DNA from: Natronomonas sp. CBA1123
Lineage (GTDB): Archaea; Halobacteriota; Halobacteria; Halobacteriales; Haloarculaceae
Assembly: GCF_009741925.1 (NCBI RefSeq)
Contig: NZ_WPCC01000004.1
Span: 62,001-126,000 of the forward strand
Length of the DNA stretch: 64,000 nucleotides
Direction of reading: 5' to 3'
Positions 1 to 64,000 of the stretch are shown piece by piece. Both the position numbers and the translations under genes were made by a program. The notes under the pieces are model-generated. The model was not told the origin of the DNA, did not search any database, and was given only the letters and a program-made list of their open reading frames with translations. Positions within the stretch are counted from its first letter, which is position 1. Each line of letters opens with the position of its first letter.

Positions 1-1
1 G

Positions 2-376
2 GCCAAACAGAAGCGCCTCGAAGCCCGCCGCGAGGTTCTCGAGGAGGTCCGCGACGACGTAGAAGCACAGATCGCCGCCATCGACGGTGACGAACGCGAA
101 GAACTGACGCGGGCGTTGCTGGACGCCGCGGCCGAGGAGTTCGAGGACGCCGACACCGTCGTCGTTCACGGCCGTGCCGACGACGAGGAACTGCTCGAGA
201 CGGTCGTCGAAGACTACGATGGCTTCGACGTGGGCGAACCGACCGACTGTCTCGGTGGCGTCGTCGTCGATGCCGAGGAGTCCCGCGTTCGCGTGAACAA
301 CACGTTCGACTCCGTCCTCGAAGAGGTCTGGGACGACAACCTGCGTGATATCAGCGCACGGCTCTTCGAAGAATGA
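2..376 (+). CDS. atpE: A-type ATP synthase subunit E (partial, 5' end outside window)
   Basis: The reading frame is open from base 2 and ends with TGA at 374-376, so only the C-terminal part of about 124 residues is present. It is a very acidic protein with a helical, charged N-terminal part followed by an alpha/beta part, as in the peripheral-stalk E subunit of A/V-type ATPases. It would pair with subunit H to form the outer stalk that holds the A3B3 head. The stop overlaps the ATG of the next gene by four bases (ATGA), showing translational coupling to atpC. The identity rests mainly on the order E-C-F-A-B that follows, which is the standard archaeal order. Confidence 0.9.
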   Translation, partial: AKQKRLEARREVLEEVRDDVEAQIAAIDGDEREELTRALLDAAAEEFEDADTVVVHGRADDEELLETVVEDYDGFDVGEPTDCLGGVVVDAEESRVRVNNTFDSVLEEVWDDNLRDISARLFEE

Positions 377-1434
377 GCGTCAAAACCGAAGGGAGCTCGA
401 ACTACGAATACGTCACGGCACGAGTGCGCGCTCGCCGGGCGAAACTGTTCGGCGACGACGACTACCGGAAACTGGTCCGGATGGGGCCCGGCGAGATAGC
501 CCGCTTCATGGAGGAGACGGAGTACGAAACCGAGATGAACGCCCTCGGTGCACGGCACTCGGGCGTCGACTTGGTCGAGTACGCGCTGAACCGGAACCTC
601 GCGAAGCACTTCGAGGACCTGCTGCGGTGGTCCGAGGGGAGTCTGTACGGCTACATCGCCCGCTATCTCCGGAAGTTCGACGCGTGGAACATCAAGACGG
701 TCATCCGTGGCATCTACACGGACTCCGACCGGAGCGACATCGAGGACGACCTCATTCGCACCGGCGAGTTCTCCGAGCGCCTGCTCGACCGCCTCGTCGA
801 CGCATCGAGCATCGAGGAGGCCATCGAACTGCTGGACTCCACCATCTTCGGCGGGCCGCTCGAAGACGCCTACAGCGACTTCGAGCGTGACGGCGTGTTG
901 GTGCCGTTGGAGAACGCGGTCGACCGCGCCTTCTACGGACACCTGCTCGACGATTTGCCGAGCGCCGAACCGGACTCCCCGACGGCGCTGGTCCGTGAGT
1001 TCCTCGAAGCCGAAATCGACTTCCGGAACCTCCGGAACGGCCTGCGTATCGCACGCAGCGGCGCCGACATCGACCCCGCCGCGTACTTCATCGACGGCGG
1101 TCGACTGTTCGACCCCGAGGAGCTCCGGCAGTTGGCGAGCAACGACGAGGAACTCGTCGCCCGCATCCGGGAGGGCCCCTACGGGGACGACCTCGACGTG
1201 GCCCTCGAGGAACTGGAGGACGCGGACAGTCTCATCCAGTTCGAACACGCCCTCGACGCGGCGCTGCTGGAGTACTCCGGGAAACTCTCGAACCGCTATC
1301 CGCTGTCGGTGTGTCCGGTGCTCTCGTACATCCTCGCCAAGGAGCGCGAGGTCGAGAACATCCGCGCCGTCGCCCGCGGTCGGGAGGCCGGTCTCTCCGT
1401 CGAGGAAATCGAGGAGGAACTGGTGATACAATGA
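373..1434 (+). CDS. atpC: A-type ATP synthase subunit C
   Basis: 353 residues, close to the usual length for the C (V-type d-like) subunit, which links the rotating central stalk to the membrane rotor ring. The protein is mainly helical and starts with segments such as NYEYVTARVRARRAKLF and repeated helix-turn units containing RMGPGEIARFMEETEY and LRNGLRIARSG, typical of the family's three-fold repeated helical domain. It overlaps atpE by ATGA at its start and atpF by ATGA at its end, so it sits inside a tightly coupled operon. Confidence 0.95.
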   Translation: MSVKTEGSSNYEYVTARVRARRAKLFGDDDYRKLVRMGPGEIARFMEETEYETEMNALGARHSGVDLVEYALNRNLAKHFEDLLRWSEGSLYGYIARYLRKFDAWNIKTVIRGIYTDSDRSDIEDDLIRTGEFSERLLDRLVDASSIEEAIELLDSTIFGGPLEDAYSDFERDGVLVPLENAVDRAFYGHLLDDLPSAEPDSPTALVREFLEAEIDFRNLRNGLRIARSGADIDPAAYFIDGGRLFDPEELRQLASNDEELVARIREGPYGDDLDVALEELEDADSLIQFEHALDAALLEYSGKLSNRYPLSVCPVLSYILAKEREVENIRAVARGREAGLSVEEIEEELVIQ

Positions 1435-1751
1435 GTCAGGAAATCGCCGTCGTCGGCAGTCCGGACTTCACGACGGGGTTCCGACTGGCCGGCGTTCGTC
1501 GCTTCGAGAGCATCACCGACGACGAGAAAGACGAGCGTCTCGACGACGCCGTCGAGGAGGTACTCGACGACGAAGACGTCGGCATCGTCGTGATGCACGA
1601 CGAAGACGTTGCGGACCTCTCACGTACAGTTCGACAGCGAGTCGAAACGAGTGTCGAACCGGTCGTGGTCACCTTGGGTGGCGGCACCGGTTCGGGCAAT
1701 CTGCGGGAGCAGATCAAACGCGCCATCGGCATCGACCTGATGGAAGAATAA
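1431..1751 (+). CDS. atpF: A-type ATP synthase subunit F
   Basis: 106 residues starting [22 protein letters not shown], the typical beginning of archaeal and V-type subunit F, a small Rossmann-like protein of the central stalk. The sequence contains [12 protein letters not shown] near residue 50 and ends in a C-terminal helix that would insert into the head. I chose the ATG at 1431 because it overlaps the atpC stop (ATGA) and because upstream in-frame residues do not look like protein. Two bases separate its stop from the atpA start. Confidence 0.93.
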
Positions 1752-1752
1752 C

Positions 1753-3510
1753 ATGAGCCAAGCTACTGCAACTGAAACCACGAGTGAGGGCGTCATCGAG
1801 AGCGTCAGCGGTCCGGTCGTGACCGCCGTCGACCTCGACGCCCGCATGAACGACGTCGTCTACGTCGGCGAAGAGGGCCTGATGGGCGAGGTCATCGAAA
1901 TCGAGGGGAACCTCACCACCATCCAGGTGTACGAGGAGACCTCCGACGTCGCCCCCGGCGAACCGGTCGCCAACACGGGCGAACCGCTGTCCGTCGACCT
2001 CGGACCCGGCATGATGGACAGTATCTACGACGGTGTCCAGCGTCCGCTGGACGTCCTCGAAGAGCAGATGGGGGCGTTCCTCGACCGCGGCGTCGACGCA
2101 CCCGGCATCGACCTCGAGAAGACCTGGGAGTTCAACCCCGAGGTCGAGGAAGGTGACGAGGTGTCGGCCGGCGACGTCGTCGGCATCGTTCCCGAAACCG
2201 AGAGCATCGACCACAAGGTCCTCGTCCCGCCGGACTACGAAGGCGGCGAGGTCACCAGCGTCGAGTCGGGTAACTTCAACGTCGACGAGACGGTCGTCGA
2301 ACTCGACAACGGCGAGGAGATTCAGATGCGACAGCAGTGGCCGGTTCGGGAACCGCGCCCCACCGTCGAGAAGGAGACGCCGACGACCCCGCTGGTTTCG
2401 GGTCAGCGCGTCCTCGACGGCCTGTTCCCCATCGCGAAAGGTGGGACGGCCGCCATTCCGGGCCCGTTCGGCTCCGGGAAGACGGTCACCCAGCACCAAC
2501 TCGCCAAGTGGGCCGACGCCGACATCGTCGTCTACGTCGGCTGTGGCGAGCGCGGCAACGAGATGACGGAAGTCATCGAGGACTTCCCGGAACTGGAAGA
2601 CCCCAAGACCGGCAAGCCGCTCATGTCTCGGACGTGTCTCATTGCGAACACGTCCAACATGCCCGTCGCGGCGCGTGAGTCCTGTGTGTACACGGGCATC
2701 ACCATTGCCGAGTACTACCGCGACATGGGCTATGACGTCGCGCTGATGGCCGACTCCACCTCGCGGTGGGCCGAGGCCATGCGTGAAATCTCCTCCCGAC
2801 TGGAGGAGATGCCCGGCGAGGAGGGCTACCCTGCCTATCTCGCCGCGCGCCTCTCGGAGTTCTACGAGCGGGCCGGCAAGTTCCAGAACATCAACGGCAG
2901 CGAGGGTTCGATTTCCGTTATCGGCGCCGTCTCGCCGCCGGGCGGTGACTTCTCGGAGCCGGTCACCCAGAACACGCTTCGTATCGTGAAGTGCTTCTGG
3001 GCGCTGGACGCCGACCTCGCAGAGCGTCGGCACTTCCCCTCGATTAACTGGAACGAGTCGTACTCGCTGTACAAGGAACAGCTCGACCCATGGTGGCGGG
3101 AGAACGTCCACGAGGAGTTCCCCGAAGTGCGCCAGTGGGCCGTCGACGTTCTCGACGAGGAGGCCGAACTGCAGGAAATCGTCCAGCTCGTCGGGAAGGA
3201 CGCCCTGCCGGAGGACCAACAGCTCACGCTTGAGGTCGCCCGCTACATCCGGGAGGGGTGGCTCCAGCAGAACGCCTTCCACGACGTGGACACCTACTGT
3301 GAGCCGGAGAAGACCTATCTCATGCTGACGGCGATTCAGCACTTCAGCGAGGAGGCCTTCGACGCGCTCGAAGCCGGCGTTCCCGTCGAGGAAATCATCG
3401 ACGTCGACGCCGTGCCGCAGTTGAACCGCATGAACACCCAAGAGGACTTCGAAGCCTACATCAGCGAGCTGAAAGACGACCTCAGCGACCAGCTTCGGGA
3501 GAAGTACTGA
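1753..3510 (+). CDS. atpA: A-type ATP synthase catalytic subunit A
   Basis: 585 residues, the normal length. This is the catalytic nucleotide-binding subunit: the Walker A loop GPFGSGKTV lies at about residues 237-245, preceded by the family-specific non-homologous insertion (about 110-200). The Walker B region is around [20 protein letters not shown], and [20 protein letters not shown] follows. It hydrolyses or makes ATP in the A3B3 head on the cytoplasmic side. In haloarchaea the complex mainly synthesises ATP from the proton gradient. It is followed after two bases by atpB. Confidence 0.99.
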
Positions 3511-3512
3511 CA

Positions 3513-4925
3513 ATGCAGAAGGAATACAAAACTATCACGGAGATTAGCGGCCCGCTGGTGTTCGCCGAAATCGACGAGCCCGTCGGCTACGACGAAATCG
3601 TCGAAATCGAGACGCCGAGCGGCGAGACGCGACGCGGCCAGGTCCTCGAGACCACCTCCGAATACGTCGCGATTCAGGTGTTCGAGGGAACCTCGGGCAT
3701 CGACCGCAATTCGTCGGTTCGGTTCCTCGGCGAGACCCTGCAGATGCCGCTGACCGAGGAACTGCTCGGTCGCGTGCTGTCGGGCTCCGGCGAACCTATC
3801 GACGGCGGTCCCGAAATCGAACCCGACGAGGAACGACCCATCGTCGGCGCCGCAATCAACCCGACGGCTCGGGAGTACCCCGAGGAGTTCATCCAGACGG
3901 GTGTCTCCGCCGTCGACGGCATGAACACTCTGGTGCGCGGCCAGAAGCTCCCCATCTTCTCTGGGTCCGGGCTGCCGCACAACGACCTCGCACTCCAGAT
4001 TGCCCGACAGGCGACCGTCCCCGAAGAGGAAGACGGTGGCGACGACGAGGGCTCGGAGTTCGCAGTCATCTTCGGCGCGATGGGTATCACCGCCGAGGAG
4101 GCAAACGAGTTCATGGACGACTTCGAGCGCACGGGCGCACTCGAGCGGTCGGTCGTCTTCATGAACCTCGCGGACGACCCCGCAGTCGAGCGGACGGTCA
4201 CGCCGCGACTGGCACTGACGACCGCCGAGTACCTCGCCTTCGATAAGGGGTATCACGTGCTCGTCATCCTGACGGACATGACCAACTACTGTGAGGCGCT
4301 GCGAGAAATCGGTGCCGCACGTGAGGAGGTTCCGGGTCGACGTGGCTACCCCGGCTACATGTACACCGACCTCGCGACGCTGTACGAACGCGCCGGCCGT
4401 ATCGAGGGTCGGGAGGGCTCTGTCACCCAGATTCCCATCCTCACGATGCCGGGCGACGACGACACCCACCCGATTCCGGACCTCACCGGATACATCACCG
4501 AGGGCCAGATTTACATCGACCGTGACTTGAACAGTCAGGGTATCGAGCCGCCGGTGAACGTCCTGCCCAGCCTCTCTCGGCTGATGGACGACGGTATCGG
4601 CGAGGGCCTCACTCGCGAGGACCACGCCGACGTTTCCGACCAGCTGTACGCCGCCTACGCGGAGGGTGAGGACCTTCGTGACCTCGTGAACATCGTCGGT
4701 CGCGAGGCACTCAGCGAGCGTGACAACAAGTACCTCGACTTCGCGGACGCCTTCGAGACGGAGTTCGTCCAGCAGGGGTACGACACGAACCGCGACATCG
4801 ACGAGACGCTCGACCTCGGCTGGGAGCTCCTCAGCGAACTGCCGAAAGAGGAACTCAACCGTATCGACGAGGAACTCATCGAGGAGTACTACGTCGAGAC
4901 GGAAGCAGCCCAGACCGCGGACTGA
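3513..4925 (+). CDS. atpB: A-type ATP synthase regulatory subunit B
   Basis: 470 residues, the usual length. It resembles subunit A but lacks a Walker A loop: at the equivalent position (about residue 150) it has [18 protein letters not shown], as expected of the non-catalytic B subunit that alternates with A in the head. Other family landmarks are [20 protein letters not shown] and [18 protein letters not shown]. It is the fifth consecutive stalk/head gene of the operon. A 45-base gap separates it from the next ORF, the first real gap in this operon. Confidence 0.99.
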
Positions 4926-4970
4926 CTCCGCAGTCAACGACTTCTTTACAGGGTGGGGTGAAGGATTGGT

Positions 4971-5498
4971 ATGTCGGAGAGCCTCCTCCAGCGGGTGCCC
5001 GAAGACGCCTCGACGGTTCTCGTTCGGTCGCCCGCCATAGAGGGGGTCACGCCGGTCTGTGCGGGACTGTCGGAGCGGTCCGAACGCGTTCTACTCGTGG
5101 GGTATGCCGGGTCGAACGTCGAGTCGCTTCGAACCCGACTGGCCGAACGCAGCACCGACCCGCCGCCAGTTCGGGAACTCGACGTCGGAACCGATGTCGA
5201 ACCGAGTGATTTGACGGGACTAGGCATCGCCGTCGCCGAGTCGCTGCGGCCGGACACTGCGGTGTGTTTCGACTCACTGACGGCGATGTTGCAGTACGCC
5301 GACCGCGAGCGGGCGTTTCAGTTCCTGCACGCCCTCGGCGAGCGGTGTGCATCGGCCGAGGCGACGGCACACTTCCATCTCGACCCCGAGGCGGCCGACG
5401 AGACGACCACGGCGGCGCTGTCGACGCTCGTGGACGTGGTCGTCGACACCGAGGACGAAACGGTCTCGGTTCGGCCCGAACTAACTGAAAAAGATTAA
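4971..5498 (+). CDS. RecA-fold-like orphan protein (haloarchaeal DUF7504-type) inside the atp operon
   Basis: 175 residues. The C-terminal half holds [20 protein letters not shown] followed by [20 protein letters not shown], which matches the Walker-B-like strand and following helix of the haloarchaeal HTR-like/KaiC-derived family (DUF7504 in my recollection). No Walker A loop is visible, so ATP binding is unlikely. It lies between atpB and atpD in the same orientation, 45 bases after one and 29 before the other, so it is probably co-transcribed with the ATP synthase. Its role is unknown; a regulatory or assembly role would be inference from position only. Confidence 0.7.
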
Positions 5499-5527
5499 CC
5501 CGGTCGGGACACAAGCCCTCGACAAGA

Positions 5528-6217
5528 ATGGCCAAGGACGTCAAACCGACGCGGAAGAACCTCATGGCTATCGAGGACCGCATCGAACTCTCCGAGCGGG
5601 GCCACGACACCCTCGAGAAGAAGCGAGACGGCCTCATCATGGAGTTCATGGACATCCTCGACCAGGCACAGGACGTCCGGTCGGACCTCGACGACAACTA
5701 CGAGCGCGCCCAGCGGAACATCAACATGGCGCGGGCGATGGAGGGGGACGTGGCGGTTCGCGGCGCCGCCGCGGCGCTGAAGGAACACCCCGAAATCACC
5801 TCTCAGTCGAAGAACATCATGGGCGTCGTCGTCCCGCAAATCGAGTCGACGAAGGTGAAGAAATCCCTCGACCAGCGCGGCTACGGACTCGTCGGCACGT
5901 CGGCGCGCATCGACGAGGCCGCCGACGCCTACGAGGAACTGCTGGAGACGATTATCCTCGCTGCCGAGGTCGAGACGGCGATGAAGAAGATGCTCGACGA
6001 AATCGAGAAGACCAAACGCCGTGTCAACGCCCTCGAGTTCAAACTCCTCCCCGAGCTGCACGGTGCCCAGGAGTACATCGAGCAGAAACTCGAAGAGCAG
6101 GAGCGTGAGGAAATCTTCCGGATGAAGAAAATCAAGGCGAAGAAGGAAGAAAACGAGGCCGAGGAGGCCGCCGAAGCGGCCGAAGCCGAGGCCGAACCGG
6201 TCACCGCAGACGACTGA
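5528..6217 (+). CDS. atpD: A-type ATP synthase subunit D
   Basis: 229 residues. The start [23 protein letters not shown] and the two long helices (residues about 10-70 and 120-190, the latter with [20 protein letters not shown]) are diagnostic of the D subunit, the coiled-coil shaft of the central stalk. The C-terminal 30 residues are an extension rich in Glu and Ala, a common haloarchaeal addition. It probably ends the operon: the following 170 bases hold no gene and the next gene is unrelated. Confidence 0.97.
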
Positions 6218-6387
6218 CGCAACCGTTTTCGTCTCCGTTCTCGGGTGTGGTAGCGACGCCGACGTTCGGCGGCAGATTCATTGACCCCCTCTCCGAAGCC
6301 CGTTTCAGATGACACGTTCGAGGCTCGCTATCGACGGCCCACGAGTGACGAACCGAGCGGGAACGACTGGGGGGTTCGGCGGTATCG

Positions 6388-7791
6388 ATGACTGAACGGG
6401 AACCGATTTCGGGTGCGGACAACGCGTGGCGGCGCATCGGGTCGGTGAACAACCTGACGACGATAACGGGGGTGCTGTGGTTCGACGACGCGATTACCTA
6501 CGAGGAACTGGCCGACCGCCTCGAGGAGCGACTGCTCCGGTTCGACCGGTTTACCCAACGCGTCGCAGGCACCGACCGCCCGATGCGACGGCCCTACTGG
6601 GAATCCGTCGAGAACTTCGACATCGAGACACACATCACCCACATCGCGCTTCCGGAGCCACAGGACAAGGCGGTGTTTCAGCGCTTCGTCAGTTGTCTGA
6701 TGAGCCAGCCGCTGGAGGAGTCCCGGCCGCTGTGGGAGGCGTATCTCATCGACGGGGCCGGTGGCGACGACGGCAACGCCGTCGCGTTCCGAATCAATCA
6801 CAGCATCGGCGACGGCTTCGCGCTGATGTACGTGCTGTTCGGGTTGGTCGACGACCCCGACTCGGTCGAGATGCCGATGGGTATCATGCCCGACCCGCCG
6901 AGTGCGGACGCGTTCTCCGACGACTCCGGCGACGCAATCGGGAACGACTCGGCTGGAGGCTCGTCCGTGGAGGCGGGAAGCGATGAGGGAGGCGACGGGT
7001 CGGGACTCTCCCTCGGTCCCGACGGCCCCTTGGAGGCGGCCCGTCTCGCGGGGAAAGCCGTCAAGACCGGCTGGAATCTGCTGACACAGGACGACGAGGC
7101 CGAGACCTCACTTCGGGGTGACATCGGGACGGCCAAGCGAGCGGGGTGGACCGAGGAAATCGACCTCGAGACGGTCCGTGCCATCGGCCGAGCCAACGAC
7201 GCGACCATCAACGACGTGCTGTTGGCCGCTCTCGCCGGAGCGTTCCGTCGGCTTTTGCAGGAACGCGGTGAGGGGGTCGACGGACTCGAACTCCGGACGA
7301 CGGTGCCGGTCAACCTCAAACCGTTGGACCAGCGGGATGCCTCGCTGGGGAACTACTTCGGACTCGCCTTCGTCCCGATTCCGGTCGGTACTGCCGACCT
7401 GAACGAGCGAATTCGCATCATCCACGAGCGGATGGACGCCCAGAAGGCGGGTCTCGAGGCGCTCATGATGTACCTGACACTGTCGGTCGGCGGACACTCG
7501 CCGGACCCCGTGTTGGACTGGCTGATGGAGCAGTTCGAGAACCGCGCGACTGGCGTGGTGACGAACGTGCCGGGCCCGACCGAAACCGTCGAATTCGCCG
7601 GCAAGGAGGTGACCGACGTGATGTTCTGGGTGCCACAGGCCAACGACCAGGGCATCGGTATCAGCATCTTCAGTTACGATGGCGGCGTCCGAGTCGGCAT
7701 CGCGGCCGACGAGAACCTCCTCCCGGAGCCGTCGAAACTCGGAGACGCTTTCGAGCGGGAAATCGAGGCGTTGGCCGCCGACATCGAGTAA
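6388..7791 (+). CDS. WS/DGAT-family wax ester synthase/acyl-CoA acyltransferase
   Basis: 467 residues, close to the bacterial family length of about 460. Family landmarks in order: PLWEAYLIDG near residue 112; the active-site motif, usually HHxxxDG, here NHSIGDG near residue 137; TINDVLLAALAGAFRRLL (the ND motif) near 275; and VVTNVPGPTE near 390. The second histidine and the DG of the active site are kept, but the first histidine is Asn. An acidic Ser/Gly-rich insert (residues about 180-215) separates the two halves. Bacterial members join acyl-CoA to fatty alcohols or diacylglycerol; substrates in an archaeon are unclear. It is a stand-alone gene. Confidence 0.85.
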   Translation: MTEREPISGADNAWRRIGSVNNLTTITGVLWFDDAITYEELADRLEERLLRFDRFTQRVAGTDRPMRRPYWESVENFDIETHITHIALPEPQDKAVFQRFVSCLMSQPLEESRPLWEAYLIDGAGGDDGNAVAFRINHSIGDGFALMYVLFGLVDDPDSVEMPMGIMPDPPSADAFSDDSGDAIGNDSAGGSSVEAGSDEGGDGSGLSLGPDGPLEAARLAGKAVKTGWNLLTQDDEAETSLRGDIGTAKRAGWTEEIDLETVRAIGRANDATINDVLLAALAGAFRRLLQERGEGVDGLELRTTVPVNLKPLDQRDASLGNYFGLAFVPIPVGTADLNERIRIIHERMDAQKAGLEALMMYLTLSVGGHSPDPVLDWLMEQFENRATGVVTNVPGPTETVEFAGKEVTDVMFWVPQANDQGIGISIFSYDGGVRVGIAADENLLPEPSKLGDAFEREIEALAADIE

Positions 7792-7829
7792 ACCGGCACA
7801 CACTACTGTGCTTTCCTCCTACGTCGGGT

Positions 7830-8219
7830 ATGGAGTGTCCTGCATGCCGAGCGCGGATGGTGTCGTTCGCCGTCCCCCTGGAGTATCGCGAACACGTTCC
7901 GGAGTCCTCGGACTGTGCGGCGCTGTGTCCCGAGTGTCTGACGCTCGTGGCGGCAAACAGCGCCAGTGACGACCCACGATTCGACCGCATTTCGAGTGCC
8001 TTCCCCGACAACGAAGCGGCGGTTCCACTGGCGCTGGCGGTCGGATTGCTCGACTCGCTGGCGCTTCACCGGACGGCGTTACAGGAGTTGCTCCCGGCGG
8101 TCGAAGCCGCGGGCGTCGACCCGCTTCTGGTTCTCGACCGACTGGACGCACAGGGTGGTGTCCAACCGGAGTTCGACATCAGCAGACGCAGGCATCAACT
8201 TCAGCAACTGCTGGATTGA
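7830..8219 (+). CDS. Small cysteine-pair protein (haloarchaeal DUF6276-like)
   Basis: 129 residues beginning MECPACRARMVSFAVP, with a second CPEC pair at about residues 33-36. The two CPxC pairs would form a zinc ribbon. The rest is mainly helical, ending in RRRHQLQQLLD. I believe this is the haloarchaeal family called DUF6276, but that is from memory. No catalytic motif is visible. It starts 38 bases after the acyltransferase, in the same direction, so it may share its transcript. Confidence 0.7.
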   Translation: MECPACRARMVSFAVPLEYREHVPESSDCAALCPECLTLVAANSASDDPRFDRISSAFPDNEAAVPLALAVGLLDSLALHRTALQELLPAVEAAGVDPLLVLDRLDAQGGVQPEFDISRRRHQLQQLLD

Positions 8220-8254
8220 GAGAAATATTCAAATACTAGTTTTCACTTTGTGAT

Positions 8255-8390
8255 GGGATGCGTCACGCAGTGACGTAATAAATGCGAACGACTAACCTTC
8301 GAGGGGGTGGGTTGCACCCTCACTTCGGGGCGGGGGAGTCGGCCGACGCGTGGGTAGTCATGGGGGACGGCTGTCCGCGTCGGCTGTCGG
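8255..8390. other. Structured non-coding stretch downstream of prf1
   Basis: This 174-base gap contains two clear inverted repeats. CGTCAC-gca-GTGACG lies at 8261-8275, and GCCGACGCG (8342-8350) pairs perfectly with CGCGTCGGC (8376-8384) across a 25-base loop that itself can form GGAC/GTCC. The latter lies just past the prf1 stop and before the end of the convergent gene, so a bidirectional terminator or a small RNA are both possible. No tRNA-like T-loop is present. Confidence 0.4.
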
Positions 8391-8393
8391 GCC

Positions 8394-9635
8394 TTAGACG
8401 CCCGTCGAGTAGCGGAGAATGCCGGCGATACCACCGAACGCCGTGAGCAGTTGCTCGCCCTTCTCGAAGTCGGTGGAGATGAACTTCGCATCCGACCCGC
8501 GCTGTTCGGCGAGGTCCATCAGGTGGTCGATGACGTCCTCACGTTCTTGGACCTCTCCCTCGGTTCCGTCCTCGCAGGTGTGACTCGGCGTGTCGGCCCG
8601 CCGGTCGACGACTTCGAACTCCTCGCGGCCGCCGCAGTCGTAGACGACCACGTCCTTCCGGAGGTCTTCGCTGATGAGCAGGCGGTCGACGGCACCCATC
8701 ATGAGGTTCTGTCGGGTGGCCTCGAAGCCGTAGGTGGCCTTTTGGCCGTCGTGGAGTTGCTCGAAGAACTCCTCCATCTCGGATTTGTCCTTCATCACCT
8801 CGGTTTCGGCCAGCACGTCCTGGGCGGCGTCGACGAGGTCGTACAATCCGGATTCGTCCGTGTAGGAGACGTCGAACTTCCCCAACACCATGTCCTGCAG
8901 TTCGTGGTGGAGGTAGTCGCCGTCGAGGAACTCGTCTTTCGTCGGCGAAGGACCGCCCACGAGGATGCCGTCCATCTCGTGGCGCTTGGGGACGAAGAGG
9001 TCGTCGGCCATGCCGGCGACCTCCTGATAGAAGTTGTCGATGGCTTCTAGCCGCAGACGGGCGAATCGCTGGGCTGACTGGCCACCTTTTCGCTGCTTGC
9101 CGGGGACCAGCGACGAGGCCGATTTGACGGGTTCGACGCGTTTGCCCTTCAGCCACCCGACGTTGGCTTCCCGTCGGTCCAACACGACGAGGCCGTACAG
9201 GCCCTTGTCGCCGAGCATCTCCGCCAGCGGTTCGGTGAGGAAGTGCGAGTCACAGTGATACCGGAACGACTCGATGGGGTCCGGTGGCGATTCGAGCACC
9301 TCGGTGACCATGTCGGTCTGGCCGCCCCCGGCGTCGACGGCGCCCGAGAAGATGACCATCCCGTTTTCGGGAGGATGGACATCGTAGTACTTCAGACGGT
9401 CTTTGATGCTGGTGAGGGCGTCCTGTACTGCCGTTCGAGTCTGTTTGGACTTGATGTTGGACGCTTCGCTGTGCTCTTGGGTGACGTGGGCGACCACGTC
9501 GCTAATTAGCCTGTCTTCGGGGATGTAGATGGAGACGAGTTGGGTTCCGGAACCCGAGTAGTCGTCGAGTTCCTCGATTACCTTCTGAAACTCGTATTTC
9601 TGCTTGTCCGAGGGGTCCCCCTCGCTTTCGCTCAT
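8394..9635 (-). CDS. prf1: Peptide chain release factor aRF1
   Basis: 413 residues from the ATG at 9635 (MSESEGDPSDKQKYEFQK). It carries the two hallmark motifs of eRF1/aRF1: NIKS at residues 60-63, which reads stop codons, and GGQ at 184-186 (GKQRKGGQSAQRFARLR), which triggers peptide hydrolysis at the ribosome. The C-terminal domain that binds the GTPase partner follows. A TATA-like TTTTATTT on the minus strand at about 9658-9668 sits about 25-30 bases upstream of this start, supporting a leaderless transcript. This argues against the longer reading frame from 9719. Confidence 0.98.
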   Translation of the reverse strand: MSESEGDPSDKQKYEFQKVIEELDDYSGSGTQLVSIYIPEDRLISDVVAHVTQEHSEASNIKSKQTRTAVQDALTSIKDRLKYYDVHPPENGMVIFSGAVDAGGGQTDMVTEVLESPPDPIESFRYHCDSHFLTEPLAEMLGDKGLYGLVVLDRREANVGWLKGKRVEPVKSASSLVPGKQRKGGQSAQRFARLRLEAIDNFYQEVAGMADDLFVPKRHEMDGILVGGPSPTKDEFLDGDYLHHELQDMVLGKFDVSYTDESGLYDLVDAAQDVLAETEVMKDKSEMEEFFEQLHDGQKATYGFEATRQNLMMGAVDRLLISEDLRKDVVVYDCGGREEFEVVDRRADTPSHTCEDGTEGEVQEREDVIDHLMDLAEQRGSDAKFISTDFEKGEQLLTAFGGIAGILRYSTGV

Positions 9636-9725
9636 TGCAGTTGGTTTGCGCCCCCGGAAATAAAACTCCGTCCTTTGTGGGAGCAGAGAGTAAGGCCTAT
9701 CAGGCCACTCCGCACACATCCCGAT

Positions 9726-9860
9726 ATGTCACAGAGCGAGGAGAGTTCGGTTCGACTGTCGTGGATCGCCATCTTCCTGCTGCTCGCGCTCGGCCTCGGG
9801 GCGGCCGCCGTCCTCGCCGTCGGGGGCAGCATCCTGCCGACGGTCGCACCGCTGGTGTGA
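9726..9860 (+). CDS. 44-residue single-span membrane protein
   Basis: A short ORF, ATG at 9726 to TGA at 9858-9860, encoding a hydrophilic N-terminus (MSQSEESSVRLS) and one membrane helix made of WIAIFLLLALGLG, AAAVLAVGG and so on. The composition and the single span look real, although it is far below normal gene length. It is divergent from prf1, with 90 bases between the starts, and convergent with argS. No family was recognised. Confidence 0.5.
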   Translation: MSQSEESSVRLSWIAIFLLLALGLGAAAVLAVGGSILPTVAPLV

Positions 9861-10042
9861 GGAGACATCTGCCGTACTGATTGCGGAGTGCGGCATACTC
9901 CCAATGTTGCCGTAGCATACGGCGCGCGAAGCGCGCCGTTTCACCGGACGCGAACGTAGTGAGCGTCCGGCCTTTTTTCATCGAAGTTTTTTCGAGGAGA
10001 GGTTCGCGCGGAGCGCGAACCCGACGATGAAAAAAGTTCGGG
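9861..10042. repeat. Hairpin array 1 with T-run core (between convergent genes)
   Basis: Three perfect hairpins are packed here: ACGGCGCGC-gaa-GCGCGCCGT (9919-9939), CCGGACGC with an 11-base loop and GCGTCCGG (9944-9970), and GGTTCGCGC-gga-GCGCGAACC (10001-10021). A larger inverted repeat pairs CTTTTTTCATCG (9972-9983) with CGATGAAAAAAG (10025-10036). The core TTTTTTCATCGAAGTTTTTT (9973-9992) matches the cores of the arrays at 15.9-16.1 and 33.3-33.5 kb. It lies between the 3' ends of the small membrane protein gene and argS, where a two-way terminator is expected. Confidence 0.75.
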
Positions 10043-11836
10043 TTACATTGATTCGGGCGCTTCCACACCCAGAATATCGAGCGCGTTGGCGACGGCGTGT
10101 TTCGAGGCGGCGACGAGCGCGAGTCGTGCGGCCCGCGTTTCGGCGTCGTCGGCAGTGAGGACGGGACACTCCCGGTAGAAGGCGTTGAACCGGTCGGCGA
10201 GTTCGCGGGTGTAGGTGGCGACCTGGTGGGGTTCGAGGTCCGAAGCGGCCGACTCGACGACGCCGGGGAACCGCGCCAGCGAGCGGATGAGGTCGCGTTC
10301 GGAGTCGGTGGTGAGAACCGAGGTGTCGGCGACCGGTTCGAGTTCGTCGGCTTCGTCTGCTCGCGGCTCGTCGCCGCTCGCACTTTCCGAGGCGCGTCGC
10401 GCCTCGTCCAGAATCCCACAACAGCGCGCGTGGACGTACTGGACGTAGGGCGCCGACTGGGCCTCGAAGTCCAGGGCGCGTTCCCACTCGAAGGTGATGC
10501 CCTTCGTCGGCTGTTTCGAGACGATGTCGTAGCGGACGGCGCCGATGCCGACCTGTCGGGCGATGCGTTCGACGTCGGCTTCGTCGAGGTCGTCGTCGCG
10601 GAGGCGGTCGTCCATGCGGTCTTCGACCTCCTCGCGCGCGCGGTCGATGGCCTCGTCCAGCAGGTCGTCCAACTGGACGCCGGTCCCACGGCGGGTCGAC
10701 ATCTTCCCTTCGGGGAGGTTGACGTAGGAGTAGATGACGTTCGACAGTCGGTCCGTGTCGTTGCCGAGCAACTCCAGTGTCTCCCCGAGCTGTTCGGCCT
10801 GTAGCTTGTGGTCCTCGCCCAACACGGTGACGGCGCGGTCGTAGTTGTCGAACTTCCACTCGTGGTGGGCCAAATCGCGGGTCGTGTACAGCGAGGTGTC
10901 GTCGGCCCGGAGGAAGACGAGGTTCTTCTCGATGTCGTCGAAGGTGAGTTGCCAGGCGTCGTCCTCGTAGACGGCGCCGTCGAGTTCCTTCAGGCGGGCG
11001 ACGACGTCGTCGGTCGAACCGTCGCGCATGAATCTGGTCTCCTTGACGAACTCGTCGAAATCAGCGGGGAGGCGTGCGAGACACTCCTTCATCCCGCCGA
11101 GGACGGTGTCGACGACTTCGCCGACGCGCTCGTAGGTCTCCTCGTCGCCGGCTTCCAGTCCCTGAAGGATGGCCTCGATTTCGGCTTCGGCTTCCTCGAC
11201 TTCTTCGGGGTCGGCTTCTTCGAGGAAGGCGTTGCCCTTCCGGTAGTAGCGAACCATCCGGTACTCCGCGCGGTCCCGTGCCGGTTCGGGGAGGTCCTCC
11301 TCGTCGAAGCGCTCGTAGGCCCACGTGAAGACGGCCATCTGTCGGCCGGCGTCGTTGACGTAGTAGTGACGCTCGACGTCGTAGCCGGCGTAATCGAGGG
11401 CGTTGGCGACGGCGTCGCCGATGATGGGGTTGCGCGCGCGCCCGACGTGGACGGGTCCGGTCGGGTTCGCGGAGGTGTGTTCGACGACGACGGAGGTGTC
11501 GCGGTCGGGGAGTCGGCCGAAGGCGGCGTCTCCGCCGGCCTCCAGCGTGTCGGCGAAGTACGACTCGTCGGGCAGGAAGTTCAGATACGGCCCCTGAACG
11601 TCGACGCGGTCGAGGTAGTCGTAGTCGTCGGGGTCGATGGCGTCGGCGAGTTCGGCCGCCACCTTCGGCGGCGGTGCTTCGGCCCGCTCGGCCAGTCGGA
11701 AGGCGACGCTGGAGGCGAAGACCGCCTCGACGTCTTCCGGTGGCTCCTCGATACCGAGGTCGTCGGTCGGGTAGTCGTTGGCCGCGAGCGCCGTCTCCAG
11801 CGCCGTCGCGACCGACTCCCGGAACGCAAGGAACAT
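10043..11836 (-). CDS. argS: Arginyl-tRNA synthetase
   Basis: 597 residues, a class I synthetase that charges tRNA-Arg. The signature HIGH motif appears as HVGR at residues 130-133 within [16 protein letters not shown], and KMSKR as KMSTR at 378-382. The N-terminal additional domain typical of ArgRS (residues 1-100) and a C-terminal helical anticodon-binding DALR domain are present. A TATA-like CCTTTATC on the minus strand at about 11859-11866 lies about 26 bases before the ATG, supporting this start. Its 3' end faces hairpin array 1. Confidence 0.97.
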
Positions 11837-11887
11837 ACCCGACGGTTGACGAGCGGCCGATAAAGGGGTTTCCGAACGGACCCGCGG

Positions 11888-12385
11888 TCAGGGTCGGACG
11901 TTCTCGACGCTGTCGCCGGCAGCTAGTGCGTTCAAACAGTCCTCGATGCTCTCGTGGGTGCCGTCGTTCCAGCGGGGGTACAGTCCAGTCAACTCGCCGT
12001 CTTCGCGGATGGCGACACAGACCGGTGGGAACGTGACCACGCGGTCGACGCCGTCGGTTCCCCGTTGTGTTTTGAAAAACGGGTCCAGCGATTCCCAGCC
12101 GACCGACTCGACGAACTCGTCGTAGGCGGCGGTGGGTTCGAGTCCGGTAGTGTCGCCCCCCGGCGACCGCTCGGGCACCGTCTCGACCCGTCGGTCGGTC
12201 ACGACGCCCGCCTGCTCCAGCAGGTCGAACCCCTCGAGGGCGCTCGACACCCTGTCGGAGGCAGCGTCCGGAACGGTCTCGCGGACGTAGAGGGTCAGCT
12301 CCGCCGACAGTGGCTCCCGGTCGACCATCCTGATTATTGTTGGCTCACCGCCGGATTTTCCACCCATATCGAGTCCTCTGAGCAT
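11888..12385 (-). CDS. Haloarchaeal HTH-annotated family protein, paralogue A
   Basis: 165 residues with the layout ELTLYVRETVP (residues about 30-40), a central SLDPFFKTQ and a C-terminal GELTGLYP then SIEDCLNALAAGD. It resembles the widespread haloarchaeal 'HTH domain-containing' proteins that have LYVRs at the N-terminus and DPFFETR in the middle; this is from memory. It is clearly homologous over its full length to the gene at 12611-13108, and both begin MLRGLD with matching DNA around the start. An inverted repeat TTCTT-aacc-AAGAA (12417-12430) lies 32-45 bases upstream. DNA binding is assumed from family annotation, not seen. Confidence 0.65.
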   Translation of the reverse strand: MLRGLDMGGKSGGEPTIIRMVDREPLSAELTLYVRETVPDAASDRVSSALEGFDLLEQAGVVTDRRVETVPERSPGGDTTGLEPTAAYDEFVESVGWESLDPFFKTQRGTDGVDRVVTFPPVCVAIREDGELTGLYPRWNDGTHESIEDCLNALAAGDSVENVRP

Positions 12386-12610
12386 ATCTCTACATCAGCC
12401 GACCAATGGAAAAGCATTCTTAACCAAGAACTAAAGAAATAAGCGGGAATAACGATTCAAACGTTTCTAAATGGCTCTCAGATGTTGTGAGTGGGCTCTG
12501 TTCAACATCAGAAATAAACGTTCGAATCCGAAGATGTGGACTGAACGTCGGAGCCTACTGGCGCAATCGGAACGAACGAAAAGGTACGTCGGGGCTCGAA
12601 ACGGTGGGAT
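12386..12610. other. AT-rich intergenic stretch with a hairpin
   Basis: This 225-base gap between the two paralogues is clearly more AT-rich than its surroundings. It contains TCAGATGTTG (12478-12487) opposite CAACATCAGA (12503-12512), an inverted repeat with one mismatch, and the hexamer GGCTCT occurs twice at its edges. No protein-coding sequence is credible. A GTTCGAATCC string at about 12519-12529 mimics a tRNA T-loop but no stems surround it. Confidence 0.4.
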
Positions 12611-13108
12611 TCAGGCGACGTTCTCGACGCGGTCGCCCATCGCGAGGGCGGCCAGACAGTCCTCGACCGACTGGGTTGCGCTGCCGTCGCGCTTCGGGTA
12701 CAGACCGGTCAGTTCGCCCTCGTCACGAACCGTGATACAGATGTCGGGCATGGTGACGGTGCGTTCGTGGTCGTCGTCACCGGTTTCGGCCTCGAAGAAC
12801 GGTTCGAGTGCGTCGGTGCCGACCGACTCGACGAACTCGTCGTAGGTGGCGACGACCTCGTTTTCGGGGCCGTCGGTCGGCGCGTCGACCTCGGTCGGCC
12901 ACGTCACGACGGTGACGCCGTCGACGACCTCGGCGGCTTCGAGCCGGTCGAAGCCCTCGCGGACGGCGCGGAACCGCTCGTGGCTCTCCGACGAGAGGGA
13001 TTCGGCGACGTAGACGGTCACGTCACCGTCGAACGCCTCGCGTCCGGCCGCTTTGATTATCATCGGTTCGTCGTCGCTTTCGCCCCACGTATCGAGCCCT
13101 CTGAGCAT
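12611..13108 (-). CDS. Haloarchaeal HTH-annotated family protein, paralogue B
   Basis: 165 residues, the same length as the gene at 11888-12385 and aligned with it from MLRGLDTWGES through AYDEFVESVG and GELTGLYPKRDG to LAALAMGDRVENV. The N-terminus has DVTVYVAESLS where the paralogue has ELTLYVRETVP. The two appear to have arisen by tandem duplication and diverged well in the middle. A perfect palindrome ATACAA-a-TTGTAT (13153-13165) lies 45-57 bases before the ATG and could be a regulator site. The function is unknown; transcriptional regulation is the family-level guess. Confidence 0.65.
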   Translation of the reverse strand: MLRGLDTWGESDDEPMIIKAAGREAFDGDVTVYVAESLSSESHERFRAVREGFDRLEAAEVVDGVTVVTWPTEVDAPTDGPENEVVATYDEFVESVGTDALEPFFEAETGDDDHERTVTMPDICITVRDEGELTGLYPKRDGSATQSVEDCLAALAMGDRVENVA

Positions 13109-13152
13109 GTCTGTATCTTTTCATCACCACGCAAAAGGGTTCTGTAGAAAGC

Positions 13153-13165
13153 ATACAAATTGTAT
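13153..13165. promoter_or_regulatory. Palindrome upstream of paralogue B
   Basis: ATACAA-a-TTGTAT is a perfect 6+1+6 palindrome in an AT-rich gap, 45-57 bases before the start of the gene ending at 12611. Its position just upstream of where TATA/BRE elements would lie suits an operator. No second copy was seen in the window. Confidence 0.3.
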
Positions 13166-13309
13166 TAGGAGTTCGTGTGAACACTGACCAAAGCACGGCT
13201 GTAGTGAACGTACGTATCACGACCCGTGAAAACGTGTGTCGAACGTCGTGACATGACTTCACACACGACGAACCACGGCCTTTAGGCCTTCGTCGGTGTA
13301 TGTGCGGGT

Positions 13310-14281
13310 ATGCCCAAGCAGGTCAGCGACCCTGACTATCACTCGGAGAACCACACCGCCGCCCAGACCTGCGGGTGGACGGCCAACGCCCTGCGCGGAG
13401 AGGGCCGCTGTTACAAGAACCACTTCTACGGCATTCAGAGCCACCGCTGTATCCAGATGACGCCGGTCGTCAAGTGCAACGAGCGCTGTGTGTTCTGTTG
13501 GCGCGACCACGCCGGCCACGCCTACGAACTCGGTGACGTGGAGTGGGACGACCCCGAAGCGGTCGTCGACGCCTCCATCGACCTCCAGCGAAAACTCCTC
13601 TCGGGCTTCGGCGGCAACGACGACGTACCCGAGAAAGTGTTCGAGGAGGCGATGGAGCCCCGACACGTCGCCATCTCGCTGGACGGCGAACCGACGCTGT
13701 ATCCCTACCTGCCGGAACTCATCGAAGCGTTCCACGACCGCGGTATCACGACGTTCCTCGTCTCCAACGGGACTCGCCCCGAGGTGCTCGCGGAGTGTGA
13801 CCCCACGCAGTTGTACGTCAGCGTCGACGCCCCCGACCGGAAGACCTTCGGCGAGGTCGTCAAAGCCGTCGAAGACGACGCCTGGGACAATCTCATCGAG
13901 ACGCTGGACGTACTCGCCGAAAAAGACGAGACCCGGACGGTCCTTCGGACGACGCTTCTGAACGGCTACAACATGAAGACGCCGGAGTGGTACGCGGGGA
14001 TGTTCGACCGCGCCGACGCCGACTTCGTCGAGATGAAGGCGTTCATGCACGTGGGCAACTCCCGGGACCGCCTCGACCGCGAGGTGATGCCCGACCACGA
14101 GGACGTCGTCGCCTTCACCGAAGCGGTCGGCGAGTACATGCCCGACCACCCGGTCGTCCGCGATGTGCCGGCCTCCCGGGTCGCTCTCCTCGCACACGAA
14201 GAGGACACGTGGGTGCCGGAACTGAAAGGCGGCTCGGACTTCTGGACCGAGGGCTCCTACGCGAAAGGGACCAGCGACTGA
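13310..14281 (+). CDS. taw1: 4-demethylwyosine synthase (Taw1/TYW1 radical SAM)
   Basis: 323 residues. The radical-SAM cluster motif C56-x3-C60-x2-C63 is seen as CNERCVFC. A second cluster is indicated by Cys 21, 34 and 47, spaced exactly 13 apart as in archaeal TYW1. The enzyme condenses N1-methylguanosine at position 37 of tRNA-Phe with pyruvate to form the tricyclic base of wyosine. Landmarks include [14 protein letters not shown] and [19 protein letters not shown] at about 13278-13285 lies about 27 bases upstream of the ATG, which suits a leaderless start. Confidence 0.97.
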
Positions 14282-14389
14282 CAGCAACCGTCGCCGGCCT
14301 CGTCACGTATTTACGTCGCGGACTCCGAATTAACGCTGTAAACCGTTCTCGGCGTGCGCACCGTTCCAAATCTGTTATGCATGCCATTT

Positions 14390-14404
14390 CCGTTACGGTT
14401 AAGG
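14390..14404 (+). promoter_or_regulatory. Candidate RbkR operator overlapping promoter
   Basis: CCGTTACGG (14390-14398), a 4+1+4 palindrome, runs into GGTTAAGG (14396-14403), which sits about 25-30 bases upstream of the rbkR ATG where a haloarchaeal TATA box is expected. Archaeal RbkR proteins regulate riboflavin genes including their own, so a palindrome over the TATA box suits autorepression. This is inference; the halobacterial RbkR site was not compared. Confidence 0.3.
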
Positions 14405-14427
14405 GGCAATACTCCCTACCGGACGGT

Positions 14428-15129
14428 ATGTCACAGACGACCGAGCGCGTGGGACACGACGAGTTGGCGACGCTGAAACTCGTCGCCCTCGACGGCGCGC
14501 TCGAGGGTCGGGCGACGGTGACGTGTGCGGCACTCGCCGACCGTCTCGACGCATCGAACCAGACCGCCTCCCGGCGGCTCCAGCGGCTCGAAGACGCCGA
14601 GTTCATCGAGCGCGACATGACCGGCGACGGCCAGCGAATCGCCGTCACCGAAGTCGGCGAGCGGGCCCTCCAGCGGGAGTACGCCGACTACCGCCGACTG
14701 TTCGAGGGCGACGCCGACGTGGACCTCTCCGGCGTCGTCACGAGCGGGATGGGCGAGGGTCGCCACTACATCTCCCTGTCGGGGTACATGGAGCAGTTCC
14801 GCGACCGACTCGGCTACGAACCGTTCGCCGGCACGCTCAACGTCGAATTGGACGACGAGAGCGTCCGCGCTCGTGCCCGCATGGACGCTCTCGACCCCGT
14901 CGGCATCGACGGCTGGGAGGACGACGACCGAACGTACGGGCCGGCCTTCTGCTGGCCGGCGACGGTCGAAACCGTCGACGGCACCCGCTACGAGACTGCC
15001 CACGTTATCGCCCCGGAGCGGACCCATCACGGCACCGACCAACTCGAAATCATCGCCCCCGACCGCCTCCGCGACGAACTGGGTCTGAACGACGACGACC
15101 ACGTCACCATCCATGTCTCAGAGCAGTAA
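14428..15129 (+). CDS. rbkR: CTP-dependent riboflavin kinase with N-terminal HTH (RbkR)
   Basis: 233 residues from the ATG at 14428. The N-terminal winged helix-turn-helix (about residues 15-75, with [20 protein letters not shown]) is fused to an archaeal riboflavin kinase domain (about 95-233) carrying [14 protein letters not shown] and GTLNVEL. The kinase makes FMN from riboflavin using CTP rather than ATP, and in characterised archaea the HTH domain represses rib genes. The last 17 bases overlap the start of ribB, so both proteins come from one message. Confidence 0.93.
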
Positions 15130-15838
15130 CACCACGCGCGTCCGCCGCGGCGTCGATTCGGCCATCGCCGCCTTCGCCGCCGGCGAGCCGGTGCTCGTCC
15201 ACGACGCGGCGGACCGCGAGGGCGAGGTCGACCTCGTCTACCCGGCGGCCGCCGTCACCCCCGAAGCCGTCGCCCGGATGCGAAACGACGCGGGCGGCCT
15301 CATCTGTGTCGCGTTGGCCGACGACGTGTGTGCGGCGTGGGACCTCCCCTTCGCACAGGAACTCATCGACCACCCGACGGCGGCCAGCCACGACCTCTCC
15401 TACGACGAGCGGTCGTCGTTCTCGCTGACGGTGAACCACCGCGACACCTTCACGGGCATCACCGACGAGGACCGCGCGCTCACCATCTCGGAACTCGGTT
15501 CGGCCGCGGGGTCAGTCCGCCGTGCGACGACCGTCGCCGGGGACGGTGCCGAGGAGTCGGTCGCCGCCGATGCCGAGGGGTTCGCCGAATCGTTCCGCTC
15601 GCCAGGCCACGTCCACCTGCTTCGGGCCGCACCGGACCTCCTCGACGACCGGGAGGGCCACACGGAACTCGGCATCGCGTTGGCCGACGCCGCCGGCGTC
15701 GAACCCGCCGTCGTCGTCTGTGAGATGATGGACGACGAATCCGGCGGCGCGCTCTCGCCGGCGGCGGCCCGCGCCTACGCCGACCGCAACGGCTTCACCT
15801 ACGTCGAGGGGTCGGAACTGCTGGCGCGGCTCGGATAG
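15113..15838 (+). CDS. ribB: 3,4-dihydroxy-2-butanone 4-phosphate synthase
   Basis: 241 residues. It converts ribulose 5-phosphate to the four-carbon precursor of riboflavin plus formate. Family landmarks: [20 protein letters not shown] near residue 30 (metal-binding acidic loop), [18 protein letters not shown] near 105, [12 protein letters not shown] near 155 and [13 protein letters not shown] near 180. It is a stand-alone DHBP synthase without a GTP cyclohydrolase II domain, as is normal for archaea. The start overlaps rbkR by 17 bases. Confidence 0.96.
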
Positions 15839-16169
15839 GTGGTTTCGGCTTGCTTCGGACACCCGAAGAACACGAGTCGGCGGAATAAGAATTCAAGCAT
15901 CCGCGAGGGAGCGGAGTCGTTCGAAAGCCCGCGCTGTGCGCGAGCTTTCGTGATGACGAGAGAGCTGCGCTCTCTCAAACCACGACCGAGCGGTTCTCCG
16001 GCGGCTTCGCCGCCGGTAGCGATGAAGCGACCACCGCGCGCCGAAGGCGTGCGACGGGAGCGAATCGCTATTTTTCATCGACGTTTTTGCCGGTCGCTCG
16101 CCCCCGGCGAGCGACCGTGCAAAAAGGTCGTTGTCAAGACTCATTACGGGGGGCGCCCACAGACGGAGT
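15839..16169. repeat. Hairpin array 2 with T-run core
   Basis: This 331-base gap holds no gene but at least four perfect hairpins: CGAAAGC...GCTTTCG (15922-15950, with nested CGCGC/GCGCG), GAGAGAGC-tgc-GCTCTCTC (15958-15976), CCGGCGGC-ttc-GCCGCCGG (15998-16016) and CGGTCGCTCGCC-ccc-GGCGAGCGACCG (16091-16117). The last is extended by TTTTTGC (16084-16090) pairing with GCAAAAA (16119-16125) to about 19 base pairs with one bulge. The core TCGCTATTTTTC then GTTTTTGCC (about 16065-16092) recurs, inverted, in array 3. It follows ribB and precedes ilvE. Confidence 0.75.
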
Positions 16170-17099
16170 ATGTCTTTCGAGGAGATGGACGTCGACACCA
16201 TCTGGCAGAACGGGGAGTTCGTCGACTGGGACGACGCACAGACACACATTCTGACCCACTCGCTGCACTACGGGACGGCGGTGTTCGAGGGTGCGCGGTG
16301 TTACGACACCGCCGACGGCCCGGCGCTGTTCCGCTGGGAGGAACACCTCGACCGCCTGTTCGATTCCGCGAAGGTGCTCGACCACGACATCGACCACACG
16401 CGCGAGGAGATTACCAAGGCGACGCTGGAACTCATCCGCCGACAGGAGCTAGAGTCCTGTTACATCCGGCCGCTCGTCTACTACGGCTACAACTCCTTGG
16501 GCGTCTCGCCGAAGGACTGCCCGACTGAGACGATGGTCGCCTGCTGGCCGTGGGGGGCGTACCTCGGCGAGGACGCAATCGAGAATGGCGTCGACGTGAT
16601 GGTCTCCTCGTGGCGGAAACACGCCTCCAGCCAGATTCCGACGAACGTGAAGGCGACTGGCCCGTACGTCAACTCGATGCTGGCCGGCGAGGAGGCTCGT
16701 CGCAACGGCTACGTCGAGGCCATCGTCCTCAACAAGGAGGGCAACGTCGCGGAGGGCCCCGGCGAGAACATCTTCATGGTCAACGACGGCGAGATTTACA
16801 CGACTGGCCTCTCGGAGTCCATTCTCGACGGCATCACCCGCGAGACGGCCATCCAACTGGCCGAGGACCTCGGTTACACCGTCCACGACGAGGCCTCTAT
16901 CGCTCGCGGACAGCTCTACACCGCCGACGAGCTGTTCTTCACCGGCACTGCCGCCGAGGTGACGCCCATCCGGAGCGTCGACGACAAGGAAATCGGCAAC
17001 GGCTCCCGTGGCCCGGTTACCGAGGAGATTCAACAGCGGTTCTTCGACCTCGTCAACGGCGAACTCGACGGCTACGACGAGTGGTTCCACTACGTCTGA
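16170..17099 (+). CDS. ilvE: Branched-chain amino acid aminotransferase
   Basis: 309 residues from ATG 16170 (MSFEEMDVDTIWQNGEFVDW), matching the usual IlvE length. It is a fold-type IV PLP enzyme that transfers amino groups between glutamate and the keto acids of Val, Leu and Ile. The PLP lysine is K161 in TNVKATGPYVNS. Other landmarks: LHYGTAVFEGARCY, YIRPLVYYGY, NVAEGPGENIFMV and SILDGITRETAIQLA. An upstream in-frame ATG at 16131 lies within the hairpin array and is unlikely to be the start. Confidence 0.95.
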   Translation: MSFEEMDVDTIWQNGEFVDWDDAQTHILTHSLHYGTAVFEGARCYDTADGPALFRWEEHLDRLFDSAKVLDHDIDHTREEITKATLELIRRQELESCYIRPLVYYGYNSLGVSPKDCPTETMVACWPWGAYLGEDAIENGVDVMVSSWRKHASSQIPTNVKATGPYVNSMLAGEEARRNGYVEAIVLNKEGNVAEGPGENIFMVNDGEIYTTGLSESILDGITRETAIQLAEDLGYTVHDEASIARGQLYTADELFFTGTAAEVTPIRSVDDKEIGNGSRGPVTEEIQQRFFDLVNGELDGYDEWFHYV

Positions 17100-17108
17100 A
17101 CCGGAACG

Positions 17109-17588
17109 ATGGGCCCCATCAACGAAGCCGACCTCGAGTGGTCCGAAACCGACCGCGGGGAGACGCGGTTCAAACGCAAGCAGCTGGCTCAGGCCGCCGA
17201 CGGCGAGGAGTTGGGCTGTAGTCTGTACGAACTCCCGGCCGGCCACCGCTCGTGGCCGTATCACTACCACACCGGCAACGAGGAGGCGCTGTACGTCCTC
17301 TCGGGGACCGGAACGATCCGTCTGGATGGCGACACGTACGACCTTGAGACGGGCGACTACGTCGCCTTCCCGGCCGACGAGTCCGGCGGCCACCGCGTCG
17401 TCAACGACTCCGAGGGGCCGCTCCGCTATCTCGCCGTCTCGACGATGAACGAACCCGACGTGACCGTCTATCCGGATTCGGGGAAAATCGGGGTCTTCGC
17501 CGGGTCGCCACCCGGCGGCCGCGAGGAGCGGTCGGTCCACGGCTACTACGACCGCGACGACGACGTCGACTACTGGGACGGCGAGTAG
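17109..17588 (+). CDS. Cupin-domain protein
   Basis: 159 residues with a single cupin barrel. Motif 1 is HYHTGNEEALYVLSGTGTI (residues about 50-70), with the HxH-x4-E metal ligands, and motif 2 is GDYVAFPADESGGHRVVND (about 85-103). The start codon lies nine bases after ilvE, so it is probably co-transcribed with it. The small-molecule ligand cannot be predicted. The C-terminal extension of about 45 residues is rich in Asp and Tyr. Confidence 0.85.
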   Translation: MGPINEADLEWSETDRGETRFKRKQLAQAADGEELGCSLYELPAGHRSWPYHYHTGNEEALYVLSGTGTIRLDGDTYDLETGDYVAFPADESGGHRVVNDSEGPLRYLAVSTMNEPDVTVYPDSGKIGVFAGSPPGGREERSVHGYYDRDDDVDYWDGE

Positions 17589-17633
17589 CCCGGCATCGAA
17601 GGCGGTATGTAAACGCCGCCACTTTCCCCGTGT

Positions 17634-18563
17634 ATGTCGCTGTGTGTGACGTTCCTCGGAACCGGCGGGGCCGTGCCGACGACCCAGCGGAACACGAGTT
17701 CGGTGTTCTGCCGTCGGGAGGGCGAGCGGTTCCTCTTCGACTGCGGGGAGGGAACGCAGCGACAGATGATGCGGTTCGGAACCGGTTTCGGCGTCTCGCA
17801 CATCTTCGTCTCGCATCTCCACGCCGACCACACCCTCGGGATTCCGGGGCTGTTGCAGACGATGGACTTCAACGAGCGAACCGAGCCGCTGGCGATTCAC
17901 GTCCCATCGGGCCAACAGCGCCGCATCGAGCGGTTGGTCGGCTCGACGGGCACCGACCCCTCGTTCCCGATTCGCGTCCACGGCGTCGACGACGGCGACG
18001 TGGCACTCGACGCCGACGACTACGAAATCCGAGCGTTTGCGACCGACCACGACACGCCGTCGGTCGGCTACGCCCTCGTCGAGGACGACCGCAAGGGCCG
18101 ATTCGACCGCGAGCGCGCCGAGGAGTTGGGGGTCCCCGTCGGCCCGAAGTTCCAGCGACTCCACGCCGGCGAGGACGTGGAACTGGAGGATGGAACGGTC
18201 GTTCGTTCCGAGGAAGTCGTCGGCGACCCCCGGCCCGGTCGCACGCTCGTCTACACCGGCGACACCCGGCCGAGCGACCGGACGGCCGAGGTGGCCGCCG
18301 ACGCCGACCTGTTGATACACGATGCGACCTTCGCCGCCGACAACGCCGAGCGTGCGGGTCGGACCGCCCACTCGACGGCCGCCCAAGCCGCCGAAATCGC
18401 CGCGGAAGCGGGGGCGAAACGCCTCGCGTTGGTCCACGTCTCCTCGCGGTACGCGGGCAACGTCTCGCCCATCGAACGCGAGGCTCGGGAGGTGTTCGGC
18501 AACGAGGCGTTCGTCCCCGACGACGGCGACGAACTCGACGTGCCGTATCCGAACGCGGAGTAG
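17634..18563 (+). CDS. rnz: Ribonuclease Z (tRNA 3' endonuclease)
   Basis: 309 residues, the typical short-form RNase Z. It is a metallo-beta-lactamase nuclease that removes the 3' trailer from pre-tRNAs. The zinc motif HLHADH is at residues 61-66, preceded by LGTGGAVPTTQRNTSS and FDCGEGTQRQM, both family-specific. FATDHDTPSVGYAL, LVYTGDTRPSD and LVHVSSRYAG supply further metal ligands. The flexible arm that grips tRNA lies around residues 145-190. Confidence 0.97.
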   Translation: MSLCVTFLGTGGAVPTTQRNTSSVFCRREGERFLFDCGEGTQRQMMRFGTGFGVSHIFVSHLHADHTLGIPGLLQTMDFNERTEPLAIHVPSGQQRRIERLVGSTGTDPSFPIRVHGVDDGDVALDADDYEIRAFATDHDTPSVGYALVEDDRKGRFDRERAEELGVPVGPKFQRLHAGEDVELEDGTVVRSEEVVGDPRPGRTLVYTGDTRPSDRTAEVAADADLLIHDATFAADNAERAGRTAHSTAAQAAEIAAEAGAKRLALVHVSSRYAGNVSPIEREAREVFGNEAFVPDDGDELDVPYPNAE

Positions 18564-18569
18564 ACGCCG

Positions 18570-19025
18570 TTACTCGTCGGCCTCGCGGCGGCGGAACATC
18601 CCGTCGGCCTTCCACTCGATGACGGCTTCGCCGTCGTCGTTGTAGCCGGTCAACTTCGAGCGGACGTGCCCCATCTCGGGGCGACTCTCGGAGACGCGTT
18701 TCTCGAGGATTTCAACGTCGACGTGCAGCGTATCGCCGGGGTACACCGGCTGCTTCCACTGGAGGTCGTCGATGCCGCGGGCTCCCATCGACGTTTCGGC
18801 GTCGAGAAAGCCGTCGACGAGCAGGCGCATACATATCGAAGCGGTGTGCCACCCCGAGGCCGCAAGCGAGCCGAAGATGGACTCTTTCGCCGCCTCCTTG
18901 TCGGTGTGGAACGGCTGGGGGTCGTACTTTTCGGCGAACTCCAACACCTCGTCTTCCGTGACTTCGTAGCTGCCGTCGAGTTCGTACGTCGCTCCGACTT
19001 CGATGTCCTCGAAATACCGTGGCAT
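18570..19025 (-). CDS. MaoC-family hot-dog hydratase
   Basis: 151 residues from ATG 19025 (MPRYFEDIEVGATYEL). It has the hot-dog signature of MaoC-like (R)-specific enoyl-CoA hydratases: FAEKYDPQPFHTDKEAAKES followed by GSLAASGWHTASI, and the paired segment QPVYPGDTLHVDVEIL. Substrates would be acyl-CoA or similar thioesters. It is convergent with rnz, with only six bases between stops, and divergent from the next gene. Longer in-frame extensions overlap the neighbour's promoter and are rejected. Confidence 0.88.
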   Translation of the reverse strand: MPRYFEDIEVGATYELDGSYEVTEDEVLEFAEKYDPQPFHTDKEAAKESIFGSLAASGWHTASICMRLLVDGFLDAETSMGARGIDDLQWKQPVYPGDTLHVDVEILEKRVSESRPEMGHVRSKLTGYNDDGEAVIEWKADGMFRRREADE

Positions 19026-19134
19026 TACCGAACGGTCGGTTCGGGGGGACAAAAAGCCGCACCCCGCGGCGACGTGGTCGCGTTTCGCTGGCTTCGGCAC
19101 GGAGTTTATACTCACTCCTCCCCTACACGCGGCC

Positions 19135-21123
19135 GTGAGCACGCGAACGAGTGCCCTCGATTCCCTCATCTTCGGCGTCGACATCCAGAGCGGCGACGTT
19201 CGGGGAGACGCCCCCTCGTATGCGGTGGTCGCCTTCGACGGCGAGTCCATCGAGCGCGACGTGGTGTCGGGCCGAAAGCTTCGCCGGCGAATCCAATCCG
19301 AAGCGCCGGCCATCGTCGCCACCGACAACACCTACGAACTCGCCGAGGACAAGGGCGCACTCGTACACTTCCTCCGAGAGCTACCGTCGGAGACGAAACT
19401 GGTGCAGGTGACCGGCGACGAGCGGCCCGAACCGCTCTCGCGTGTCGCCGCCAGACACGGCGTTCCGTACGCGAAGCCGCCGATGAAGGAGGCCGAAGCG
19501 GCGGCGCGACTCGCCGCCCGCAACGTCGGCTACGAGGTGTCGGCGTTTACGAACACGACGACTGTGAAGGTCGCCCGCGGCCGGTCGACCGGCGGTGGTG
19601 GCGGCTGGAGCGAGGACCGCTTCACTCGCCGCATCCACGGGTCGGTGAAGACCGTCGCCCGAGAGGTCGAGTCGAAACTCGACGACGCCGCCCTCGAGTT
19701 CGAAAAGGAGGTCACCGAGAAGTACGGCGGCTACTCTCAGGCGCTGTTCGAAGTCGAGGCGACACCCTCGGAACTCCCTGTCTCGGCGCGGCGCTCGGGC
19801 GACACGCGAATCGAAATCGAACGCGAGCGCCGCGACGGCATCGAGTATCGCCCGCTCGCGAAGCGTCGGGATTTCGTCGTCGTCGGCATCGACCCCGGGA
19901 CGACGACCGCGGTGTCGCTGTTGGACCTCGACGGGAATGTCCTCGACGTGTGGTCGACCCGCACTGCCGACACCGCCGAGGTCATCGAGTGGATTATCGA
20001 GCACGGCCGACCGGTCATCGTCGCCGCCGACGTCGAACCGATGCCCGAGACCGTCGAGAAGATACGCCGCAGTTTCGACGCCGCGGGCTGGATTCCCGGG
20101 ACCGACCTGCCGGTCGACCGCAAACTTCACCGGACTCGCGAGGAGAGCTACGACAACGACCACGAACGGGACGCGATGGCGGCTGCGCTGTTCGCCTTCG
20201 ACAGCCACGAAGACCAGTTCGACCGCATCGCCGAGAAGACGCCCGCGGGGTTCGACCGCGGGGAGGTGACGGCCCGCGTCGTCGCTGGCGAAGAGAGCGT
20301 CGAGGCAGTTCTCGATGACCTCTCCGAGGACGAGGAGTCCGACGAGGAGTCGACCGACCACGACCCCCGAGAACTCACCGCCGAGGAGAAGGAAATCAAG
20401 CGACTAGAGGCCCGCATCGAGCGCCTCGAGGGCCACGTCGAGGACCTGAAAGACACCATCCAACAGAAGGACAGCCGGGTGTCGGAACTAGAAGAGGAAC
20501 TATCCGAGTCACGGCGCGAGGAGCGTCGGGAGGCCCGCGAACGCCGCGAAGTGACGCGGTTGGAACGGGAGAACGAACGACTCAAACGCGAACTCGCCGA
20601 GGCTGAACAGGCAAACGAGGAACTCGACGGCAAACTCGAACGGCTCAAGGAGTTGTGGAAACTCGACCACTCGAACTTCGCGGACGTGGCCGCCGAAAAG
20701 CAGGGCCTCGTCCCGGTCAAACCCGTCGAGCAGTTCACGAAAGGCGCCCTCGAAGCCGCCGAGGAGAGCTACGGGCTCGCGCCCGACGACGTGGTGTACC
20801 TCCGGGACGCCAGCGGCGCCGGCCGGGCGACCGCCGAGCGACTGGCCGACTGCGAGCCGCGGGTCGTCCTCCGTGACGGCCGGCTCTCGGAGCAGGCCGA
20901 CGAGGTGTTGTTCGACCACGGGATTCCCGTCGGGCCGGCCGACGACGTGACGATACAGGAAATCGACGAACTCGCCGTCGCCCGCGAGAGCGAAGTCGAG
21001 TCGGTCATCGACGAGTGGGAGGACCGCGCCGAACAGCGCCGACGCGAGAAGAAATCCGCGAAACTCGACGAGGTCATCAGCGAACATCGCGCGCGTGACC
21101 CAGCGGCCGACAGCAGTGGCTGA
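19135..21123 (+). CDS. RuvC/YqgF-fold predicted nuclease with coiled coil (DUF460)
   Basis: 662 residues from a GTG at 19135. TTTATA at 19105-19110 lies 25-30 bases upstream and so favours this leaderless GTG over longer frames. The first 230 residues hold FGVDIQSGD; the central RNase H-like domain holds VVGIDPGTTTAVSLLDLDG (about 245-265) and RDAMAAALFAF. Residues about 395-535 are a long charged coiled coil, and a C-terminal domain with SYGLAPDDVVYLRDASG follows. This is the archaeal DUF460/COG2433 architecture, a predicted RNase-H-fold nuclease of unknown role. Confidence 0.88.
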   Translation: MSTRTSALDSLIFGVDIQSGDVRGDAPSYAVVAFDGESIERDVVSGRKLRRRIQSEAPAIVATDNTYELAEDKGALVHFLRELPSETKLVQVTGDERPEPLSRVAARHGVPYAKPPMKEAEAAARLAARNVGYEVSAFTNTTTVKVARGRSTGGGGGWSEDRFTRRIHGSVKTVAREVESKLDDAALEFEKEVTEKYGGYSQALFEVEATPSELPVSARRSGDTRIEIERERRDGIEYRPLAKRRDFVVVGIDPGTTTAVSLLDLDGNVLDVWSTRTADTAEVIEWIIEHGRPVIVAADVEPMPETVEKIRRSFDAAGWIPGTDLPVDRKLHRTREESYDNDHERDAMAAALFAFDSHEDQFDRIAEKTPAGFDRGEVTARVVAGEESVEAVLDDLSEDEESDEESTDHDPRELTAEEKEIKRLEARIERLEGHVEDLKDTIQQKDSRVSELEEELSESRREERREARERREVTRLERENERLKRELAEAEQANEELDGKLERLKELWKLDHSNFADVAAEKQGLVPVKPVEQFTKGALEAAEESYGLAPDDVVYLRDASGAGRATAERLADCEPRVVLRDGRLSEQADEVLFDHGIPVGPADDVTIQEIDELAVARESEVESVIDEWEDRAEQRRREKKSAKLDEVISEHRARDPAADSSG

Positions 21124-21161
21124 TGGGTTTCTGAAACGTCACCTCGGGTGGCAACCTCGCC

Positions 21162-21368
21162 TCAGAGGTCGTCGTAGCTCATCCCCATCGATTCGAGGAA
21201 CGTGCCGAGGAGACCGTGCCCGAGGAGGACGCCCCCCGCCATGACGACCGTCGCCGCGAGGGCGGCCCGACGGTTCTCACGGCCGAGTAGCACCATCCCA
21301 ACGACGACGAGTACAGCCCCCGCGATACCGGTGTCTCCGAGCGCATCCGTCAGTTCTTGGGTACTCAT
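21162..21368 (-). CDS. Small two-span membrane protein (haloarchaeal DUF7470-like)
   Basis: 68 residues with two hydrophobic spans, GIAGAVLVVVGMVLLG (about 14-30) and AALAATVVMAGGVLLG (about 35-50), and the ending FLESMGMSYDDL. The length, the two spans and the terminal SMGM resemble the haloarchaeal family I recall as DUF7470. Function unknown. It is convergent with the DUF460 gene and shares direction with the next membrane protein gene. Confidence 0.65.
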   Translation of the reverse strand: MSTQELTDALGDTGIAGAVLVVVGMVLLGRENRRAALAATVVMAGGVLLGHGLLGTFLESMGMSYDDL

Positions 21369-21422
21369 ACCAGTGGGTGTACACGGGGGATACCTAAAGA
21401 GCCGGATTTCCCGACGGCGCGG

Positions 21423-21776
21423 TCACGACGGCACGACGAGCGCGAGCAGATAGAGGTTCCACCCCGTCACGGAGACGCCCAGCAGTGCCAGTCCGAGCGG
21501 CACCCCGACGCGGTAGGGCCGCTGGACGACCCGCCAACAGAGAAAGCCGCCGCCGAAGATGAGGGCCTTCGACGCCACCATCCCGCCGAGTCCGTACCGT
21601 TCGACGAACACCGAGGTGACCGGGCCGAGTTCGAACAGTTCATCGATGCCGAGACCGACGCTCGTCGTCACTACGTCCCCGACGCCGAAAAAGAGGACGG
21701 CGAGCGCCCACAGAAGCAAGTGGCTCACCTCGGAGTGTCCGTTGAACGTCGGAAGCGAACGCCGGGACATGCTCAC
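21423..21776 (-). CDS. Small multi-span membrane protein of unknown function
   Basis: 117 residues (or 115 if the ATG at 21770 rather than the GTG at 21776 is used). Hydrophobic segments: LLLWALAVLFFGVGDVVTTS, an amphipathic stretch, MVASKALIFGGGFLC and VPLGLALLGVSVTGWNLYLL, giving three or four spans. The family was not recognised with confidence. It lies upstream of the two-span protein gene on the same strand, 54 bases away, so the two may form an operon. Confidence 0.65.
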   Translation of the reverse strand: MSMSRRSLPTFNGHSEVSHLLLWALAVLFFGVGDVVTTSVGLGIDELFELGPVTSVFVERYGLGGMVASKALIFGGGFLCWRVVQRPYRVGVPLGLALLGVSVTGWNLYLLALVVPS

Positions 21777-21897
21777 CGACGACGGGAGCAGTGGGGTTGG
21801 TAATCCGCTCCCTACGACCGGCGACCGAGAAGTAGTCGTATCTTAGCGACGCTCCGACTCGTCGTAAGCACACTCAAAAACGGAACGGCGGATGCGG

Positions 21898-23004
21898 TTA
21901 GAACTCGTTGCAGACGGGGATGCCGACCGTATCGAAGTCGCCCATCGAGGCGATGGTGTCGGGGACCTCCTCCAGCGAGATGGTCTTCGAGACGATTTTG
22001 CCGGGGTCGATTTTACCCTGCTCCATCATCGAGAAGATTTCCTCGTACTCGTGGGGCGGCATGCCGAAGGAGCCGATGAACTCCCGTTCGTCCATCACGA
22101 TGCTGTCGACGGGGAGCGACACTTCGCCTTCCTCCTCGCTCGTGGTGAGGCCAATCTGGAGGTTCTGACCGCCCTTCGCCAGCGAGTTCACGGAGTTGCG
22201 GCAGGTCTCGGCGATGCCGAGGGCGTCGACGCTGACGTCGGCGCCGCGGCTCTTCGGGGTCTCGCCTTTGACGGCTTGGGGAACGTCCTGTACTTCGGTC
22301 ACGTCGATGGTGGCGTCGGCGCCGAGTTCCTCGGCTTTCAGCAGTTTGTCTTCCGAGAGGTCGACGGCGATGACGTTCGCACCGAGGGCGTCGGCGATGT
22401 GGACCGCGGAGAGCCCGACGCCGCCACAGCCGTGGACGGCGACCCAGTCGCCGGCGGTCACGTCGACGCGGTGGACGAGTCCGTGGAACGCCGTCGCGAA
22501 CCGACAGCCGAGGCCGGCGACCTCGACGGGGTCGACGCCGTCGGGGAGTTTGATGACGTTGTGGTCGGCGTTCCGAACCGGGAACTCCTCGGCGAAGGCG
22601 CCCGGCTGGAAGGAGACGAACCCGAGCGGGATGACTCGCTCACAGATGTTCGCCCGGCCCTGCTTGCAGAACCGGCAGGTGCCATCGGAGAGGTTGAACG
22701 GGACACAGACGCGGTCGCCCTCGCTGAAGTTCTCGACGTCTTCGCCGACGTCCTTGACGATGCCGACGGGTTCGTGGCCGAAAATGAGGCCGGGCGTCGG
22801 CATGACGCCGACCCAGTCCCAGTCGCCCTGCCAGGCGTGCCAGTCGGAGCGGCAGACGCCGCAGGCCTCCGTCTCCACGACGATGCCGTCCGGGTCGGGT
22901 TCCGGTCGGTCGACCTCCTCTACTTCCATCGGCTCCTGTGGCTCCTGGAAGACCACGGCACGCATCGACTCCGCCTCCTGCTCCGCGTCTGCGGATTTGC
23001 TCAT
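21898..23004 (-). CDS. adh: Zinc-dependent medium-chain alcohol dehydrogenase
   Basis: 368 residues. Catalytic zinc ligands lie in ETEACGVCRSDWHAW and GLIFGHEPVG. The structural zinc region is CRFCKQGRANIC. The NAD(P)-binding fold has VAVHGCGGVGLSAVHIADAL (about residues 195-215). It oxidises or reduces alcohols and aldehydes; the exact substrate is not evident. ATTAAAT on the minus strand near 23027-23034, about 27 bases before the ATG, supports a leaderless start. It is divergent from the aIF1A gene. Confidence 0.93.
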   Translation of the reverse strand: MSKSADAEQEAESMRAVVFQEPQEPMEVEEVDRPEPDPDGIVVETEACGVCRSDWHAWQGDWDWVGVMPTPGLIFGHEPVGIVKDVGEDVENFSEGDRVCVPFNLSDGTCRFCKQGRANICERVIPLGFVSFQPGAFAEEFPVRNADHNVIKLPDGVDPVEVAGLGCRFATAFHGLVHRVDVTAGDWVAVHGCGGVGLSAVHIADALGANVIAVDLSEDKLLKAEELGADATIDVTEVQDVPQAVKGETPKSRGADVSVDALGIAETCRNSVNSLAKGGQNLQIGLTTSEEEGEVSLPVDSIVMDEREFIGSFGMPPHEYEEIFSMMEQGKIDPGKIVSKTISLEEVPDTIASMGDFDTVGIPVCNEF

Positions 23005-23115
23005 AACGCGCGAACACTACCCCTCCACCGATTTAATCCTTGCCACGGTATATTAACGGGCCACGATTGGGAGGGCGCGGTGTTATGTGGGGAACGGTGA
23101 CGGTGTCGATGATGT

Positions 23116-23128
23116 GGCAATTATTGCC
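23116..23128. promoter_or_regulatory. Palindrome in the adh / aIF1A divergent region
   Basis: GGCAAT-t-ATTGCC is a perfect 6+1+6 palindrome, 103-115 bases upstream of the aIF1A start and 112-124 upstream of the adh start. It is a good operator shape, but its distance from either TATA element makes the target gene uncertain. Confidence 0.3.
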
Positions 23129-23230
23129 GGATAATGGCGATTTCGTGGTTCGGTAGCGGTTGGCGCGCGGACCGAACTGGAAAGCGCTCTGCTTGAAAGA
23201 ATTAAAGGGCTCCCTATCCAACCGACGGGT

Positions 23231-23524
23231 ATGAGCGACAACGAGGGACGCAAGAACCTCAGGATGCCCGACGACGACGAGGTGTTCGCCGTCGTCACGA
23301 ACATGCTCGGGGCCAACCGGGTGAAAGTTCGCTGTATGGACGGCAAAGAGCGGACCGCACGCATCCCCGGCCGGATGCAGAAGCGCATCTGGATTCGCGA
23401 AGACGACGTGGTGTTGGTCGAACCGTGGGACTGGCAGGACGAGAAGGCCGACGTGGTGTGGCGCTACGAGAAACAGGACGCCGACCAACTGCGCGAGGAA
23501 GGCCACATCACCGACAGCGTCTGA
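23231..23524 (+). CDS. eif1A: Translation initiation factor aIF1A
   Basis: 97 residues. The OB-fold landmarks are [39 protein letters not shown] and [16 protein letters not shown]. The factor binds the ribosomal A site and helps scanning or start-site selection together with aIF1. AATTAAAG at about 23199-23206 is placed for a leaderless transcript. It heads a group of translation and ribosome-assembly genes (DUF2237, Rio1, further on KH). Confidence 0.97.
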
Positions 23525-23576
23525 CTGCGCTCTCTTCGCCGAGGGAACTTTTGTCGCCGGCGCACGTTCTGTCGGT

Positions 23577-23963
23577 ATGCCCGAACTGAACGTCCTCGGT
23601 GAGCCGCTCGAACCGTGTAGCACCGACCCCGAAACGGGGTTCCAGCGGGACGGGCGCTGTTCGTGCCACGACGCCGATATGGGTCGTCACGAACTGTGTG
23701 CGGTCATGACCGAGGATTTCCTCGAATTCAGCCGCGAGCAGGGAAACGACCTCGTAACGCCGCGACCGGAACTCGACTTCCCGGGACTCTCGCCGGGGGA
23801 CCGCTGGTGTGTCTGTGTCCCCCGGTGGGTCGAGACGCTACAGGCGGTTCGAAAGCGACACATCCCCGAGACAACGGTGCCACCGGTCGTGTTGGAAGCG
23901 ACGAACGAGGCGGTGTTGGATACGGTTGATTTGGAGACGCTCCGTCGCCACGCCTACGAGTGA
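23577..23963 (+). CDS. DUF2237-family protein
   Basis: 128 residues. It opens LNVLGEPLEPCSTDPETGF, then DGRCSCHDADMGRHELCAVM and PGLSPGDRWCVCVPRWVE, the cysteine-rich signature of DUF2237, found across bacteria, archaea and some eukaryotes. The conserved cysteines and histidine could bind a metal. No function is established to my knowledge. It follows aIF1A after 52 bases in the same direction and is convergent with rio1. Confidence 0.85.
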   Translation: MPELNVLGEPLEPCSTDPETGFQRDGRCSCHDADMGRHELCAVMTEDFLEFSREQGNDLVTPRPELDFPGLSPGDRWCVCVPRWVETLQAVRKRHIPETTVPPVVLEATNEAVLDTVDLETLRRHAYE

Positions 23964-23981
23964 TGCCCGTCGAAGCGGACT

Positions 23982-24851
23982 CTACTCGCCGCCGCCGCCC
24001 GGCTCCGGTTCGGCCTCGGTGACGTACTCCAGTAAGTCGTCGTCGCCCACCTCCAGTCCCTGTCGGCGGAAGAACGCGGCGACGTTGTGGCAGTCCCGTT
24101 CGAGGAACTCCCGGGCGTTGGGGTGGTGAACGGTGACCGCCTGGCCCAAATCGAGCAGGCACAACTCGCCGTCGTGGACGACGATGTTGTACTCCGAGAG
24201 GTCGCCGTGGACGAGCCCCGCACGATACAGCCGTCGGGTGTACTCCCGAACGACTTCGTAGGCCGTCTGTGGATTCTCGACGTGGACCTCGTTGAGACGT
24301 TTGGCGCGGTCGTTCTCGCCGCCGAGGTACTCCATCACGAGGACGTTTCGCTCGACGGCCAGCGGTTCGGGCACGCGGACGCCCGCCTTGCGTGCGCGCA
24401 TGAGGTTCGCGTACTCCTTTTTGGTCCAGGCGACGACGACTTTCTTCTTGTCGGAGCCGATGCCCTCGAAGCGGGGGTCGCCGTCGAGGTAGTCCCGCAT
24501 CTGCCGGAAATCGGAGGCGTTGATGCGGTAAACCTTCACCGCCACCTCGCCGTCCGGCCCGAGGGCGGTGTAGACGTTGGCCTCCTTGCCGGTCGAGATG
24601 GGGCCGCCGAAGGCGTCGATGTAGCCGTCCTGAACCAGTTTGTACAGCGCACCGAACGTGGCGTCGTCGAACACCGACGCCTCGACTTTGAACTGTTCGG
24701 TGTTCTTGATGCGTTTCCGGAACTCGAGGAACTCACGGTCCTGCTTTCTGGCGGTACGGTCGGCTTCCGTGTCCGACACGTCGAGTTCTTCCCACTCGTC
24801 GCCGAGCCCCTCGGACTCCTCGGGCTCTAACAGGCCGTACTCCTCTGTCAT
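23982..24851 (-). CDS. rio1: Rio1-type serine/threonine protein kinase
   Basis: 289 residues. Kinase landmarks: the flexible loop STGKEANVYTALG (about residue 85), the lysine in EVAVKVYRINASDF, the catalytic loop LVHGDLSEYNIVVHD (about 210) and the metal-binding LLDLGQAVTVHHP. The segment FRQMRDYLDGDPRFEGI is Rio1-specific. In eukaryotes and archaea Rio1 acts as an ATPase/kinase in late maturation of the small ribosomal subunit, which suits its place near aIF1A and the KH-domain Pno1 homologue. Confidence 0.96.
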   Translation of the reverse strand: MTEEYGLLEPEESEGLGDEWEELDVSDTEADRTARKQDREFLEFRKRIKNTEQFKVEASVFDDATFGALYKLVQDGYIDAFGGPISTGKEANVYTALGPDGEVAVKVYRINASDFRQMRDYLDGDPRFEGIGSDKKKVVVAWTKKEYANLMRARKAGVRVPEPLAVERNVLVMEYLGGENDRAKRLNEVHVENPQTAYEVVREYTRRLYRAGLVHGDLSEYNIVVHDGELCLLDLGQAVTVHHPNAREFLERDCHNVAAFFRRQGLEVGDDDLLEYVTEAEPEPGGGGE

Positions 24852-24970
24852 TCGTCCCGGGGTACGCCGCCCCGACGGAAAGCGTCACCGGTCGTCGCGG
24901 TCGTGGTTCGACAGTCGAGGCACTCCAGGTCCCCGGTGGCTTCTTTTCGGCGTGCGACGAACGGTCACTC

Positions 24971-25482
24971 ATGTACGTCGGCATCATTTCCGATACCCAC
25001 GACAACGTCCCGGCGGCCGACGCCGCGATGGACGCCTTCGTCGAGCGCGGCGTCGAGGCAGTGATTCACTGCGGTGACTTCGTCGCCCCGCCGCTGATTC
25101 CGCACCTCGACCGCGAGGGCATCGCAGTCCACGCCGTCCGCGGCAACAACGACGGCGAACGCGAGGGGCTCGTCGACGCCTTCGAGAGCCTCGACGGCGG
25201 CACGCTACACGGTGCTTCGCGGAACTGGAGTTCGATGGTCGGAGGTTCGCCGTCCTCCACGGCGAACAGCGACCGGTCATCGAGGCGCTGGCGTCGTCGG
25301 GAGCGTACGATTACGTCTGTCACGGCCACTGGCACGTCCGCGAGGAACGGTCCGTCAATGACACGACGGTCATCAACCCCGGTGCACAGTTCCCGACGGT
25401 TCCCGACGAGCACCGTACGGTGGCTGCCGTCGACACCGAAAGCGACACCGTCGAGTTCCTCGACGTGACGGAGTCGGTATGA
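24971..25482 (+). CDS. Metallophosphoesterase (YfcE/MJ0936-like), broken by a one-base deletion
   Basis: The first 81 codons read MYVGIISDTHDNVP, VIHCGDFVAPPLIPHL and RGNNDGEREG, the metal ligands of small archaeal phosphodiesterases. After GGTLHG (about 25213) the frame is lost. In the adjacent frame it continues FAELEFDGRRFAVLHGEQRP, CHGHWHVRE and INPGAQFPTV to a TGA at 25480-25482, overlapping the next gene. Restoring one base near 25213-25214 gives exactly 171 codons. No in-frame rescue is visible. It is either a very young pseudogene or a sequence error. Confidence 0.85.
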
Positions 25483-25979
25483 GCGTCGAGATACGCGAGG
25501 CGACGGCCGACGACGTGGCGGCCATCCGCGAGGTCGCGAGGGACTCGTGGTACGCGGCCTACGGCGGCGTCCTCGACCCCTCGACGGTCGAGGGTGCCCT
25601 CGGGGAGTACTACGACACCGAACTCATCGAGGCGGGCGTCGAACACGACGACATCGCCTTCTTCGTTGCCGAAAGCGGAGACGAGGGGAGCGTAATCGGC
25701 TTCGCCAGCGCCGAACAGACGTGGGCCGACGAGGTGGAGTTACACACCATCTACGTCCATCCCGACCGCTGGGGAGAGGGCGTCGGGGCAGCGCTGCTCG
25801 ACCGCATCCGTCGGTGGGCGACCGAACAGGGCGTCGACCGCATCGCGTGTTCCGTCCTCGCCGAGAATTCGGTCGGCATCGGGTTCTTCGAAGCGTCGGG
25901 CTTCCGCCGCGGCGCCGAAGCGAAGGGTGAAATCGCCGGCGAACTCCACGACGAATACGAGTTCGAACTCGACCTCTGA
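25479..25979 (+). CDS. GNAT-family N-acetyltransferase
   Basis: 166 residues. The acetyl-CoA-binding strand-turn is LHTIYVHPDRWGEGVGAALL (about residues 88-107), with the Q/RxxGxG/A loop as RWGEGVGA. It is followed by a final strand motif ENSVGIGFFEASGFRRG. Such enzymes acetylate amines on small molecules or protein N-termini; the substrate is unknown. The ATG overlaps the stop of the restored phosphoesterase frame (ATGA), which supports that frame as the ancestral one. Confidence 0.88.
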   Translation: MSVEIREATADDVAAIREVARDSWYAAYGGVLDPSTVEGALGEYYDTELIEAGVEHDDIAFFVAESGDEGSVIGFASAEQTWADEVELHTIYVHPDRWGEGVGAALLDRIRRWATEQGVDRIACSVLAENSVGIGFFEASGFRRGAEAKGEIAGELHDEYEFELDL

Positions 25980-25989
25980 GCGGCGGTGG

Positions 25990-27333
25990 TTACTCTTCGA
26001 CCCGTCGCCGGACCGAGTTCGCCAGTTCGGCAGCCTCCTGTGGCGTCTTCGCTTCGGCGTAGACGCGGACGTACGGTTCGGTCCCGCTCGGACGGACGAG
26101 CGCCCACGATTCTTCGAAGTCGACGCGGTAGCCGTCCAGCGTCGTCTCTTCGCCGTTGGCACTCGCAGCCCACGCCTCTGCTCGCTCCATGATGGCCGCC
26201 CGCTCGCTCTCGCCGTCGTAGGGGACGTTCTCGCGTTCGAAACTGTACCCCCGGTGCGGTTCGAGGAGGGCACTCGCCGGGCGGTCGGCGAGCAACTCGA
26301 GGAACCGGGCCGCCACGTAGCCGCCGTCGCGGCCCAACCGATGGGCCGGGTACACGATACCGCCGTTGCCCTCGCCGGCTATCGGGACCGAGACGCCCGC
26401 CTCCCGGAGTTCCCGCGTGCGACTGAGTACGTAGGTGTTGCCGATGGGGGTGTACTCGACGGTGCCACCTGCGGCCTCGGCGACATCGCGGAGTCGCAGA
26501 GATGCGTTACACGTGGTCACGACCGTCTCTCCCTCGTCCAGCTCCGCGGCGGCGAGTGCCGCAAACGCCGCGTTGCCGTCGACGAACGCTCCTGATTCGT
26601 CGACGAACACCACGCGGTCGGCGTCGCCGTCGTGGGCGATACCGAGGTCGGCGTCGGAGGAGGCGACGAACGACAGCAACTCCGTCAACTCGTCTTCGAC
26701 CGGTTCGGGGTCGCGGCCGGGAAAGGCCCCGTCGGGTTGGGCGTTGAGCGTCTCCACCTGACAGCCGAGACGCCGGAACAGCGCCGGCGAGGTGAGCGCA
26801 CCGGCGCCGTTTCCGGGGTCGACGACGACGGTCGGTGCGGCCTCGCGTATCGTCTCGCGGTCGACCGACTCGACGACGCTTTCGACGTACTCGTCGGCGG
26901 CACTCTCGACGGTCCGTGACTGCCCGGTCGACTCGGGGGCCGCCGCCGAGACGCTCTCTTCGGCCAGCGACGCGACCGCCTCGACTGCTGTCGGTTCGAG
27001 AACGGAGCCATCGCGGCCGACAAGTTTCACGCCGTTGTGGTCGGGTGGGTTGTGCGAGGCCGTAATCTGGAGGCCCGGTATCGACCGCGTTTCGACGTAG
27101 TGCTGTAACGCCGGCGTGGGGACGACCCCGAGACGGTCGACGGTCGCCCCGACGTTTTCGGCGCCGGCGGTCGCGACGTGGTCGAACATCTCGCCGGTCG
27201 TCCGGGTGTCACGGCCGATGGCGACGCGGTCGGCCTCCCAGTAGGCCGTCGCAGCGCGTGCGAGTTCGAAGACGCGCTCGGCCGTGACGGTTCGGTTGGC
27301 GACCCCTCTGATACCCATTCGTCCGAAACTCAT
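25990..27333 (-). CDS. Phosphosugar mutase (phosphomannomutase/phosphoglucosamine mutase family)
   Basis: 447 residues from the ATG at 27333 (MSFGRMGIRGVANRTVTAER). Alpha-D-phosphohexomutase landmarks: the phosphoserine loop TASHNP at 91-96 (Ser93), the magnesium loop DGDADR at 235-240, the sugar loop AGEGNGGIVYP and the phosphate-binding RPSGTEPYVRVYAEA near the C-terminus. It interconverts 1- and 6-phosphates of mannose, glucose or glucosamine; motifs do not fix which. It is convergent with the GNAT gene (ten-base gap). Confidence 0.93.
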   Translation of the reverse strand: MSFGRMGIRGVANRTVTAERVFELARAATAYWEADRVAIGRDTRTTGEMFDHVATAGAENVGATVDRLGVVPTPALQHYVETRSIPGLQITASHNPPDHNGVKLVGRDGSVLEPTAVEAVASLAEESVSAAAPESTGQSRTVESAADEYVESVVESVDRETIREAAPTVVVDPGNGAGALTSPALFRRLGCQVETLNAQPDGAFPGRDPEPVEDELTELLSFVASSDADLGIAHDGDADRVVFVDESGAFVDGNAAFAALAAAELDEGETVVTTCNASLRLRDVAEAAGGTVEYTPIGNTYVLSRTRELREAGVSVPIAGEGNGGIVYPAHRLGRDGGYVAARFLELLADRPASALLEPHRGYSFERENVPYDGESERAAIMERAEAWAASANGEETTLDGYRVDFEESWALVRPSGTEPYVRVYAEAKTPQEAAELANSVRRRVEE

Positions 27334-27379
27334 CGCCGGCGCTACGCGGAGCACCCACTTGGGTGTCCGGTTCGGTCGG

Positions 27380-28645
27380 TCAGGCGTTCTCGTCGAGCCA
27401 CGTCTGCATGGCCTCGTATTGCCCCGACTGGTCGCTGACGACGCGGTGAACGTCGTCGTCGGTGATTCCCGCGAGTGTCGCGTCGATGGCCTCCCGACAG
27501 GCGCGTACCCCGCCGGCGACGGACGAGAGCAGGTCGTCGCTCGGATACGAGTAGATGGCCGACCCGACGACGAACAACTGCTCCGTGTCGTAGTCGGGTT
27601 CGTCGACACTCCCCGTCCCGATTTGCATGTTCCGGTGGATGTTCTCGGGGCTGACCTGGTGGGAGACGACGGGGAGCGTCCGTTTGAACTCGCTTCCCAA
27701 CCGCCGCCGATTGCCGCGAAGGACGCTCTTGCAGGTGTAGATGTGGCTCCGAGAGCGGGAGTGGTCGCCGGCGACGTTGCCGGTGTGGGCGGAGTCGGCG
27801 CCGCTGAGTCGGAAGAGTTTCTCGAGGACGTCCAGCGCGATGCCGTGATTCGTCTGTGTGTAGACGCCGTGGCCGGCCCAGTGTGCGTGAATCGGATACT
27901 GGAACTCGTCGTCGTCGGCGATTCGCTCCATGTGGTCGAACCCCGAGGAAACCGGCGACTGCATCAGGACTATCGACTCCTTCACGTCCGAGAGGTCGAT
28001 TTCGGGGTCTGGGCCGGTCGTGAGGCGTTTGAATCGCTGGGTTTCGCCGGTGACGTTGAGGACGTACAGCGGGCGTCGTCCGGTTTCGGATTCGATTTCG
28101 CGGAGCGCGGAGACGATGGCTCGGATGCGGTCCTCCAGTGGACAGTACGCCGGCGAGACGAACTTGATGTCCTCTTTGACGACGTCGACGCCGTTGACGC
28201 CCGCCTTCACGGCGATGTCGTGCATCCGTTCGGGCGTCAGTCCGGCCGGTTTGAGGATGAGCCCGAGCATCGGGCGGTCGTCGACGCCGGCACGTTCTCT
28301 GAGGGTTTCGATGCCGTACTGGGGTCCGGGGAACCGCTTTACGAACTCCGGCGGGAAATCGATGCCAGTGATTTTTATTTCGGAGACGTAGCCGGCGTCG
28401 AAGAGGTCTCCCCCGATGTAGTTGAGGAGCTGTGACGTGCTCGCAGTGATGTTTTCGACCGGGAAGGCCACCTCGACGGTCCGGTCGCCGTATCTCGTGA
28501 CGCTCGCCTCGTAGTCGCCGTCGACTTTGTCACCGAACCCCCAGCGGTAGTTGCCGAGCGACTGTGATTTCGCGATTTTCTCGCCGATTCGGTGAATGTT
28601 CGCGTCGTCGTCCCCGATACGGTATTCGACCAGTATGTCGCTCAT
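27380..28645 (-). CDS. RubisCO-like protein (form IV-type, most catalytic residues altered)
   Basis: 421 residues aligned by eye end to end with archaeal form III RubisCO (for example FPPEFVKRFPGPQYGIE and RPMLGLILKP). Catalytic positions compared: K132 matches K175, but K177 is Ala; K157 and D159 match K201 and D203, but E204 is Ile (VVKEDI); H255 matches H294, but R295 is Trp (HAHWAGHG); the loop-6 lysine K334 is Asp (NVAGDHSR); the SGG and GGG phosphate loops are changed (VVSHQVSP, QIGTGSV). Carboxylation is therefore unlikely; an enolase- or isomerase-like reaction, as in other form IV proteins, is possible. Its ATG overlaps the upstream stop by four bases. Confidence 0.85.
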   Translation of the reverse strand: MSDILVEYRIGDDDANIHRIGEKIAKSQSLGNYRWGFGDKVDGDYEASVTRYGDRTVEVAFPVENITASTSQLLNYIGGDLFDAGYVSEIKITGIDFPPEFVKRFPGPQYGIETLRERAGVDDRPMLGLILKPAGLTPERMHDIAVKAGVNGVDVVKEDIKFVSPAYCPLEDRIRAIVSALREIESETGRRPLYVLNVTGETQRFKRLTTGPDPEIDLSDVKESIVLMQSPVSSGFDHMERIADDDEFQYPIHAHWAGHGVYTQTNHGIALDVLEKLFRLSGADSAHTGNVAGDHSRSRSHIYTCKSVLRGNRRRLGSEFKRTLPVVSHQVSPENIHRNMQIGTGSVDEPDYDTEQLFVVGSAIYSYPSDDLLSSVAGGVRACREAIDATLAGITDDDVHRVVSDQSGQYEAMQTWLDENA

Positions 28646-29118
28646 AGGCGCTCGACCACCTCGTCGATGCGCGCTTCGAGCGACTGAATCTCGTTGCGGA
28701 AGTTCCCGACGCGGCTTCGGTCGATGTCGGCGCGGTCGGTCGCTATCAGCTGCTCTCTGAGGAATCGCTGCTGTGTGCTGATGCGCTCGATGTCGTCGTA
28801 CACCGCGTTGAGTTCCCGCTGGAGGTCCTCGGAGAGCAGCGAGAACGTCCCGCTCGAAACGCCGGACTCGTAGCTGCCGGTCGGAAAGGCTATCGTCGGC
28901 GGTACTTCCCCCTCCCAGTTGCCGATGTTCTCGCTGATTCCCCCGAGCTCGCCGGCGATGGAGTCGCGAAGTCGCTGCCGGTCGTCCCGTTCGCGCTCGG
29001 CCTGTAGGTGTCGTTCGCGCCGCGCCGAGAGTTGATGCCCCAACAGGGCCCCCATCCCGACCGCGAGGAAATCGGCGATGTACACCGGTGATATCAACCA
29101 GTCCACCACGATGTCCAT
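28642..29118 (-). CDS. Membrane-anchored coiled-coil protein coupled to the RubisCO-like gene
   Basis: 158 residues from the ATG at 29118 (MDIVVDWLISPVYIADFLAV). One membrane span lies near residues 12-32 (IADFLAVGMGALLGHQL), then a charged helix QLSARRERHLQAERERDDRQ (33-52), a central Gly/Ser-rich loop, and a second helical region to the C-terminus (ELNAVYDDIERISTQQRF and SLEARIDEVVERL). No catalytic motif or family recognised. Its TGA overlaps the next ATG (ATGA), so synthesis is coupled to the RubisCO-like protein. A GTG- or ATG-initiated longer form from 29151 is possible. Confidence 0.65.
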   Translation of the reverse strand: MDIVVDWLISPVYIADFLAVGMGALLGHQLSARRERHLQAERERDDRQRLRDSIAGELGGISENIGNWEGEVPPTIAFPTGSYESGVSSGTFSLLSEDLQRELNAVYDDIERISTQQRFLREQLIATDRADIDRSRVGNFRNEIQSLEARIDEVVERL

Positions 29119-29216
29119 TACCGAACACGATAGTAAAACAGTTTCCTGCAACCCCCGTGTGATGCGACAACGTCCGAACCGGCGAACGCTTAAAAACCGC
29201 CACCCTAATCGGGGGT

Positions 29217-29765
29217 ATGAAACACGTCAGGATTCCGGAGGACCGAATCGGCGTTCTCATCGGCGAAGGGGGTGCGACCATGCGGGAAATCGAGTCCCAA
29301 GCCGAGGTCCGTCTGGACATCGACTCCGAGACGGGGTCGGTGAAAGTCGAGACCGTCGGCGACCCGATACTCGGCCTGAAGGGCCCGGACATCGTCAAGG
29401 CCATCGGCCGCGGGTTCGCCCCCGAGGACGCGATGCGCCTGCTGGACGACGACATGCAGTTGTTCGAACTCATCGACATCGAGGCCGCCACCCGGAACAA
29501 GAAGGACCTCCGTCGGAAGAAGGGCCGACTCATCGGCGAGGGCGGCCGGACCCGAGAACTCATGGCGGAACTCTCCGGCGCGGACGTGGTCATCTACGGG
29601 TCGACGCTGGGTATCATCGGCAAACCCCAGCAGGTCGACGCCGTCCGCAGCGCCGCCGAGATGATTCTCGACGGCGCGCCTCACGGCGCCGTCTACTCCT
29701 TCCTCGAACGGCGTCACAACGAGATGAAGTCCAACGACATCGAGTACCACCAGTTTACGGGCTGA
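29217..29765 (+). CDS. KH-domain RNA-binding protein (archaeal Pno1/Dim2 homologue)
   Basis: 182 residues with two KH domains. The first holds RIGVLIGEGGATMREIE (residues about 10-26), the second KKGRLIGEGGRTRELM (about 101-116), each with the GxxG RNA-binding loop. The ending MKSNDIEYHQFTG is typical of archaeal Pno1/Dim2, which acts with Rio1 in 16S rRNA 3'-end maturation. CTTAAAAA at 29189-29196 is 21-28 bases upstream of the ATG, suited to a leaderless transcript. It is divergent from the RubisCO-like operon. Confidence 0.93.
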   Translation: MKHVRIPEDRIGVLIGEGGATMREIESQAEVRLDIDSETGSVKVETVGDPILGLKGPDIVKAIGRGFAPEDAMRLLDDDMQLFELIDIEAATRNKKDLRRKKGRLIGEGGRTRELMAELSGADVVIYGSTLGIIGKPQQVDAVRSAAEMILDGAPHGAVYSFLERRHNEMKSNDIEYHQFTG

Positions 29766-29779
29766 GTCGGTCCCTCGAT

Positions 29780-31366
29780 TTATTTCGAGCGAATCATATT
29801 TACCGCTTTCTCCGCTATCATCATCGTAGGTGCGTTGGTGTTGCCGCCGACGAGCGTTGGCATCACCGAGGCGTCGACGACTCGGAGTCCCTCGACGCCG
29901 TGGACGCGGAGTTCCTCGTCGACGACCGCGTCATCGCCGTCGCCCATCTTGCAGGTGCCGACCGGGTGATACACCGTGTGGGCCGTCTCACGGACGTGTT
30001 CGCGCAGTTCGGCGTCGGTGGTCGCTTCCTCGCCGGGCCAGATTTCCTCGCCGCGAACGTCGTCGAAGGGCTCTGCCTGCAGGATTTCGCGGGCCCGACG
30101 GATGCCCTCGACTAACACCTCCATGTCCCGGTCGTCGTCGAGGTAGTTCGGGTCGATGACGGGGTCGGCGAAGGGGTCGTCGGAGGCCAGCGAAATCGAC
30201 CCGCGACTCTCCGGGCGGAGCTGTGTCGCACCGACCGAGAGGCCGTGGCCTTCTTCGGGGTTCTCGAAGCCGTGTTCCATGAAGTAGCCGGGCGCGAAGT
30301 GGAACTGGAGGTCGGGGGCTTCGAGGGCGTCGTCGGTCCTGATGAAGCCGCCCGCTTCGCCGACGTTGGAGGTGAGATGCCCTCGCTTCAACAGGAAGTA
30401 CTTCGCGAGGTCCCGGATTCGTCCGGCGTCGTCGAGTGTTCCGGGTTCGGTACACTCGTAGACGGTGAAGGCAAAGAGGTGGTCCTGAAGGTTTCGACCG
30501 ACGCCGGGCAGTTCGGCCTGCACCTCGATACCGTGGTCGGCGAGATGTTCTGGGTCGCCGAGTCCCGACAGCATGAGCAGTTGCGGGGAGTTGATGGCGC
30601 CGCCGGAGACGAGCACCTCCTCGACGGCTTCGGCCCGGAGGCGCGTGCCGTCCTGTTCGTACTCGACGCCCGAGGCGCGGTCGCCGTCGAAGGCGATTTC
30701 GGTGGCGTGGGCGCCGGTCTCGACGGTGAGGTTCGGCCGGTCGAGATGCGGCGTCAGGTAGGCGGCCGCGGCGCTGTGGCGTTTGCCCTTCTTCTGGGTG
30801 AGGTGATAGAGGCCGACGCCCTCCTGTCGGGGACCGTTGAAGTCGGCGTTCCGCGGGTGGCCGACATCGGTCGCGGCGTCGACGAACGTCCGAGAGAGGT
30901 CGTTCGGCGACTGGGGGTTCGAGACGTTCAGCGGGCCGTCGGTGCCGTGGTAGTCGCCGTCGCCGGGTTCGAACGTCTCGTTGCGCTTGAAGTAAGGAAG
31001 GACGTCCTCGTAGGCCCACCCGTCGTTGCCGCGGTCGGCCCACTCGTCGTAGTCGTCGGGGTGGCCCCGGATGTAAATCATCGCGTTGATGGAACTGGAC
31101 CCGCCGAGGGTCTTCCCGCGCGGCCAGTACAACTCTCGGTCGGCCAGACCGGATTGGGGTTCGGTGTAGTACTCCCAGTCGACGTCGCTTTTGAACAGTT
31201 CCGGGAACGCCGCCGGGATGTGAATCTCGCGTTTCTCGTCGGGTTCGCCGGCCTCCAACAGGAGGACGGAGGTGTCCGGGTCTTCGCTGAGACGCGACGC
31301 GAGGACACAGCCGGCCGACCCGGCGCCGACGACGACGTAGTCGTAAGCCGCTGTCTTGGTTGCCAT
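29780..31366 (-). CDS. GMC-family FAD oxidoreductase (choline dehydrogenase-like)
   Basis: 528 residues from the ATG at 31366. The FAD-binding Rossmann motif [19 protein letters not shown] is at the N-terminus. GMC signature 1 is [20 protein letters not shown] (about residues 80-100), signature 2 [17 protein letters not shown] (about 265). The active-site region [17 protein letters not shown] then [20 protein letters not shown] lies near the end. It oxidises an alcohol to an aldehyde; choline is the best-known substrate of close relatives, relevant to betaine production. GGTTTATCA on the minus strand at about 31388-31396 gives a leaderless start. Confidence 0.93.
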
Positions 31367-31426
31367 ACACTGCCACACTCGCGGGCGCGTGATAAACCGT
31401 CGGACAGCGGCACGCCGCGTGGAACC

Positions 31427-31446
31427 GCTTCGAAGCCATATATAAA
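31427..31446 (+). promoter_or_regulatory. Palindrome plus distal TATA box upstream of thermosome
   Basis: GCTTCGAAGC (31427-31436) is a perfect ten-base palindrome three bases before TATATAAA (31439-31446). This places a possible operator or BRE-like element directly next to a TATA box about 110 bases before the thermosome start. Haloarchaeal chaperonin promoters are heat-inducible; a link to this element is inference. Confidence 0.35.
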
Positions 31447-31517
31447 CATTTCCCGACACCTGTTCACACACCCGTCCGCCCCCCGTACGGGGGTTTTCCG
31501 CCTCCGTTTCAGCAACC

Positions 31518-31525
31518 TTTATATA
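31518..31525 (+). promoter_or_regulatory. Proximal thermosome TATA box
   Basis: TTTATATA at 31518-31525, 28-35 bases before the ATG at 31553, is a near-consensus haloarchaeal TATA element. It would give a transcript with almost no leader. Confidence 0.6.
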
Positions 31526-31552
31526 GAACCACAGACAATCATTCGGACGACT

Positions 31553-33243
31553 ATGGCACAACAGATGGGCAACCAGCCGATGATAGTTCTTTCCGAGGAG
31601 AGCCAGCGAACCTCCGGAAAGGACGCACAGTCGATGAACATCACCGCCGGGAAGGCGGTCGCCGAGTCGGTACGCACCACACTCGGCCCGAAAGGGATGG
31701 ACAAGATGCTCGTCGACTCGACGGGCAACGTCGTCGTCACGAACGACGGCGTCACCATCCTCAAAGAGATGGACATCGAGCACCCGGCGGCCAACATGAT
31801 CGTCGAAGTCGCCGAGACGCAGGAAGAGGAAGTCGGCGACGGTACGACCACGAGCGTCGTCATCGCCGGTGAACTCCTCTCGAAGGCCGAGGACCTGCTG
31901 GACCAGGACATCCACGCGACCATCCTCGCACAGGGGTACCGACAGGCCGCCGCCGAGGCCAAGGAAATCCTCGAGGACATCGCCATCGACGTCGACGCCG
32001 ACGACAGCGAGGTTCTGGAGTCCATCGCCGCGACCGCGATGACCGGCAAGGGCGCCGAAGCCTCGAAGGACCTGTTGGCCGAACTCGTCGTCGACGCGGT
32101 GCAGGCCGTCGCCGACGGCGACGACATCGACACGGACAACATCAAAGTCGAGAAGGTCGTCGGCGGTGCCGTCGACGAGTCCGAACTCGTCGAGGGCGTC
32201 ATCGTGGGCAAAGAGCGCGTCCACGACAACATGCCGTACTTCGCCGAGGACGCCAACATCGCGCTGCTGTCGACGCCCATCGAGGTCAAGGAGACCGAAA
32301 TCGACGCCGAGGTCAACGTCACCGACCCCGACCAGCTCCAGCAGTTCCTCGACCAGGAGGAACAGCAACTCCGCCAGATGGTCGACCAGCTGAAGGAAGT
32401 CGGCGCCGACGTCGTCTTCTGTCAGAAGGGCATCGACGACATGGCCCAGCACTACCTCGCACAGGAGGGCATCATCGCCGTCCGCCGTGCGAAGAAGTCC
32501 GACATGAAGGCGCTGGCCCGCGCGACGGGCGGCCGTGTCATCTCCAACATCGACGACATCACCGAGGACGACCTCGGCTTCGCCGGCAGCGTCGCCCAGA
32601 AGGACATCGCTGGCGACGAGAAAATCTTCGTCGAGGACGTCGAGGAGGCCAAAGCGGTCACGCTCATCCTCCGCGGCGGCACCGAGCACGTCGTCGACGA
32701 GATCGAACGCGCCATCGAGGACTCCCTCGGTGTCGTCCGCACCACGCTGGAGGAGGGCAAGGTCCTCCCCGGCGGCGGTGCCCCCGAAATCGCGCTGGCC
32801 CTCGGCCTGCGTGACTACGCCGACTCCGTCGCGGCCGCGAGCAGCTCGCCGTCGAGGCCTTCGCAGACGCCGTCGACGTGATTCCGCGCACGCTCGCCGA
32901 GAACGCCGGCCTCGACCCCATCGACTCCCTCGTGGACCTCCGCAGCCAGCACGCCGACGGCGCCGACGCCGCCGGCCTCGACGCCTACACGGGCGAGGTC
33001 ATCGACATGGAAGACGAGGGCGTCGTCGAGCCGCTCCGAGTCAAGACCCAGGCCATCGAGTCCGCCACCGAGGCGGCCGTGATGATTCTCCGAATCGACG
33101 ACGTCATCGCCGCGGGCGACCTCAAGGGTGGCTCCAGCGACGACGGCGACGACGACGAGATGCCCGGCGGCCCCGGCGGCGGCATGGGCGGCGGCATGGG
33201 CGGCATGGGCGGTATGGGCGGCGGCATGGGCGGCATGATGTAA
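31553..33243 (+). CDS. thsA: Thermosome (group II chaperonin) subunit, with a one-base deletion
   Basis: The frame from 31553 gives [50 protein letters not shown] and [20 protein letters not shown], then runs out at about 32830. The adjacent frame continues [29 protein letters not shown] and the C-terminal Gly-Met-rich tail ending at TAA 33241-33243. The local sequence GTCGCGGCCGC is one G short of GTCGGCGGCCGC, which would code SVGGREQL. Restored length is 563 residues, normal for a thermosome subunit that folds proteins in an ATP-driven double ring. Sequence error is the likeliest cause. Confidence 0.93.
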
Positions 33244-33552
33244 ACCCACTTTTTGCACTTCCCTCGCGGCCCTCCGGGCCGCTCGGTCAGCGTGGCGGCT
33301 TCGCCGCCACGGTATAAGGTCGCGGGCTCTGCCCGCGACCCAGGCAAAAACTTGGGGAAAAATAGCGAGGCGGCGAAGCCGCCTCGGACTGTTGAACGGT
33401 GCCTCCGGCGCCGTGAAACATAGCGACTCGTTCCCTCCGGTCACTCGTCGCTACCCGAACTCGGCCTTCGGCCTCGTTCGGGAGAACCGCGCGCCTTCGG
33501 CGCGCGGATGCCCAAGAGCCCATCCGCACCGCCTTCCGAACGCTTCTTCCTT
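33244..33552. repeat. Hairpin array 3 with T-run core (between convergent genes)
   Basis: This 309-base gap holds no gene but at least six hairpins, mostly with three-base loops: GCGGCCC-tcc-GGGCCGC (33266-33282), GTGGCGGC-ttc-GCCGCCAC (33292-33310), GGTCGCGGGC-tct-GCCCGCGACC (33318-33340), GAGGCGGC-gaa-GCCGCCTC (33367-33385), CCGAAC...GTTCGG (about 33454-33481, with nested GGCC/GGCC) and CCGCGCGC...CGCGCGG (about 33488-33507). On the minus strand TCGCTATTTTTC then GTTTTTGCC (about 33343-33367) repeats the core of array 2. It separates the ends of the thermosome and CNNM genes. Confidence 0.75.
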
Positions 33553-34797
33553 TTATTTCCCGTCCAGCGACGCCTCCGGCTCGTGTTCGACGTGGACGCG
33601 TCGAACGCGGTTGTCATCGACGCTCCGAACCGTGAGTCGGGCGTCGGCTACGTCGAGTACGTCGCCCGGTTCCGCCGGCCGGCCCAACCGCTCGGCGAGT
33701 AGGCCGGCGACCGTCTCGCCGGCTTCCGGTAAGTGCGTCCCGATTTCGCCGTTGATAGCCTCGGTCGAGGCCGTCCCGCGGACGGTCGCTGTCGTCGGCG
33801 AAAGTCGGACGACCGCCGCCTCTTCACCGATGTCGAATATCTCGCCGACGATTTCCTCGACGATGTCCTCGACGGTGAGAAGGCCTTCGACGGAACCGAA
33901 CTCGTCGTAGACGATGGCTAACTCGGTTCGACTCGCCTGCAGTTCGGCCAACACCTCGTCGATTTCCCGCCCTTCGAAGACGTGGAGTGCGGGGTTGGTC
34001 AGCGACTGAAGCGAGGCGTCGGCCGGCGCGTCGACGAGGTCACGGATGTCGACGTAGCCGAGAACGCGGTCGAAGTCGCCCTCGTACACCGGGAGGCGAG
34101 TGACCCGCTCCGAGCGACACGCGTCGATGGCGTCTTCGACGCTCGTGGCGGCGTCGACGGCGACAACGTCGACCCGTGGGACCATCACGTTCCCGACGGT
34201 CGTCGTGTTGAACCGGAAGATTCGCTCTATCATCGCCTGTTCGTCGACCCCGACGATGCCGAGTCGCTCGGCGGTTTCGACTAACGCGACGATTTCCTCG
34301 CGGGTGACGTAGGGCCGTTCGATGTCGCGGCCGCCGCCGGTGACGCGGTTGATGGCGTCGGTAATCGACTCGAAGACCACCACGACTGGGTACAGCGCCG
34401 TCTGAACCACCTTGACCGGGCGAGCGACGCGGAGCGCGACGGATTCGGGGTTCCCGACGCCGTAGGATTTCGGGACGATTTCGCCGAAGACGAGGACGAC
34501 CGTACTGGCGAACAGCGTCGCGAGGACGACGCCGAGGCCGCCAGGGAAGCGGTCGACGAACAGCGCCGTCGTCAGCGAGGCGATGGCCACGTTGACGACG
34601 TTGTTGCCGACGAGAATCGTGACGAGCAGTCTGTGGGGGTCCTCCCTGAGCGCGACCAGCACGTCGCCGCCCGGTTCCGTCGCGAGCGTTCCGAGTCGGT
34701 GTTCCTCAAGTGAGAACAACGAGATTTCGCTCGACGAAAAGAAGGCACTCACTGCGACGAGACCGACGATTGCGAGGAGTCCCGCGGCCAAGAACAT
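33553..34797 (-). CDS. CNNM/CorC-type membrane protein with CBS domains (copy 1)
   Basis: 414 residues from the ATG at 34797. Residues about 1-185 form the DUF21/CNNM membrane domain with FFSSSEISLFSLEEHRL, VTILVGNNVVNVAIAS and FGEIVPKSYGVGNPES. Then comes YVTREEIVALVETAERLGIV, a pair of CBS domains (VMVPRVDVVAVDAATSVEDA and LAIVYDEFGSVEGLLTVEDI) and a C-terminal CorC/HlyC domain. Relatives transport magnesium or sodium/magnesium. A second copy lies at 48819-50198, the two sharing architecture but clearly diverged. Confidence 0.93.
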   Translation of the reverse strand: MFLAAGLLAIVGLVAVSAFFSSSEISLFSLEEHRLGTLATEPGGDVLVALREDPHRLLVTILVGNNVVNVAIASLTTALFVDRFPGGLGVVLATLFASTVVLVFGEIVPKSYGVGNPESVALRVARPVKVVQTALYPVVVVFESITDAINRVTGGGRDIERPYVTREEIVALVETAERLGIVGVDEQAMIERIFRFNTTTVGNVMVPRVDVVAVDAATSVEDAIDACRSERVTRLPVYEGDFDRVLGYVDIRDLVDAPADASLQSLTNPALHVFEGREIDEVLAELQASRTELAIVYDEFGSVEGLLTVEDIVEEIVGEIFDIGEEAAVVRLSPTTATVRGTASTEAINGEIGTHLPEAGETVAGLLAERLGRPAEPGDVLDVADARLTVRSVDDNRVRRVHVEHEPEASLDGK

Positions 34798-34839
34798 ACC
34801 ACACGGTGCGTGCCCGTCCACATAAGCCCCGCCGCCGGT

Positions 34840-35937
34840 CTAGATTCTGGACAGCAGCGAGCGCCGGCCCCGCTCTAAGGCGACGCCGGCGGCCAAAAGC
34901 AGCAGGCCGGCGACGACGAGCGCGACCGACCCCGACAGCGCGTCGACGACCGTCGCCTCGACGAACGACAGCGACTGCAACAGCGCCCCGATTACGGCGA
35001 GGTCGATGTAGGCCCGCGAGCGGCGGCGATACCCGAGATAGCCGGTCGTGGCGAGGCCGGCTACCGCAGCGGCGTGTACCCCGAGGAAGGCGACCAACCC
35101 GGGGACGGTGTCGGGGGCCGCAGTCGCCAGCGCCGTCACGACAGCGAGGGCGACGACGGCGAAGCCGGCCCAGCCGCCGGCGTCCCGGTTGCCGGCGGCA
35201 AACAGCCACCCGACGCCGAGGAGTGCACCGACGGCTGTGCCGCCAACGACCGCTGGCGGGCCGAAGGCGTACAGTTCGAACTGCCCTTCGAGGGTGGTCA
35301 TCACGACCAGCGTTCCGAGAGCGAAGGCGACGCCGCCGACGCGGTAGGTCCACTGGACCGCCCCCTCGCGTGTGTGACCGAGTGCGAACAGCGCGACGCC
35401 GAGCAATCCGACCGCAGGCGCGGGGTCGTCCGGCGACGACAGCGTGAGCACCAACGCGAGAACGACGGCGAGGCCGATGCCCGCGGCGACCCGGGACCCC
35501 AGCGCGTGGGCGGTCGGCAGGATGGCGACGGTCCACCCGAACAGCAACCACTCCGACCCAATACCGAGGATCAACAGGTCGTCGAAGAGGAACAGCGACG
35601 GCCCGACCAACACAGCCCCGAGGACACAGAGTGCTTGGCCGATTCGCGGGACCGACCGGTCGTAGGCGACGATACCCGACACGTACGCAAGCGCCGGCCC
35701 GGCGACGAGAACCGCCATCCGCGCCGCACGCGGCAGGTCCTCCCAGTTCGTCGCGAGAAACAGGACGACACCGGCGAACACGAGGGCGGCGCCGACGAGC
35801 GACAGTGCGACGACGACCCGCGAGCGTCCGGCCGATTCGTCCTCGTAGCGGGCCAGTATCGCCTCGGCCTGGGATTCGTCGATGATTCCTTCCCGGACCC
35901 ACTCGTCGACTTCTTCCTGGAGGGCGTCAGGGTCCAT
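34840..35937 (-). CDS. DUF2157-family multi-span membrane protein
   Basis: 365 residues. The N-terminal cytoplasmic domain (residues 1-38: MDPDALQEEVDEWVREGIID then ILARYE) is the DUF2157 signature, followed by about ten hydrophobic spans starting at VVVALSLVGAALVFAGVVLF. The function of the family is unknown. It is transcribed in the same direction as the CNNM gene, whose ATG lies 42 bases after this stop, so the two may be co-transcribed. Confidence 0.85.
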   Translation of the reverse strand: MDPDALQEEVDEWVREGIIDESQAEAILARYEDESAGRSRVVVALSLVGAALVFAGVVLFLATNWEDLPRAARMAVLVAGPALAYVSGIVAYDRSVPRIGQALCVLGAVLVGPSLFLFDDLLILGIGSEWLLFGWTVAILPTAHALGSRVAAGIGLAVVLALVLTLSSPDDPAPAVGLLGVALFALGHTREGAVQWTYRVGGVAFALGTLVVMTTLEGQFELYAFGPPAVVGGTAVGALLGVGWLFAAGNRDAGGWAGFAVVALAVVTALATAAPDTVPGLVAFLGVHAAAVAGLATTGYLGYRRRSRAYIDLAVIGALLQSLSFVEATVVDALSGSVALVVAGLLLLAAGVALERGRRSLLSRI

Positions 35938-35978
35938 GTGGTTGATTCACACGACCGACGGTGATAAATCCGGGGTGA

Positions 35979-36512
35979 TTACCACGGTTCGTCCTTCAGG
36001 CCGAACGCGTAGGCGATGGCGTTCGTGCCGACGTGGAGGATGGGCGTGAGTACGATGACGGCGACGATGACCGGGAGGGTGAACGTCTCGCGGAACCAGC
36101 CAAACGAGAGGATGGCGGTCAACAGCAGGGCGACCACGACGAAGTCGAGTTGGTCGACGACGGGGAAGACGGCGCCGCGTTCCCGGCCGGTCCGGCGCTT
36201 GGCGAAGGAGGCAAGGATGTCACCGAGCATCGCGCCGAAGGCGAGGCCGAAGGCAGCGAGGAGGGGGAACACGGGGAGGCCGAGGCTGGCGACGCCGTTC
36301 AGCGCGTTGAGCAGGAGTGCGACGACGATACCCGCGGCAGTCCCGAAGGCGGTCCCGCGCCACGTCTTCCCGTCGCCGAGAATCCGTTTGCCGTCGTCGA
36401 GTCGACGGCCGCCGTCGATGGGCCGTCCCCCGCCGGCCAACACGGCGACGTTGTTCGGGATGTAGGCGGGCAGCATCGCCCACACGGCGACGACGAGAGT
36501 CTCGACTACCAT
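35979..36512 (-). CDS. carS: CDP-2,3-bis-(O-geranylgeranyl)-sn-glycerol synthase
   Basis: 177 residues with four or five membrane spans. Signatures: [40 protein letters not shown] and [20 protein letters not shown], then VVDQLDFVV. CarS activates unsaturated archaetidic acid with CTP to give CDP-archaeol, the branch point for archaeal polar lipid head groups. This is a firm archaeal marker. It is divergent from proline dehydrogenase. Confidence 0.96.
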
Positions 36513-36599
36513 ATCCGGCCTCCACTCGGCACGAGTATAAGACCGGGGGATTCCGCTCGCGGGGGTACCCTCTTGAGGCGGGCGGGAGTACTCGAACGT

Positions 36600-37436
36600 A
36601 TGCTACCGCCAATCGCCCGGCGGTTCGTCGCCGGCGAGTCGCCCGCGACCGCGATGGACCACGCGCGCCGACTCAACGACGACGGAATCGGCGCGATACT
36701 CAACCTGCTGGGGGAACACTACGACACGCGGCCGCCCGCCGACGCCGACACCGACGCCTACTGCCAACTGCTCGGGGAACTCGGCGATAGCGACCTCGAC
36801 GCCTGTATCTCGGTGAAACCCTCCCAACTCGGCCTCGACATCCATTCCGGCATCTTCCGTGAGAATCTCGAGCGCATCGTCGAAGCGGCCGCCGCCGCCA
36901 ACGCCTTCGTCTGGATGGACATGGAGGACCACACGACTACCGACGCGACGCTCGAGGCCTTCGTCGCACAGGCCGAAACGTATCCGCGTATGGGACTGTG
37001 TCTGCAGGCGAACCTCAAGCGGACGGCCGCCGATATCGAGCGTCTCGCCGACGTACCGGGGAAGATACGGCTGGTGAAAGGCGCCTACGACGAACCGCCG
37101 GAAATCGCCTACACGGACAAACCGCGAGTGAACGAGGCCTATCGGGAGTACCTCGAGTTGGCGTTCCAGGAGTTCGACCGCGGCGTCGCCGTCGGGAGCC
37201 ACGACCCCGAGATGATAGCCCACGCCGCCGACCTCCACGCGGAGTACGGCACGCCGTATGAGGTCCAGATGCTGATGGGCGTCCGCGAGGACGCCCAACG
37301 AGAGTTGGCCGCAGAGGGCGTCACCGTCTACCAGTACGCTCCCTACGGCGACCGCTGGCTGTCGTACTTCTATCGGCGGCTGATGGAGCGCAAGGAGAAC
37401 GCGCTGTTCGCGTTGCGGGCGATTCTCACCGGCTAA
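36600..37436 (+). CDS. putA: Proline dehydrogenase (monofunctional)
   Basis: 278 residues from the ATG at 36600 ([20 protein letters not shown]). FAD-dependent PRODH barrel landmarks: [89 protein letters not shown] and [20 protein letters not shown]. It oxidises proline to pyrroline-5-carboxylate, passing electrons to the quinone pool. The P5C dehydrogenase half is absent, as in other archaea and Gram-positives. Its stop abuts the convergent DUF502 stop with no gap. Confidence 0.95.
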
Positions 37437-38087
37437 TCAGTCGTCGGCGGCCTCGTCGTCGGCCCGAGGGGCCGGCGACTCCTCGGTCACGTCGATTTGG
37501 ATGCTCTGCTCTCGGTTCTCGCCGAAGCCGGCGCTGAGGATGCGCGTCAGGGCGTCTTCGACCTTCTCGTCGACCTCCTCGTAGCGGTCCGGTTCGACCT
37601 CGACGACGAACCCCGTCGTGATGTTCGGTGCGGTCGGCAGAAACAGCACGTCCTTGCCGTCGTCGGTCGTCTTGCCGGTTTTGAAGGCGGTCATCCGCAT
37701 CCCGTTCCACGTTTCGAGCTTCACCGGCGTCTGGAGGTCCTCGGGGCCGGAGACGGCGGTTTCGACGGCCATCTTCGAGGCGTTGTACACGACCCGCAGC
37801 CCCGGCAGGCGGTTCATCACGTTGTCGAGTGACTGTTCGAGGAGGTCGCCGACGGTCGTTCGCATCAGATAGCCGACCGAGAGAACCAACAGCGCGAACA
37901 GCACCAGCGTGACGATAACGCGGACCACGACGGGCTGGTTCGCGAGCGCTTGCTCCAACAGCGGCAGATTGGCTATCGATTGGTAGATGAAGGCGACGAC
38001 GTACGCCGTCACGAGCAACGGCACCAGTACGATGAGCCCGCTCGCGATGTCACGCTTCCACGAGGGCGGCAGCATTCGTCTCAACAT
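37437..38087 (-). CDS. DUF502-family membrane protein
   Basis: 216 residues. Two membrane spans (IASGLIVLVPLLVTAYVVAF about 14-34, and VVVRVIVTLVLFALLVLSVG about 48-68) precede the soluble DUF502 domain with NRLPGLRVVYNASKMAVETA and LETWNGMRMTAFKTGKTTDD, then VLFLPTAPNITTGFVVEVEP. Family function is not established, although bacterial members are linked to membrane homeostasis. Its TGA directly adjoins the proline dehydrogenase TAA. Confidence 0.88.
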   Translation of the reverse strand: MLRRMLPPSWKRDIASGLIVLVPLLVTAYVVAFIYQSIANLPLLEQALANQPVVVRVIVTLVLFALLVLSVGYLMRTTVGDLLEQSLDNVMNRLPGLRVVYNASKMAVETAVSGPEDLQTPVKLETWNGMRMTAFKTGKTTDDGKDVLFLPTAPNITTGFVVEVEPDRYEEVDEKVEDALTRILSAGFGENREQSIQIDVTEESPAPRADDEAADD

Positions 38088-38136
38088 TTCCCCGACGCGT
38101 ATTCAGCGCTTCGACCTGACGACGCAGGCGTGGCGA

Positions 38137-38325
38137 CTATCCGACGCTCCCGCGGGCTTCGAGCATCGACGCCGCCCGTTCGGCCCATCCGCTGTAGTGA
38201 AAACTCTCGGCGACGAACCGTTCGCACATTGGACGGCCTTCGCCGGGGCGGCGTTTCTATCTTCGTCTCACGGAAAGCCGACGGACCGACTCCGTCGCGA
38301 GCATCGTGTCGGTGAGGGCTGTCCT
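38137..38325 (-). pseudogene. Decayed glycosyltransferase C-terminal fragment
   Basis: On the minus strand a continuous frame of about 60 codons reads LTDTMLATESVRRLSV, then an in-frame TAG (38257-38259), then GEGRPMCERFVAESFHYSGW, AERAASMLEAR and a TAG at 38137-38139. The pattern (short helix LTDTMLATESVRRLS, then a CERF...WAERA..MLEA ending) is what one expects at the C-terminus of a GT4-type glycosyltransferase. No N-terminal part is present, as the frame runs directly into the end of the cmi4 gene. Identification is from pattern only. Confidence 0.35.
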
Positions 38326-38918
38326 CAGAACTGTACGTTGGTCTCCATGCCCTCGGTCGCCTCTTCGAGGCCGTCGTCCTGTACGTCGGTCGTGAGCTGT
38401 TGGCTCAGGTCCGCCGTGGCGACGAGGTCCTCGAACTCGCTGCGGAACCGGCCGCTGACGCGTCGATGTTCGTCCTGTGCTTCCACGACGTGCCGATACC
38501 GCCGGACTGTCGACTCGGAGACGCCGAGTGTCTCGGCGATGTCGCCCGTCGTTCGGTCCTCGGCGAGGAGTTCGCGGAACCGCTCGAAGTCGAACGGCGC
38601 GTCGGTGTCGTCCTCCCGGAGGAGGTGTAAATCGAGGCGGGCACGGACCACTGTCCGCTGGTCTACATCCAGCACCTCAGCGATGTCCCCATCGGAGTCC
38701 CCGGCGTAGAACCGCTCTATGACCGCCACGAGCGCCTCGTCGTCCAGCGACGTGTCGAACCCACAGACTTCCCGCATCTCGGCGACGATGGCGGCGAGGC
38801 CCTCGGTTGACGTCTCGCCGGTGAGCGAGCCACGGGACTCGGACTGCCGCTCGGTGACGGTGTCCTCGTCGGCAATATCGACGAAGATATCCCGTAGCTC
38901 CTCGGTTTTTTCGTCCAT
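38325..38918 (-). CDS. cmi4: Conditioned-medium-induced protein 4 (Cmi4)-like regulator
   Basis: 197 residues starting MDEKTEELRDIFVDIADEDT, which I recognise as the haloarchaeal Cmi4 family named for induction by conditioned medium. It contains two helix-turn-helix-like segments: YAGDSDGDIAEVLDVDQRTV (about residues 69-90) and EDRTTGDIAETLGVSESTVR (about 118-138), each followed by a basic helix. That makes it a likely DNA-binding regulator, although the role is not established. Its stop directly borders the decayed glycosyltransferase fragment. Confidence 0.8.
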   Translation of the reverse strand: MDEKTEELRDIFVDIADEDTVTERQSESRGSLTGETSTEGLAAIVAEMREVCGFDTSLDDEALVAVIERFYAGDSDGDIAEVLDVDQRTVVRARLDLHLLREDDTDAPFDFERFRELLAEDRTTGDIAETLGVSESTVRRYRHVVEAQDEHRRVSGRFRSEFEDLVATADLSQQLTTDVQDDGLEEATEGMETNVQF

Positions 38919-39014
38919 CTCGACTACGTATTAAGCGGGGCTGTGCACATAAGCCTGTTCCCGAACGCGCCGTCGACCGATACACAAAAGAGGGTTGACG
39001 AACTCGCAGGGAGT

Positions 39015-39602
39015 ATGGCTAACACATCGACAACCGATGTCGACCTCGTCGGCTCGGAGATGACGCTGAACGTCGCCCGCGTCGCCCTGTTCGCGGCGTT
39101 GATGGGCGCATTCGCCTACGTTTCCTTCCCGAATCCGCTGGTTCCGAGTGTTCCGGTGACGCTGCAGGTACTCGGCGTCTTCCTCGCCGCCATCTTCCTC
39201 GGACCCGTGTGGGGGGGCGCGGCGATGGTCGTCTACCTGCTCGCGGGCGCGCTGGGCGTGCCGGTGTTCTCCAGTGGGTCCGCCGGGTTGGGTTCGTTCT
39301 TCGGTGCGACCGGCGGGTATCTGGTGTCGTACCCCTTCGCTGCCTTCCTCGTCGGGGCCGTCATCCACGGCGGTTTCGAACCGGATGCTCCGAAATCCGT
39401 CTCGGTCGGCCGTCTCATCGTCGGGATGGCACTCGCGGTCCCGGTCGTCTACGCCTTCGGCATCCCCGTCTACTGGTACTACCTCGACGTGACGTGGACG
39501 ACGGCCATCGTCAACGCCGGACTGCTGTTCCTCCCGGCCGAGGCCGTAAAAATCGCTGCCGCCGTCGGCATCGTCCACAGCGACCGCCTCAACACCGCAT
39601 GA
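39015..39602 (+). CDS. bioY: Biotin ECF transporter S component
   Basis: 195 residues from the ATG at 39015 with six membrane spans. BioY landmarks: VARVALFAALMGAFAYVSFP, PSVPVTLQVLGVFLAAIFLG and GALGVPVFSSGSAGLGSFFG, then GGYLVSYPFAAFLVGAVIHG. It binds biotin from outside the cell and passes it through the EcfA/EcfT module encoded by the next two genes. Its TGA overlaps the ecfA ATG (ATGA). The presence of a dedicated importer suggests dependence on, or scavenging of, external biotin. Confidence 0.93.
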   Translation: MANTSTTDVDLVGSEMTLNVARVALFAALMGAFAYVSFPNPLVPSVPVTLQVLGVFLAAIFLGPVWGGAAMVVYLLAGALGVPVFSSGSAGLGSFFGATGGYLVSYPFAAFLVGAVIHGGFEPDAPKSVSVGRLIVGMALAVPVVYAFGIPVYWYYLDVTWTTAIVNAGLLFLPAEAVKIAAAVGIVHSDRLNTA

Positions 39603-40297
39603 TTCGGACTGAGGGTCTCGTTCACCGCTACGGGGAGACGACGGCCCTCGACGGCGTGTCGCTGACCGTCGACGACGGCGAGTTCCTCGTCCTCGCGGGC
39701 GCCAACGGTTCCGGAAAGACCACGCTGGTCCGACACTTCAACGGCCTGTTGGAACCGGACGACGGCGAGGTGTTCGTCAACGGTCGACCGGTCGACGAGG
39801 ACCTCGTCGCCGCCCGGACGGCCGTCGGCATGGTGTTTCAGAATCCCCGGGACTGTTTCGTCGCCGCCACCGTCGGCGCGGACGTGGCCTTCGGCCCCGA
39901 GAACCTCGGTCTTTCGCGGTCGGATATCGACGAGCGGGTCGAGACTGCTCTCTCGGCGGTCGACATGGCCGACCGGGCCGACGAGCGCCTCGACCGCCTC
40001 TCCGGGGGCGAACAGGCCCGCGTCGCCATCGCTGGGGCGCTGGCGATGAACCCCGACCACCTCGTGTTGGACGAACCGTTCGCGGGGCTGGACTGGCCGG
40101 CACGACGGGCCGTCCTCGAACACCTCGATTCGCTCTCGGCGGCGGGGACGAGCATCGTCGTCGTCACCCACGACCTTCGGGACGTACTCGGGCGGGCCGA
40201 CCGTGTCGTCGCGCTCTCGTCGGGGACCGTCGCCTTGGATGCCGACCCGGAGACGGCCCGTGACCGACTCGCCCAATTCGACGTGCGACCGTGCTGA
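39599..40297 (+). CDS. bioM: Energy-coupling factor ABC transporter ATP-binding protein
   Basis: 232 residues. Walker A is GANGSGKTTLV (about residues 37-47), the Q-loop MVFQNPRDCF, the ABC signature LSGGEQARVAIAGALAM (about 135-151), Walker B HLVLDEPFAGLDWPARRAVL and the H-loop histidine VVVTHDLRDVL. The ECF-type subunit hydrolyses ATP to drive substrate release from BioY. Only one ATPase gene is present, so the module would use a homodimer, as in BioMNY systems. It overlaps bioY by four and ecfT by seven bases. Confidence 0.95.
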   Translation: MIRTEGLVHRYGETTALDGVSLTVDDGEFLVLAGANGSGKTTLVRHFNGLLEPDDGEVFVNGRPVDEDLVAARTAVGMVFQNPRDCFVAATVGADVAFGPENLGLSRSDIDERVETALSAVDMADRADERLDRLSGGEQARVAIAGALAMNPDHLVLDEPFAGLDWPARRAVLEHLDSLSAAGTSIVVVTHDLRDVLGRADRVVALSSGTVALDADPETARDRLAQFDVRPC

Positions 40298-41004
40298 GTT
40301 ACGAACCCGGCGACTCGCTCGCCCACCGTCTCGACCCGCGCTCGAAACTCGCCGTCCAAATCGGCTTCGTCGCGGTCGCCTTCGCCTACACGACGCCTCG
40401 CGGTCTGGCCGTGCTGACTGCCGTGACGGTCGGCATGCTCGCCGTCGCCGCGACGCCGCCGTGGACCGCCCTCGCGGAGTTGAAGTACGTCCTCCCGCTG
40501 TTGGCGGCCGCGCCGGCCGTCGAGGCGCTGACGCTTGGGTCCCCGTGGGTCGTCGTCGCCGACGCAGTCGCGCCGGCACTCGCGGCCTACCGTATCCTGT
40601 TGGTGTTGGCCGTCAGCGCCGCCTACGTCCGGACGACGCCCGTTCGGGAGTCTCGCGCGGTCGTCCAGCGACACGTCCCCGGCCGAACCGGACAGTTCCT
40701 CGGGATGAGCGTCGCCTTCGTCTTCCGGTTCTTGCCCGTCCTGCAGGCCGACCTCGCCCGGATTCGCGACGCCCAGCGTGCGCGTCTCGGGACCGAACGC
40801 CCCGTCCACGAGCGCATCGCGTCGGTGTTGCTGTCGGCGCTCGACGGCGCCTTCGACCGCTCCGAGCGGTTCGCCGACGCTCTGCAAGCCCGCTGTTTCG
40901 CGTGGAACCCGACACTGCCCGCGCTTCGGTTCACGTGGCTCGACGGGCCGGCGCTCGTCGTCGCCGGTGGCTTCCTTCTCGCCGCCGTCGTGACAGTCGT
41001 CTGA
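40291..41004 (+). CDS. bioN: Energy-coupling factor transporter transmembrane protein (EcfT)
   Basis: 237 residues from a GTG at 40291 that overlaps the end of the ATPase gene by seven bases. The opening MLSYEPGDSLAHRLDPRSKL is typical of EcfT (the LDPRSKL motif), followed by four or five spans. The two cytoplasmic coupling helices carry the characteristic Ala-Arg-Gly-like motifs near DAQRARLGTERP and DALQARCFAW. It links the ATPases to the biotin-binding S component. Confidence 0.93.
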   Translation: MLSYEPGDSLAHRLDPRSKLAVQIGFVAVAFAYTTPRGLAVLTAVTVGMLAVAATPPWTALAELKYVLPLLAAAPAVEALTLGSPWVVVADAVAPALAAYRILLVLAVSAAYVRTTPVRESRAVVQRHVPGRTGQFLGMSVAFVFRFLPVLQADLARIRDAQRARLGTERPVHERIASVLLSALDGAFDRSERFADALQARCFAWNPTLPALRFTWLDGPALVVAGGFLLAAVVTVV

Positions 41005-41097
41005 ACGGCCGATGGAAAGCCAAATTTTGCCACAACAGCGCCCTACGGCGGTTCCGTGTAACAAAACTTAAGCGGATACGCCCCTGCCTATTGCCGT

Positions 41098-43275
41098 ATG
41101 TCCATGGCGCTTCAGGCGGGAAGTGAGGTCACACGGGAGACCTACTGGCTCATCGGTCCGGTCCAGAAGGCGGTCTTCTACTTCCTCGCCACGTTGACGG
41201 TACTCGTCCTCGCCATCGGCGTCTATCAGCGCTTCGCGCGATACGCCGAAGGCACCGAGGACTGGTTCGACCGGCTCGACGACCTGCCCGGACGGGTCGT
41301 CAGCGCGGCGAAAATCGTCGCATCGAACGAGAAACAGTTCAACCGCGATTTGGTCGGCGGCCTCATGCACGCCTTCATCCTCTGGGGCTTTCTGACGCTG
41401 CTCATCGCGACGACCATCCTCTTCATCGACATCGACTTCTACCGCATCGTCGTCGGTGATTCCTTCTTCGTCGGTGACTTCTATCTCTCCTACTCGCTCG
41501 TGACCGACGCGCTCGGTCTGCTGTTCGTCGTCGGCCTCGCCATCGCGCTGTGGCGGCGCTACGTCACCCGAAACGACCGCCTGTGGGGCAAACACACCAA
41601 CTGGGAGGACGCCTTCCTCGTGTGGTCGCTGTTCCTCATCGGCGTCGGCGGGTTCCTGCTCGAGGGGCTCCGCATCCTCGGAAACGGTTTCCCCGCCCAC
41701 GAGACGGTGAGTTTCGTCGGCTGGGCGACGGCGCTGGGCCTGCAGGGCATCGGGATGGACGCGGCGATGGTCCGGACCGTCTACCCCGTCGCGTGGTGGT
41801 CCCACACCCTCCTCGCGTTCGTCTTCCTCGCGGCGATTCCGTACGCCAAACCGTTCCACATGATTTCGTCGTTCGCCAACATCGTCGCCCGCGACGAGAA
41901 GGCCGGCGCGCGACTGCCGGGCGTGCCCTCGGACCTCGATGCGACCAACGCCGAGTCCATGGACGACTTCACGTGGAAGGAGATGCTCGACCAGGACGCC
42001 TGTACGAAGTGCGGTCGCTGTTCGTCCGTCTGTCCGGCTAAAGCCTCCGGCCGGCCGCTGGACCCCCGCGACGTGATTCTCGACCTCAAGGAGTATCGGG
42101 AGTCGCTGGACGCCGGCGGCGACACCGAGGAAATCATCGCCGACGGCGGCGTCATCGACACCGAGACGATGGAGTCCTGTATGGCCTGTATGGCCTGCAT
42201 GGACGCCTGTCCGGTCGAAATCGAGCACCTCAAGTCCTTCACCCGGCTGAACCGCCAACTCGTCGACCAGGGCGACGTTCGCCCCCAGATTCAGGACGTC
42301 TTCCAGAACGTGATGACGAAGGGCAACACCTTCGGCGACTCGCCCTCGGACCGCGGCGACTGGGCCGACGAACTCGACTTCGAGGTCACGGACGCCCGCG
42401 AGGAATCGGTCGACTACCTCTGGTACGTCGGCGACTATCCCTCCTACGACGAGCGCAACAAGAAAGTCGCTCGCTCGCTGGCGAAAATCTTCGAACACGC
42501 CGACGTGGACGTGGGTATCCTCTACGAGGACGAGGTGTACGACGGCAACGACATCCGCCGCATCGGCGAGGAGTTCCTCTTCGTCGAGCAGGCCGGCACG
42601 CTCGTCGACACCTTCCAGGAGTGCGATTACGACACCATCGTCTGTACGGACCCCCACTCCTACAACACGTTCAAAAACGAGTACCCCGAGGTCGACTTCG
42701 AGGAGTTCGCCGACGACCCGATGATGGAGTTCGCCATCGAAGGCTACTGGAACGCCGACGGCGACATCGACGTGTATCACTGGACCCAGGCCGTCGAGGA
42801 GCTGGTCGATTCGAACGTCCTCGGCCTCTCCGGAACCGAACTCGACTACACGGTCACCTATCACGACCCCTGTCACCTCGGCCGGTTCAACGACGAGTAC
42901 GAGGCGCCGCGTGAACTCGTCCGTGCGACCGGGTGTGACCTCCACGAGATGCCGCGCAACCGCGAGAACTCCTTCTGCTGCGGTGGCGGCGGCGGCGGTC
43001 TCTGGATGGACCTCGAAGAGGAGACCAAACCCAGCGAGGAACGCCTCCGGGAGGCGCTGAACGACACCGAGGCCGGCGAGGCCATCGAGAAGTTCGTCGT
43101 CGCCTGCCCGATGTGTATGACGATGTACGAGGACGGTCGCAAGACCGGCGGCTTCGAGGACGACATCGAAATCGTCGACGTGGCGGAACTCATCGTCGAG
43201 GCCCTCGAATCGAGCGGCGCGACGATTTCGGCGTCGGCCGAGACGGGCACCGACGCCGCGCCCGCCGACGACTGA
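41098..43275 (+). CDS. Membrane-bound heterodisulfide reductase-like Fe-S oxidoreductase
   Basis: 725 residues. The N-terminal third (about 20-260) is a NarI/HdrE-like cytochrome b membrane domain with five or six spans. Two [4Fe-4S] motifs follow, CTKCGRCSSVCPA (about 302) and CMACMACMDACPV (about 361). Of the two HdrD-type CCG modules, the first is degenerate (TDPHSYNTFKNEYP where CPHC is usual) and the second intact (HDPCHLGRF, CCGGGGGGLW, CPMC). Similar proteins pass electrons from electron-transfer flavoprotein to menaquinone in beta-oxidation. CTTAAGC at about 41066 fits a leaderless promoter. Confidence 0.9.
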   Translation: MSMALQAGSEVTRETYWLIGPVQKAVFYFLATLTVLVLAIGVYQRFARYAEGTEDWFDRLDDLPGRVVSAAKIVASNEKQFNRDLVGGLMHAFILWGFLTLLIATTILFIDIDFYRIVVGDSFFVGDFYLSYSLVTDALGLLFVVGLAIALWRRYVTRNDRLWGKHTNWEDAFLVWSLFLIGVGGFLLEGLRILGNGFPAHETVSFVGWATALGLQGIGMDAAMVRTVYPVAWWSHTLLAFVFLAAIPYAKPFHMISSFANIVARDEKAGARLPGVPSDLDATNAESMDDFTWKEMLDQDACTKCGRCSSVCPAKASGRPLDPRDVILDLKEYRESLDAGGDTEEIIADGGVIDTETMESCMACMACMDACPVEIEHLKSFTRLNRQLVDQGDVRPQIQDVFQNVMTKGNTFGDSPSDRGDWADELDFEVTDAREESVDYLWYVGDYPSYDERNKKVARSLAKIFEHADVDVGILYEDEVYDGNDIRRIGEEFLFVEQAGTLVDTFQECDYDTIVCTDPHSYNTFKNEYPEVDFEEFADDPMMEFAIEGYWNADGDIDVYHWTQAVEELVDSNVLGLSGTELDYTVTYHDPCHLGRFNDEYEAPRELVRATGCDLHEMPRNRENSFCCGGGGGGLWMDLEEETKPSEERLREALNDTEAGEAIEKFVVACPMCMTMYEDGRKTGGFEDDIEIVDVAELIVEALESSGATISASAETGTDAAPADD

Positions 43276-43358
43276 CGGCGTCCCGTTTACTGCCGGTGGT
43301 TACTGGACGACAACCGTTCCAACAGATGTTTGATACTGTGGGGGGAACACGACTGTAG

Positions 43359-43898
43359 ATGACTGACACCGGGTTCCCCGAGGGTGAGTTGGGGATTATC
43401 GTCATCGGTAGCCTGCTTCACAGGGACGAACTCGGTTACCTGTTCGATGGGCTCCCGGACCGCTCGGCGCGGGTACGACTCGACGGCTATCGACGGGTGT
43501 TCGATGCGGTTGCTGACCGTCGTGAAACGGTCGGGGACCGCCGTGCCGTACTCAATCTACATTCGGCCGACGCGTGGTGCAACGGCGTCTTGGTGACCGA
43601 CCTCTCTCCACGTGAGTTCGGTATCTATGCCCGACGGGAAACCACCTACCGGTTCGAAATCGTCGATTCCGATGCTGTCACGTGCTACGAACACGAGTCG
43701 GTTGACCCCCCCGACGAAATCATCGTCGCCAGCGACGCACCCAGCCACGCCGACGTAAAGCCCATTCCGTCGTACGTCAAAACCTGCCTTTCGGGTGCTC
43801 GCCAGTGGGGCGAGACGTTCTACGACGAGTTCCTCGAGACAACCGCCGTCGCCTCCGGGGAATCCCTTCGGTCGTATCTCGACATCGACCGAAAATAA
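43359..43898 (+). CDS. GGCT/AIG2-like protein
   Basis: 179 residues. The N-terminus IIVIGSLLHRDELGYLFDGL then ARVRLDGYRRVFDAV recalls the YGSL strand and GYRR.F segment of gamma-glutamylcyclotransferase-like proteins. WCNGVLVTDLSPREFGIYAR with RETTYRFEIV places a conserved Glu where the catalytic acid of that fold lies. The first residues of the YGS motif are altered (IGS), so activity is uncertain. The gene is less GC-rich than its neighbours and convergent with the gene at 43913, with 14 bases between stops. Confidence 0.55.
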   Translation: MTDTGFPEGELGIIVIGSLLHRDELGYLFDGLPDRSARVRLDGYRRVFDAVADRRETVGDRRAVLNLHSADAWCNGVLVTDLSPREFGIYARRETTYRFEIVDSDAVTCYEHESVDPPDEIIVASDAPSHADVKPIPSYVKTCLSGARQWGETFYDEFLETTAVASGESLRSYLDIDRK

Positions 43899-43912
43899 TC
43901 GTCGGGAGCGTT

Positions 43913-45217
43913 CTATATCTCGCACTCCTGTCGCTTTTGATACAGGAGTACCCATATCAGGAGTATCGAAATCGCGAGAAACACGCCCACGACGACGACG
44001 TGTTGAAGCACCGAGATGGCTGGTTCGGTTACGTACGGGGAACTCACCGCGGAGACGTATCCGGATATTGTACTGAAAAACGGCTCGCCGGCGACGAGTG
44101 CGGCCAGGATGCCCAAAATGGATAGCGACACCTGCTTGCCCATCGTGTACTTCATATTTCGTCTAACTTTCACCAAATCCTCGATACACGCGTTCACCGC
44201 CTTCCGTTCCGTCGACGGCATGTAGATGTGGTTCGAGGAGTGGTTGCCGGTCAGGATGCCGCCATCGTCTTCATTCTCGGCGGCTTTCGACATCTCGTCA
44301 CTCGTCGCGCTCTCGGCTTCGACATCGACGCTGTCCGGGAGATCGAGACACTTGACGTTGTGTTCCGTTCCGCCCCACTCGATGACGACGCGGTCGCCGC
44401 TGTCGATTCCAAGCAGGTTTCGGGTGTCCGGTTCGACCCGAACGATGCGCCGCTCTTCGTCGATATCCAACCCCGGGCGAACTTCGAGATTGATTCGGTT
44501 GTAGCCGACGAACAGTGCTCCAATCGAGTGCCACAACTGGTCGGTCAGCGTTCTGTCGGGCAAACTCGCCTCTACCGGGTCTCGGATTCCGAGTTCCTCA
44601 CCCCATCCCTCTTTGCTCCGTTCGTCGACCGAAATGACGCCGAGGGAGTCGCGGTTCACGTTTCCGACGGCTATCGTTCCCCTTTCGAGCCGTCCCATCC
44701 CCTCTACGCGAAGGCTCGCCCGATTTCCGTTCATCGGATTGTACACCTCCACGGTGTCACCGTCGGTGAACTCCAGTTCCTCGAGTTCCCCCTTGTTTAT
44801 GTAGCACGTCGACAGCCCCGTATCCTTCTCGACCGGGAGGCGGACGGGAACGAACAGTCGCGTCTCGTCACCGGGAGACCTTGCGGTCGAGTGCGGCCGA
44901 ACGTCGACTTTTCTCGTTCCCGACGTTCGCTGTTCGAAGATTCGCTCTTGATACGACCCCTTCAGCAACCCCTCCGGCTTGTCGGGTGTCGGTTCGAACC
45001 CGTCGGCGAACGGGAGCAGGTACACCGTCTCCCCTTCGCCCCACTCCCGGCCGTTCGGCGTGACATCGACGTAGCTGTACGGTGCGACTCCCAACTCCTC
45101 GCGTATCAACTCCGAAGGGAGAATGAGCGCGTGCTGGAATTGGTCCTGATATCGGTGGAAATCGGATTGTTCGAAGTCCTCGATTTCGCCGACGGAAACG
45201 GTTACTGGTCCTGTCAC
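43913..45217 (-). CDS. Orphan membrane protein with Cdc48-N/AbrB-like barrel segments
   Basis: 434 residues from a GTG at 45217. Soluble part: ALILPSELIREELGVAPYSY (about 30-49, AbrB-like), INKGELEELEFTDGDTVEVY (about 139-158) and DIDEERRIVRVEPDTRNLLG then IDSGDRVVIEWGG (about 249-282). The last closely resembles the double-psi barrel N-domain of Cdc48/VAT. No AAA ATPase domain follows. Instead come an acidic linker, HIYMPSTERKAVNACIEDLV, and two membrane spans near 357-378 and 400-426. No known family assigned. Codon and base use is visibly less GC-rich than the flanks, suggesting transfer. Confidence 0.75.
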   Translation of the reverse strand: MTGPVTVSVGEIEDFEQSDFHRYQDQFQHALILPSELIREELGVAPYSYVDVTPNGREWGEGETVYLLPFADGFEPTPDKPEGLLKGSYQERIFEQRTSGTRKVDVRPHSTARSPGDETRLFVPVRLPVEKDTGLSTCYINKGELEELEFTDGDTVEVYNPMNGNRASLRVEGMGRLERGTIAVGNVNRDSLGVISVDERSKEGWGEELGIRDPVEASLPDRTLTDQLWHSIGALFVGYNRINLEVRPGLDIDEERRIVRVEPDTRNLLGIDSGDRVVIEWGGTEHNVKCLDLPDSVDVEAESATSDEMSKAAENEDDGGILTGNHSSNHIYMPSTERKAVNACIEDLVKVRRNMKYTMGKQVSLSILGILAALVAGEPFFSTISGYVSAVSSPYVTEPAISVLQHVVVVGVFLAISILLIWVLLYQKRQECEI

Positions 45218-45371
45218 TTCGCCCCCACCGAAGCCATTACCGAGTGTTCGGTTTCCTCCCCACTTATTTTTGACCCAACCTCGTGCGTGATAGCGGCCTT
45301 CGGTTCGGAAAACGCCCGCCGAATCCTCTCCATTCAGGAAAACTCATTACGGAAACGCGTGAGGAACCCGT

Positions 45372-46604
45372 ATGCGCGAGCGCTTTGACGTGGTCATCGC
45401 CGGGGCGGGTCCGGCCGGCGGGCAGTGTGCACGCGACCTCGCCGCGAGAGGGTACGATGTCGTCGTGTTGGAGACGGAACCCGAAGACGAGTTCCCGCGT
45501 CAGAGCAACAAATCCACCGGCGGGACGTTCCCGTCGATGATGGCGTCGTTCGGAATCCCCGACGACGTGGTGATGCAGTTCACCGACGACGTGGTTATCG
45601 AATCGCCGAACGACCACTTCGCCCGCGAACGGCCGGGTGCCGTCCTCGATTTCGGCGCGTTCAAGGAGTTCCTCGTCGAGGACGGCCGACAGCGCGGCGC
45701 GGAGTACTACTTCGACGCCCGCGTGTCGAAACCCATCGTCGAAAACGGTGAGCCGGTCGGCGTGAAGTACAACGGCTCCGAGGAAGTGTACGGCGACGTG
45801 GTAATCGACGCGACGGGACCGGCCGCGCCGCTGGCGAAGGACCTCGGCGTCACCGACCTCTCTCGGCAGAACCACGCCATCGGCATCGAATACGAGTTCG
45901 AGGGCGTCGACCTCGACCACGAGGGGTACGCCGACCTGCATCGGTCGATGATGCTGCGGCTCGACCACGAGTACGCTCCCGGCGGCTACTCGTGGATTTT
46001 CCACACCGGCGGCGACACCGCGAAGGTCGGGCTCTGTTACATACGCAACGACAGCTACCAGCGCTACGCCGAGGTCGACCGCACCATCGACGGCTATCTC
46101 GACCACTGGCTCGACACCGACCCGCGCTTCGAGAGCGCCGAGCGCATCGAGGGCCGGCAACACCGCGGGTCGGCACACATCCAGCCGCCGACGAACCTCA
46201 GTACGGACAGCTTCATGGCCATCGGCGACACCGTCCCGACAATCGACCCGCTGTGGGGCGAGGGAATCAACAAGTGCATGCAGTCGGGGCGTGCGGCCGC
46301 AAAAACCGTCGACAGCTGTCTGACCCCGTCGAACCCCGACACCTCAGCCGACGCCATCTCGCTGTACGACGAGCTGTGGCACGACGAGGTGGCACCGGAC
46401 ATGGACTCGCGACTGCTGATGACGGAGATGCTGTATCTCGCCCCGAACGACCGCTACGACACCCTGCTGAGTGACCTCAACCGCCTCGACGACGAGACGC
46501 TCCAGCGAGCCAACGCCGGCGAGAAGCGGGCCATCCTCAAACTCCTCCACGCCAGCGACGTTCCGCTGCTCGCCCGACTGGCGAAACATCGACGCGGCCG
46601 GTAA
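45372..46604 (+). CDS. Geranylgeranyl reductase-family FAD protein
   Basis: 410 residues. The N-terminal Rossmann motif is FDVVIAGAGPAGGQCARDLA, followed by FGAFKEFLVEDGRQRGAEYY, VIDATGPAAPLAKDLG and the FAD-binding FMAIGDTVPTIDPLWGEGIN (about 277-296). These match the digeranylgeranylglycerophospholipid reductase family, which saturates isoprenoid chains of archaeal membrane lipids. The QSNKSTGGTFP segment replaces the usual CGEG-like loop, so the exact substrate may differ. Divergent from the preceding membrane protein gene. Confidence 0.85.
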   Translation: MRERFDVVIAGAGPAGGQCARDLAARGYDVVVLETEPEDEFPRQSNKSTGGTFPSMMASFGIPDDVVMQFTDDVVIESPNDHFARERPGAVLDFGAFKEFLVEDGRQRGAEYYFDARVSKPIVENGEPVGVKYNGSEEVYGDVVIDATGPAAPLAKDLGVTDLSRQNHAIGIEYEFEGVDLDHEGYADLHRSMMLRLDHEYAPGGYSWIFHTGGDTAKVGLCYIRNDSYQRYAEVDRTIDGYLDHWLDTDPRFESAERIEGRQHRGSAHIQPPTNLSTDSFMAIGDTVPTIDPLWGEGINKCMQSGRAAAKTVDSCLTPSNPDTSADAISLYDELWHDEVAPDMDSRLLMTEMLYLAPNDRYDTLLSDLNRLDDETLQRANAGEKRAILKLLHASDVPLLARLAKHRRGR

Positions 46605-46649
46605 CCCGACGAGCGAGGGTTCAAATACGGAGAGGCGACCAGACGCCCC

Positions 46650-47303
46650 GTGGAGACGTTCAGCGACCTCGCGACGGCAGCGTACTGTCCGCGAAAACTG
46701 TACTACCGTCGGCGAGACGACGACCGCGGCCCACCCGAGGAAGTCGAGCGAATCAGAGCGCTCGCGACGCGCTACGAGGAACTCCTCGATTCGGCGACGG
46801 ACCTCTCGGCGGAACCGATAGCGACCACGCCGACGCAGTACCGCTCGAATCTCGGCAGCGCGAAGGCCCGACTCGACTGCTGGGAGGCGCTCGTCGACCC
46901 CCTGAAGACGGACGTGCTACTGGAGGGAAAGGACTGTCGTGGCATCGCTCACAAACTGCTCGAAGACCCCGCCGTTCCGGTCGTCGTTTCGGCGGGTGAA
47001 CCGCCAGAGCGCGGCGTCTGGGAACCGCAGTCGGTTCGAGCGACCGCGGCGGCGAAGGCACTGGCCTGGGAGCGAGCGGAGCCAATCGAGCGCGCGTTCG
47101 TCGAGTATCCCGCCTACGGCCGCATCCGCGAGATTCGGCTCACGACGCGCCGTAAGGCCACCTATCGGCGGGCGCTCCGAACCGTCCAATCGCTCGACGG
47201 CCCACCGCCGCGTCTGCACGACGACTCGCGATGTGGTCCCTGTGAGTACCGCGAGCAATGCGGGGTGAAAACGCAGTCGCTGCGGTCGCGGCTTCCCCTA
47301 TAG
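46650..47303 (+). CDS. Cas4-like (RecB-fold) protein with altered nuclease motif
   Basis: 217 residues from a GTG at 46650; TTCAAATAC about 25 bases upstream supports this leaderless start. FSDLATAAYCPRKLYYRRRD supplies the first cluster cysteine, and DSRCGPCEYREQCG the other three, as in Cas4 [4Fe-4S] proteins. Where RecB/Cas4 nucleases have GKxD and (D/E)xK, this protein has LEGKDCRG and VVVSAGEPPE, so the acidic metal ligands and lysine appear lost. No CRISPR array or other cas gene is in the window. It is convergent with the Sua5 gene, overlapping it by six bases. Confidence 0.75.
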   Translation: METFSDLATAAYCPRKLYYRRRDDDRGPPEEVERIRALATRYEELLDSATDLSAEPIATTPTQYRSNLGSAKARLDCWEALVDPLKTDVLLEGKDCRGIAHKLLEDPAVPVVVSAGEPPERGVWEPQSVRATAAAKALAWERAEPIERAFVEYPAYGRIREIRLTTRRKATYRRALRTVQSLDGPPPRLHDDSRCGPCEYREQCGVKTQSLRSRLPL

Positions 47304-47885
47304 GTGTTCGTCCAGCCACGCTTCGATGTCGTCGGCGTGCGCCCCCCGACGGACGATTTCGCCCGCAGAAACGTCGACGACTGTACTCTCAGTACCGGGG
47401 GTTTCGCCGCCGTCGATGACGACCGCCCCTTCGCGGATTGTGGCGTCGATTTCGTCGACTCGGCGGGCGCTCGGTTCGCCGCTCCGGTTGGCACTCGTCG
47501 CGGTTATCGGGCCGGTGCGACGCGCGAGGTCGCGGGCGACGTCGTGGTCGGGGACCCGGATTCCAACGCGGTCTTTGCTGGCGACGAGAGCGTCGGGGAC
47601 GCGGTCGTTCCGCTCCAACAGCACCGTGACGGGGCCGGGGAGGAATCGCTCGCAGAACGCCAATTCGAGCTCGGAGGGGTCGGTGTAGTCGGCGGCGACA
47701 TCGGCGTCGGGAAGCGCCATCGAGAGCGGTTTGTCCCGGGGTCGGCCCTTCGCTTCGAAGACTCGCTCGATGGCGTCGGCGTCGAGCGCGTCGGCACCGA
47801 GGCCGTACACCGTCTCGGTCGGGTACACCACGAGGTCGCCGCGGCGAATCGCCGCGACGGCCGCTGTCAGGTCCGGGACGGTCAC
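47298..47885 (-). CDS. sua5: L-threonylcarbamoyladenylate synthase (Sua5/YrdC)
   Basis: 195 residues from a GTG at 47885 that overlaps the stop of the upstream redoxin gene (GTGA). Landmarks: GDLVVYPTETVYGLGADALD near residue 15, FEAKGRPRDKPLSMALPD near 42, LPGPVTVLLERND near 75 and TGPITATSANRSGEPSARRV near 120. It makes the activated threonylcarbamoyl group for tRNA t6A37. It is the short YrdC-type form without the C-terminal Sua5 domain. Confidence 0.95.
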   Translation of the reverse strand: MTVPDLTAAVAAIRRGDLVVYPTETVYGLGADALDADAIERVFEAKGRPRDKPLSMALPDADVAADYTDPSELELAFCERFLPGPVTVLLERNDRVPDALVASKDRVGIRVPDHDVARDLARRTGPITATSANRSGEPSARRVDEIDATIREGAVVIDGGETPGTESTVVDVSAGEIVRRGAHADDIEAWLDEHL

Positions 47886-48397
47886 AGCCGCTCGATTGTG
47901 GCCTCGATGTCGCTGTACGGCGGGAACTCCGGCCACTCCGTCGCGACCCAGGCCTCCCGAACCGTTCGCTCCTCGTCGATGACGAACACCGCCGGCCGCG
48001 GTTCGGCGATGCCGTTCATCCCGTCGAGGTCGTGACTGATGCCGTATGACTCGGCGACGCCGTTCTGTGGGTCAGAGAACAGTTCGTAGTCCTCGACGCC
48101 CCACTCTTCGAGGAATCGGGAGTGTTCGTACGGCGTCGAAATCGAGAGGCCGACGACGCGCGCGTCGTAATCGACCCACTCGCGGTCGTCGATTTCCTGC
48201 CAGATGTACGTCGCCGGGAAGTCGCCGTCCATCGGGTAGAACACGAGCACGACCGGCTCCTCGTCGGTCAACGCCGACAGGGAGGCGTCCTCCCAGTACT
48301 CGTCGTTGACGAGCGGCCGGGTGAAGTCGGGTGCGGTCTCGCCAGCCTCGGGGTGGTCGGCGTCGCCCAGTTCGACGATATCGAAGCCGAGGTTCAT
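47882..48397 (-). CDS. Redoxin/peroxiredoxin-fold protein lacking cysteine
   Basis: 171 residues with the AhpC/TSA fold pattern: GETAPDFTRPLVNDEYWEDA, VVLVFYPMDGDFPATYIWQE and VVGLSISTPYEHSRFLEEWG, then ELFSDPQNGVAESYGI and PAVFVIDEERTVRE. The peroxidatic cysteine expected after YPxDFTPxC is replaced (YPMDGDFPATY), and the protein contains no cysteine at all, so it cannot be a thiol peroxidase. Its start overlaps the glutaredoxin-like gene stop by four bases. A binding or chaperone-like role is possible but unproved. Confidence 0.8.
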   Translation of the reverse strand: MNLGFDIVELGDADHPEAGETAPDFTRPLVNDEYWEDASLSALTDEEPVVLVFYPMDGDFPATYIWQEIDDREWVDYDARVVGLSISTPYEHSRFLEEWGVEDYELFSDPQNGVAESYGISHDLDGMNGIAEPRPAVFVIDEERTVREAWVATEWPEFPPYSDIEATIERL

Positions 48398-48696
48398 TCG
48401 GCATCACCCGCCGCGCTGGCGGTGACGTGTGCCGGGTCGACATCGCCGTCGCCGTACGTCGTTTCGAGATACTCGACGATGTTCGCGCTCTCGCTCATCG
48501 TGACGCCGGTCGATTCGTCGACGATTGCGGGGACGGTTCGCGCGCCGCTGATTCGCTTGACGACATCGCGACGGGAGTGTCGCGCCTCGACGAACCGCGA
48601 ACGGTACTCCAGACCGAGGTCGTCCAACACGCGCACGACGCGCTCACAGAACGGACACGCCTGCAGCCGGTACAGCGTAATCGCTGGTTCGGACAT
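48394..48696 (-). CDS. Glutaredoxin/GST N-terminal-type thioredoxin-fold protein
   Basis: 100 residues. The N-terminus ITLYRLQACPFCERVVRVLD holds the redox motif CPFC (about residues 14-17), followed by the cis-proline segment ARTVPAIVDESTGVTMSESA then NIVEYLETTYG. It is a stand-alone glutaredoxin-like domain; haloarchaea use gamma-glutamylcysteine rather than glutathione. The stop overlaps the ATG of the Cys-less redoxin gene (ATGA), so the two proteins are made together. Confidence 0.88.
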   Translation of the reverse strand: MSEPAITLYRLQACPFCERVVRVLDDLGLEYRSRFVEARHSRRDVVKRISGARTVPAIVDESTGVTMSESANIVEYLETTYGDGDVDPAHVTASAAGDAE

Positions 48697-48818
48697 ACCG
48701 TCACGTTGGGGTGGTCATCGCCTAAGGGTGTCGCCCGCGGACACACACGACACACGACCTCGGGGTTCGCGTCCATGACAACTCTTAATCCCGCGGCCGA
48801 AGAACAACGCACGTCTAA

Positions 48819-50198
48819 ATGGGCTCTCTCGCGCTGTCGGTCGTCACGGTCTGGTTACAGGCTGCCCCCGACGCCGGCGAACTTCCGTTCAGTGATACGA
48901 CCATCATCGTCATCGGTGGCGTAGTGATTCTCGGGTTGGTCGCACTCTCGGGGTTCTTTTCGTCATCGGAGATAGCGATGTTCTCGCTGCCACCACACCG
49001 GGTGGACGCGCTCGTCTCCGACGGCGTCCCCGGGGCCGAGACGCTGAAACACCTCAAGGACGACCCCCACCGGTTGCTCGTCACCATCCTCGTCGGCAAC
49101 AACATCGTCAACATCGCGATGTCGTCTATCGCGACAGGATTGCTGGCGACGTATTTCCTCTCACAGGGACAGGCCGTCCTCGCGTCGACGTTCGGCATCA
49201 CCGCCCTCGTGTTGCTGTTCGGTGAGAGCGCGCCGAAGTCCTACGCCGTCGAAAACTCAGAGTCTTGGGCGCTCCGCATCGCTCGACCGCTGCAGTACGC
49301 GGAGTACGTCCTCATGCCGCTGGTGATTACCTTCGATTACCTCACTCGGCAAGTCAACCGCCTTACCGGTGGTCAGTCCTCGATCGAATCGACGTACGTG
49401 ACCCGCGAGGAGATTCGCGACATAATCGAGACGGGCGAACGAGCGGGCGTCTTAGAGGAGGACGAACGCGAGATGCTCCAGCGCATCTTCCGCTTTACCA
49501 ACACTATCGCCAAGGAAATCATGACCCCGCGGCTGGACATGGATGCCGTCTCGAAGGACGCCAGTATCGAGGAGGCCCTCGAGAAGTGTGTCCACGCCAA
49601 TCACACGCGGCTTCCAGTGTATGAAGGTAGTCTCGACAACGTCCTCGGTATCGTCCACGTCAGCGACCTCGTCCGCGATTACTCCTATGGAGAGAGCCAG
49701 GACATCGAACTCGAGGACCTCATACAGGAAACCCTCCACGTCCCCGAGTCGAAGAACGTCGACGAACTGCTCGCGGAGATGCGCGAAAGTCGGATGCACA
49801 TGGTCATCGTCATCGACGAGTTCGGCACCACCGAGGGATTGGTGACGATGGAGGACATCACCGAGGAAATCGTCGGCGAACTACTCGAAGCCGGAGAGGA
49901 AGAGCCAATCGAGTTCATCGACGACCGCACCGCAGTCATCAAAGGCGAGGTGAACATCGACGAGGTCAACGAGGCACTCGACATCGACATCCCGGAGGGC
50001 GAGGAGTTCGAGACGCTCGCAGGCTTCATTTTCAACCGGGCCGGCCGACTCGTCGAGGAGGGAGAGACTATCGAGTACGACGGCATCGACATCCACATCG
50101 AGGGCGTCGAGAACACGCGCATTATGAAGGCCCGGCTCGTCCGCACCGAGGCCTACGACGAGCCGGAACCCGAAGAGCAACTCGCCGACGAGGAGTGA
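48819..50198 (+). CDS. CNNM/CorC-type membrane protein with CBS domains (copy 2)
   Basis: 459 residues. A hydrophobic N-terminal segment and DUF21/CNNM membrane domain (FFSSSEIAMFSLPPHRVDAL, VTILVGNNIVNIAMSS, FGESAPKSYAVENSES) precede STYVTREEIRDIIETGERAG and two CBS domains (EIMTPRLDMDAVSKDASIEE, MHMVIVIDEFGTTEGLVTME). A CorC/HlyC domain (GEEFETLAGFIFNRAGRLVE) and an acidic tail follow. It is likely a magnesium or sodium/magnesium transport protein. It is a paralogue of 33553-34797, about 45 residues longer. Confidence 0.93.
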   Translation: MGSLALSVVTVWLQAAPDAGELPFSDTTIIVIGGVVILGLVALSGFFSSSEIAMFSLPPHRVDALVSDGVPGAETLKHLKDDPHRLLVTILVGNNIVNIAMSSIATGLLATYFLSQGQAVLASTFGITALVLLFGESAPKSYAVENSESWALRIARPLQYAEYVLMPLVITFDYLTRQVNRLTGGQSSIESTYVTREEIRDIIETGERAGVLEEDEREMLQRIFRFTNTIAKEIMTPRLDMDAVSKDASIEEALEKCVHANHTRLPVYEGSLDNVLGIVHVSDLVRDYSYGESQDIELEDLIQETLHVPESKNVDELLAEMRESRMHMVIVIDEFGTTEGLVTMEDITEEIVGELLEAGEEEPIEFIDDRTAVIKGEVNIDEVNEALDIDIPEGEEFETLAGFIFNRAGRLVEEGETIEYDGIDIHIEGVENTRIMKARLVRTEAYDEPEPEEQLADEE

Positions 50199-50213
50199 CG
50201 CGTCCAGCGACGA

Positions 50214-51382
50214 TTACAGCACCGCGGTCGCGGCGGTGTAGAGGCCGAAGCTCAAGACACTGGCCACTAGCAGCGACCCGACCCACGCCAACACGGTGTA
50301 GCCCATTTTCCCGCGGCTGACGCCACCGGCGCCGGCGGCCGCACCGGCGCCGACGACCGCCGAGACGATGATTTCGTTGAACGAGATTGGAACGCCGAGC
50401 AGGATAGCCGTCTGTGCGATGGCGAAGGAGGGAATGAGCGCGGCGATAGAGCGGCGTGGCCCGAGCGAGGAGTAGTCCTGTGCGATGGCCTTTATCATCC
50501 GGGGGGCGGCGGTCCACGAACCCAACAACAGGCCGACACCGCCGCCGAACAGCAGCGCGATGAGCGGAATCTCGACGCTCGTGGTGTCGAACAGCGGCAA
50601 CAGGGGGCCGAGCGCGAGCCCACCTGACTGCCGCCCGCGGAGAAGGCGACGAGCCCACCCAACGCGAGCAGGAAGTGGCGTTGGCCCGCCGCTTCGTCGC
50701 TGCGCATGTCGGTAGCGAGGGCGAGGGCGACGGCGACAGCGAAGGCCAGCGTCACCGCAACCCGACCGGGGAGGCCGCCGCCGAGCGTCGTCGAGAGACT
50801 CCCCACTCCATCGGGCGGCCCCAGAAGAACGAACTCGACGTTCGCCAACAGCGCGCCGACGACCCCTGCGAGTGCGGGAATCGCGACCCGTTCGGCGACT
50901 GCCTCCCATCGAAGCAGTTTCGCCGTCCCGTAGGCGATACTCCCGCCGACGAAGGGTGTCAGCGTCCACACCGAGAGGATTTCCGTGTATTTAGCCCACG
51001 CGGGCGACCCACCCATCGCCAACCCCGCCCCGACCACTGCGCCGGTGACGGTGAACGCCGTCGCAATCGGGTAGCCGGTGAAGATGCCGACAGCGACGAG
51101 GCCGGCGGCGATGCTCAACGCGACGATGGCCGCACCGGGTGACAGCGTCGTGCCGACGACGAGTTCCCGACCGACCGCCTCGGTGACGTTGGCGCCCTGT
51201 AGCGTGGCCCCGAGGAGGCCGAGAATCCCGACGAAGAAGCCGGCGCGCATCACCGAGATGGCGTTGGCGCCGACGGCGGGTGCAAACGGCGTCGACCCCG
51301 ACGACCCGGCGCCGATGGCCCACGCCATGAACAAACTGGCCCCGCCGGCGGCCACGAACGTCGCGAGCGTCAACGCCTCCAT
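50214..51382 (-). CDS. pit: PiT-family inorganic phosphate permease, with a one-base deletion
   Basis: The frame from ATG 51382 gives a multi-span protein: ATFVAAGGASLFMAWAIGAG, FAPAVGANAISVMRAGFFVG and FTGYPIATAFTVTGAVVGAG, then VAFSAGGSQVG, where it derails near 50620. The adjacent frame continues LALGPLLPLFDTTSVEIPLI, then ISFNEIIVSAVVGAGAAAG to the stop at 50214. The local GTGGGCTC is one G short of GTGGGGCTC. Restored length is 389 residues, normal for haloarchaeal PiT. It couples phosphate uptake to cations. TATAAATA at 51408-51415 gives the promoter in both directions. Confidence 0.88.
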
Positions 51383-51407
51383 CGAATGCGGCTACGTCGG
51401 CCGCCCG

Positions 51408-51415
51408 TATAAATA
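51408..51415 (-). promoter_or_regulatory. TATA box of the phosphate permease gene
   Basis: TATTTATA on the minus strand (TATAAATA on the plus) lies 26-33 bases upstream of the permease ATG at 51382, the spacing expected for a leaderless haloarchaeal transcript. Confidence 0.6.
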
Positions 51416-51473
51416 CCGGCCGAACGCGCTTGCGACGCGAAACGCGTTTACCGACAGCGTTCGGAGTCGGTGT

Positions 51474-52070
51474 GTGCCCGACGACGCCTATCTGACGCTG
51501 GCCGGCCGGGGGACGGCGCGGTTCACGGTGCAGGGGTCGGAGTTCATCGGTCACGCGGCGCCGGTCGACTCCGTCGAGGCCGCGGAGGCGTTCGTCGAAG
51601 AAATCGAAATCGAGTACGACGACGCCACCCACAACGTGCCGGCCTACCGGGTCCGGGCGGACCCGTTTCGGGAGTACGCCTCCGACGACGGCGAACCGTC
51701 CGGAAGCGCCGGCAAACCGATGCTGTCGGTGCTCTCCGGTCGGGAGTTGGAGAACGTCGCCGTCGTCGTCACGCGCTACTACGGTGGGACGAACCTCGGT
51801 GTCGGCGGCTTGGTCCGGGCGTACTCGCAGGCGACGAAGGATGCCGTCGACGCCGCCGGCGTCGTCGAACAACGGCCACAGGAGACCTTTCGCGCCGTCG
51901 TCGACTACGACGACTCTGGGACGGTCCGGGGCGTCCTCGAAAGCGAGGACGCCACGTTCGACGCCGACTACGGCGAACGTGTCCGGTTTGAAATCCGGGT
52001 ACCGGTCGCCGAGGCGGACGCGCTTCGGGACCGTCTCCGGAGCGCCACCAGCGGTCGAATCGAGTTGTGA
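51474..52070 (+). CDS. YigZ/IMPACT-family protein
   Basis: 198 residues from a GTG at 51474; GTTTACC at about 51446-51452 is correctly spaced for a leaderless promoter. The IMPACT domain holds FTVQGSEFIGHAAPVDSVEA, ATHNVPAYRV, ASDDGEPSGSAGKPMLSVL and VTRYYGGTNLGVGGLVRAYS, all diagnostic, followed by the C-terminal ferredoxin-like DUF1949 domain. Relatives in eukaryotes bind the translation regulator Gcn1; bacterial and archaeal function is unclear. Divergent from the phosphate permease. Confidence 0.93.
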   Translation: MPDDAYLTLAGRGTARFTVQGSEFIGHAAPVDSVEAAEAFVEEIEIEYDDATHNVPAYRVRADPFREYASDDGEPSGSAGKPMLSVLSGRELENVAVVVTRYYGGTNLGVGGLVRAYSQATKDAVDAAGVVEQRPQETFRAVVDYDDSGTVRGVLESEDATFDADYGERVRFEIRVPVAEADALRDRLRSATSGRIEL

Positions 52071-52217
52071 CATGGGCGTCCGTCGTGCGTCTGACGCTTC
52101 GACAGGAACGAAACCGCAGGAAAGCGGCCATCTCCACGTGAAGTAGAGGGGTTGAGGCGGGTTCGAGTGGAAGTCAGTCGTGGGTGCGGTCTCGCGTATC
52201 TCGAGGAGAAACGCCGG

Positions 52218-52889
52218 TCAGGTGCCGAAGGCTCGGTCTCCGGCGTCGCCGACGCCGGGGACGATGTAGCCGTCGTCGTCGAGGCGCTCGTCGATGCTGA
52301 CGGTGAGGATGTCGGCCTTCGGGAACGCCTCGTCGACGCGGACGAGTCCCGGCGGCGCGCTCACAGCCGAGAGCACCACCAGCCGTTCGGGGTTGCCCTT
52401 CTCCAGGACTTCCTCCAACACCGCGACCATCGTGCTTCCGGTGGCCAACATCGGGTCGGCGACGATGACGGTGTCGTCCTCGTTGATGTCGGGCAGTTTC
52501 ACGTAGTCGACGGTGATGGGGAACTCCCCGTCGTCGTCCATGCCCGCGTCCTCGTCGCGCCCCGCCGAGATGACGCCCTGGCGGGCGTGCGGGAACGCCT
52601 CGACTAGTCCCTCGACGAACGGCGTCGCCGCCCGCAGAACGTTGACGATGACCACATCGTCGAGTCCCTTGACGACCTCGCCGGTGGTCTCCGCAAGCGG
52701 CGTCGTAATCGAGACGTACTCGGTGTCCATCATGCCGTCGATGATTTCGAAGCCACAGAGCCGCCCGAGGTCGATGAGGCCGTTGCGGAACGCGACCTGG
52801 TCGGTGTCGACCGACCGAAGCTCCGAGAGGGTGTGCTTCGCGAGCGCGTGAGTGATGACGTGGGCGTCATCACGGTCCTCGATTGGCAT
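52218..52889 (-). CDS. upp: Uracil phosphoribosyltransferase
   Basis: 223 residues. It salvages uracil with PRPP to UMP. The PRPP-binding motif is [20 protein letters not shown] (about residues 142-161). The substrate region includes [28 protein letters not shown] and a C-terminal uracil loop [20 protein letters not shown] typical of UPRTases. It is preceded by a 90-base divergent gap shared with the DUF5828 gene. Confidence 0.96.
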
Positions 52890-52979
52890 ACCGGTAGGCC
52901 GTGCGCCGACGGCTTAAAGCCAGTCGTTGGGAGCGACGAGCGACAAGAGGTAAACGTCCCGGCACCGTAGCCGCCAGCA

Positions 52980-53678
52980 ATGGAGGTCGAAGAGAGCGTC
53001 TCCGGCTTCAAAGTTCGTGGGAGTTGGGGAGACATCGTCGAACATGGCGAACGGCTCACTCGTGCGCTGAAGGACCTCGCCGACGAGGAACAGGCCGTCG
53101 ACGAGACTGCCCTCGAGGAGTGGGACGAGTGGCGGCCGAAGGCCGACGAACGGCTCGGCGAGGACGTCAACGAAAAGACCGCCGAGAAGGCGAGCGTCTC
53201 GGAGGGTGAAGGGGAGAAAGCGGGCAAGGGTCCCGACGAGGACCTGAAGACGGCCGGCGAGAAACTCGCGGACTCCTACGACAGCCTCGAAAAGCCCGAG
53301 GAGGCGGTCAACGAGTGGCGGAAGTCCATCAACTACGTCGCCCGCGCCGCCGACTCCGCGACGCGGAAAGCCCTCCGGAAAGTCGAGGGTAGCGTCTACA
53401 AGAACGTGATGACGCAGGTGTCGCCGTACTACTTCGACAACGAACTCGTGAGCGCGAACCTCTCGCGGGCCGACACCGACGACTACGTCTTCGAGGTGAA
53501 CGTCAACGACGACGACCTGAAGATTCGCGTCTCCAACAAGTTGGCCGACTACGAGACGTCGGTCGACCGCTGGCACGTCGACACGCCCAAAGACACCGGG
53601 GTCGCCGAGGCCGTCGAGGGCCACGCACCCCCCGAAGACGAGGAGACCCACGGCGAATCCGAACCGACGAAGAACTGA
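52980..53678 (+). CDS. DUF5828-type haloarchaeal protein
   Basis: 232 residues opening MEVEESVSGFKVRGSWGDIV, which I recall as the haloarchaeal DUF5828 family. A charged, probably disordered linker (about 75-105, rich in Lys, Gly and Glu) is followed by a globular segment with NYVARAADSATRKALRKVEG, NVMTQVSPYYFDNELVSANL and DDLKIRVSNKLADYE. No catalytic motif. The family appears restricted to haloarchaea. Convergent with the next gene, with six bases between stops. Confidence 0.75.
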   Translation: MEVEESVSGFKVRGSWGDIVEHGERLTRALKDLADEEQAVDETALEEWDEWRPKADERLGEDVNEKTAEKASVSEGEGEKAGKGPDEDLKTAGEKLADSYDSLEKPEEAVNEWRKSINYVARAADSATRKALRKVEGSVYKNVMTQVSPYYFDNELVSANLSRADTDDYVFEVNVNDDDLKIRVSNKLADYETSVDRWHVDTPKDTGVAEAVEGHAPPEDEETHGESEPTKN

Positions 53679-53684
53679 TAGGCG

Positions 53685-54188
53685 TCACTCCAACTCGATT
53701 TTCCGGACGAACGGCAACGACCGAATCTCGTTTATCAACTCGCCATCGAGCGATTCGTCGGTGACGATGTACAGCTTCGGCTCGTCGGTGAACTCCGGGT
53801 CCTCGCTTATCGTCTGTCGAATCGAGATGCCGTGGTCGGCGATACAGCCCGTCACCGCGGCGACGATGCCGGGTTCGTCGGCGTCGCCGACACGAACCGT
53901 GAGGACGGTCAAATCGAGTACCGGCGCGAGGTCCATCAACGACGGAATCGCGGAGATGTTCTGGAAGATGCGCCTGAGTTCGTCGTCGGCGAGGATGGCG
54001 TCGGTCGTCGCGTCGACGACCCGTCGGTCGACGTCGATTTCCCGGGCGATGCCCGTGTTCGGAATTTCGATACCACCGGAGACGACCCGCCCCTCGTCGT
54101 TGACGGAAAAGCCCCGCTCTAAGAGCAGCCGAATGACAGCCTGTTGGCTGGGGCTGTCTTCGAACTTCCGCATGATTTCGTCGAACAT
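53685..54188 (-). CDS. ACT-domain amino-acid-binding regulator
   Basis: 167 residues. The N-terminal half (SPSQQAVIRLLLERGFSVND) looks like a winged helix. The C-terminal half is an ACT domain: LDLTVLTVRVGDADEPGIVA, AVTGCIADHGISIRQTISED, then KLYIVTDESLDGELINEIRS. ACT domains bind amino acids and regulate metabolic enzymes or transcription; the ligand here is not evident. Divergent from the thioesterase gene. Confidence 0.88.
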   Translation of the reverse strand: MFDEIMRKFEDSPSQQAVIRLLLERGFSVNDEGRVVSGGIEIPNTGIAREIDVDRRVVDATTDAILADDELRRIFQNISAIPSLMDLAPVLDLTVLTVRVGDADEPGIVAAVTGCIADHGISIRQTISEDPEFTDEPKLYIVTDESLDGELINEIRSLPFVRKIELE

Positions 54189-54277
54189 ATCGGCATCTCA
54201 CGGCGAGGGGTGTTGTCAGTTACGGGCCCACGAGTCCGAGGGGACGGACTTTTCCTCGCCGGCGGCGGAGTCTCGGT

Positions 54278-54709
54278 ATGGTCCTCTCGGAACTGTTCGA
54301 CGAGATGCCGTTCAACGACCGACTCGGAATCGAACTACTGAACGCCGAGGACGGTCACGCGGAGGGAAAACTGGAGCTCTCCTCGGAGCACTCCTCGAGC
54401 CCCGAGACGATGATTGCCCACGGCGGCGTCACGTACGCCCTCGCCGACACCATCGCCGGCGCGGCCGCGGTGTCGGCGAACTACACCGTCACGCCGACCA
54501 TCGACATGCGAATCGATTATCTCTCGCCAGCCACCGGTGGGACGCTGTACGCCGACGCGGAGGTCATCCGAAACGGCAACAACGTCGCCACCGTCGAAGT
54601 CGACGTCACCGACGAGGAGGGAACCGACATCGCCACCGCCCGCGGAACATACAAGACGGGCGGCGGCGACGGGTCGTCGGCGTGGCGCGGCGAAAACGGC
54701 GAGACGTAA
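54278..54709 (+). CDS. PaaI-family acyl-CoA thioesterase
   Basis: 143 residues. Hot-dog thioesterase pattern: FDEMPFNDRLGIELLNAEDG, then PETMIAHGGVTYALADTIAG (about residues 43-62, with the H-G-G substrate loop), then TPTIDMRIDYLSPATGGTLY and ATARGTYKTGG. It would hydrolyse short or aromatic acyl-CoA thioesters. Convergent with the aldehyde oxidoreductase gene, with 12 bases between them. Confidence 0.9.
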   Translation: MVLSELFDEMPFNDRLGIELLNAEDGHAEGKLELSSEHSSSPETMIAHGGVTYALADTIAGAAAVSANYTVTPTIDMRIDYLSPATGGTLYADAEVIRNGNNVATVEVDVTDEEGTDIATARGTYKTGGGDGSSAWRGENGET

Positions 54710-54721
54710 GCTCCAGCCGCT

Positions 54722-56413
54722 TCAGTCGTCGGCCGGGGCCGGACTGCCACTGACGCTCGTTTCGGGGACGGTGCCGTCGTCGTTCCAGCCACGGAGTTCG
54801 TAGTAGTTCGATAGCTCCTCGTCGATACCCTCCAGTTCGTAGGGGAGGGCGTCGTCGTCGCTGCGGTCGAAGCCGCGCTCGTTGTTGAAGTGGCGTTCGA
54901 GTTCGACGATGCGGCCGCCGACCTCCTGAAGCGTCTCCCAGTCGGTGTCGAACAGCCGCGCATACCGGTCGTGGTCCATACTCGAGAAGGCGAACTTACA
55001 GAGGACGCCGGAGTCGTGGACGGCGTTTTTGTTCTCCATCTCGATGAGGCGCTCGGATTTCCCCTCGACGCCGTCGGAGTCGAGCGCCTGGTCGGGCGCG
55101 ACCAGCGGGTACTCCAGTTGGTACATCTCGGCGTACATGTGGTCGGCGCCGCGGTTCGAGGTGGCGAAGGACAGTCCCTGTCCGTTCAGCGTCCGGCCGT
55201 CGTGGGCGGCGAACTCCATGCCCTTCATCGTCCAGTTGTCGACGCCCAACTCCTCGTGGAAGCGGTCGATGCCCTCGGCGAGCGTGTCGCCGACGCCCTC
55301 ACGGTGGGCGATTTTCTCGATGAGGTCGTGGATGAGGTCGGTGTTGCCGAACTCGTCTTCCGCCGCGAGGTAGGCCGCAATCGAGTCACCACAGGAGATG
55401 GTGTCGAGTCCGTACTGGTCACACAACTCGTTGGACTTCATGATGGCGACGAAGTCGTCGACGAGGGCGTTCGAGCCGAACGACATCATCGTCTCGTACT
55501 CGGGGCCCTCGGTCTCGAGACCGGACTCCTCGTCGCGGGTCGGCAGTTTACACGCGAAGGCACACGACGAACACGTTCCCTTCTTGTACTTGTGTTCGAT
55601 GACGGCCGCGGACCCGATGTCGTCGACCTTGTCGTAGCGCAGTTCCTCGAAGTACTTCGTCGGGAGGGCGCCGACGGCGTTGGCGAAGTCGGAGACCGAA
55701 ACCGTGCCAGCGTCCTTCATCGGACTGCCGGATTCGGACGCCTCCTTGTGAATCTCCATGACGAGTTCCTCGTCGATGCCCTCGATGTCGGGTCGGGAGT
55801 CGCCGTCGAAGGTGAGGAACTTCACGTTCTTCGCGCCGAGGACGGCGCCGAGACCGCCCCGACCGAAGGCGCGGGATTCGCTCGTCATGATGCAAGCGAA
55901 CCGCACCTCGTTCTCGCCGGCGGGACCGACGACGGCGGTGTGTTCCATGTCGAGTCCCGACGACTCCTCGATGTACTCGGTCGTCTCCTCGACGGTCGCC
56001 TCCGCGAGGTCTGGGACGGCCTCGAACTCGACGCCTTCGTCGGTGACGTGGACGCCGACGAGTTCGTCGCTCGCGCCGGCGATTTCGACGGCCGAATAGC
56101 CGGTGTCGACGAACGGCCGGGACATGAAGCCGCCGGCGTTCGACGACAGCAGGCCGTCGGTCAGCGGCGAGAGGCCGGTACAGGACATCCGGCCGGTGTA
56201 GCTCATCATCGACGTTTGCAGCGGCCCCGTCGCGAACACCAGTCTGTTCTCGGCGCCGAGCGGGTCGGCGTCGAACGGAATGCGGTCGTGGGCGAGTTTC
56301 GTGCCGACGCCGCGGCCACCGACGAACGCCTCCAGTACGTCGTCGATGTTCTCTTCACTCGTCTCCTGCCGTCCGACGTCGATAGACAGAAGCGGGCCCT
56401 CGGTGTGAATCAT
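54722..56413 (-). CDS. aor: Tungsten-type aldehyde ferredoxin oxidoreductase family protein
   Basis: 563 residues. The N-terminal domain has GPLLSIDVGRQETSEENIDD then FVGGRGVGTKLAHD, and RAFGRGGLGAVLGAKNVKFL binds the tungstopterin. The [4Fe-4S] cysteines lie in CSSCAFAC (about residues 285-292) and DSGVLCKFAF near the C-terminus. Such enzymes oxidise aldehydes to acids with ferredoxin. Haloarchaeal members often have unknown substrates. It is slightly shorter than the canonical length of about 600. Convergent with the PaaI gene. Confidence 0.95.
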   Translation of the reverse strand: MIHTEGPLLSIDVGRQETSEENIDDVLEAFVGGRGVGTKLAHDRIPFDADPLGAENRLVFATGPLQTSMMSYTGRMSCTGLSPLTDGLLSSNAGGFMSRPFVDTGYSAVEIAGASDELVGVHVTDEGVEFEAVPDLAEATVEETTEYIEESSGLDMEHTAVVGPAGENEVRFACIMTSESRAFGRGGLGAVLGAKNVKFLTFDGDSRPDIEGIDEELVMEIHKEASESGSPMKDAGTVSVSDFANAVGALPTKYFEELRYDKVDDIGSAAVIEHKYKKGTCSSCAFACKLPTRDEESGLETEGPEYETMMSFGSNALVDDFVAIMKSNELCDQYGLDTISCGDSIAAYLAAEDEFGNTDLIHDLIEKIAHREGVGDTLAEGIDRFHEELGVDNWTMKGMEFAAHDGRTLNGQGLSFATSNRGADHMYAEMYQLEYPLVAPDQALDSDGVEGKSERLIEMENKNAVHDSGVLCKFAFSSMDHDRYARLFDTDWETLQEVGGRIVELERHFNNERGFDRSDDDALPYELEGIDEELSNYYELRGWNDDGTVPETSVSGSPAPADD

Positions 56414-56472
56414 GGTCTATCCTATAGGAGAGACCGGACCCCTTAAACGGTGTGCCACGAATCCTCGGGGGG

Positions 56473-58365
56473 TTAATCCCCACGACAGAGGGCCATCGAA
56501 TCTCGGACCGCGTCGTGTTCGCCGACGAGGGTGATTCGGTCGCCTTCCTGGAGAACGTAGTCGGCATCGGGGACGAACGTTTCATCGTCGTGAGAGACGA
56601 GAACGACGAGACAGCGTCCCGGTAGTTCCGGGCCGATTTCGCTGATAGGCCGGCCGACGAACTCGCTGTTGCCGACAGTCACCTCCTGTACGTCGCCCTC
56701 CTCGCCGATGGAACTGGACCAACTGGCCAGTGCCGGCCGTTCGATAGCGTTGTCCATGGCTTGGGCCGTCGCCATCGTCGAGGAGATGGTGTCGACGCCC
56801 AACTCCTCGAAGGCCTCGACGTTCTCGGCGTCGTTCGCCCGGCAGATGACGCGTCCGACGTCGAACTTCGTGACGGCGAGTTGCCCGACCAGCAGGTTCA
56901 CCTCGTCGTTGCCGGTCGCCGCGACGACCGTCGAGGCGTTCTCGATGCCGGCCGACCGAAGGGTGTCGATTTTCGTGCCGTCTCCGATGTGGACGGTGAA
57001 CCCTTCCTTGCGGGCGCTTTCGACTGATTCGTCGTCGTTCTCGATGATGACGACGTTCTCTCCCCTGTCTTCGAGGCGGGTGGCGACCTCTCGGCCGACC
57101 TGCCCGCCTCCGATTACGAGTACACGCATTGGTATCACGTCGAGGTATTCCGCGATGTGACGGGCGAACCCGCCCTGCAAGACAACCGTCGCGAGAATCA
57201 CGAGGAAGACGGTGCCAACCAGAAGCGTCGCGTTGGCCTCCAGTTGGGCGGCCCGTGCGGCGTCTCCGGCGGCAACTGCTTCCTCGGCGACGGCTTGGAG
57301 TTCGATGGCGAACAGCGTCGCGACCGACGCGGGAATGATACCCCGCGGGCCGACGAAGCCGACGAACAGCCGTTCGGAGCGCGTGAAGTTCCCCCCGACC
57401 GTCGAGAGATACACCAACAGCGGCCGGATGAGGAACACGACGGCGACGACGACCGCTATGCCGCCGACGCCGAGTGCCAGCAGGTCTTCGAGTTCCAGCA
57501 GCGCCGCCAGCGCGATGAAAACGAACGACAGCACGATGAGCGTGATGTCGCCTTTGAACTCGGAAATCTGTTCTTCGTAGGGGATATCGAGGTTCCCGAG
57601 GACGATACCGGCGGTCGCGGCGGCGGCGACGCCCGCCTCGCTGGCGAGGGTTTCCCCAGCACCGAAGGCGACGAGCGCGCCGGCGAGGACGACGAGTCGA
57701 GCGTTCCGGGGGGCGTCCCCCGGCGAGAGGTCGATGTACCTGAGAACGAACCAGACGACGACTGCGACGGTGGCTCCGATGAGGATGCCGCCACCGAGGC
57801 GCTCGATGAACAGTCGGAAGAAAGCGCTAAAGGTCGGCTCTTCGAGGCGAATCACTTTGAACACCACGACCGCGAGGATGGCCGCGGTCACGTCGTTGAC
57901 GATGCCCTCGGTTTCCAGTGCAGCCTGGACCCGGTCGCGGACGGGAACGACGGCCAGAATCGGTGTGATAACCGTCGGGCCGGTCGCTATCAGGAGCGCC
58001 CCGACGAGAAACGCGATACCCCAGTCGGCCCCGAGGGCGAACCGAACCGCCAGCGCCGTCCCGAACAGCGCGATGAGCGCGCCGATAGTTATCAGTCGAA
58101 GGCTCTCGCTCGTGGCCTGCCGAAGCTTCTCTATCCGGAGGTGAAACGCGCCTTCGAAGACGATGATTGCGACCGACAGTCCGACGATGGCCGGGAGGGC
58201 ACCGAAGGAGTCGCTCGTCACGATGCCGAGTCCTTCGGGGCCGAGTCCGATGCCCGCGGCGAGCAGGAAGACGATACTCGGCACTTCGAAGCGGTCGGCG
58301 AGCAGCTGCGCGCCGACGCCCAGCGCGATAATCGCCGCGACGAGTGGAATCAGTTGACTGGACAC
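56473..58365 (-). CDS. Cation/proton antiporter with RCK domains
   Basis: 630 residues from a GTG at 58365. Residues about 1-410 form a CPA-type antiporter with about 12 spans: VPSIVFLLAAGIGLGPEGLG, AFHLRIEKLRQATSESLRLI, LIATGPTVITPILAVVPVRD, and VGFVGPRGIIPASVATLFAI. An RCK/TrkA-N domain follows (RVLVIGGGQVGREVATRLED, about 420-439, nucleotide-binding), then a TrkA-C domain near 565-630. It probably exchanges sodium or potassium for protons under control of a nucleotide. Important for a salt-in halophile. Confidence 0.93.
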   Translation of the reverse strand: MSSQLIPLVAAIIALGVGAQLLADRFEVPSIVFLLAAGIGLGPEGLGIVTSDSFGALPAIVGLSVAIIVFEGAFHLRIEKLRQATSESLRLITIGALIALFGTALAVRFALGADWGIAFLVGALLIATGPTVITPILAVVPVRDRVQAALETEGIVNDVTAAILAVVVFKVIRLEEPTFSAFFRLFIERLGGGILIGATVAVVVWFVLRYIDLSPGDAPRNARLVVLAGALVAFGAGETLASEAGVAAAATAGIVLGNLDIPYEEQISEFKGDITLIVLSFVFIALAALLELEDLLALGVGGIAVVVAVVFLIRPLLVYLSTVGGNFTRSERLFVGFVGPRGIIPASVATLFAIELQAVAEEAVAAGDAARAAQLEANATLLVGTVFLVILATVVLQGGFARHIAEYLDVIPMRVLVIGGGQVGREVATRLEDRGENVVIIENDDESVESARKEGFTVHIGDGTKIDTLRSAGIENASTVVAATGNDEVNLLVGQLAVTKFDVGRVICRANDAENVEAFEELGVDTISSTMATAQAMDNAIERPALASWSSSIGEEGDVQEVTVGNSEFVGRPISEIGPELPGRCLVVLVSHDDETFVPDADYVLQEGDRITLVGEHDAVRDSMALCRGD

Positions 58366-58440
58366 GGTCCCTCCGTCATCGACTCATCGGTTCACGGCCG
58401 CGGCGAATAAACCCCCGGGGACGCAGTCGGCATCGATGGT

Positions 58441-59352
58441 TCACTCGCTGCCTTCGGCCCGTTCGTCGAGGTAGTGGAACACGCCTCTGACGTTCATCGC
58501 AACTTCGCCGTCGCCTTTCTTTTGGCCCCACACCTCGCTGATGTCGCTCTCCTCGACGAAGTGCTCGATGACCGCCGCGTCGTCGTCCATCGCCTCGCGT
58601 TTCTCGGCGACGCGTTCGACCCAGTCGGTGATGACGCCGACGTACTCCGAGAGCCGTTCGTCGGTCGCCGCCGGACCGAAGTGGGCGTAACACAGCGTTT
58701 CCGGGTCGATTCGGGCTATCATCCGGGCGTCCGCGACGACCTCCTCGAGGTCGAACCCCGGCGGTGGCGAGGTTTCACGGATGGCGTCGTATTCGGGCAC
58801 GTAGATGCCCGCAGCGTCGGCGGTGAACACGACGTCGTCGTCGGGTTCGTGGAAGACGGCTTGGTGGAAGGCGTGGCCGGGAGCGTAGTGGGTCTCCAGT
58901 TGCCGGTCGCCCAAATCGATGGCGGTGCCGTCGTGAATCGGCTCGATACGGTCGACGGGAACCGGCTTCGGTTCCGTGTAGTACTCGATTTGCTCGCCGA
59001 CGGCGCTTTTCGTCCCCTTCCAGATGGCGTCGGGGTCCGAGAGGAACTTCGCGCCCTTTTCGTGGACGTACACGTCGGCGTCGGTTTCGGCGGCGAGAAA
59101 GCCCGCTCCGCCCGCGTGGTCGAGGTGGACGTGTGTGACCACTATCGCTTCGAGGTCGGCCGGCGCGATGCCGACCGACTCCAGTGCGGCCAGGATTCGC
59201 TCGTAATTCGTCCCGATGCCCGTATCGACGATGGCGGGGCGTTCGGCGTCGAGGATGTACACCGACCCGTACTCGGGGGTGTCGTACATGCCGGTGTCGA
59301 CGTAGTAACAGTCCGACACCGCACTCACTTCGTATACGTCTCCGATTCCCAT
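58441..59352 (-). CDS. MBL-fold metallo-hydrolase
   Basis: 303 residues. The zinc motif HVHLDHAGG (about residues 74-82), LETHYAPGHAFHQAVFHEPD with the next histidine, VVFTADAAGIYV and a C-terminal LCYAHFGPAATDERLSEYV supply the usual ligands. Such proteins include glyoxalase II-like thioesterases and lactonases; the reaction is not evident. It precedes the antiporter gene on the same strand, 75 bases away. Confidence 0.9.
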   Translation of the reverse strand: MGIGDVYEVSAVSDCYYVDTGMYDTPEYGSVYILDAERPAIVDTGIGTNYERILAALESVGIAPADLEAIVVTHVHLDHAGGAGFLAAETDADVYVHEKGAKFLSDPDAIWKGTKSAVGEQIEYYTEPKPVPVDRIEPIHDGTAIDLGDRQLETHYAPGHAFHQAVFHEPDDDVVFTADAAGIYVPEYDAIRETSPPPGFDLEEVVADARMIARIDPETLCYAHFGPAATDERLSEYVGVITDWVERVAEKREAMDDDAAVIEHFVEESDISEVWGQKKGDGEVAMNVRGVFHYLDERAEGSE

Positions 59353-59398
59353 ACTGGGGTCTCGGAGTACAGAAGCAAAAAGCCCGACCCCTGCCGTC

Positions 59399-60259
59399 TC
59401 AGAGCGACCGCTGGAGCGCCGACCACAGCGTGTTCTGTCGCTTCTGTAACACCGTAATCGGCGAGGCGACGCTGTACTGCCCGTCGGCGTTCTGTTCGGC
59501 GATACCCTCGCTCTCGAAGTCCTCCAGCGTCGACCGGACAGTGTCCTCCGACAGCACCATTCGGCCGGCGATGGTTTCCGGGGTCCCGCTGCCGAGCGTC
59601 TGAACGGTGAGATACACCGAGACGCGCTGTGGCGATTCGAGGACGCTCACGAGCAGTTCGTTGACGAGGTTCCCACCCGAGGATTTCGAGGACGTTTCGG
59701 TGACGACCATCTCGTCTTCGGTGAGCGGTTCGGCGTCCTCCAGGCGCTCTTCGAGCGCCGAGATGGCTGTTTTGCGGCTTTTCCCCTCGCGTTCGCGTTC
59801 GAGCAGTCGCTCCAGTGACTCGGGTTCAGCGATATCGTCGGCGAGGTCGGTCAACTCCGCGACGGTGTAGTCGGCCGGGTCGACGTCGAGGAGGTCCTCC
59901 TCGGTGATTTCGTCGTCGGTGGTGAAACTCACTTCGCCGTACCCCTCGACTTGGAGGCCGACCTGCAGTTCGTGGACGCCGAGGCGGAGTCGGTCGCGGT
60001 CGAGCACCATCTGGACGGTTTCGGCGAGGTCGAGTTCGAGTGGGTCCTCCGGAGTTATCTCGTCGGCTTGATACTGCTCGTCTTCCGACAGCTCCACCGT
60101 AATCTCCCCCTGTGGGACCTCCTCCTCGTCGAGTGCGACCAGCGTGATGCCCTCGAACTCGGCTTCGATGAGCCGGTTCTTCAACTCGAACTCGACGCCG
60201 CGTTCGGTGTTCTCGAGGCTCTCCCAGGTGAAGAGCCGCTGGAGATACTGCTCTATCAT
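59399..60259 (-). CDS. Haloarchaeal protein of unknown function with C-terminal winged helix
   Basis: 286 residues. The N-terminal 130 residues are beta-rich (GVEFELKNRLIEAEFEGITL, then GEITVELSEDEQYQ). A charged linker (LERLLEREREGKSRKTAI) leads to a C-terminal winged-helix-like segment with LLVSVLESPQRVSVYLTVQT, TPETIAGRMVLSEDTVRSTL and EDFESEGIAEQNADGQYSVA. Not assigned to a named family. It lies upstream of the MBL gene on the same strand and is divergent from serS. Confidence 0.75.
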   Translation of the reverse strand: MIEQYLQRLFTWESLENTERGVEFELKNRLIEAEFEGITLVALDEEEVPQGEITVELSEDEQYQADEITPEDPLELDLAETVQMVLDRDRLRLGVHELQVGLQVEGYGEVSFTTDDEITEEDLLDVDPADYTVAELTDLADDIAEPESLERLLEREREGKSRKTAISALEERLEDAEPLTEDEMVVTETSSKSSGGNLVNELLVSVLESPQRVSVYLTVQTLGSGTPETIAGRMVLSEDTVRSTLEDFESEGIAEQNADGQYSVASPITVLQKRQNTLWSALQRSL

Positions 60260-60399
60260 GGCCGGGGCAACACACCCCCAACACTTCGGTCTGTCGTCAA
60301 CCCGACACGCTCGGTGTCGCGTTTACTCGGCGCGAGCGGCCGGGAACCGGTCGCACGCGACCGACACGACTTTGCCCGGGCCTGCCGAACCGCCGACAA

Positions 60400-61773
60400 A
60401 TGCTATCGAGGCAGTTCGTCCGCGAAAACACCGAGGAGGTCCGGCGGGCGCTGGAGACGAAGGGCGTCGACGTCGACCTCGACCGAATCCTCGAGGTCGA
60501 CGAGGAGTGGCGACAACTCAAGGCGAAAGGCGACGACCTGCGTCACCAGCGCAACGAGGTCTCCAGTCAAATCGGCGAACTGAAACAGGCCGGCGAGGAG
60601 GAGAAAGCCCAGGCCGCAATCGAGGAGTCCCAGGAACTGAAGGCCGAACTCGAAACCGTCGAGGAACGCGCCGAGGAACTCGAAGCCGAACTGGAGGCGG
60701 CGCTGCTGGAGATACCGAACGTCCCCCATCCAGACGCCCCCGTCGGCGAGGACGAATCCGACAACGTCGAAGTCGACCGCTGGGGCTTCGAAGACCGACG
60801 GGAACTGCCCGAGGAGGTCGTCCCCCACTACGACCTCGGCGAGGAGTTGGACATCCTCGATTTCGAACGCGGCGCGAAGGTGACCGGCGGCGGCTTCTAC
60901 TTCGCGAAGGGCGAGGGTGCCCAACTGGAACACGCCCTCGTGCAGTTCATGCTGGAGACCCACCGCGAGCAGGGGTACACCGACGTGTTCCCGCCGATTC
61001 CGGTCAACTCCGCGTCGATGCGCGGCACCGGCCAGTTCCCGAAGTTCGTCGAGGACGCCTACCGCATCGGCGGCGACAACGACGAAGCCTACGACGACGA
61101 CGACCTCTGGCTGTTGCCGACCGCCGAGGTGCCGGTGACGAACATGTACCGCGACGAGATTCTCCTCGACGACGACCTCCCCATCAAACACCAGGCGTAC
61201 TCGCCGAACTTCCGACGGGAGGCCGGCGAACACGGCACCGAGACGCGCGGCATCGTCCGGGTACACCAGTTCAACAAAGTCGAGATGGTGAACTTCGTCC
61301 GCCCCGAGGAGAGCTACGACCGATTGGAGGGGCTCCTCGAGGAAGCAACCTCCGTGCTGGAAGCGCTCGGCCTCCCCTATCGCGTCTTGGAGATGTGTAC
61401 CGGCGACATGGGCTTCACGCAGGCGAAGAAGTACGACGTCGAGGTGTGGGCACCCGGTGACGACATGGACGACGGCCCCGAGGCGGGCGGTCGGTGGCTC
61501 GAAGTCTCCTCGGTGTCGAACTTCGAGGACTTCCAGGCCCGACGGGCCGGTATCCAATACCGCCCCGAACAGCACGAATCCGCGGAGTACATCCACACCC
61601 TGAACGGTTCGGGTGTGGCGGTCCCCCGCGTCGTCGTCGCCATCCTCGAGTACTACCAGAACGACGACGGCACCGTCGACGTGCCCGAACCGCTCCAGCC
61701 GTACATGGGCGGCACCGAAGTCATCGAGGGTCAGGACCCGGTCGGCGAAACCGCGGTCGGCGACGGCGACTGA
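60400..61773 (+). CDS. serS: Seryl-tRNA synthetase
   Basis: 457 residues, a class II synthetase of the common (non-methanogen) type. The N-terminal coiled-coil arm (about 30-110, with RILEVDEEWRQLKAKGDDLR) binds the long variable arm of tRNA-Ser. Catalytic motif 2 is NFRREAGEHGTETRGIVRVH (about 268-287) and motif 3 includes GRWLEVSSVSNFEDFQARR. The tail QPYMGGTEVIEGQDPVG is typical of haloarchaea. Convergent with the zinc-ribbon gene, with no gap. Confidence 0.97.
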   Translation: MLSRQFVRENTEEVRRALETKGVDVDLDRILEVDEEWRQLKAKGDDLRHQRNEVSSQIGELKQAGEEEKAQAAIEESQELKAELETVEERAEELEAELEAALLEIPNVPHPDAPVGEDESDNVEVDRWGFEDRRELPEEVVPHYDLGEELDILDFERGAKVTGGGFYFAKGEGAQLEHALVQFMLETHREQGYTDVFPPIPVNSASMRGTGQFPKFVEDAYRIGGDNDEAYDDDDLWLLPTAEVPVTNMYRDEILLDDDLPIKHQAYSPNFRREAGEHGTETRGIVRVHQFNKVEMVNFVRPEESYDRLEGLLEEATSVLEALGLPYRVLEMCTGDMGFTQAKKYDVEVWAPGDDMDDGPEAGGRWLEVSSVSNFEDFQARRAGIQYRPEQHESAEYIHTLNGSGVAVPRVVVAILEYYQNDDGTVDVPEPLQPYMGGTEVIEGQDPVGETAVGDGD

Positions 61774-62010
61774 TTACGCCACCGGCCGGGCACAGCCACC
61801 ACAGAACGTGTACTCTCCATTTACGTTTCGACCGCAGTGCCGACAGCACTGGTCGGTCCGCCACTCGTCTGCGGGTTCGTCGTCGGTTCGGCCTCTCTCG
61901 CGACGCCGGTCGAGTGTCTCCAGGTCTTCGTCGTCCCGGACCAGTGGTTCGAAGAGGAAGGCGACCACGACAGCGATGGAGACGGCGACAGCCACACTCA
62001 GCAGCATCAA
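61774..62010 (-). CDS. Small membrane-anchored zinc-ribbon protein
   Basis: 78 residues. One membrane helix (MLLSVAVAVSIAVVVAFLFE, residues 2-21), an acidic/basic linker, then CCRHCGRNVNGEYTFCGGCA (about 55-74) with two CxxC pairs forming a zinc ribbon. It resembles a haloarchaeal zinc-ribbon domain I recall as DUF7577. Function unknown. Its stop abuts the serS stop. Confidence 0.75.
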   Translation of the reverse strand: MMLLSVAVAVSIAVVVAFLFEPLVRDDEDLETLDRRRERGRTDDEPADEWRTDQCCRHCGRNVNGEYTFCGGCARPVA

Positions 62011-62095
62011 TTCGCCGTCAGTAGTCGAGAAGGTTAGCCGCCCTGCCGCTGCTGTACGGCCTTATTTATCAGATTGGGGTAACAGCGGTCGAACC

Positions 62096-62440
62096 TCACA
62101 GCGGGTGTTCGTCGGTGTACGTCCGGAGGTCGGCAATCACCTCGCCGTCGATGTCGAAGGTGTCGACGAAGCCGAACCACACCTCGCCGTCGGCCCGGAG
62201 CAGTCGCCCCTCGATGGCGACGCGGCCGCCTGCATCGGTGCTGTACACCGCATCGATTGCGTGCTCGGTGTCGGTTTCGGGCCGCTCTTCGCGCATGAAC
62301 TCGACGAAGCGCTCCCGACCTGACAGCGTCCGGTCGGGACGCTCGTGGACGAAGTCCGCCGCGAGGAGCGACGTGAGCGTTTCGTAGTCGTCGGCGTCGA
62401 TGCTCCGGTAGTACTCCCGCGCGAGGGCAGGGCCGTCCAT
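62096..62440 (-). CDS. NTF2/SnoaL-like protein
   Basis: 114 residues from the ATG at 62440 (MDGPALAREYYRSIDADDYE), chosen over a longer frame whose added residues are Arg-rich and not protein-like. The cone-shaped NTF2-like fold is suggested by ETLTSLLAADFVHERPDRTL, SGRERFVEFMREERPETDTE and a final FDIDGEVIADLRTYTDEHPL. Such proteins range from isomerases to binding domains; no catalytic residue can be assigned. Confidence 0.8.
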   Translation of the reverse strand: MDGPALAREYYRSIDADDYETLTSLLAADFVHERPDRTLSGRERFVEFMREERPETDTEHAIDAVYSTDAGGRVAIEGRLLRADGEVWFGFVDTFDIDGEVIADLRTYTDEHPL

Positions 62441-62487
62441 ACCGACAGTGGGGCCGGCGTCCGGAAATATTCCGTTGATTCTCCGAT

Positions 62488-63201
62488 TCACTCCGCGAGC
62501 GTGACGTTCTCGGCCAGCCACGCTTCGGCATCGTCCAGCGCCGCGGTGTCCTCGGCGGTGAGTTTCAGCCGGTTGTGCCCCGCCTCGCGGTCGGGATAAC
62601 AGCCGACCTTCACGCCGAAACGTTCCCGCGTCTCGTCGAGTCGTTCGATGAGGTTCGCCTCGGGTTCCTCGGTGTAGAGGAACCGCGACTCCGCGTCACC
62701 GTCGAACTCGCCGGCTACGTCCTCGAACATCCGCTCCATCTCCGACGGAATCCCGGGCAGAACGTAGACGTTCTCGACGACACACCCCGGCGAGAGGCCG
62801 GCGCGGTTGAGCAGCGGCCGGGCACCCTCGGGAAGCGAGGCCTCCGCTTCGACGTTCACGTCGAGGTCCGGATAGTCGCCCGCGATGGCCTCCAGCGTCC
62901 GTTCGATGTCCTCGCGTGCGAGGTCGTTGTCGACGAGCGGTCGGTCGAACGCCGCCGCGACGCCGGCCATCGTCACGTCGTCGGGCGTCCCGCCGAGGCC
63001 GCCGGTGACGACGACGGCGTCGAAGGCGTCGCTGTACTCCCGTGTCGATTCGGCGATGACCGCCTCGTCGTCCGGGACGGTCAGTATCCGTCGGACGGAG
63101 ACGCCGCGGTCGCTCAACTCTCCGGCCAACCACGTCGCGTTGGTGTTCTCCGTGTCGCCGTCGAGCAACTCGTCGCCGACGGTGAGAAGGGCCGCCTGCA
63201 T
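62488..63201 (-). CDS. cinA: CinA/MoaB-fold molybdopterin-binding-like protein
   Basis: 237 residues from the ATG at 63201 (MQAALLTVGDELLDGDTENT). The MoCF-type motifs are TVGDELLDGDTENTNATWLA and VVVTGGLGGTPDDVTMAG (about 63-80, the GGxGxTxDD loop). VENVYVLPGIPSEMERMFED is characteristic of the CinA N-terminal (COG1058) domain. No C-terminal nicotinamide deamidase domain is present. The domain in bacteria hydrolyses ADP-ribose; archaeal role unclear. Confidence 0.9.
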   Translation of the reverse strand: MQAALLTVGDELLDGDTENTNATWLAGELSDRGVSVRRILTVPDDEAVIAESTREYSDAFDAVVVTGGLGGTPDDVTMAGVAAAFDRPLVDNDLAREDIERTLEAIAGDYPDLDVNVEAEASLPEGARPLLNRAGLSPGCVVENVYVLPGIPSEMERMFEDVAGEFDGDAESRFLYTEEPEANLIERLDETRERFGVKVGCYPDREAGHNRLKLTAEDTAALDDAEAWLAENVTLAE

Positions 63202-63224
63202 GGCCCAATCGTCGGCGCCGGCCG

Positions 63225-64000
63225 TCAAAGGCCTTCCGCGTTCGGAACCAGCTCAGTCGCCGTTTTCAGCCGTTCGGGGCTGACGCCGCCGAACTCTGCT
63301 TTTCGGTGGCAGGACGGGCACAGCGAGACGACGTTTTCGAGGTAGTGAGCGTCGAACTCGGCCGTAACCGGTGTTTCGACGAACGCCCGGACTGGAACGA
63401 TGTGGTGTACGTCCGGGTTCCGGCTGAGTTCGTCCGCCGTCACCCCACAGAGAACGCACCGGTAGTCGTCCCGTTCGAGCGCCTGCCTGCGGACCCGGTT
63501 CCAGCCGCGGCCGTAGTTGGCGTCGCCCCCACCCTTCCAGTTCGGATGGCCGTCGCCAGTGAATTCCTCGGAGAGCCACTCGTACTGACAGTCGGGACTG
63601 CAGAAGACGTGTTCTCCGTTGATGTTGTTCTGCTGGCGAAGTATCTTCGCATCACACCAGTCACAGGTCAGTTCGTGCTCGCCACCTGACCAGCGGGGAT
63701 TCCGTTTTCCCGATATATCGCGTTCGTGACGCCACTCCGCGGATTCGACGCACGACTCGCAGTATCGGCCGGGTTTTGCCGACGGGTAGTATTCGAAGTT
63801 CGAGCCGCATATCTCGCACGTCGTTGCAGTTCTGCCACCGCGATAGTTCGGGTTGCTGTCGCCCTCGAACGACATCGCTTCGTCTCGACAGTCGTCGGAA
63901 CAGTACGTTTTCTCGTGTTCGCTGTGGAACTCGACGCCACAGCGGGCGCACTCTCGGTTCGGGAGCAACTCGTCGTGGGCGGCGCTGTGGTGGACGCCCA
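63225..64000 (-). CDS. HNH endonuclease with zinc-finger modules (start outside window)
   Basis: The frame is open to the window edge, so at least 258 residues and no certain start; a TTG at 63968 is possible but the frame continues upstream (HHSAAHDELLPNRECARCG). Three zinc modules occur: CARCGVEF...CSDDC, CEICGSNF...CESC and CDWCDAKI...CSPDC, each followed by a related motif (NPNYRGG, NPRWSGG, HPNWKGG). The HNH domain is WNRVRRQALERDDYRCVLCG then NPDVHHIVPVRAF and LCPSCHRKAE. Such free-standing nucleases are often mobile or viral. Confidence 0.85.
   Translation of the reverse strand, partial: GVHHSAAHDELLPNRECARCGVEFHSEHEKTYCSDDCRDEAMSFEGDSNPNYRGGRTATTCEICGSNFEYYPSAKPGRYCESCVESAEWRHERDISGKRNPRWSGGEHELTCDWCDAKILRQQNNINGEHVFCSPDCQYEWLSEEFTGDGHPNWKGGGDANYGRGWNRVRRQALERDDYRCVLCGVTADELSRNPDVHHIVPVRAFVETPVTAEFDAHYLENVVSLCPSCHRKAEFGGVSPERLKTATELVPNAEGL

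Follow-up and report, generated by a model that had tools for sequence, protein, structure and literature searches.

The window, a 64,000-nucleotide stretch of DNA from Natronomonas sp. CBA1123, encodes a real and constrained, probably non-carboxylating RubisCO-like protein (RLP) of what is probably a new, very rare clade of haloarchaeal proteins. Our preferred explanation, to which we assign a probability of about one-half, is that this RLP operates in a two-gene module with a membrane-anchored partner, and that the window genus has lost an ancestral metal/bisphosphate site. The relevant features are collected in Table 1.

Table 1. Genes and active-site positions at the RLP locus (RubisCO numbering for positions; window residues named first)
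Feature	Coordinates	Strand	Remarks
Block carrying glmM, RLP and partner genes (~3.2 kb)	25986..29172	.	Between GNAT gene and KH-domain gene
GlmM-type phosphoglucosamine mutase gene	25990..27333	-	Codirectional, 46 bases downstream of RLP; NCBIfam Arch_GlmM 479 bits (cut-off 439)
RLP gene, 421 aa, intact ORF	27380..28645	-	ATG at 28645, stop 27380-27382
S362-A363, G403-G404 phosphate loop (GG to SA)	27557..27562	-	Alignment; sisters have S-G
S328-H329-Q330, S379-G380-G381 phosphate loop (SGG to SHQ)	27656..27664	-	Alignment; sisters keep SGG
D294 at loop-6 K334 position	27764..27766	-	Alignment; followed by clade-wide His (H295)
H255-W256 (H294 retained, R295 to Trp)	27878..27883	-	Alignment; sisters keep Arg
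K157-E158-D159-I160, metal-triad remnant K201/D203/E204 (E204 to Ile)	28166..28177	-	Alignment; sisters read KEDE
D80 at N123 position (N123 to Asp)	28406..28408	-	Asp in 4/4 clade members, 0/115 others
S27 at E60 position (E60 to Ser)	28565..28567	-	Alignment; G048 and G283 keep Glu
Partner gene, 158 aa	28642..29118	-	Single hydrophobic span at the N terminus followed by long helices; ATGA overlap between its stop and the RLP start

An intact gene with a predicted RubisCO fold

The window RLP matched Pfam RuBisCO_large (PF00016) with an E value of 1.8e-25, and it scored far below the cut-offs of the NCBIfam models for form III (TIGR03326; 160 bits, cut-off 497), MtnW (two equivalog models; 117.5 bits, cut-off 513.6, and 150.5 bits, cut-off 409) and OiaX (equivalog model; 133 bits, cut-off 700). 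An AlphaFold2 model, built from a 27-row alignment, had a mean pLDDT of 89 and a pTM of 0.90, with both the N-terminal domain and the barrel present. When the model was searched with Foldseek, the best matches among solved structures were RubisCOs, including form III enzymes, with TM-scores to the query of about 0.82-0.86. By these models the RubisCO fold is retained, and the same statement in the first-pass annotation is borne out.

A canonical and complete form III RubisCO is encoded on a different contig of the host genome (G000:C12, L002); the window RLP is therefore a second, divergent homologue, and the possibility that it is the only RubisCO of its host is ruled out. Comparison with the 98%-identical gene of a congener, G117, gave a dN/dS of 0.11 (95% confidence interval [CI], 0.04-0.21), similar to that of adjacent housekeeping genes, so the gene is constrained now. 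Together with a codon-position GC content of 0.63/0.42/0.84, this value shows that the RLP gene is neither a chance ORF nor a decayed one.

A four-member clade apart from haloarchaeal form III and MtnW

Close relatives of the window RLP were found in four haloarchaeal genomes only: the window species, G117, and two more distant lineages, G048 (44% identity) and G283 (43%), referred to here as the sisters. Every genome of the window's family (146) was searched, along with 171 of the family of G283, 125 and 26 of two other families, and samples drawn evenly from the class, order and phylum. A scan of genome contigs returned distant GOS-like RLPs only, a plasmid scan returned other RLP groups only and no partner gene, and viral contigs gave no matches to either gene. 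No description of such haloarchaeal RLPs was found in a literature search.

The four sequences formed one clade with support of 100/100 in two maximum-likelihood trees, which took in no full sequences of the IV-Photo group or of the R. rubrum MTRu-1-P isomerase. AU tests rejected a grouping of the clade with MtnW (P = 0.0008) and one with haloarchaeal form III (P = 0.00017), and disfavored its union with methanogen form III (P = 0.026); the best trees place the clade outside forms I-III, but a tree uniting it with forms I and III taken together was not rejected (P = 0.25). A sister relationship to the OiaX-like group received weak support (88/80 and 85/80). The clade is thus separate from haloarchaeal form III and from MtnW; the first-pass annotation had proposed a separate lineage, which is upheld, and firm placement inside active form III did not occur. 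All four members share N123D, K177S/A, K334N/S/D followed by a histidine, and G403S.

Loss of active-site residues in the window genus

Active-site positions were compared in an L-INS-i alignment of the window RLP with 115 other superfamily sequences (window residues in parentheses). Seven positions are retained, K175 (K132), K201 (K157), D203 (D159), H294 (H255), H298 (H259), H327 (H287) and S379 (S328), and many others have changed: E60 to Ser (27), N123 to Asp (80), D202 to Glu (158), E204 to Ile (160), R295 to Trp (256), K334 to Asp (294), T65 to Asn and W66 to Tyr, as well as the phosphate-loop glycines G380 to His (329), G381 to Gln (330), G403 to Ser (362) and G404 to Ala (363). The K177 position (133) is occupied by Ala or by a one-residue deletion, with no Lys. 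No lost residue reappeared at a shifted position in the alignments checked, including K334, E204 and R295, and independent MAFFT runs agreed, which rules out an alignment artefact as the source of the losses. Every residue call of the first-pass annotation proved correct in this alignment (K177, E204, R295, K334 and the glycine loops changed; K175, K201, D203 and H294 kept).

In RubisCO the C1 phosphate is bound by T65, W66, G381, G403, G404 and K334, and the C5 phosphate by R295, H327 and S379. The window RLP lacks the complete active site of form III; the residues for RuBP carboxylation that are altered comprise K177, E204, R295, K334, E60, N123 and the phosphate loops, in support of the earlier view of a haloarchaeal RubisCO-like protein that is not a carboxylase. 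That the change of E204 to Ile is unusual was also confirmed: of the 115 other sequences, 110 have Glu and 5 have His at position 204, and Ile was seen only in the window RLP and its 98%-identical congener.

The same substitutions had been offered as the definition of the lineage, and here the first-pass annotation was not sustained. Both sisters retain E60, E204 (as KEDE), R295, the SGG loop and G404, which rules out the E204-to-Ile set as a mark of the whole lineage; by sequence comparison, these losses arose later, within one genus. Among residues with at least 95% conservation in the compared carboxylases, 37 are kept in both sisters, and 10 of these are lost on the window branch; by the same reckoning, G048 and G283 each lost 0 of 27 (Fisher test against both sisters pooled, 5e-5). 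Retention at other sites was 55% on the window branch versus 75-77% in the sisters, and the losses may in part reflect general acceleration; highly conserved sites normally resist rate acceleration. In the sisters, T65 is replaced by Gly, W66 by Tyr and G403 by Ser, and K334 is absent, so that they appear to keep the metal site and a C5-type phosphate site, with the C1-type site changed. This is the reverse of the pattern in MtnW, which lost R295 and H327, whereas the sisters keep both and alter the other phosphate site.

The window RLP could still be metal dependent if D80, together with E158, replaced the carboxylate of E204 and supported a modified enolization. Going by RubisCO structures in general, the N123 position would lie near enough to the metal. 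Asp at this position is confined to the clade (4 of 4 members, 0 of 115 others); K157, D159, H255, H287 and K132 are all retained, and the low dN/dS indicates strong constraint. However, R295, E60, G380, G381 and G404 are gone as well, leaving the phosphate sites largely lost, and we consider this alternative unlikely.

A conserved gene pair with a predicted membrane protein

The gene immediately upstream of the RLP gene goes beyond what the first-pass annotation had described. Its product is modeled by AlphaFold2 as all-helical (pLDDT 83); its one membrane span is predicted from hydropathy and falls where the model is least confident, and we take the protein to be a predicted single-span helical membrane protein. 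Only sub-threshold matches were found in Pfam and NCBIfam, a Foldseek search gave no significant match to a PDB fold, and PADLOC returned no significant match for either the RLP or the partner. Homologues of the partner, with 29-30% identity, lie directly upstream of the RLP gene in G048 and G283, with an ATGA overlap at the junction in G048, as in the window, and a short gap in G283. In comparisons of 20 kb around the three loci, the RLP and partner genes were the only genes in common, and a partner search of 242 genomes of the class gave strong matches only in the two with the RLP. The partner genes of the window species and G117 differ by 13 synonymous and 0 nonsynonymous substitutions.

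Because the partner is adjacent in all three lineages and its strong matches in the class were confined to genomes with the RLP, the pair can be regarded as a conserved module, and the ATGA overlaps in the window and G048 indicate that it is translationally coupled. The G048 and G283 genomes hold no other RubisCO homologue, and the module is therefore independent of RubisCO. We infer physical contact between the RLP and its partner, and a location at the membrane; the window RLP probably has a different job, at the cell membrane.

The surroundings of the pair differ among the lineages. The phosphoglucosamine mutase gene (glmM) has no counterpart near the G048 and G283 loci and is confined to the insertion in the window genus; a core role in the module is therefore improbable and was rejected. 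There it entered the site between the GNAT and KH-domain genes together with the RLP pair (25986-29172). In G118 and the majority of the other congeners the GNAT and KH-domain genes are adjacent, which suggests that the common ancestor of the window species and G117 acquired the ~3.2-kb block. The G283 module adjoins IS200/IS605 genes and a fragment encoding the C-terminal portion of an APH-type kinase, and the G048 module adjoins a divergent FGGY-type kinase; these non-conserved kinase neighbours are weak hints of sugar-phosphate metabolism. On the G283 locus (L117, 7257-9371), the truncated APH-type kinase gene directly precedes the partner gene and has, just upstream of itself, an IS200 transposase gene and one that is TnpB/Cas12f-like; the kinase fragment matches S-methyl-5-thioribose kinase weakly (26.8 bits against a cut-off of 275). 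In the 20-kb comparisons the window, G048 and G283 loci had no methionine-salvage genes and no apionate genes in common. In haloarchaea, the degradation of nucleosides involves RubisCO or, in its place, a RuBP phosphatase (PMC9700705); this analysis gave no evidence linking the window RLP to that pathway.

Such a distribution might also be expected of a mobile, defence-like conflict module, in which a RubisCO-fold metabolite sensor would act with a membrane-anchored helical effector. The pair is very rare and patchy, occurs in unrelated genomic contexts, was inserted within the 3.2-kb block in one genus, and adjoins IS200/IS605 genes in G283, and its partner is single-span and helical. Set against this are the housekeeping neighbours in the window, the absence of the pair from the viral contigs scanned, and the lack of a significant PADLOC match for both proteins; an anti-phage defence system of a known type is ruled out, with no PADLOC model matching. 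A conflict module therefore seems to us distinctly improbable.

Comparison with characterized RubisCO-like proteins

The window RLP shares with form IV RLPs (MtnW/YkrW, OiaX-like, AfulRLP-type and 3qfw/GOS-like proteins) the RubisCO fold, retention of K201 and D203, and alteration of K177 and K334. It differs in belonging to a clade separated at 100/100, in the N123-to-Asp change, which occurs in no other compared sequence, in the E204-to-Ile change and SHQ loop of the window genus, and in having a membrane protein as its constant neighbour. Form III RubisCO, including that of the host (L002), is similar in fold and overall length, provides the best structural matches and is about 26-31% identical; however, the window RLP is changed at at least 10 universal active-site positions and lies outside the haloarchaeal form III clade. 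The AfulRLP-type proteins (L105-L114) have R295M and H327V and keep K334, where the window RLP has W, H and D, and the two form separate clades; the 3qfw/GOS-like RLP has E204 changed to His and K334 to Arg, in place of Ile and Asp.

Further RubisCO homologues were noted among the sequences collected. In the same phylum, several genomes encode AfulRLP-type proteins (L105-L108, L111-L114) alongside form III RubisCO. Two genomes of a single genus elsewhere in the phylum (G677, L097; G752, L099) carry another degenerate RubisCO homologue, with K175R, N123R, H294Q, R295I, H327Y and K334H in L097 and R295S, H327F, G381E and Asn at 403 and 404 in L099; this homologue groups beside haloarchaeal form III with strong support. 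On haloarchaeal plasmids (L078, 3782-6506; L079, 3800-6450), OiaX-like RLP genes adjoin genes for four-carbon acid sugar kinases, a pairing that suggests sugar-acid catabolism, as known in rhizobia.

A further alternative is that the window RLP is a known RLP enzyme in disguise, whether MtnW (DK-MTP-1-P enolase), MTRu-1-P isomerase or OiaX (3-oxo-isoapionate-4-P decarboxylase). OiaX and its haloarchaeal relatives are the possible sister group in the trees, with the weak affinity given above, and likewise have K177 replaced; the kinase fragment beside the G283 module, with its weak S-methyl-5-thioribose kinase match, also counts in favour. Yet OiaX-like proteins keep E204, R295, K334 and a GGG loop, and several of their genes adjoin genes for an aldo/keto reductase or a four-carbon acid sugar kinase, which the window RLP lacks; the sugar-acid catabolic neighbours expected for OiaX were not seen at the window, G048 or G283 loci. 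MtnW is also a non-carboxylating RLP that retains K175, K201 and D203, but its residue at 295 is Pro and that at 327 is not His, and a common clade is rejected by the AU test. Scores far under the OiaX and MtnW cut-offs (133 of 700 and 117.5 of 513.6 bits), signature residues that are not the same in the alignment, and loci with no methionine-salvage or apionate genes in common likewise argue against a known activity, which we judge very unlikely.

A decaying pseudogene of an enzyme might show the loss of many catalytic residues and the fast window branch, but this reading is largely refuted by the intact ORF, the high model confidence and a partner gene without nonsynonymous change, and above all by a dN/dS (0.11; CI, 0.04-0.21) like that of neighbouring housekeeping genes.

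A proposed history of the module

The preferred reading, of a non-carboxylating RLP paired with a membrane-anchored partner, is drawn from a clade of four sequences, two of them nearly identical. Under it, the ancestral RLP, as in G048 and G283, would have a metal site, with K201, D203 and E204 kept, and bind a phosphorylated metabolite there; a C5-type phosphate site (R295, H327, S379) would be kept as well, with the C1-type site and the loop-6 lysine altered. Because the metal and C5-type sites are kept and the C1-type site and K334 are changed, the suggested ancestral chemistry would be of the enolase or isomerase type, acting on a one-phosphate substrate. The window genus would then have lost E204, a metal ligand, R295, a phosphate ligand, E60 and both glycine loops, while purifying selection persisted. 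Its RLP would no longer run the ancestral metal-dependent reaction. Tethered by the partner, it may now bind a ligand, play a regulatory or structural part, or have an altered chemistry.

A bolder version, which we put forward only tentatively and think rather doubtful, is that in the window genus the RubisCO fold has become a metal-free, membrane-tethered ligand-binding or regulatory protein within a horizontally spread module, the sisters remaining metal-competent enzymes. If true, this would provide a natural enzyme-to-pseudoenzyme series inside the RubisCO superfamily.

RLPs illustrate the reuse of one enzyme fold, and to our knowledge all variants characterized to date are soluble enzymes. 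The clade described here combines two lineages with a complete metal site and one stripped member under clear selection, and the membrane partner offers a direct handle on function. Haloarchaea are amenable to genetic manipulation, and the function of a RubisCO fold without its metal and phosphate sites is now directly testable in these organisms.
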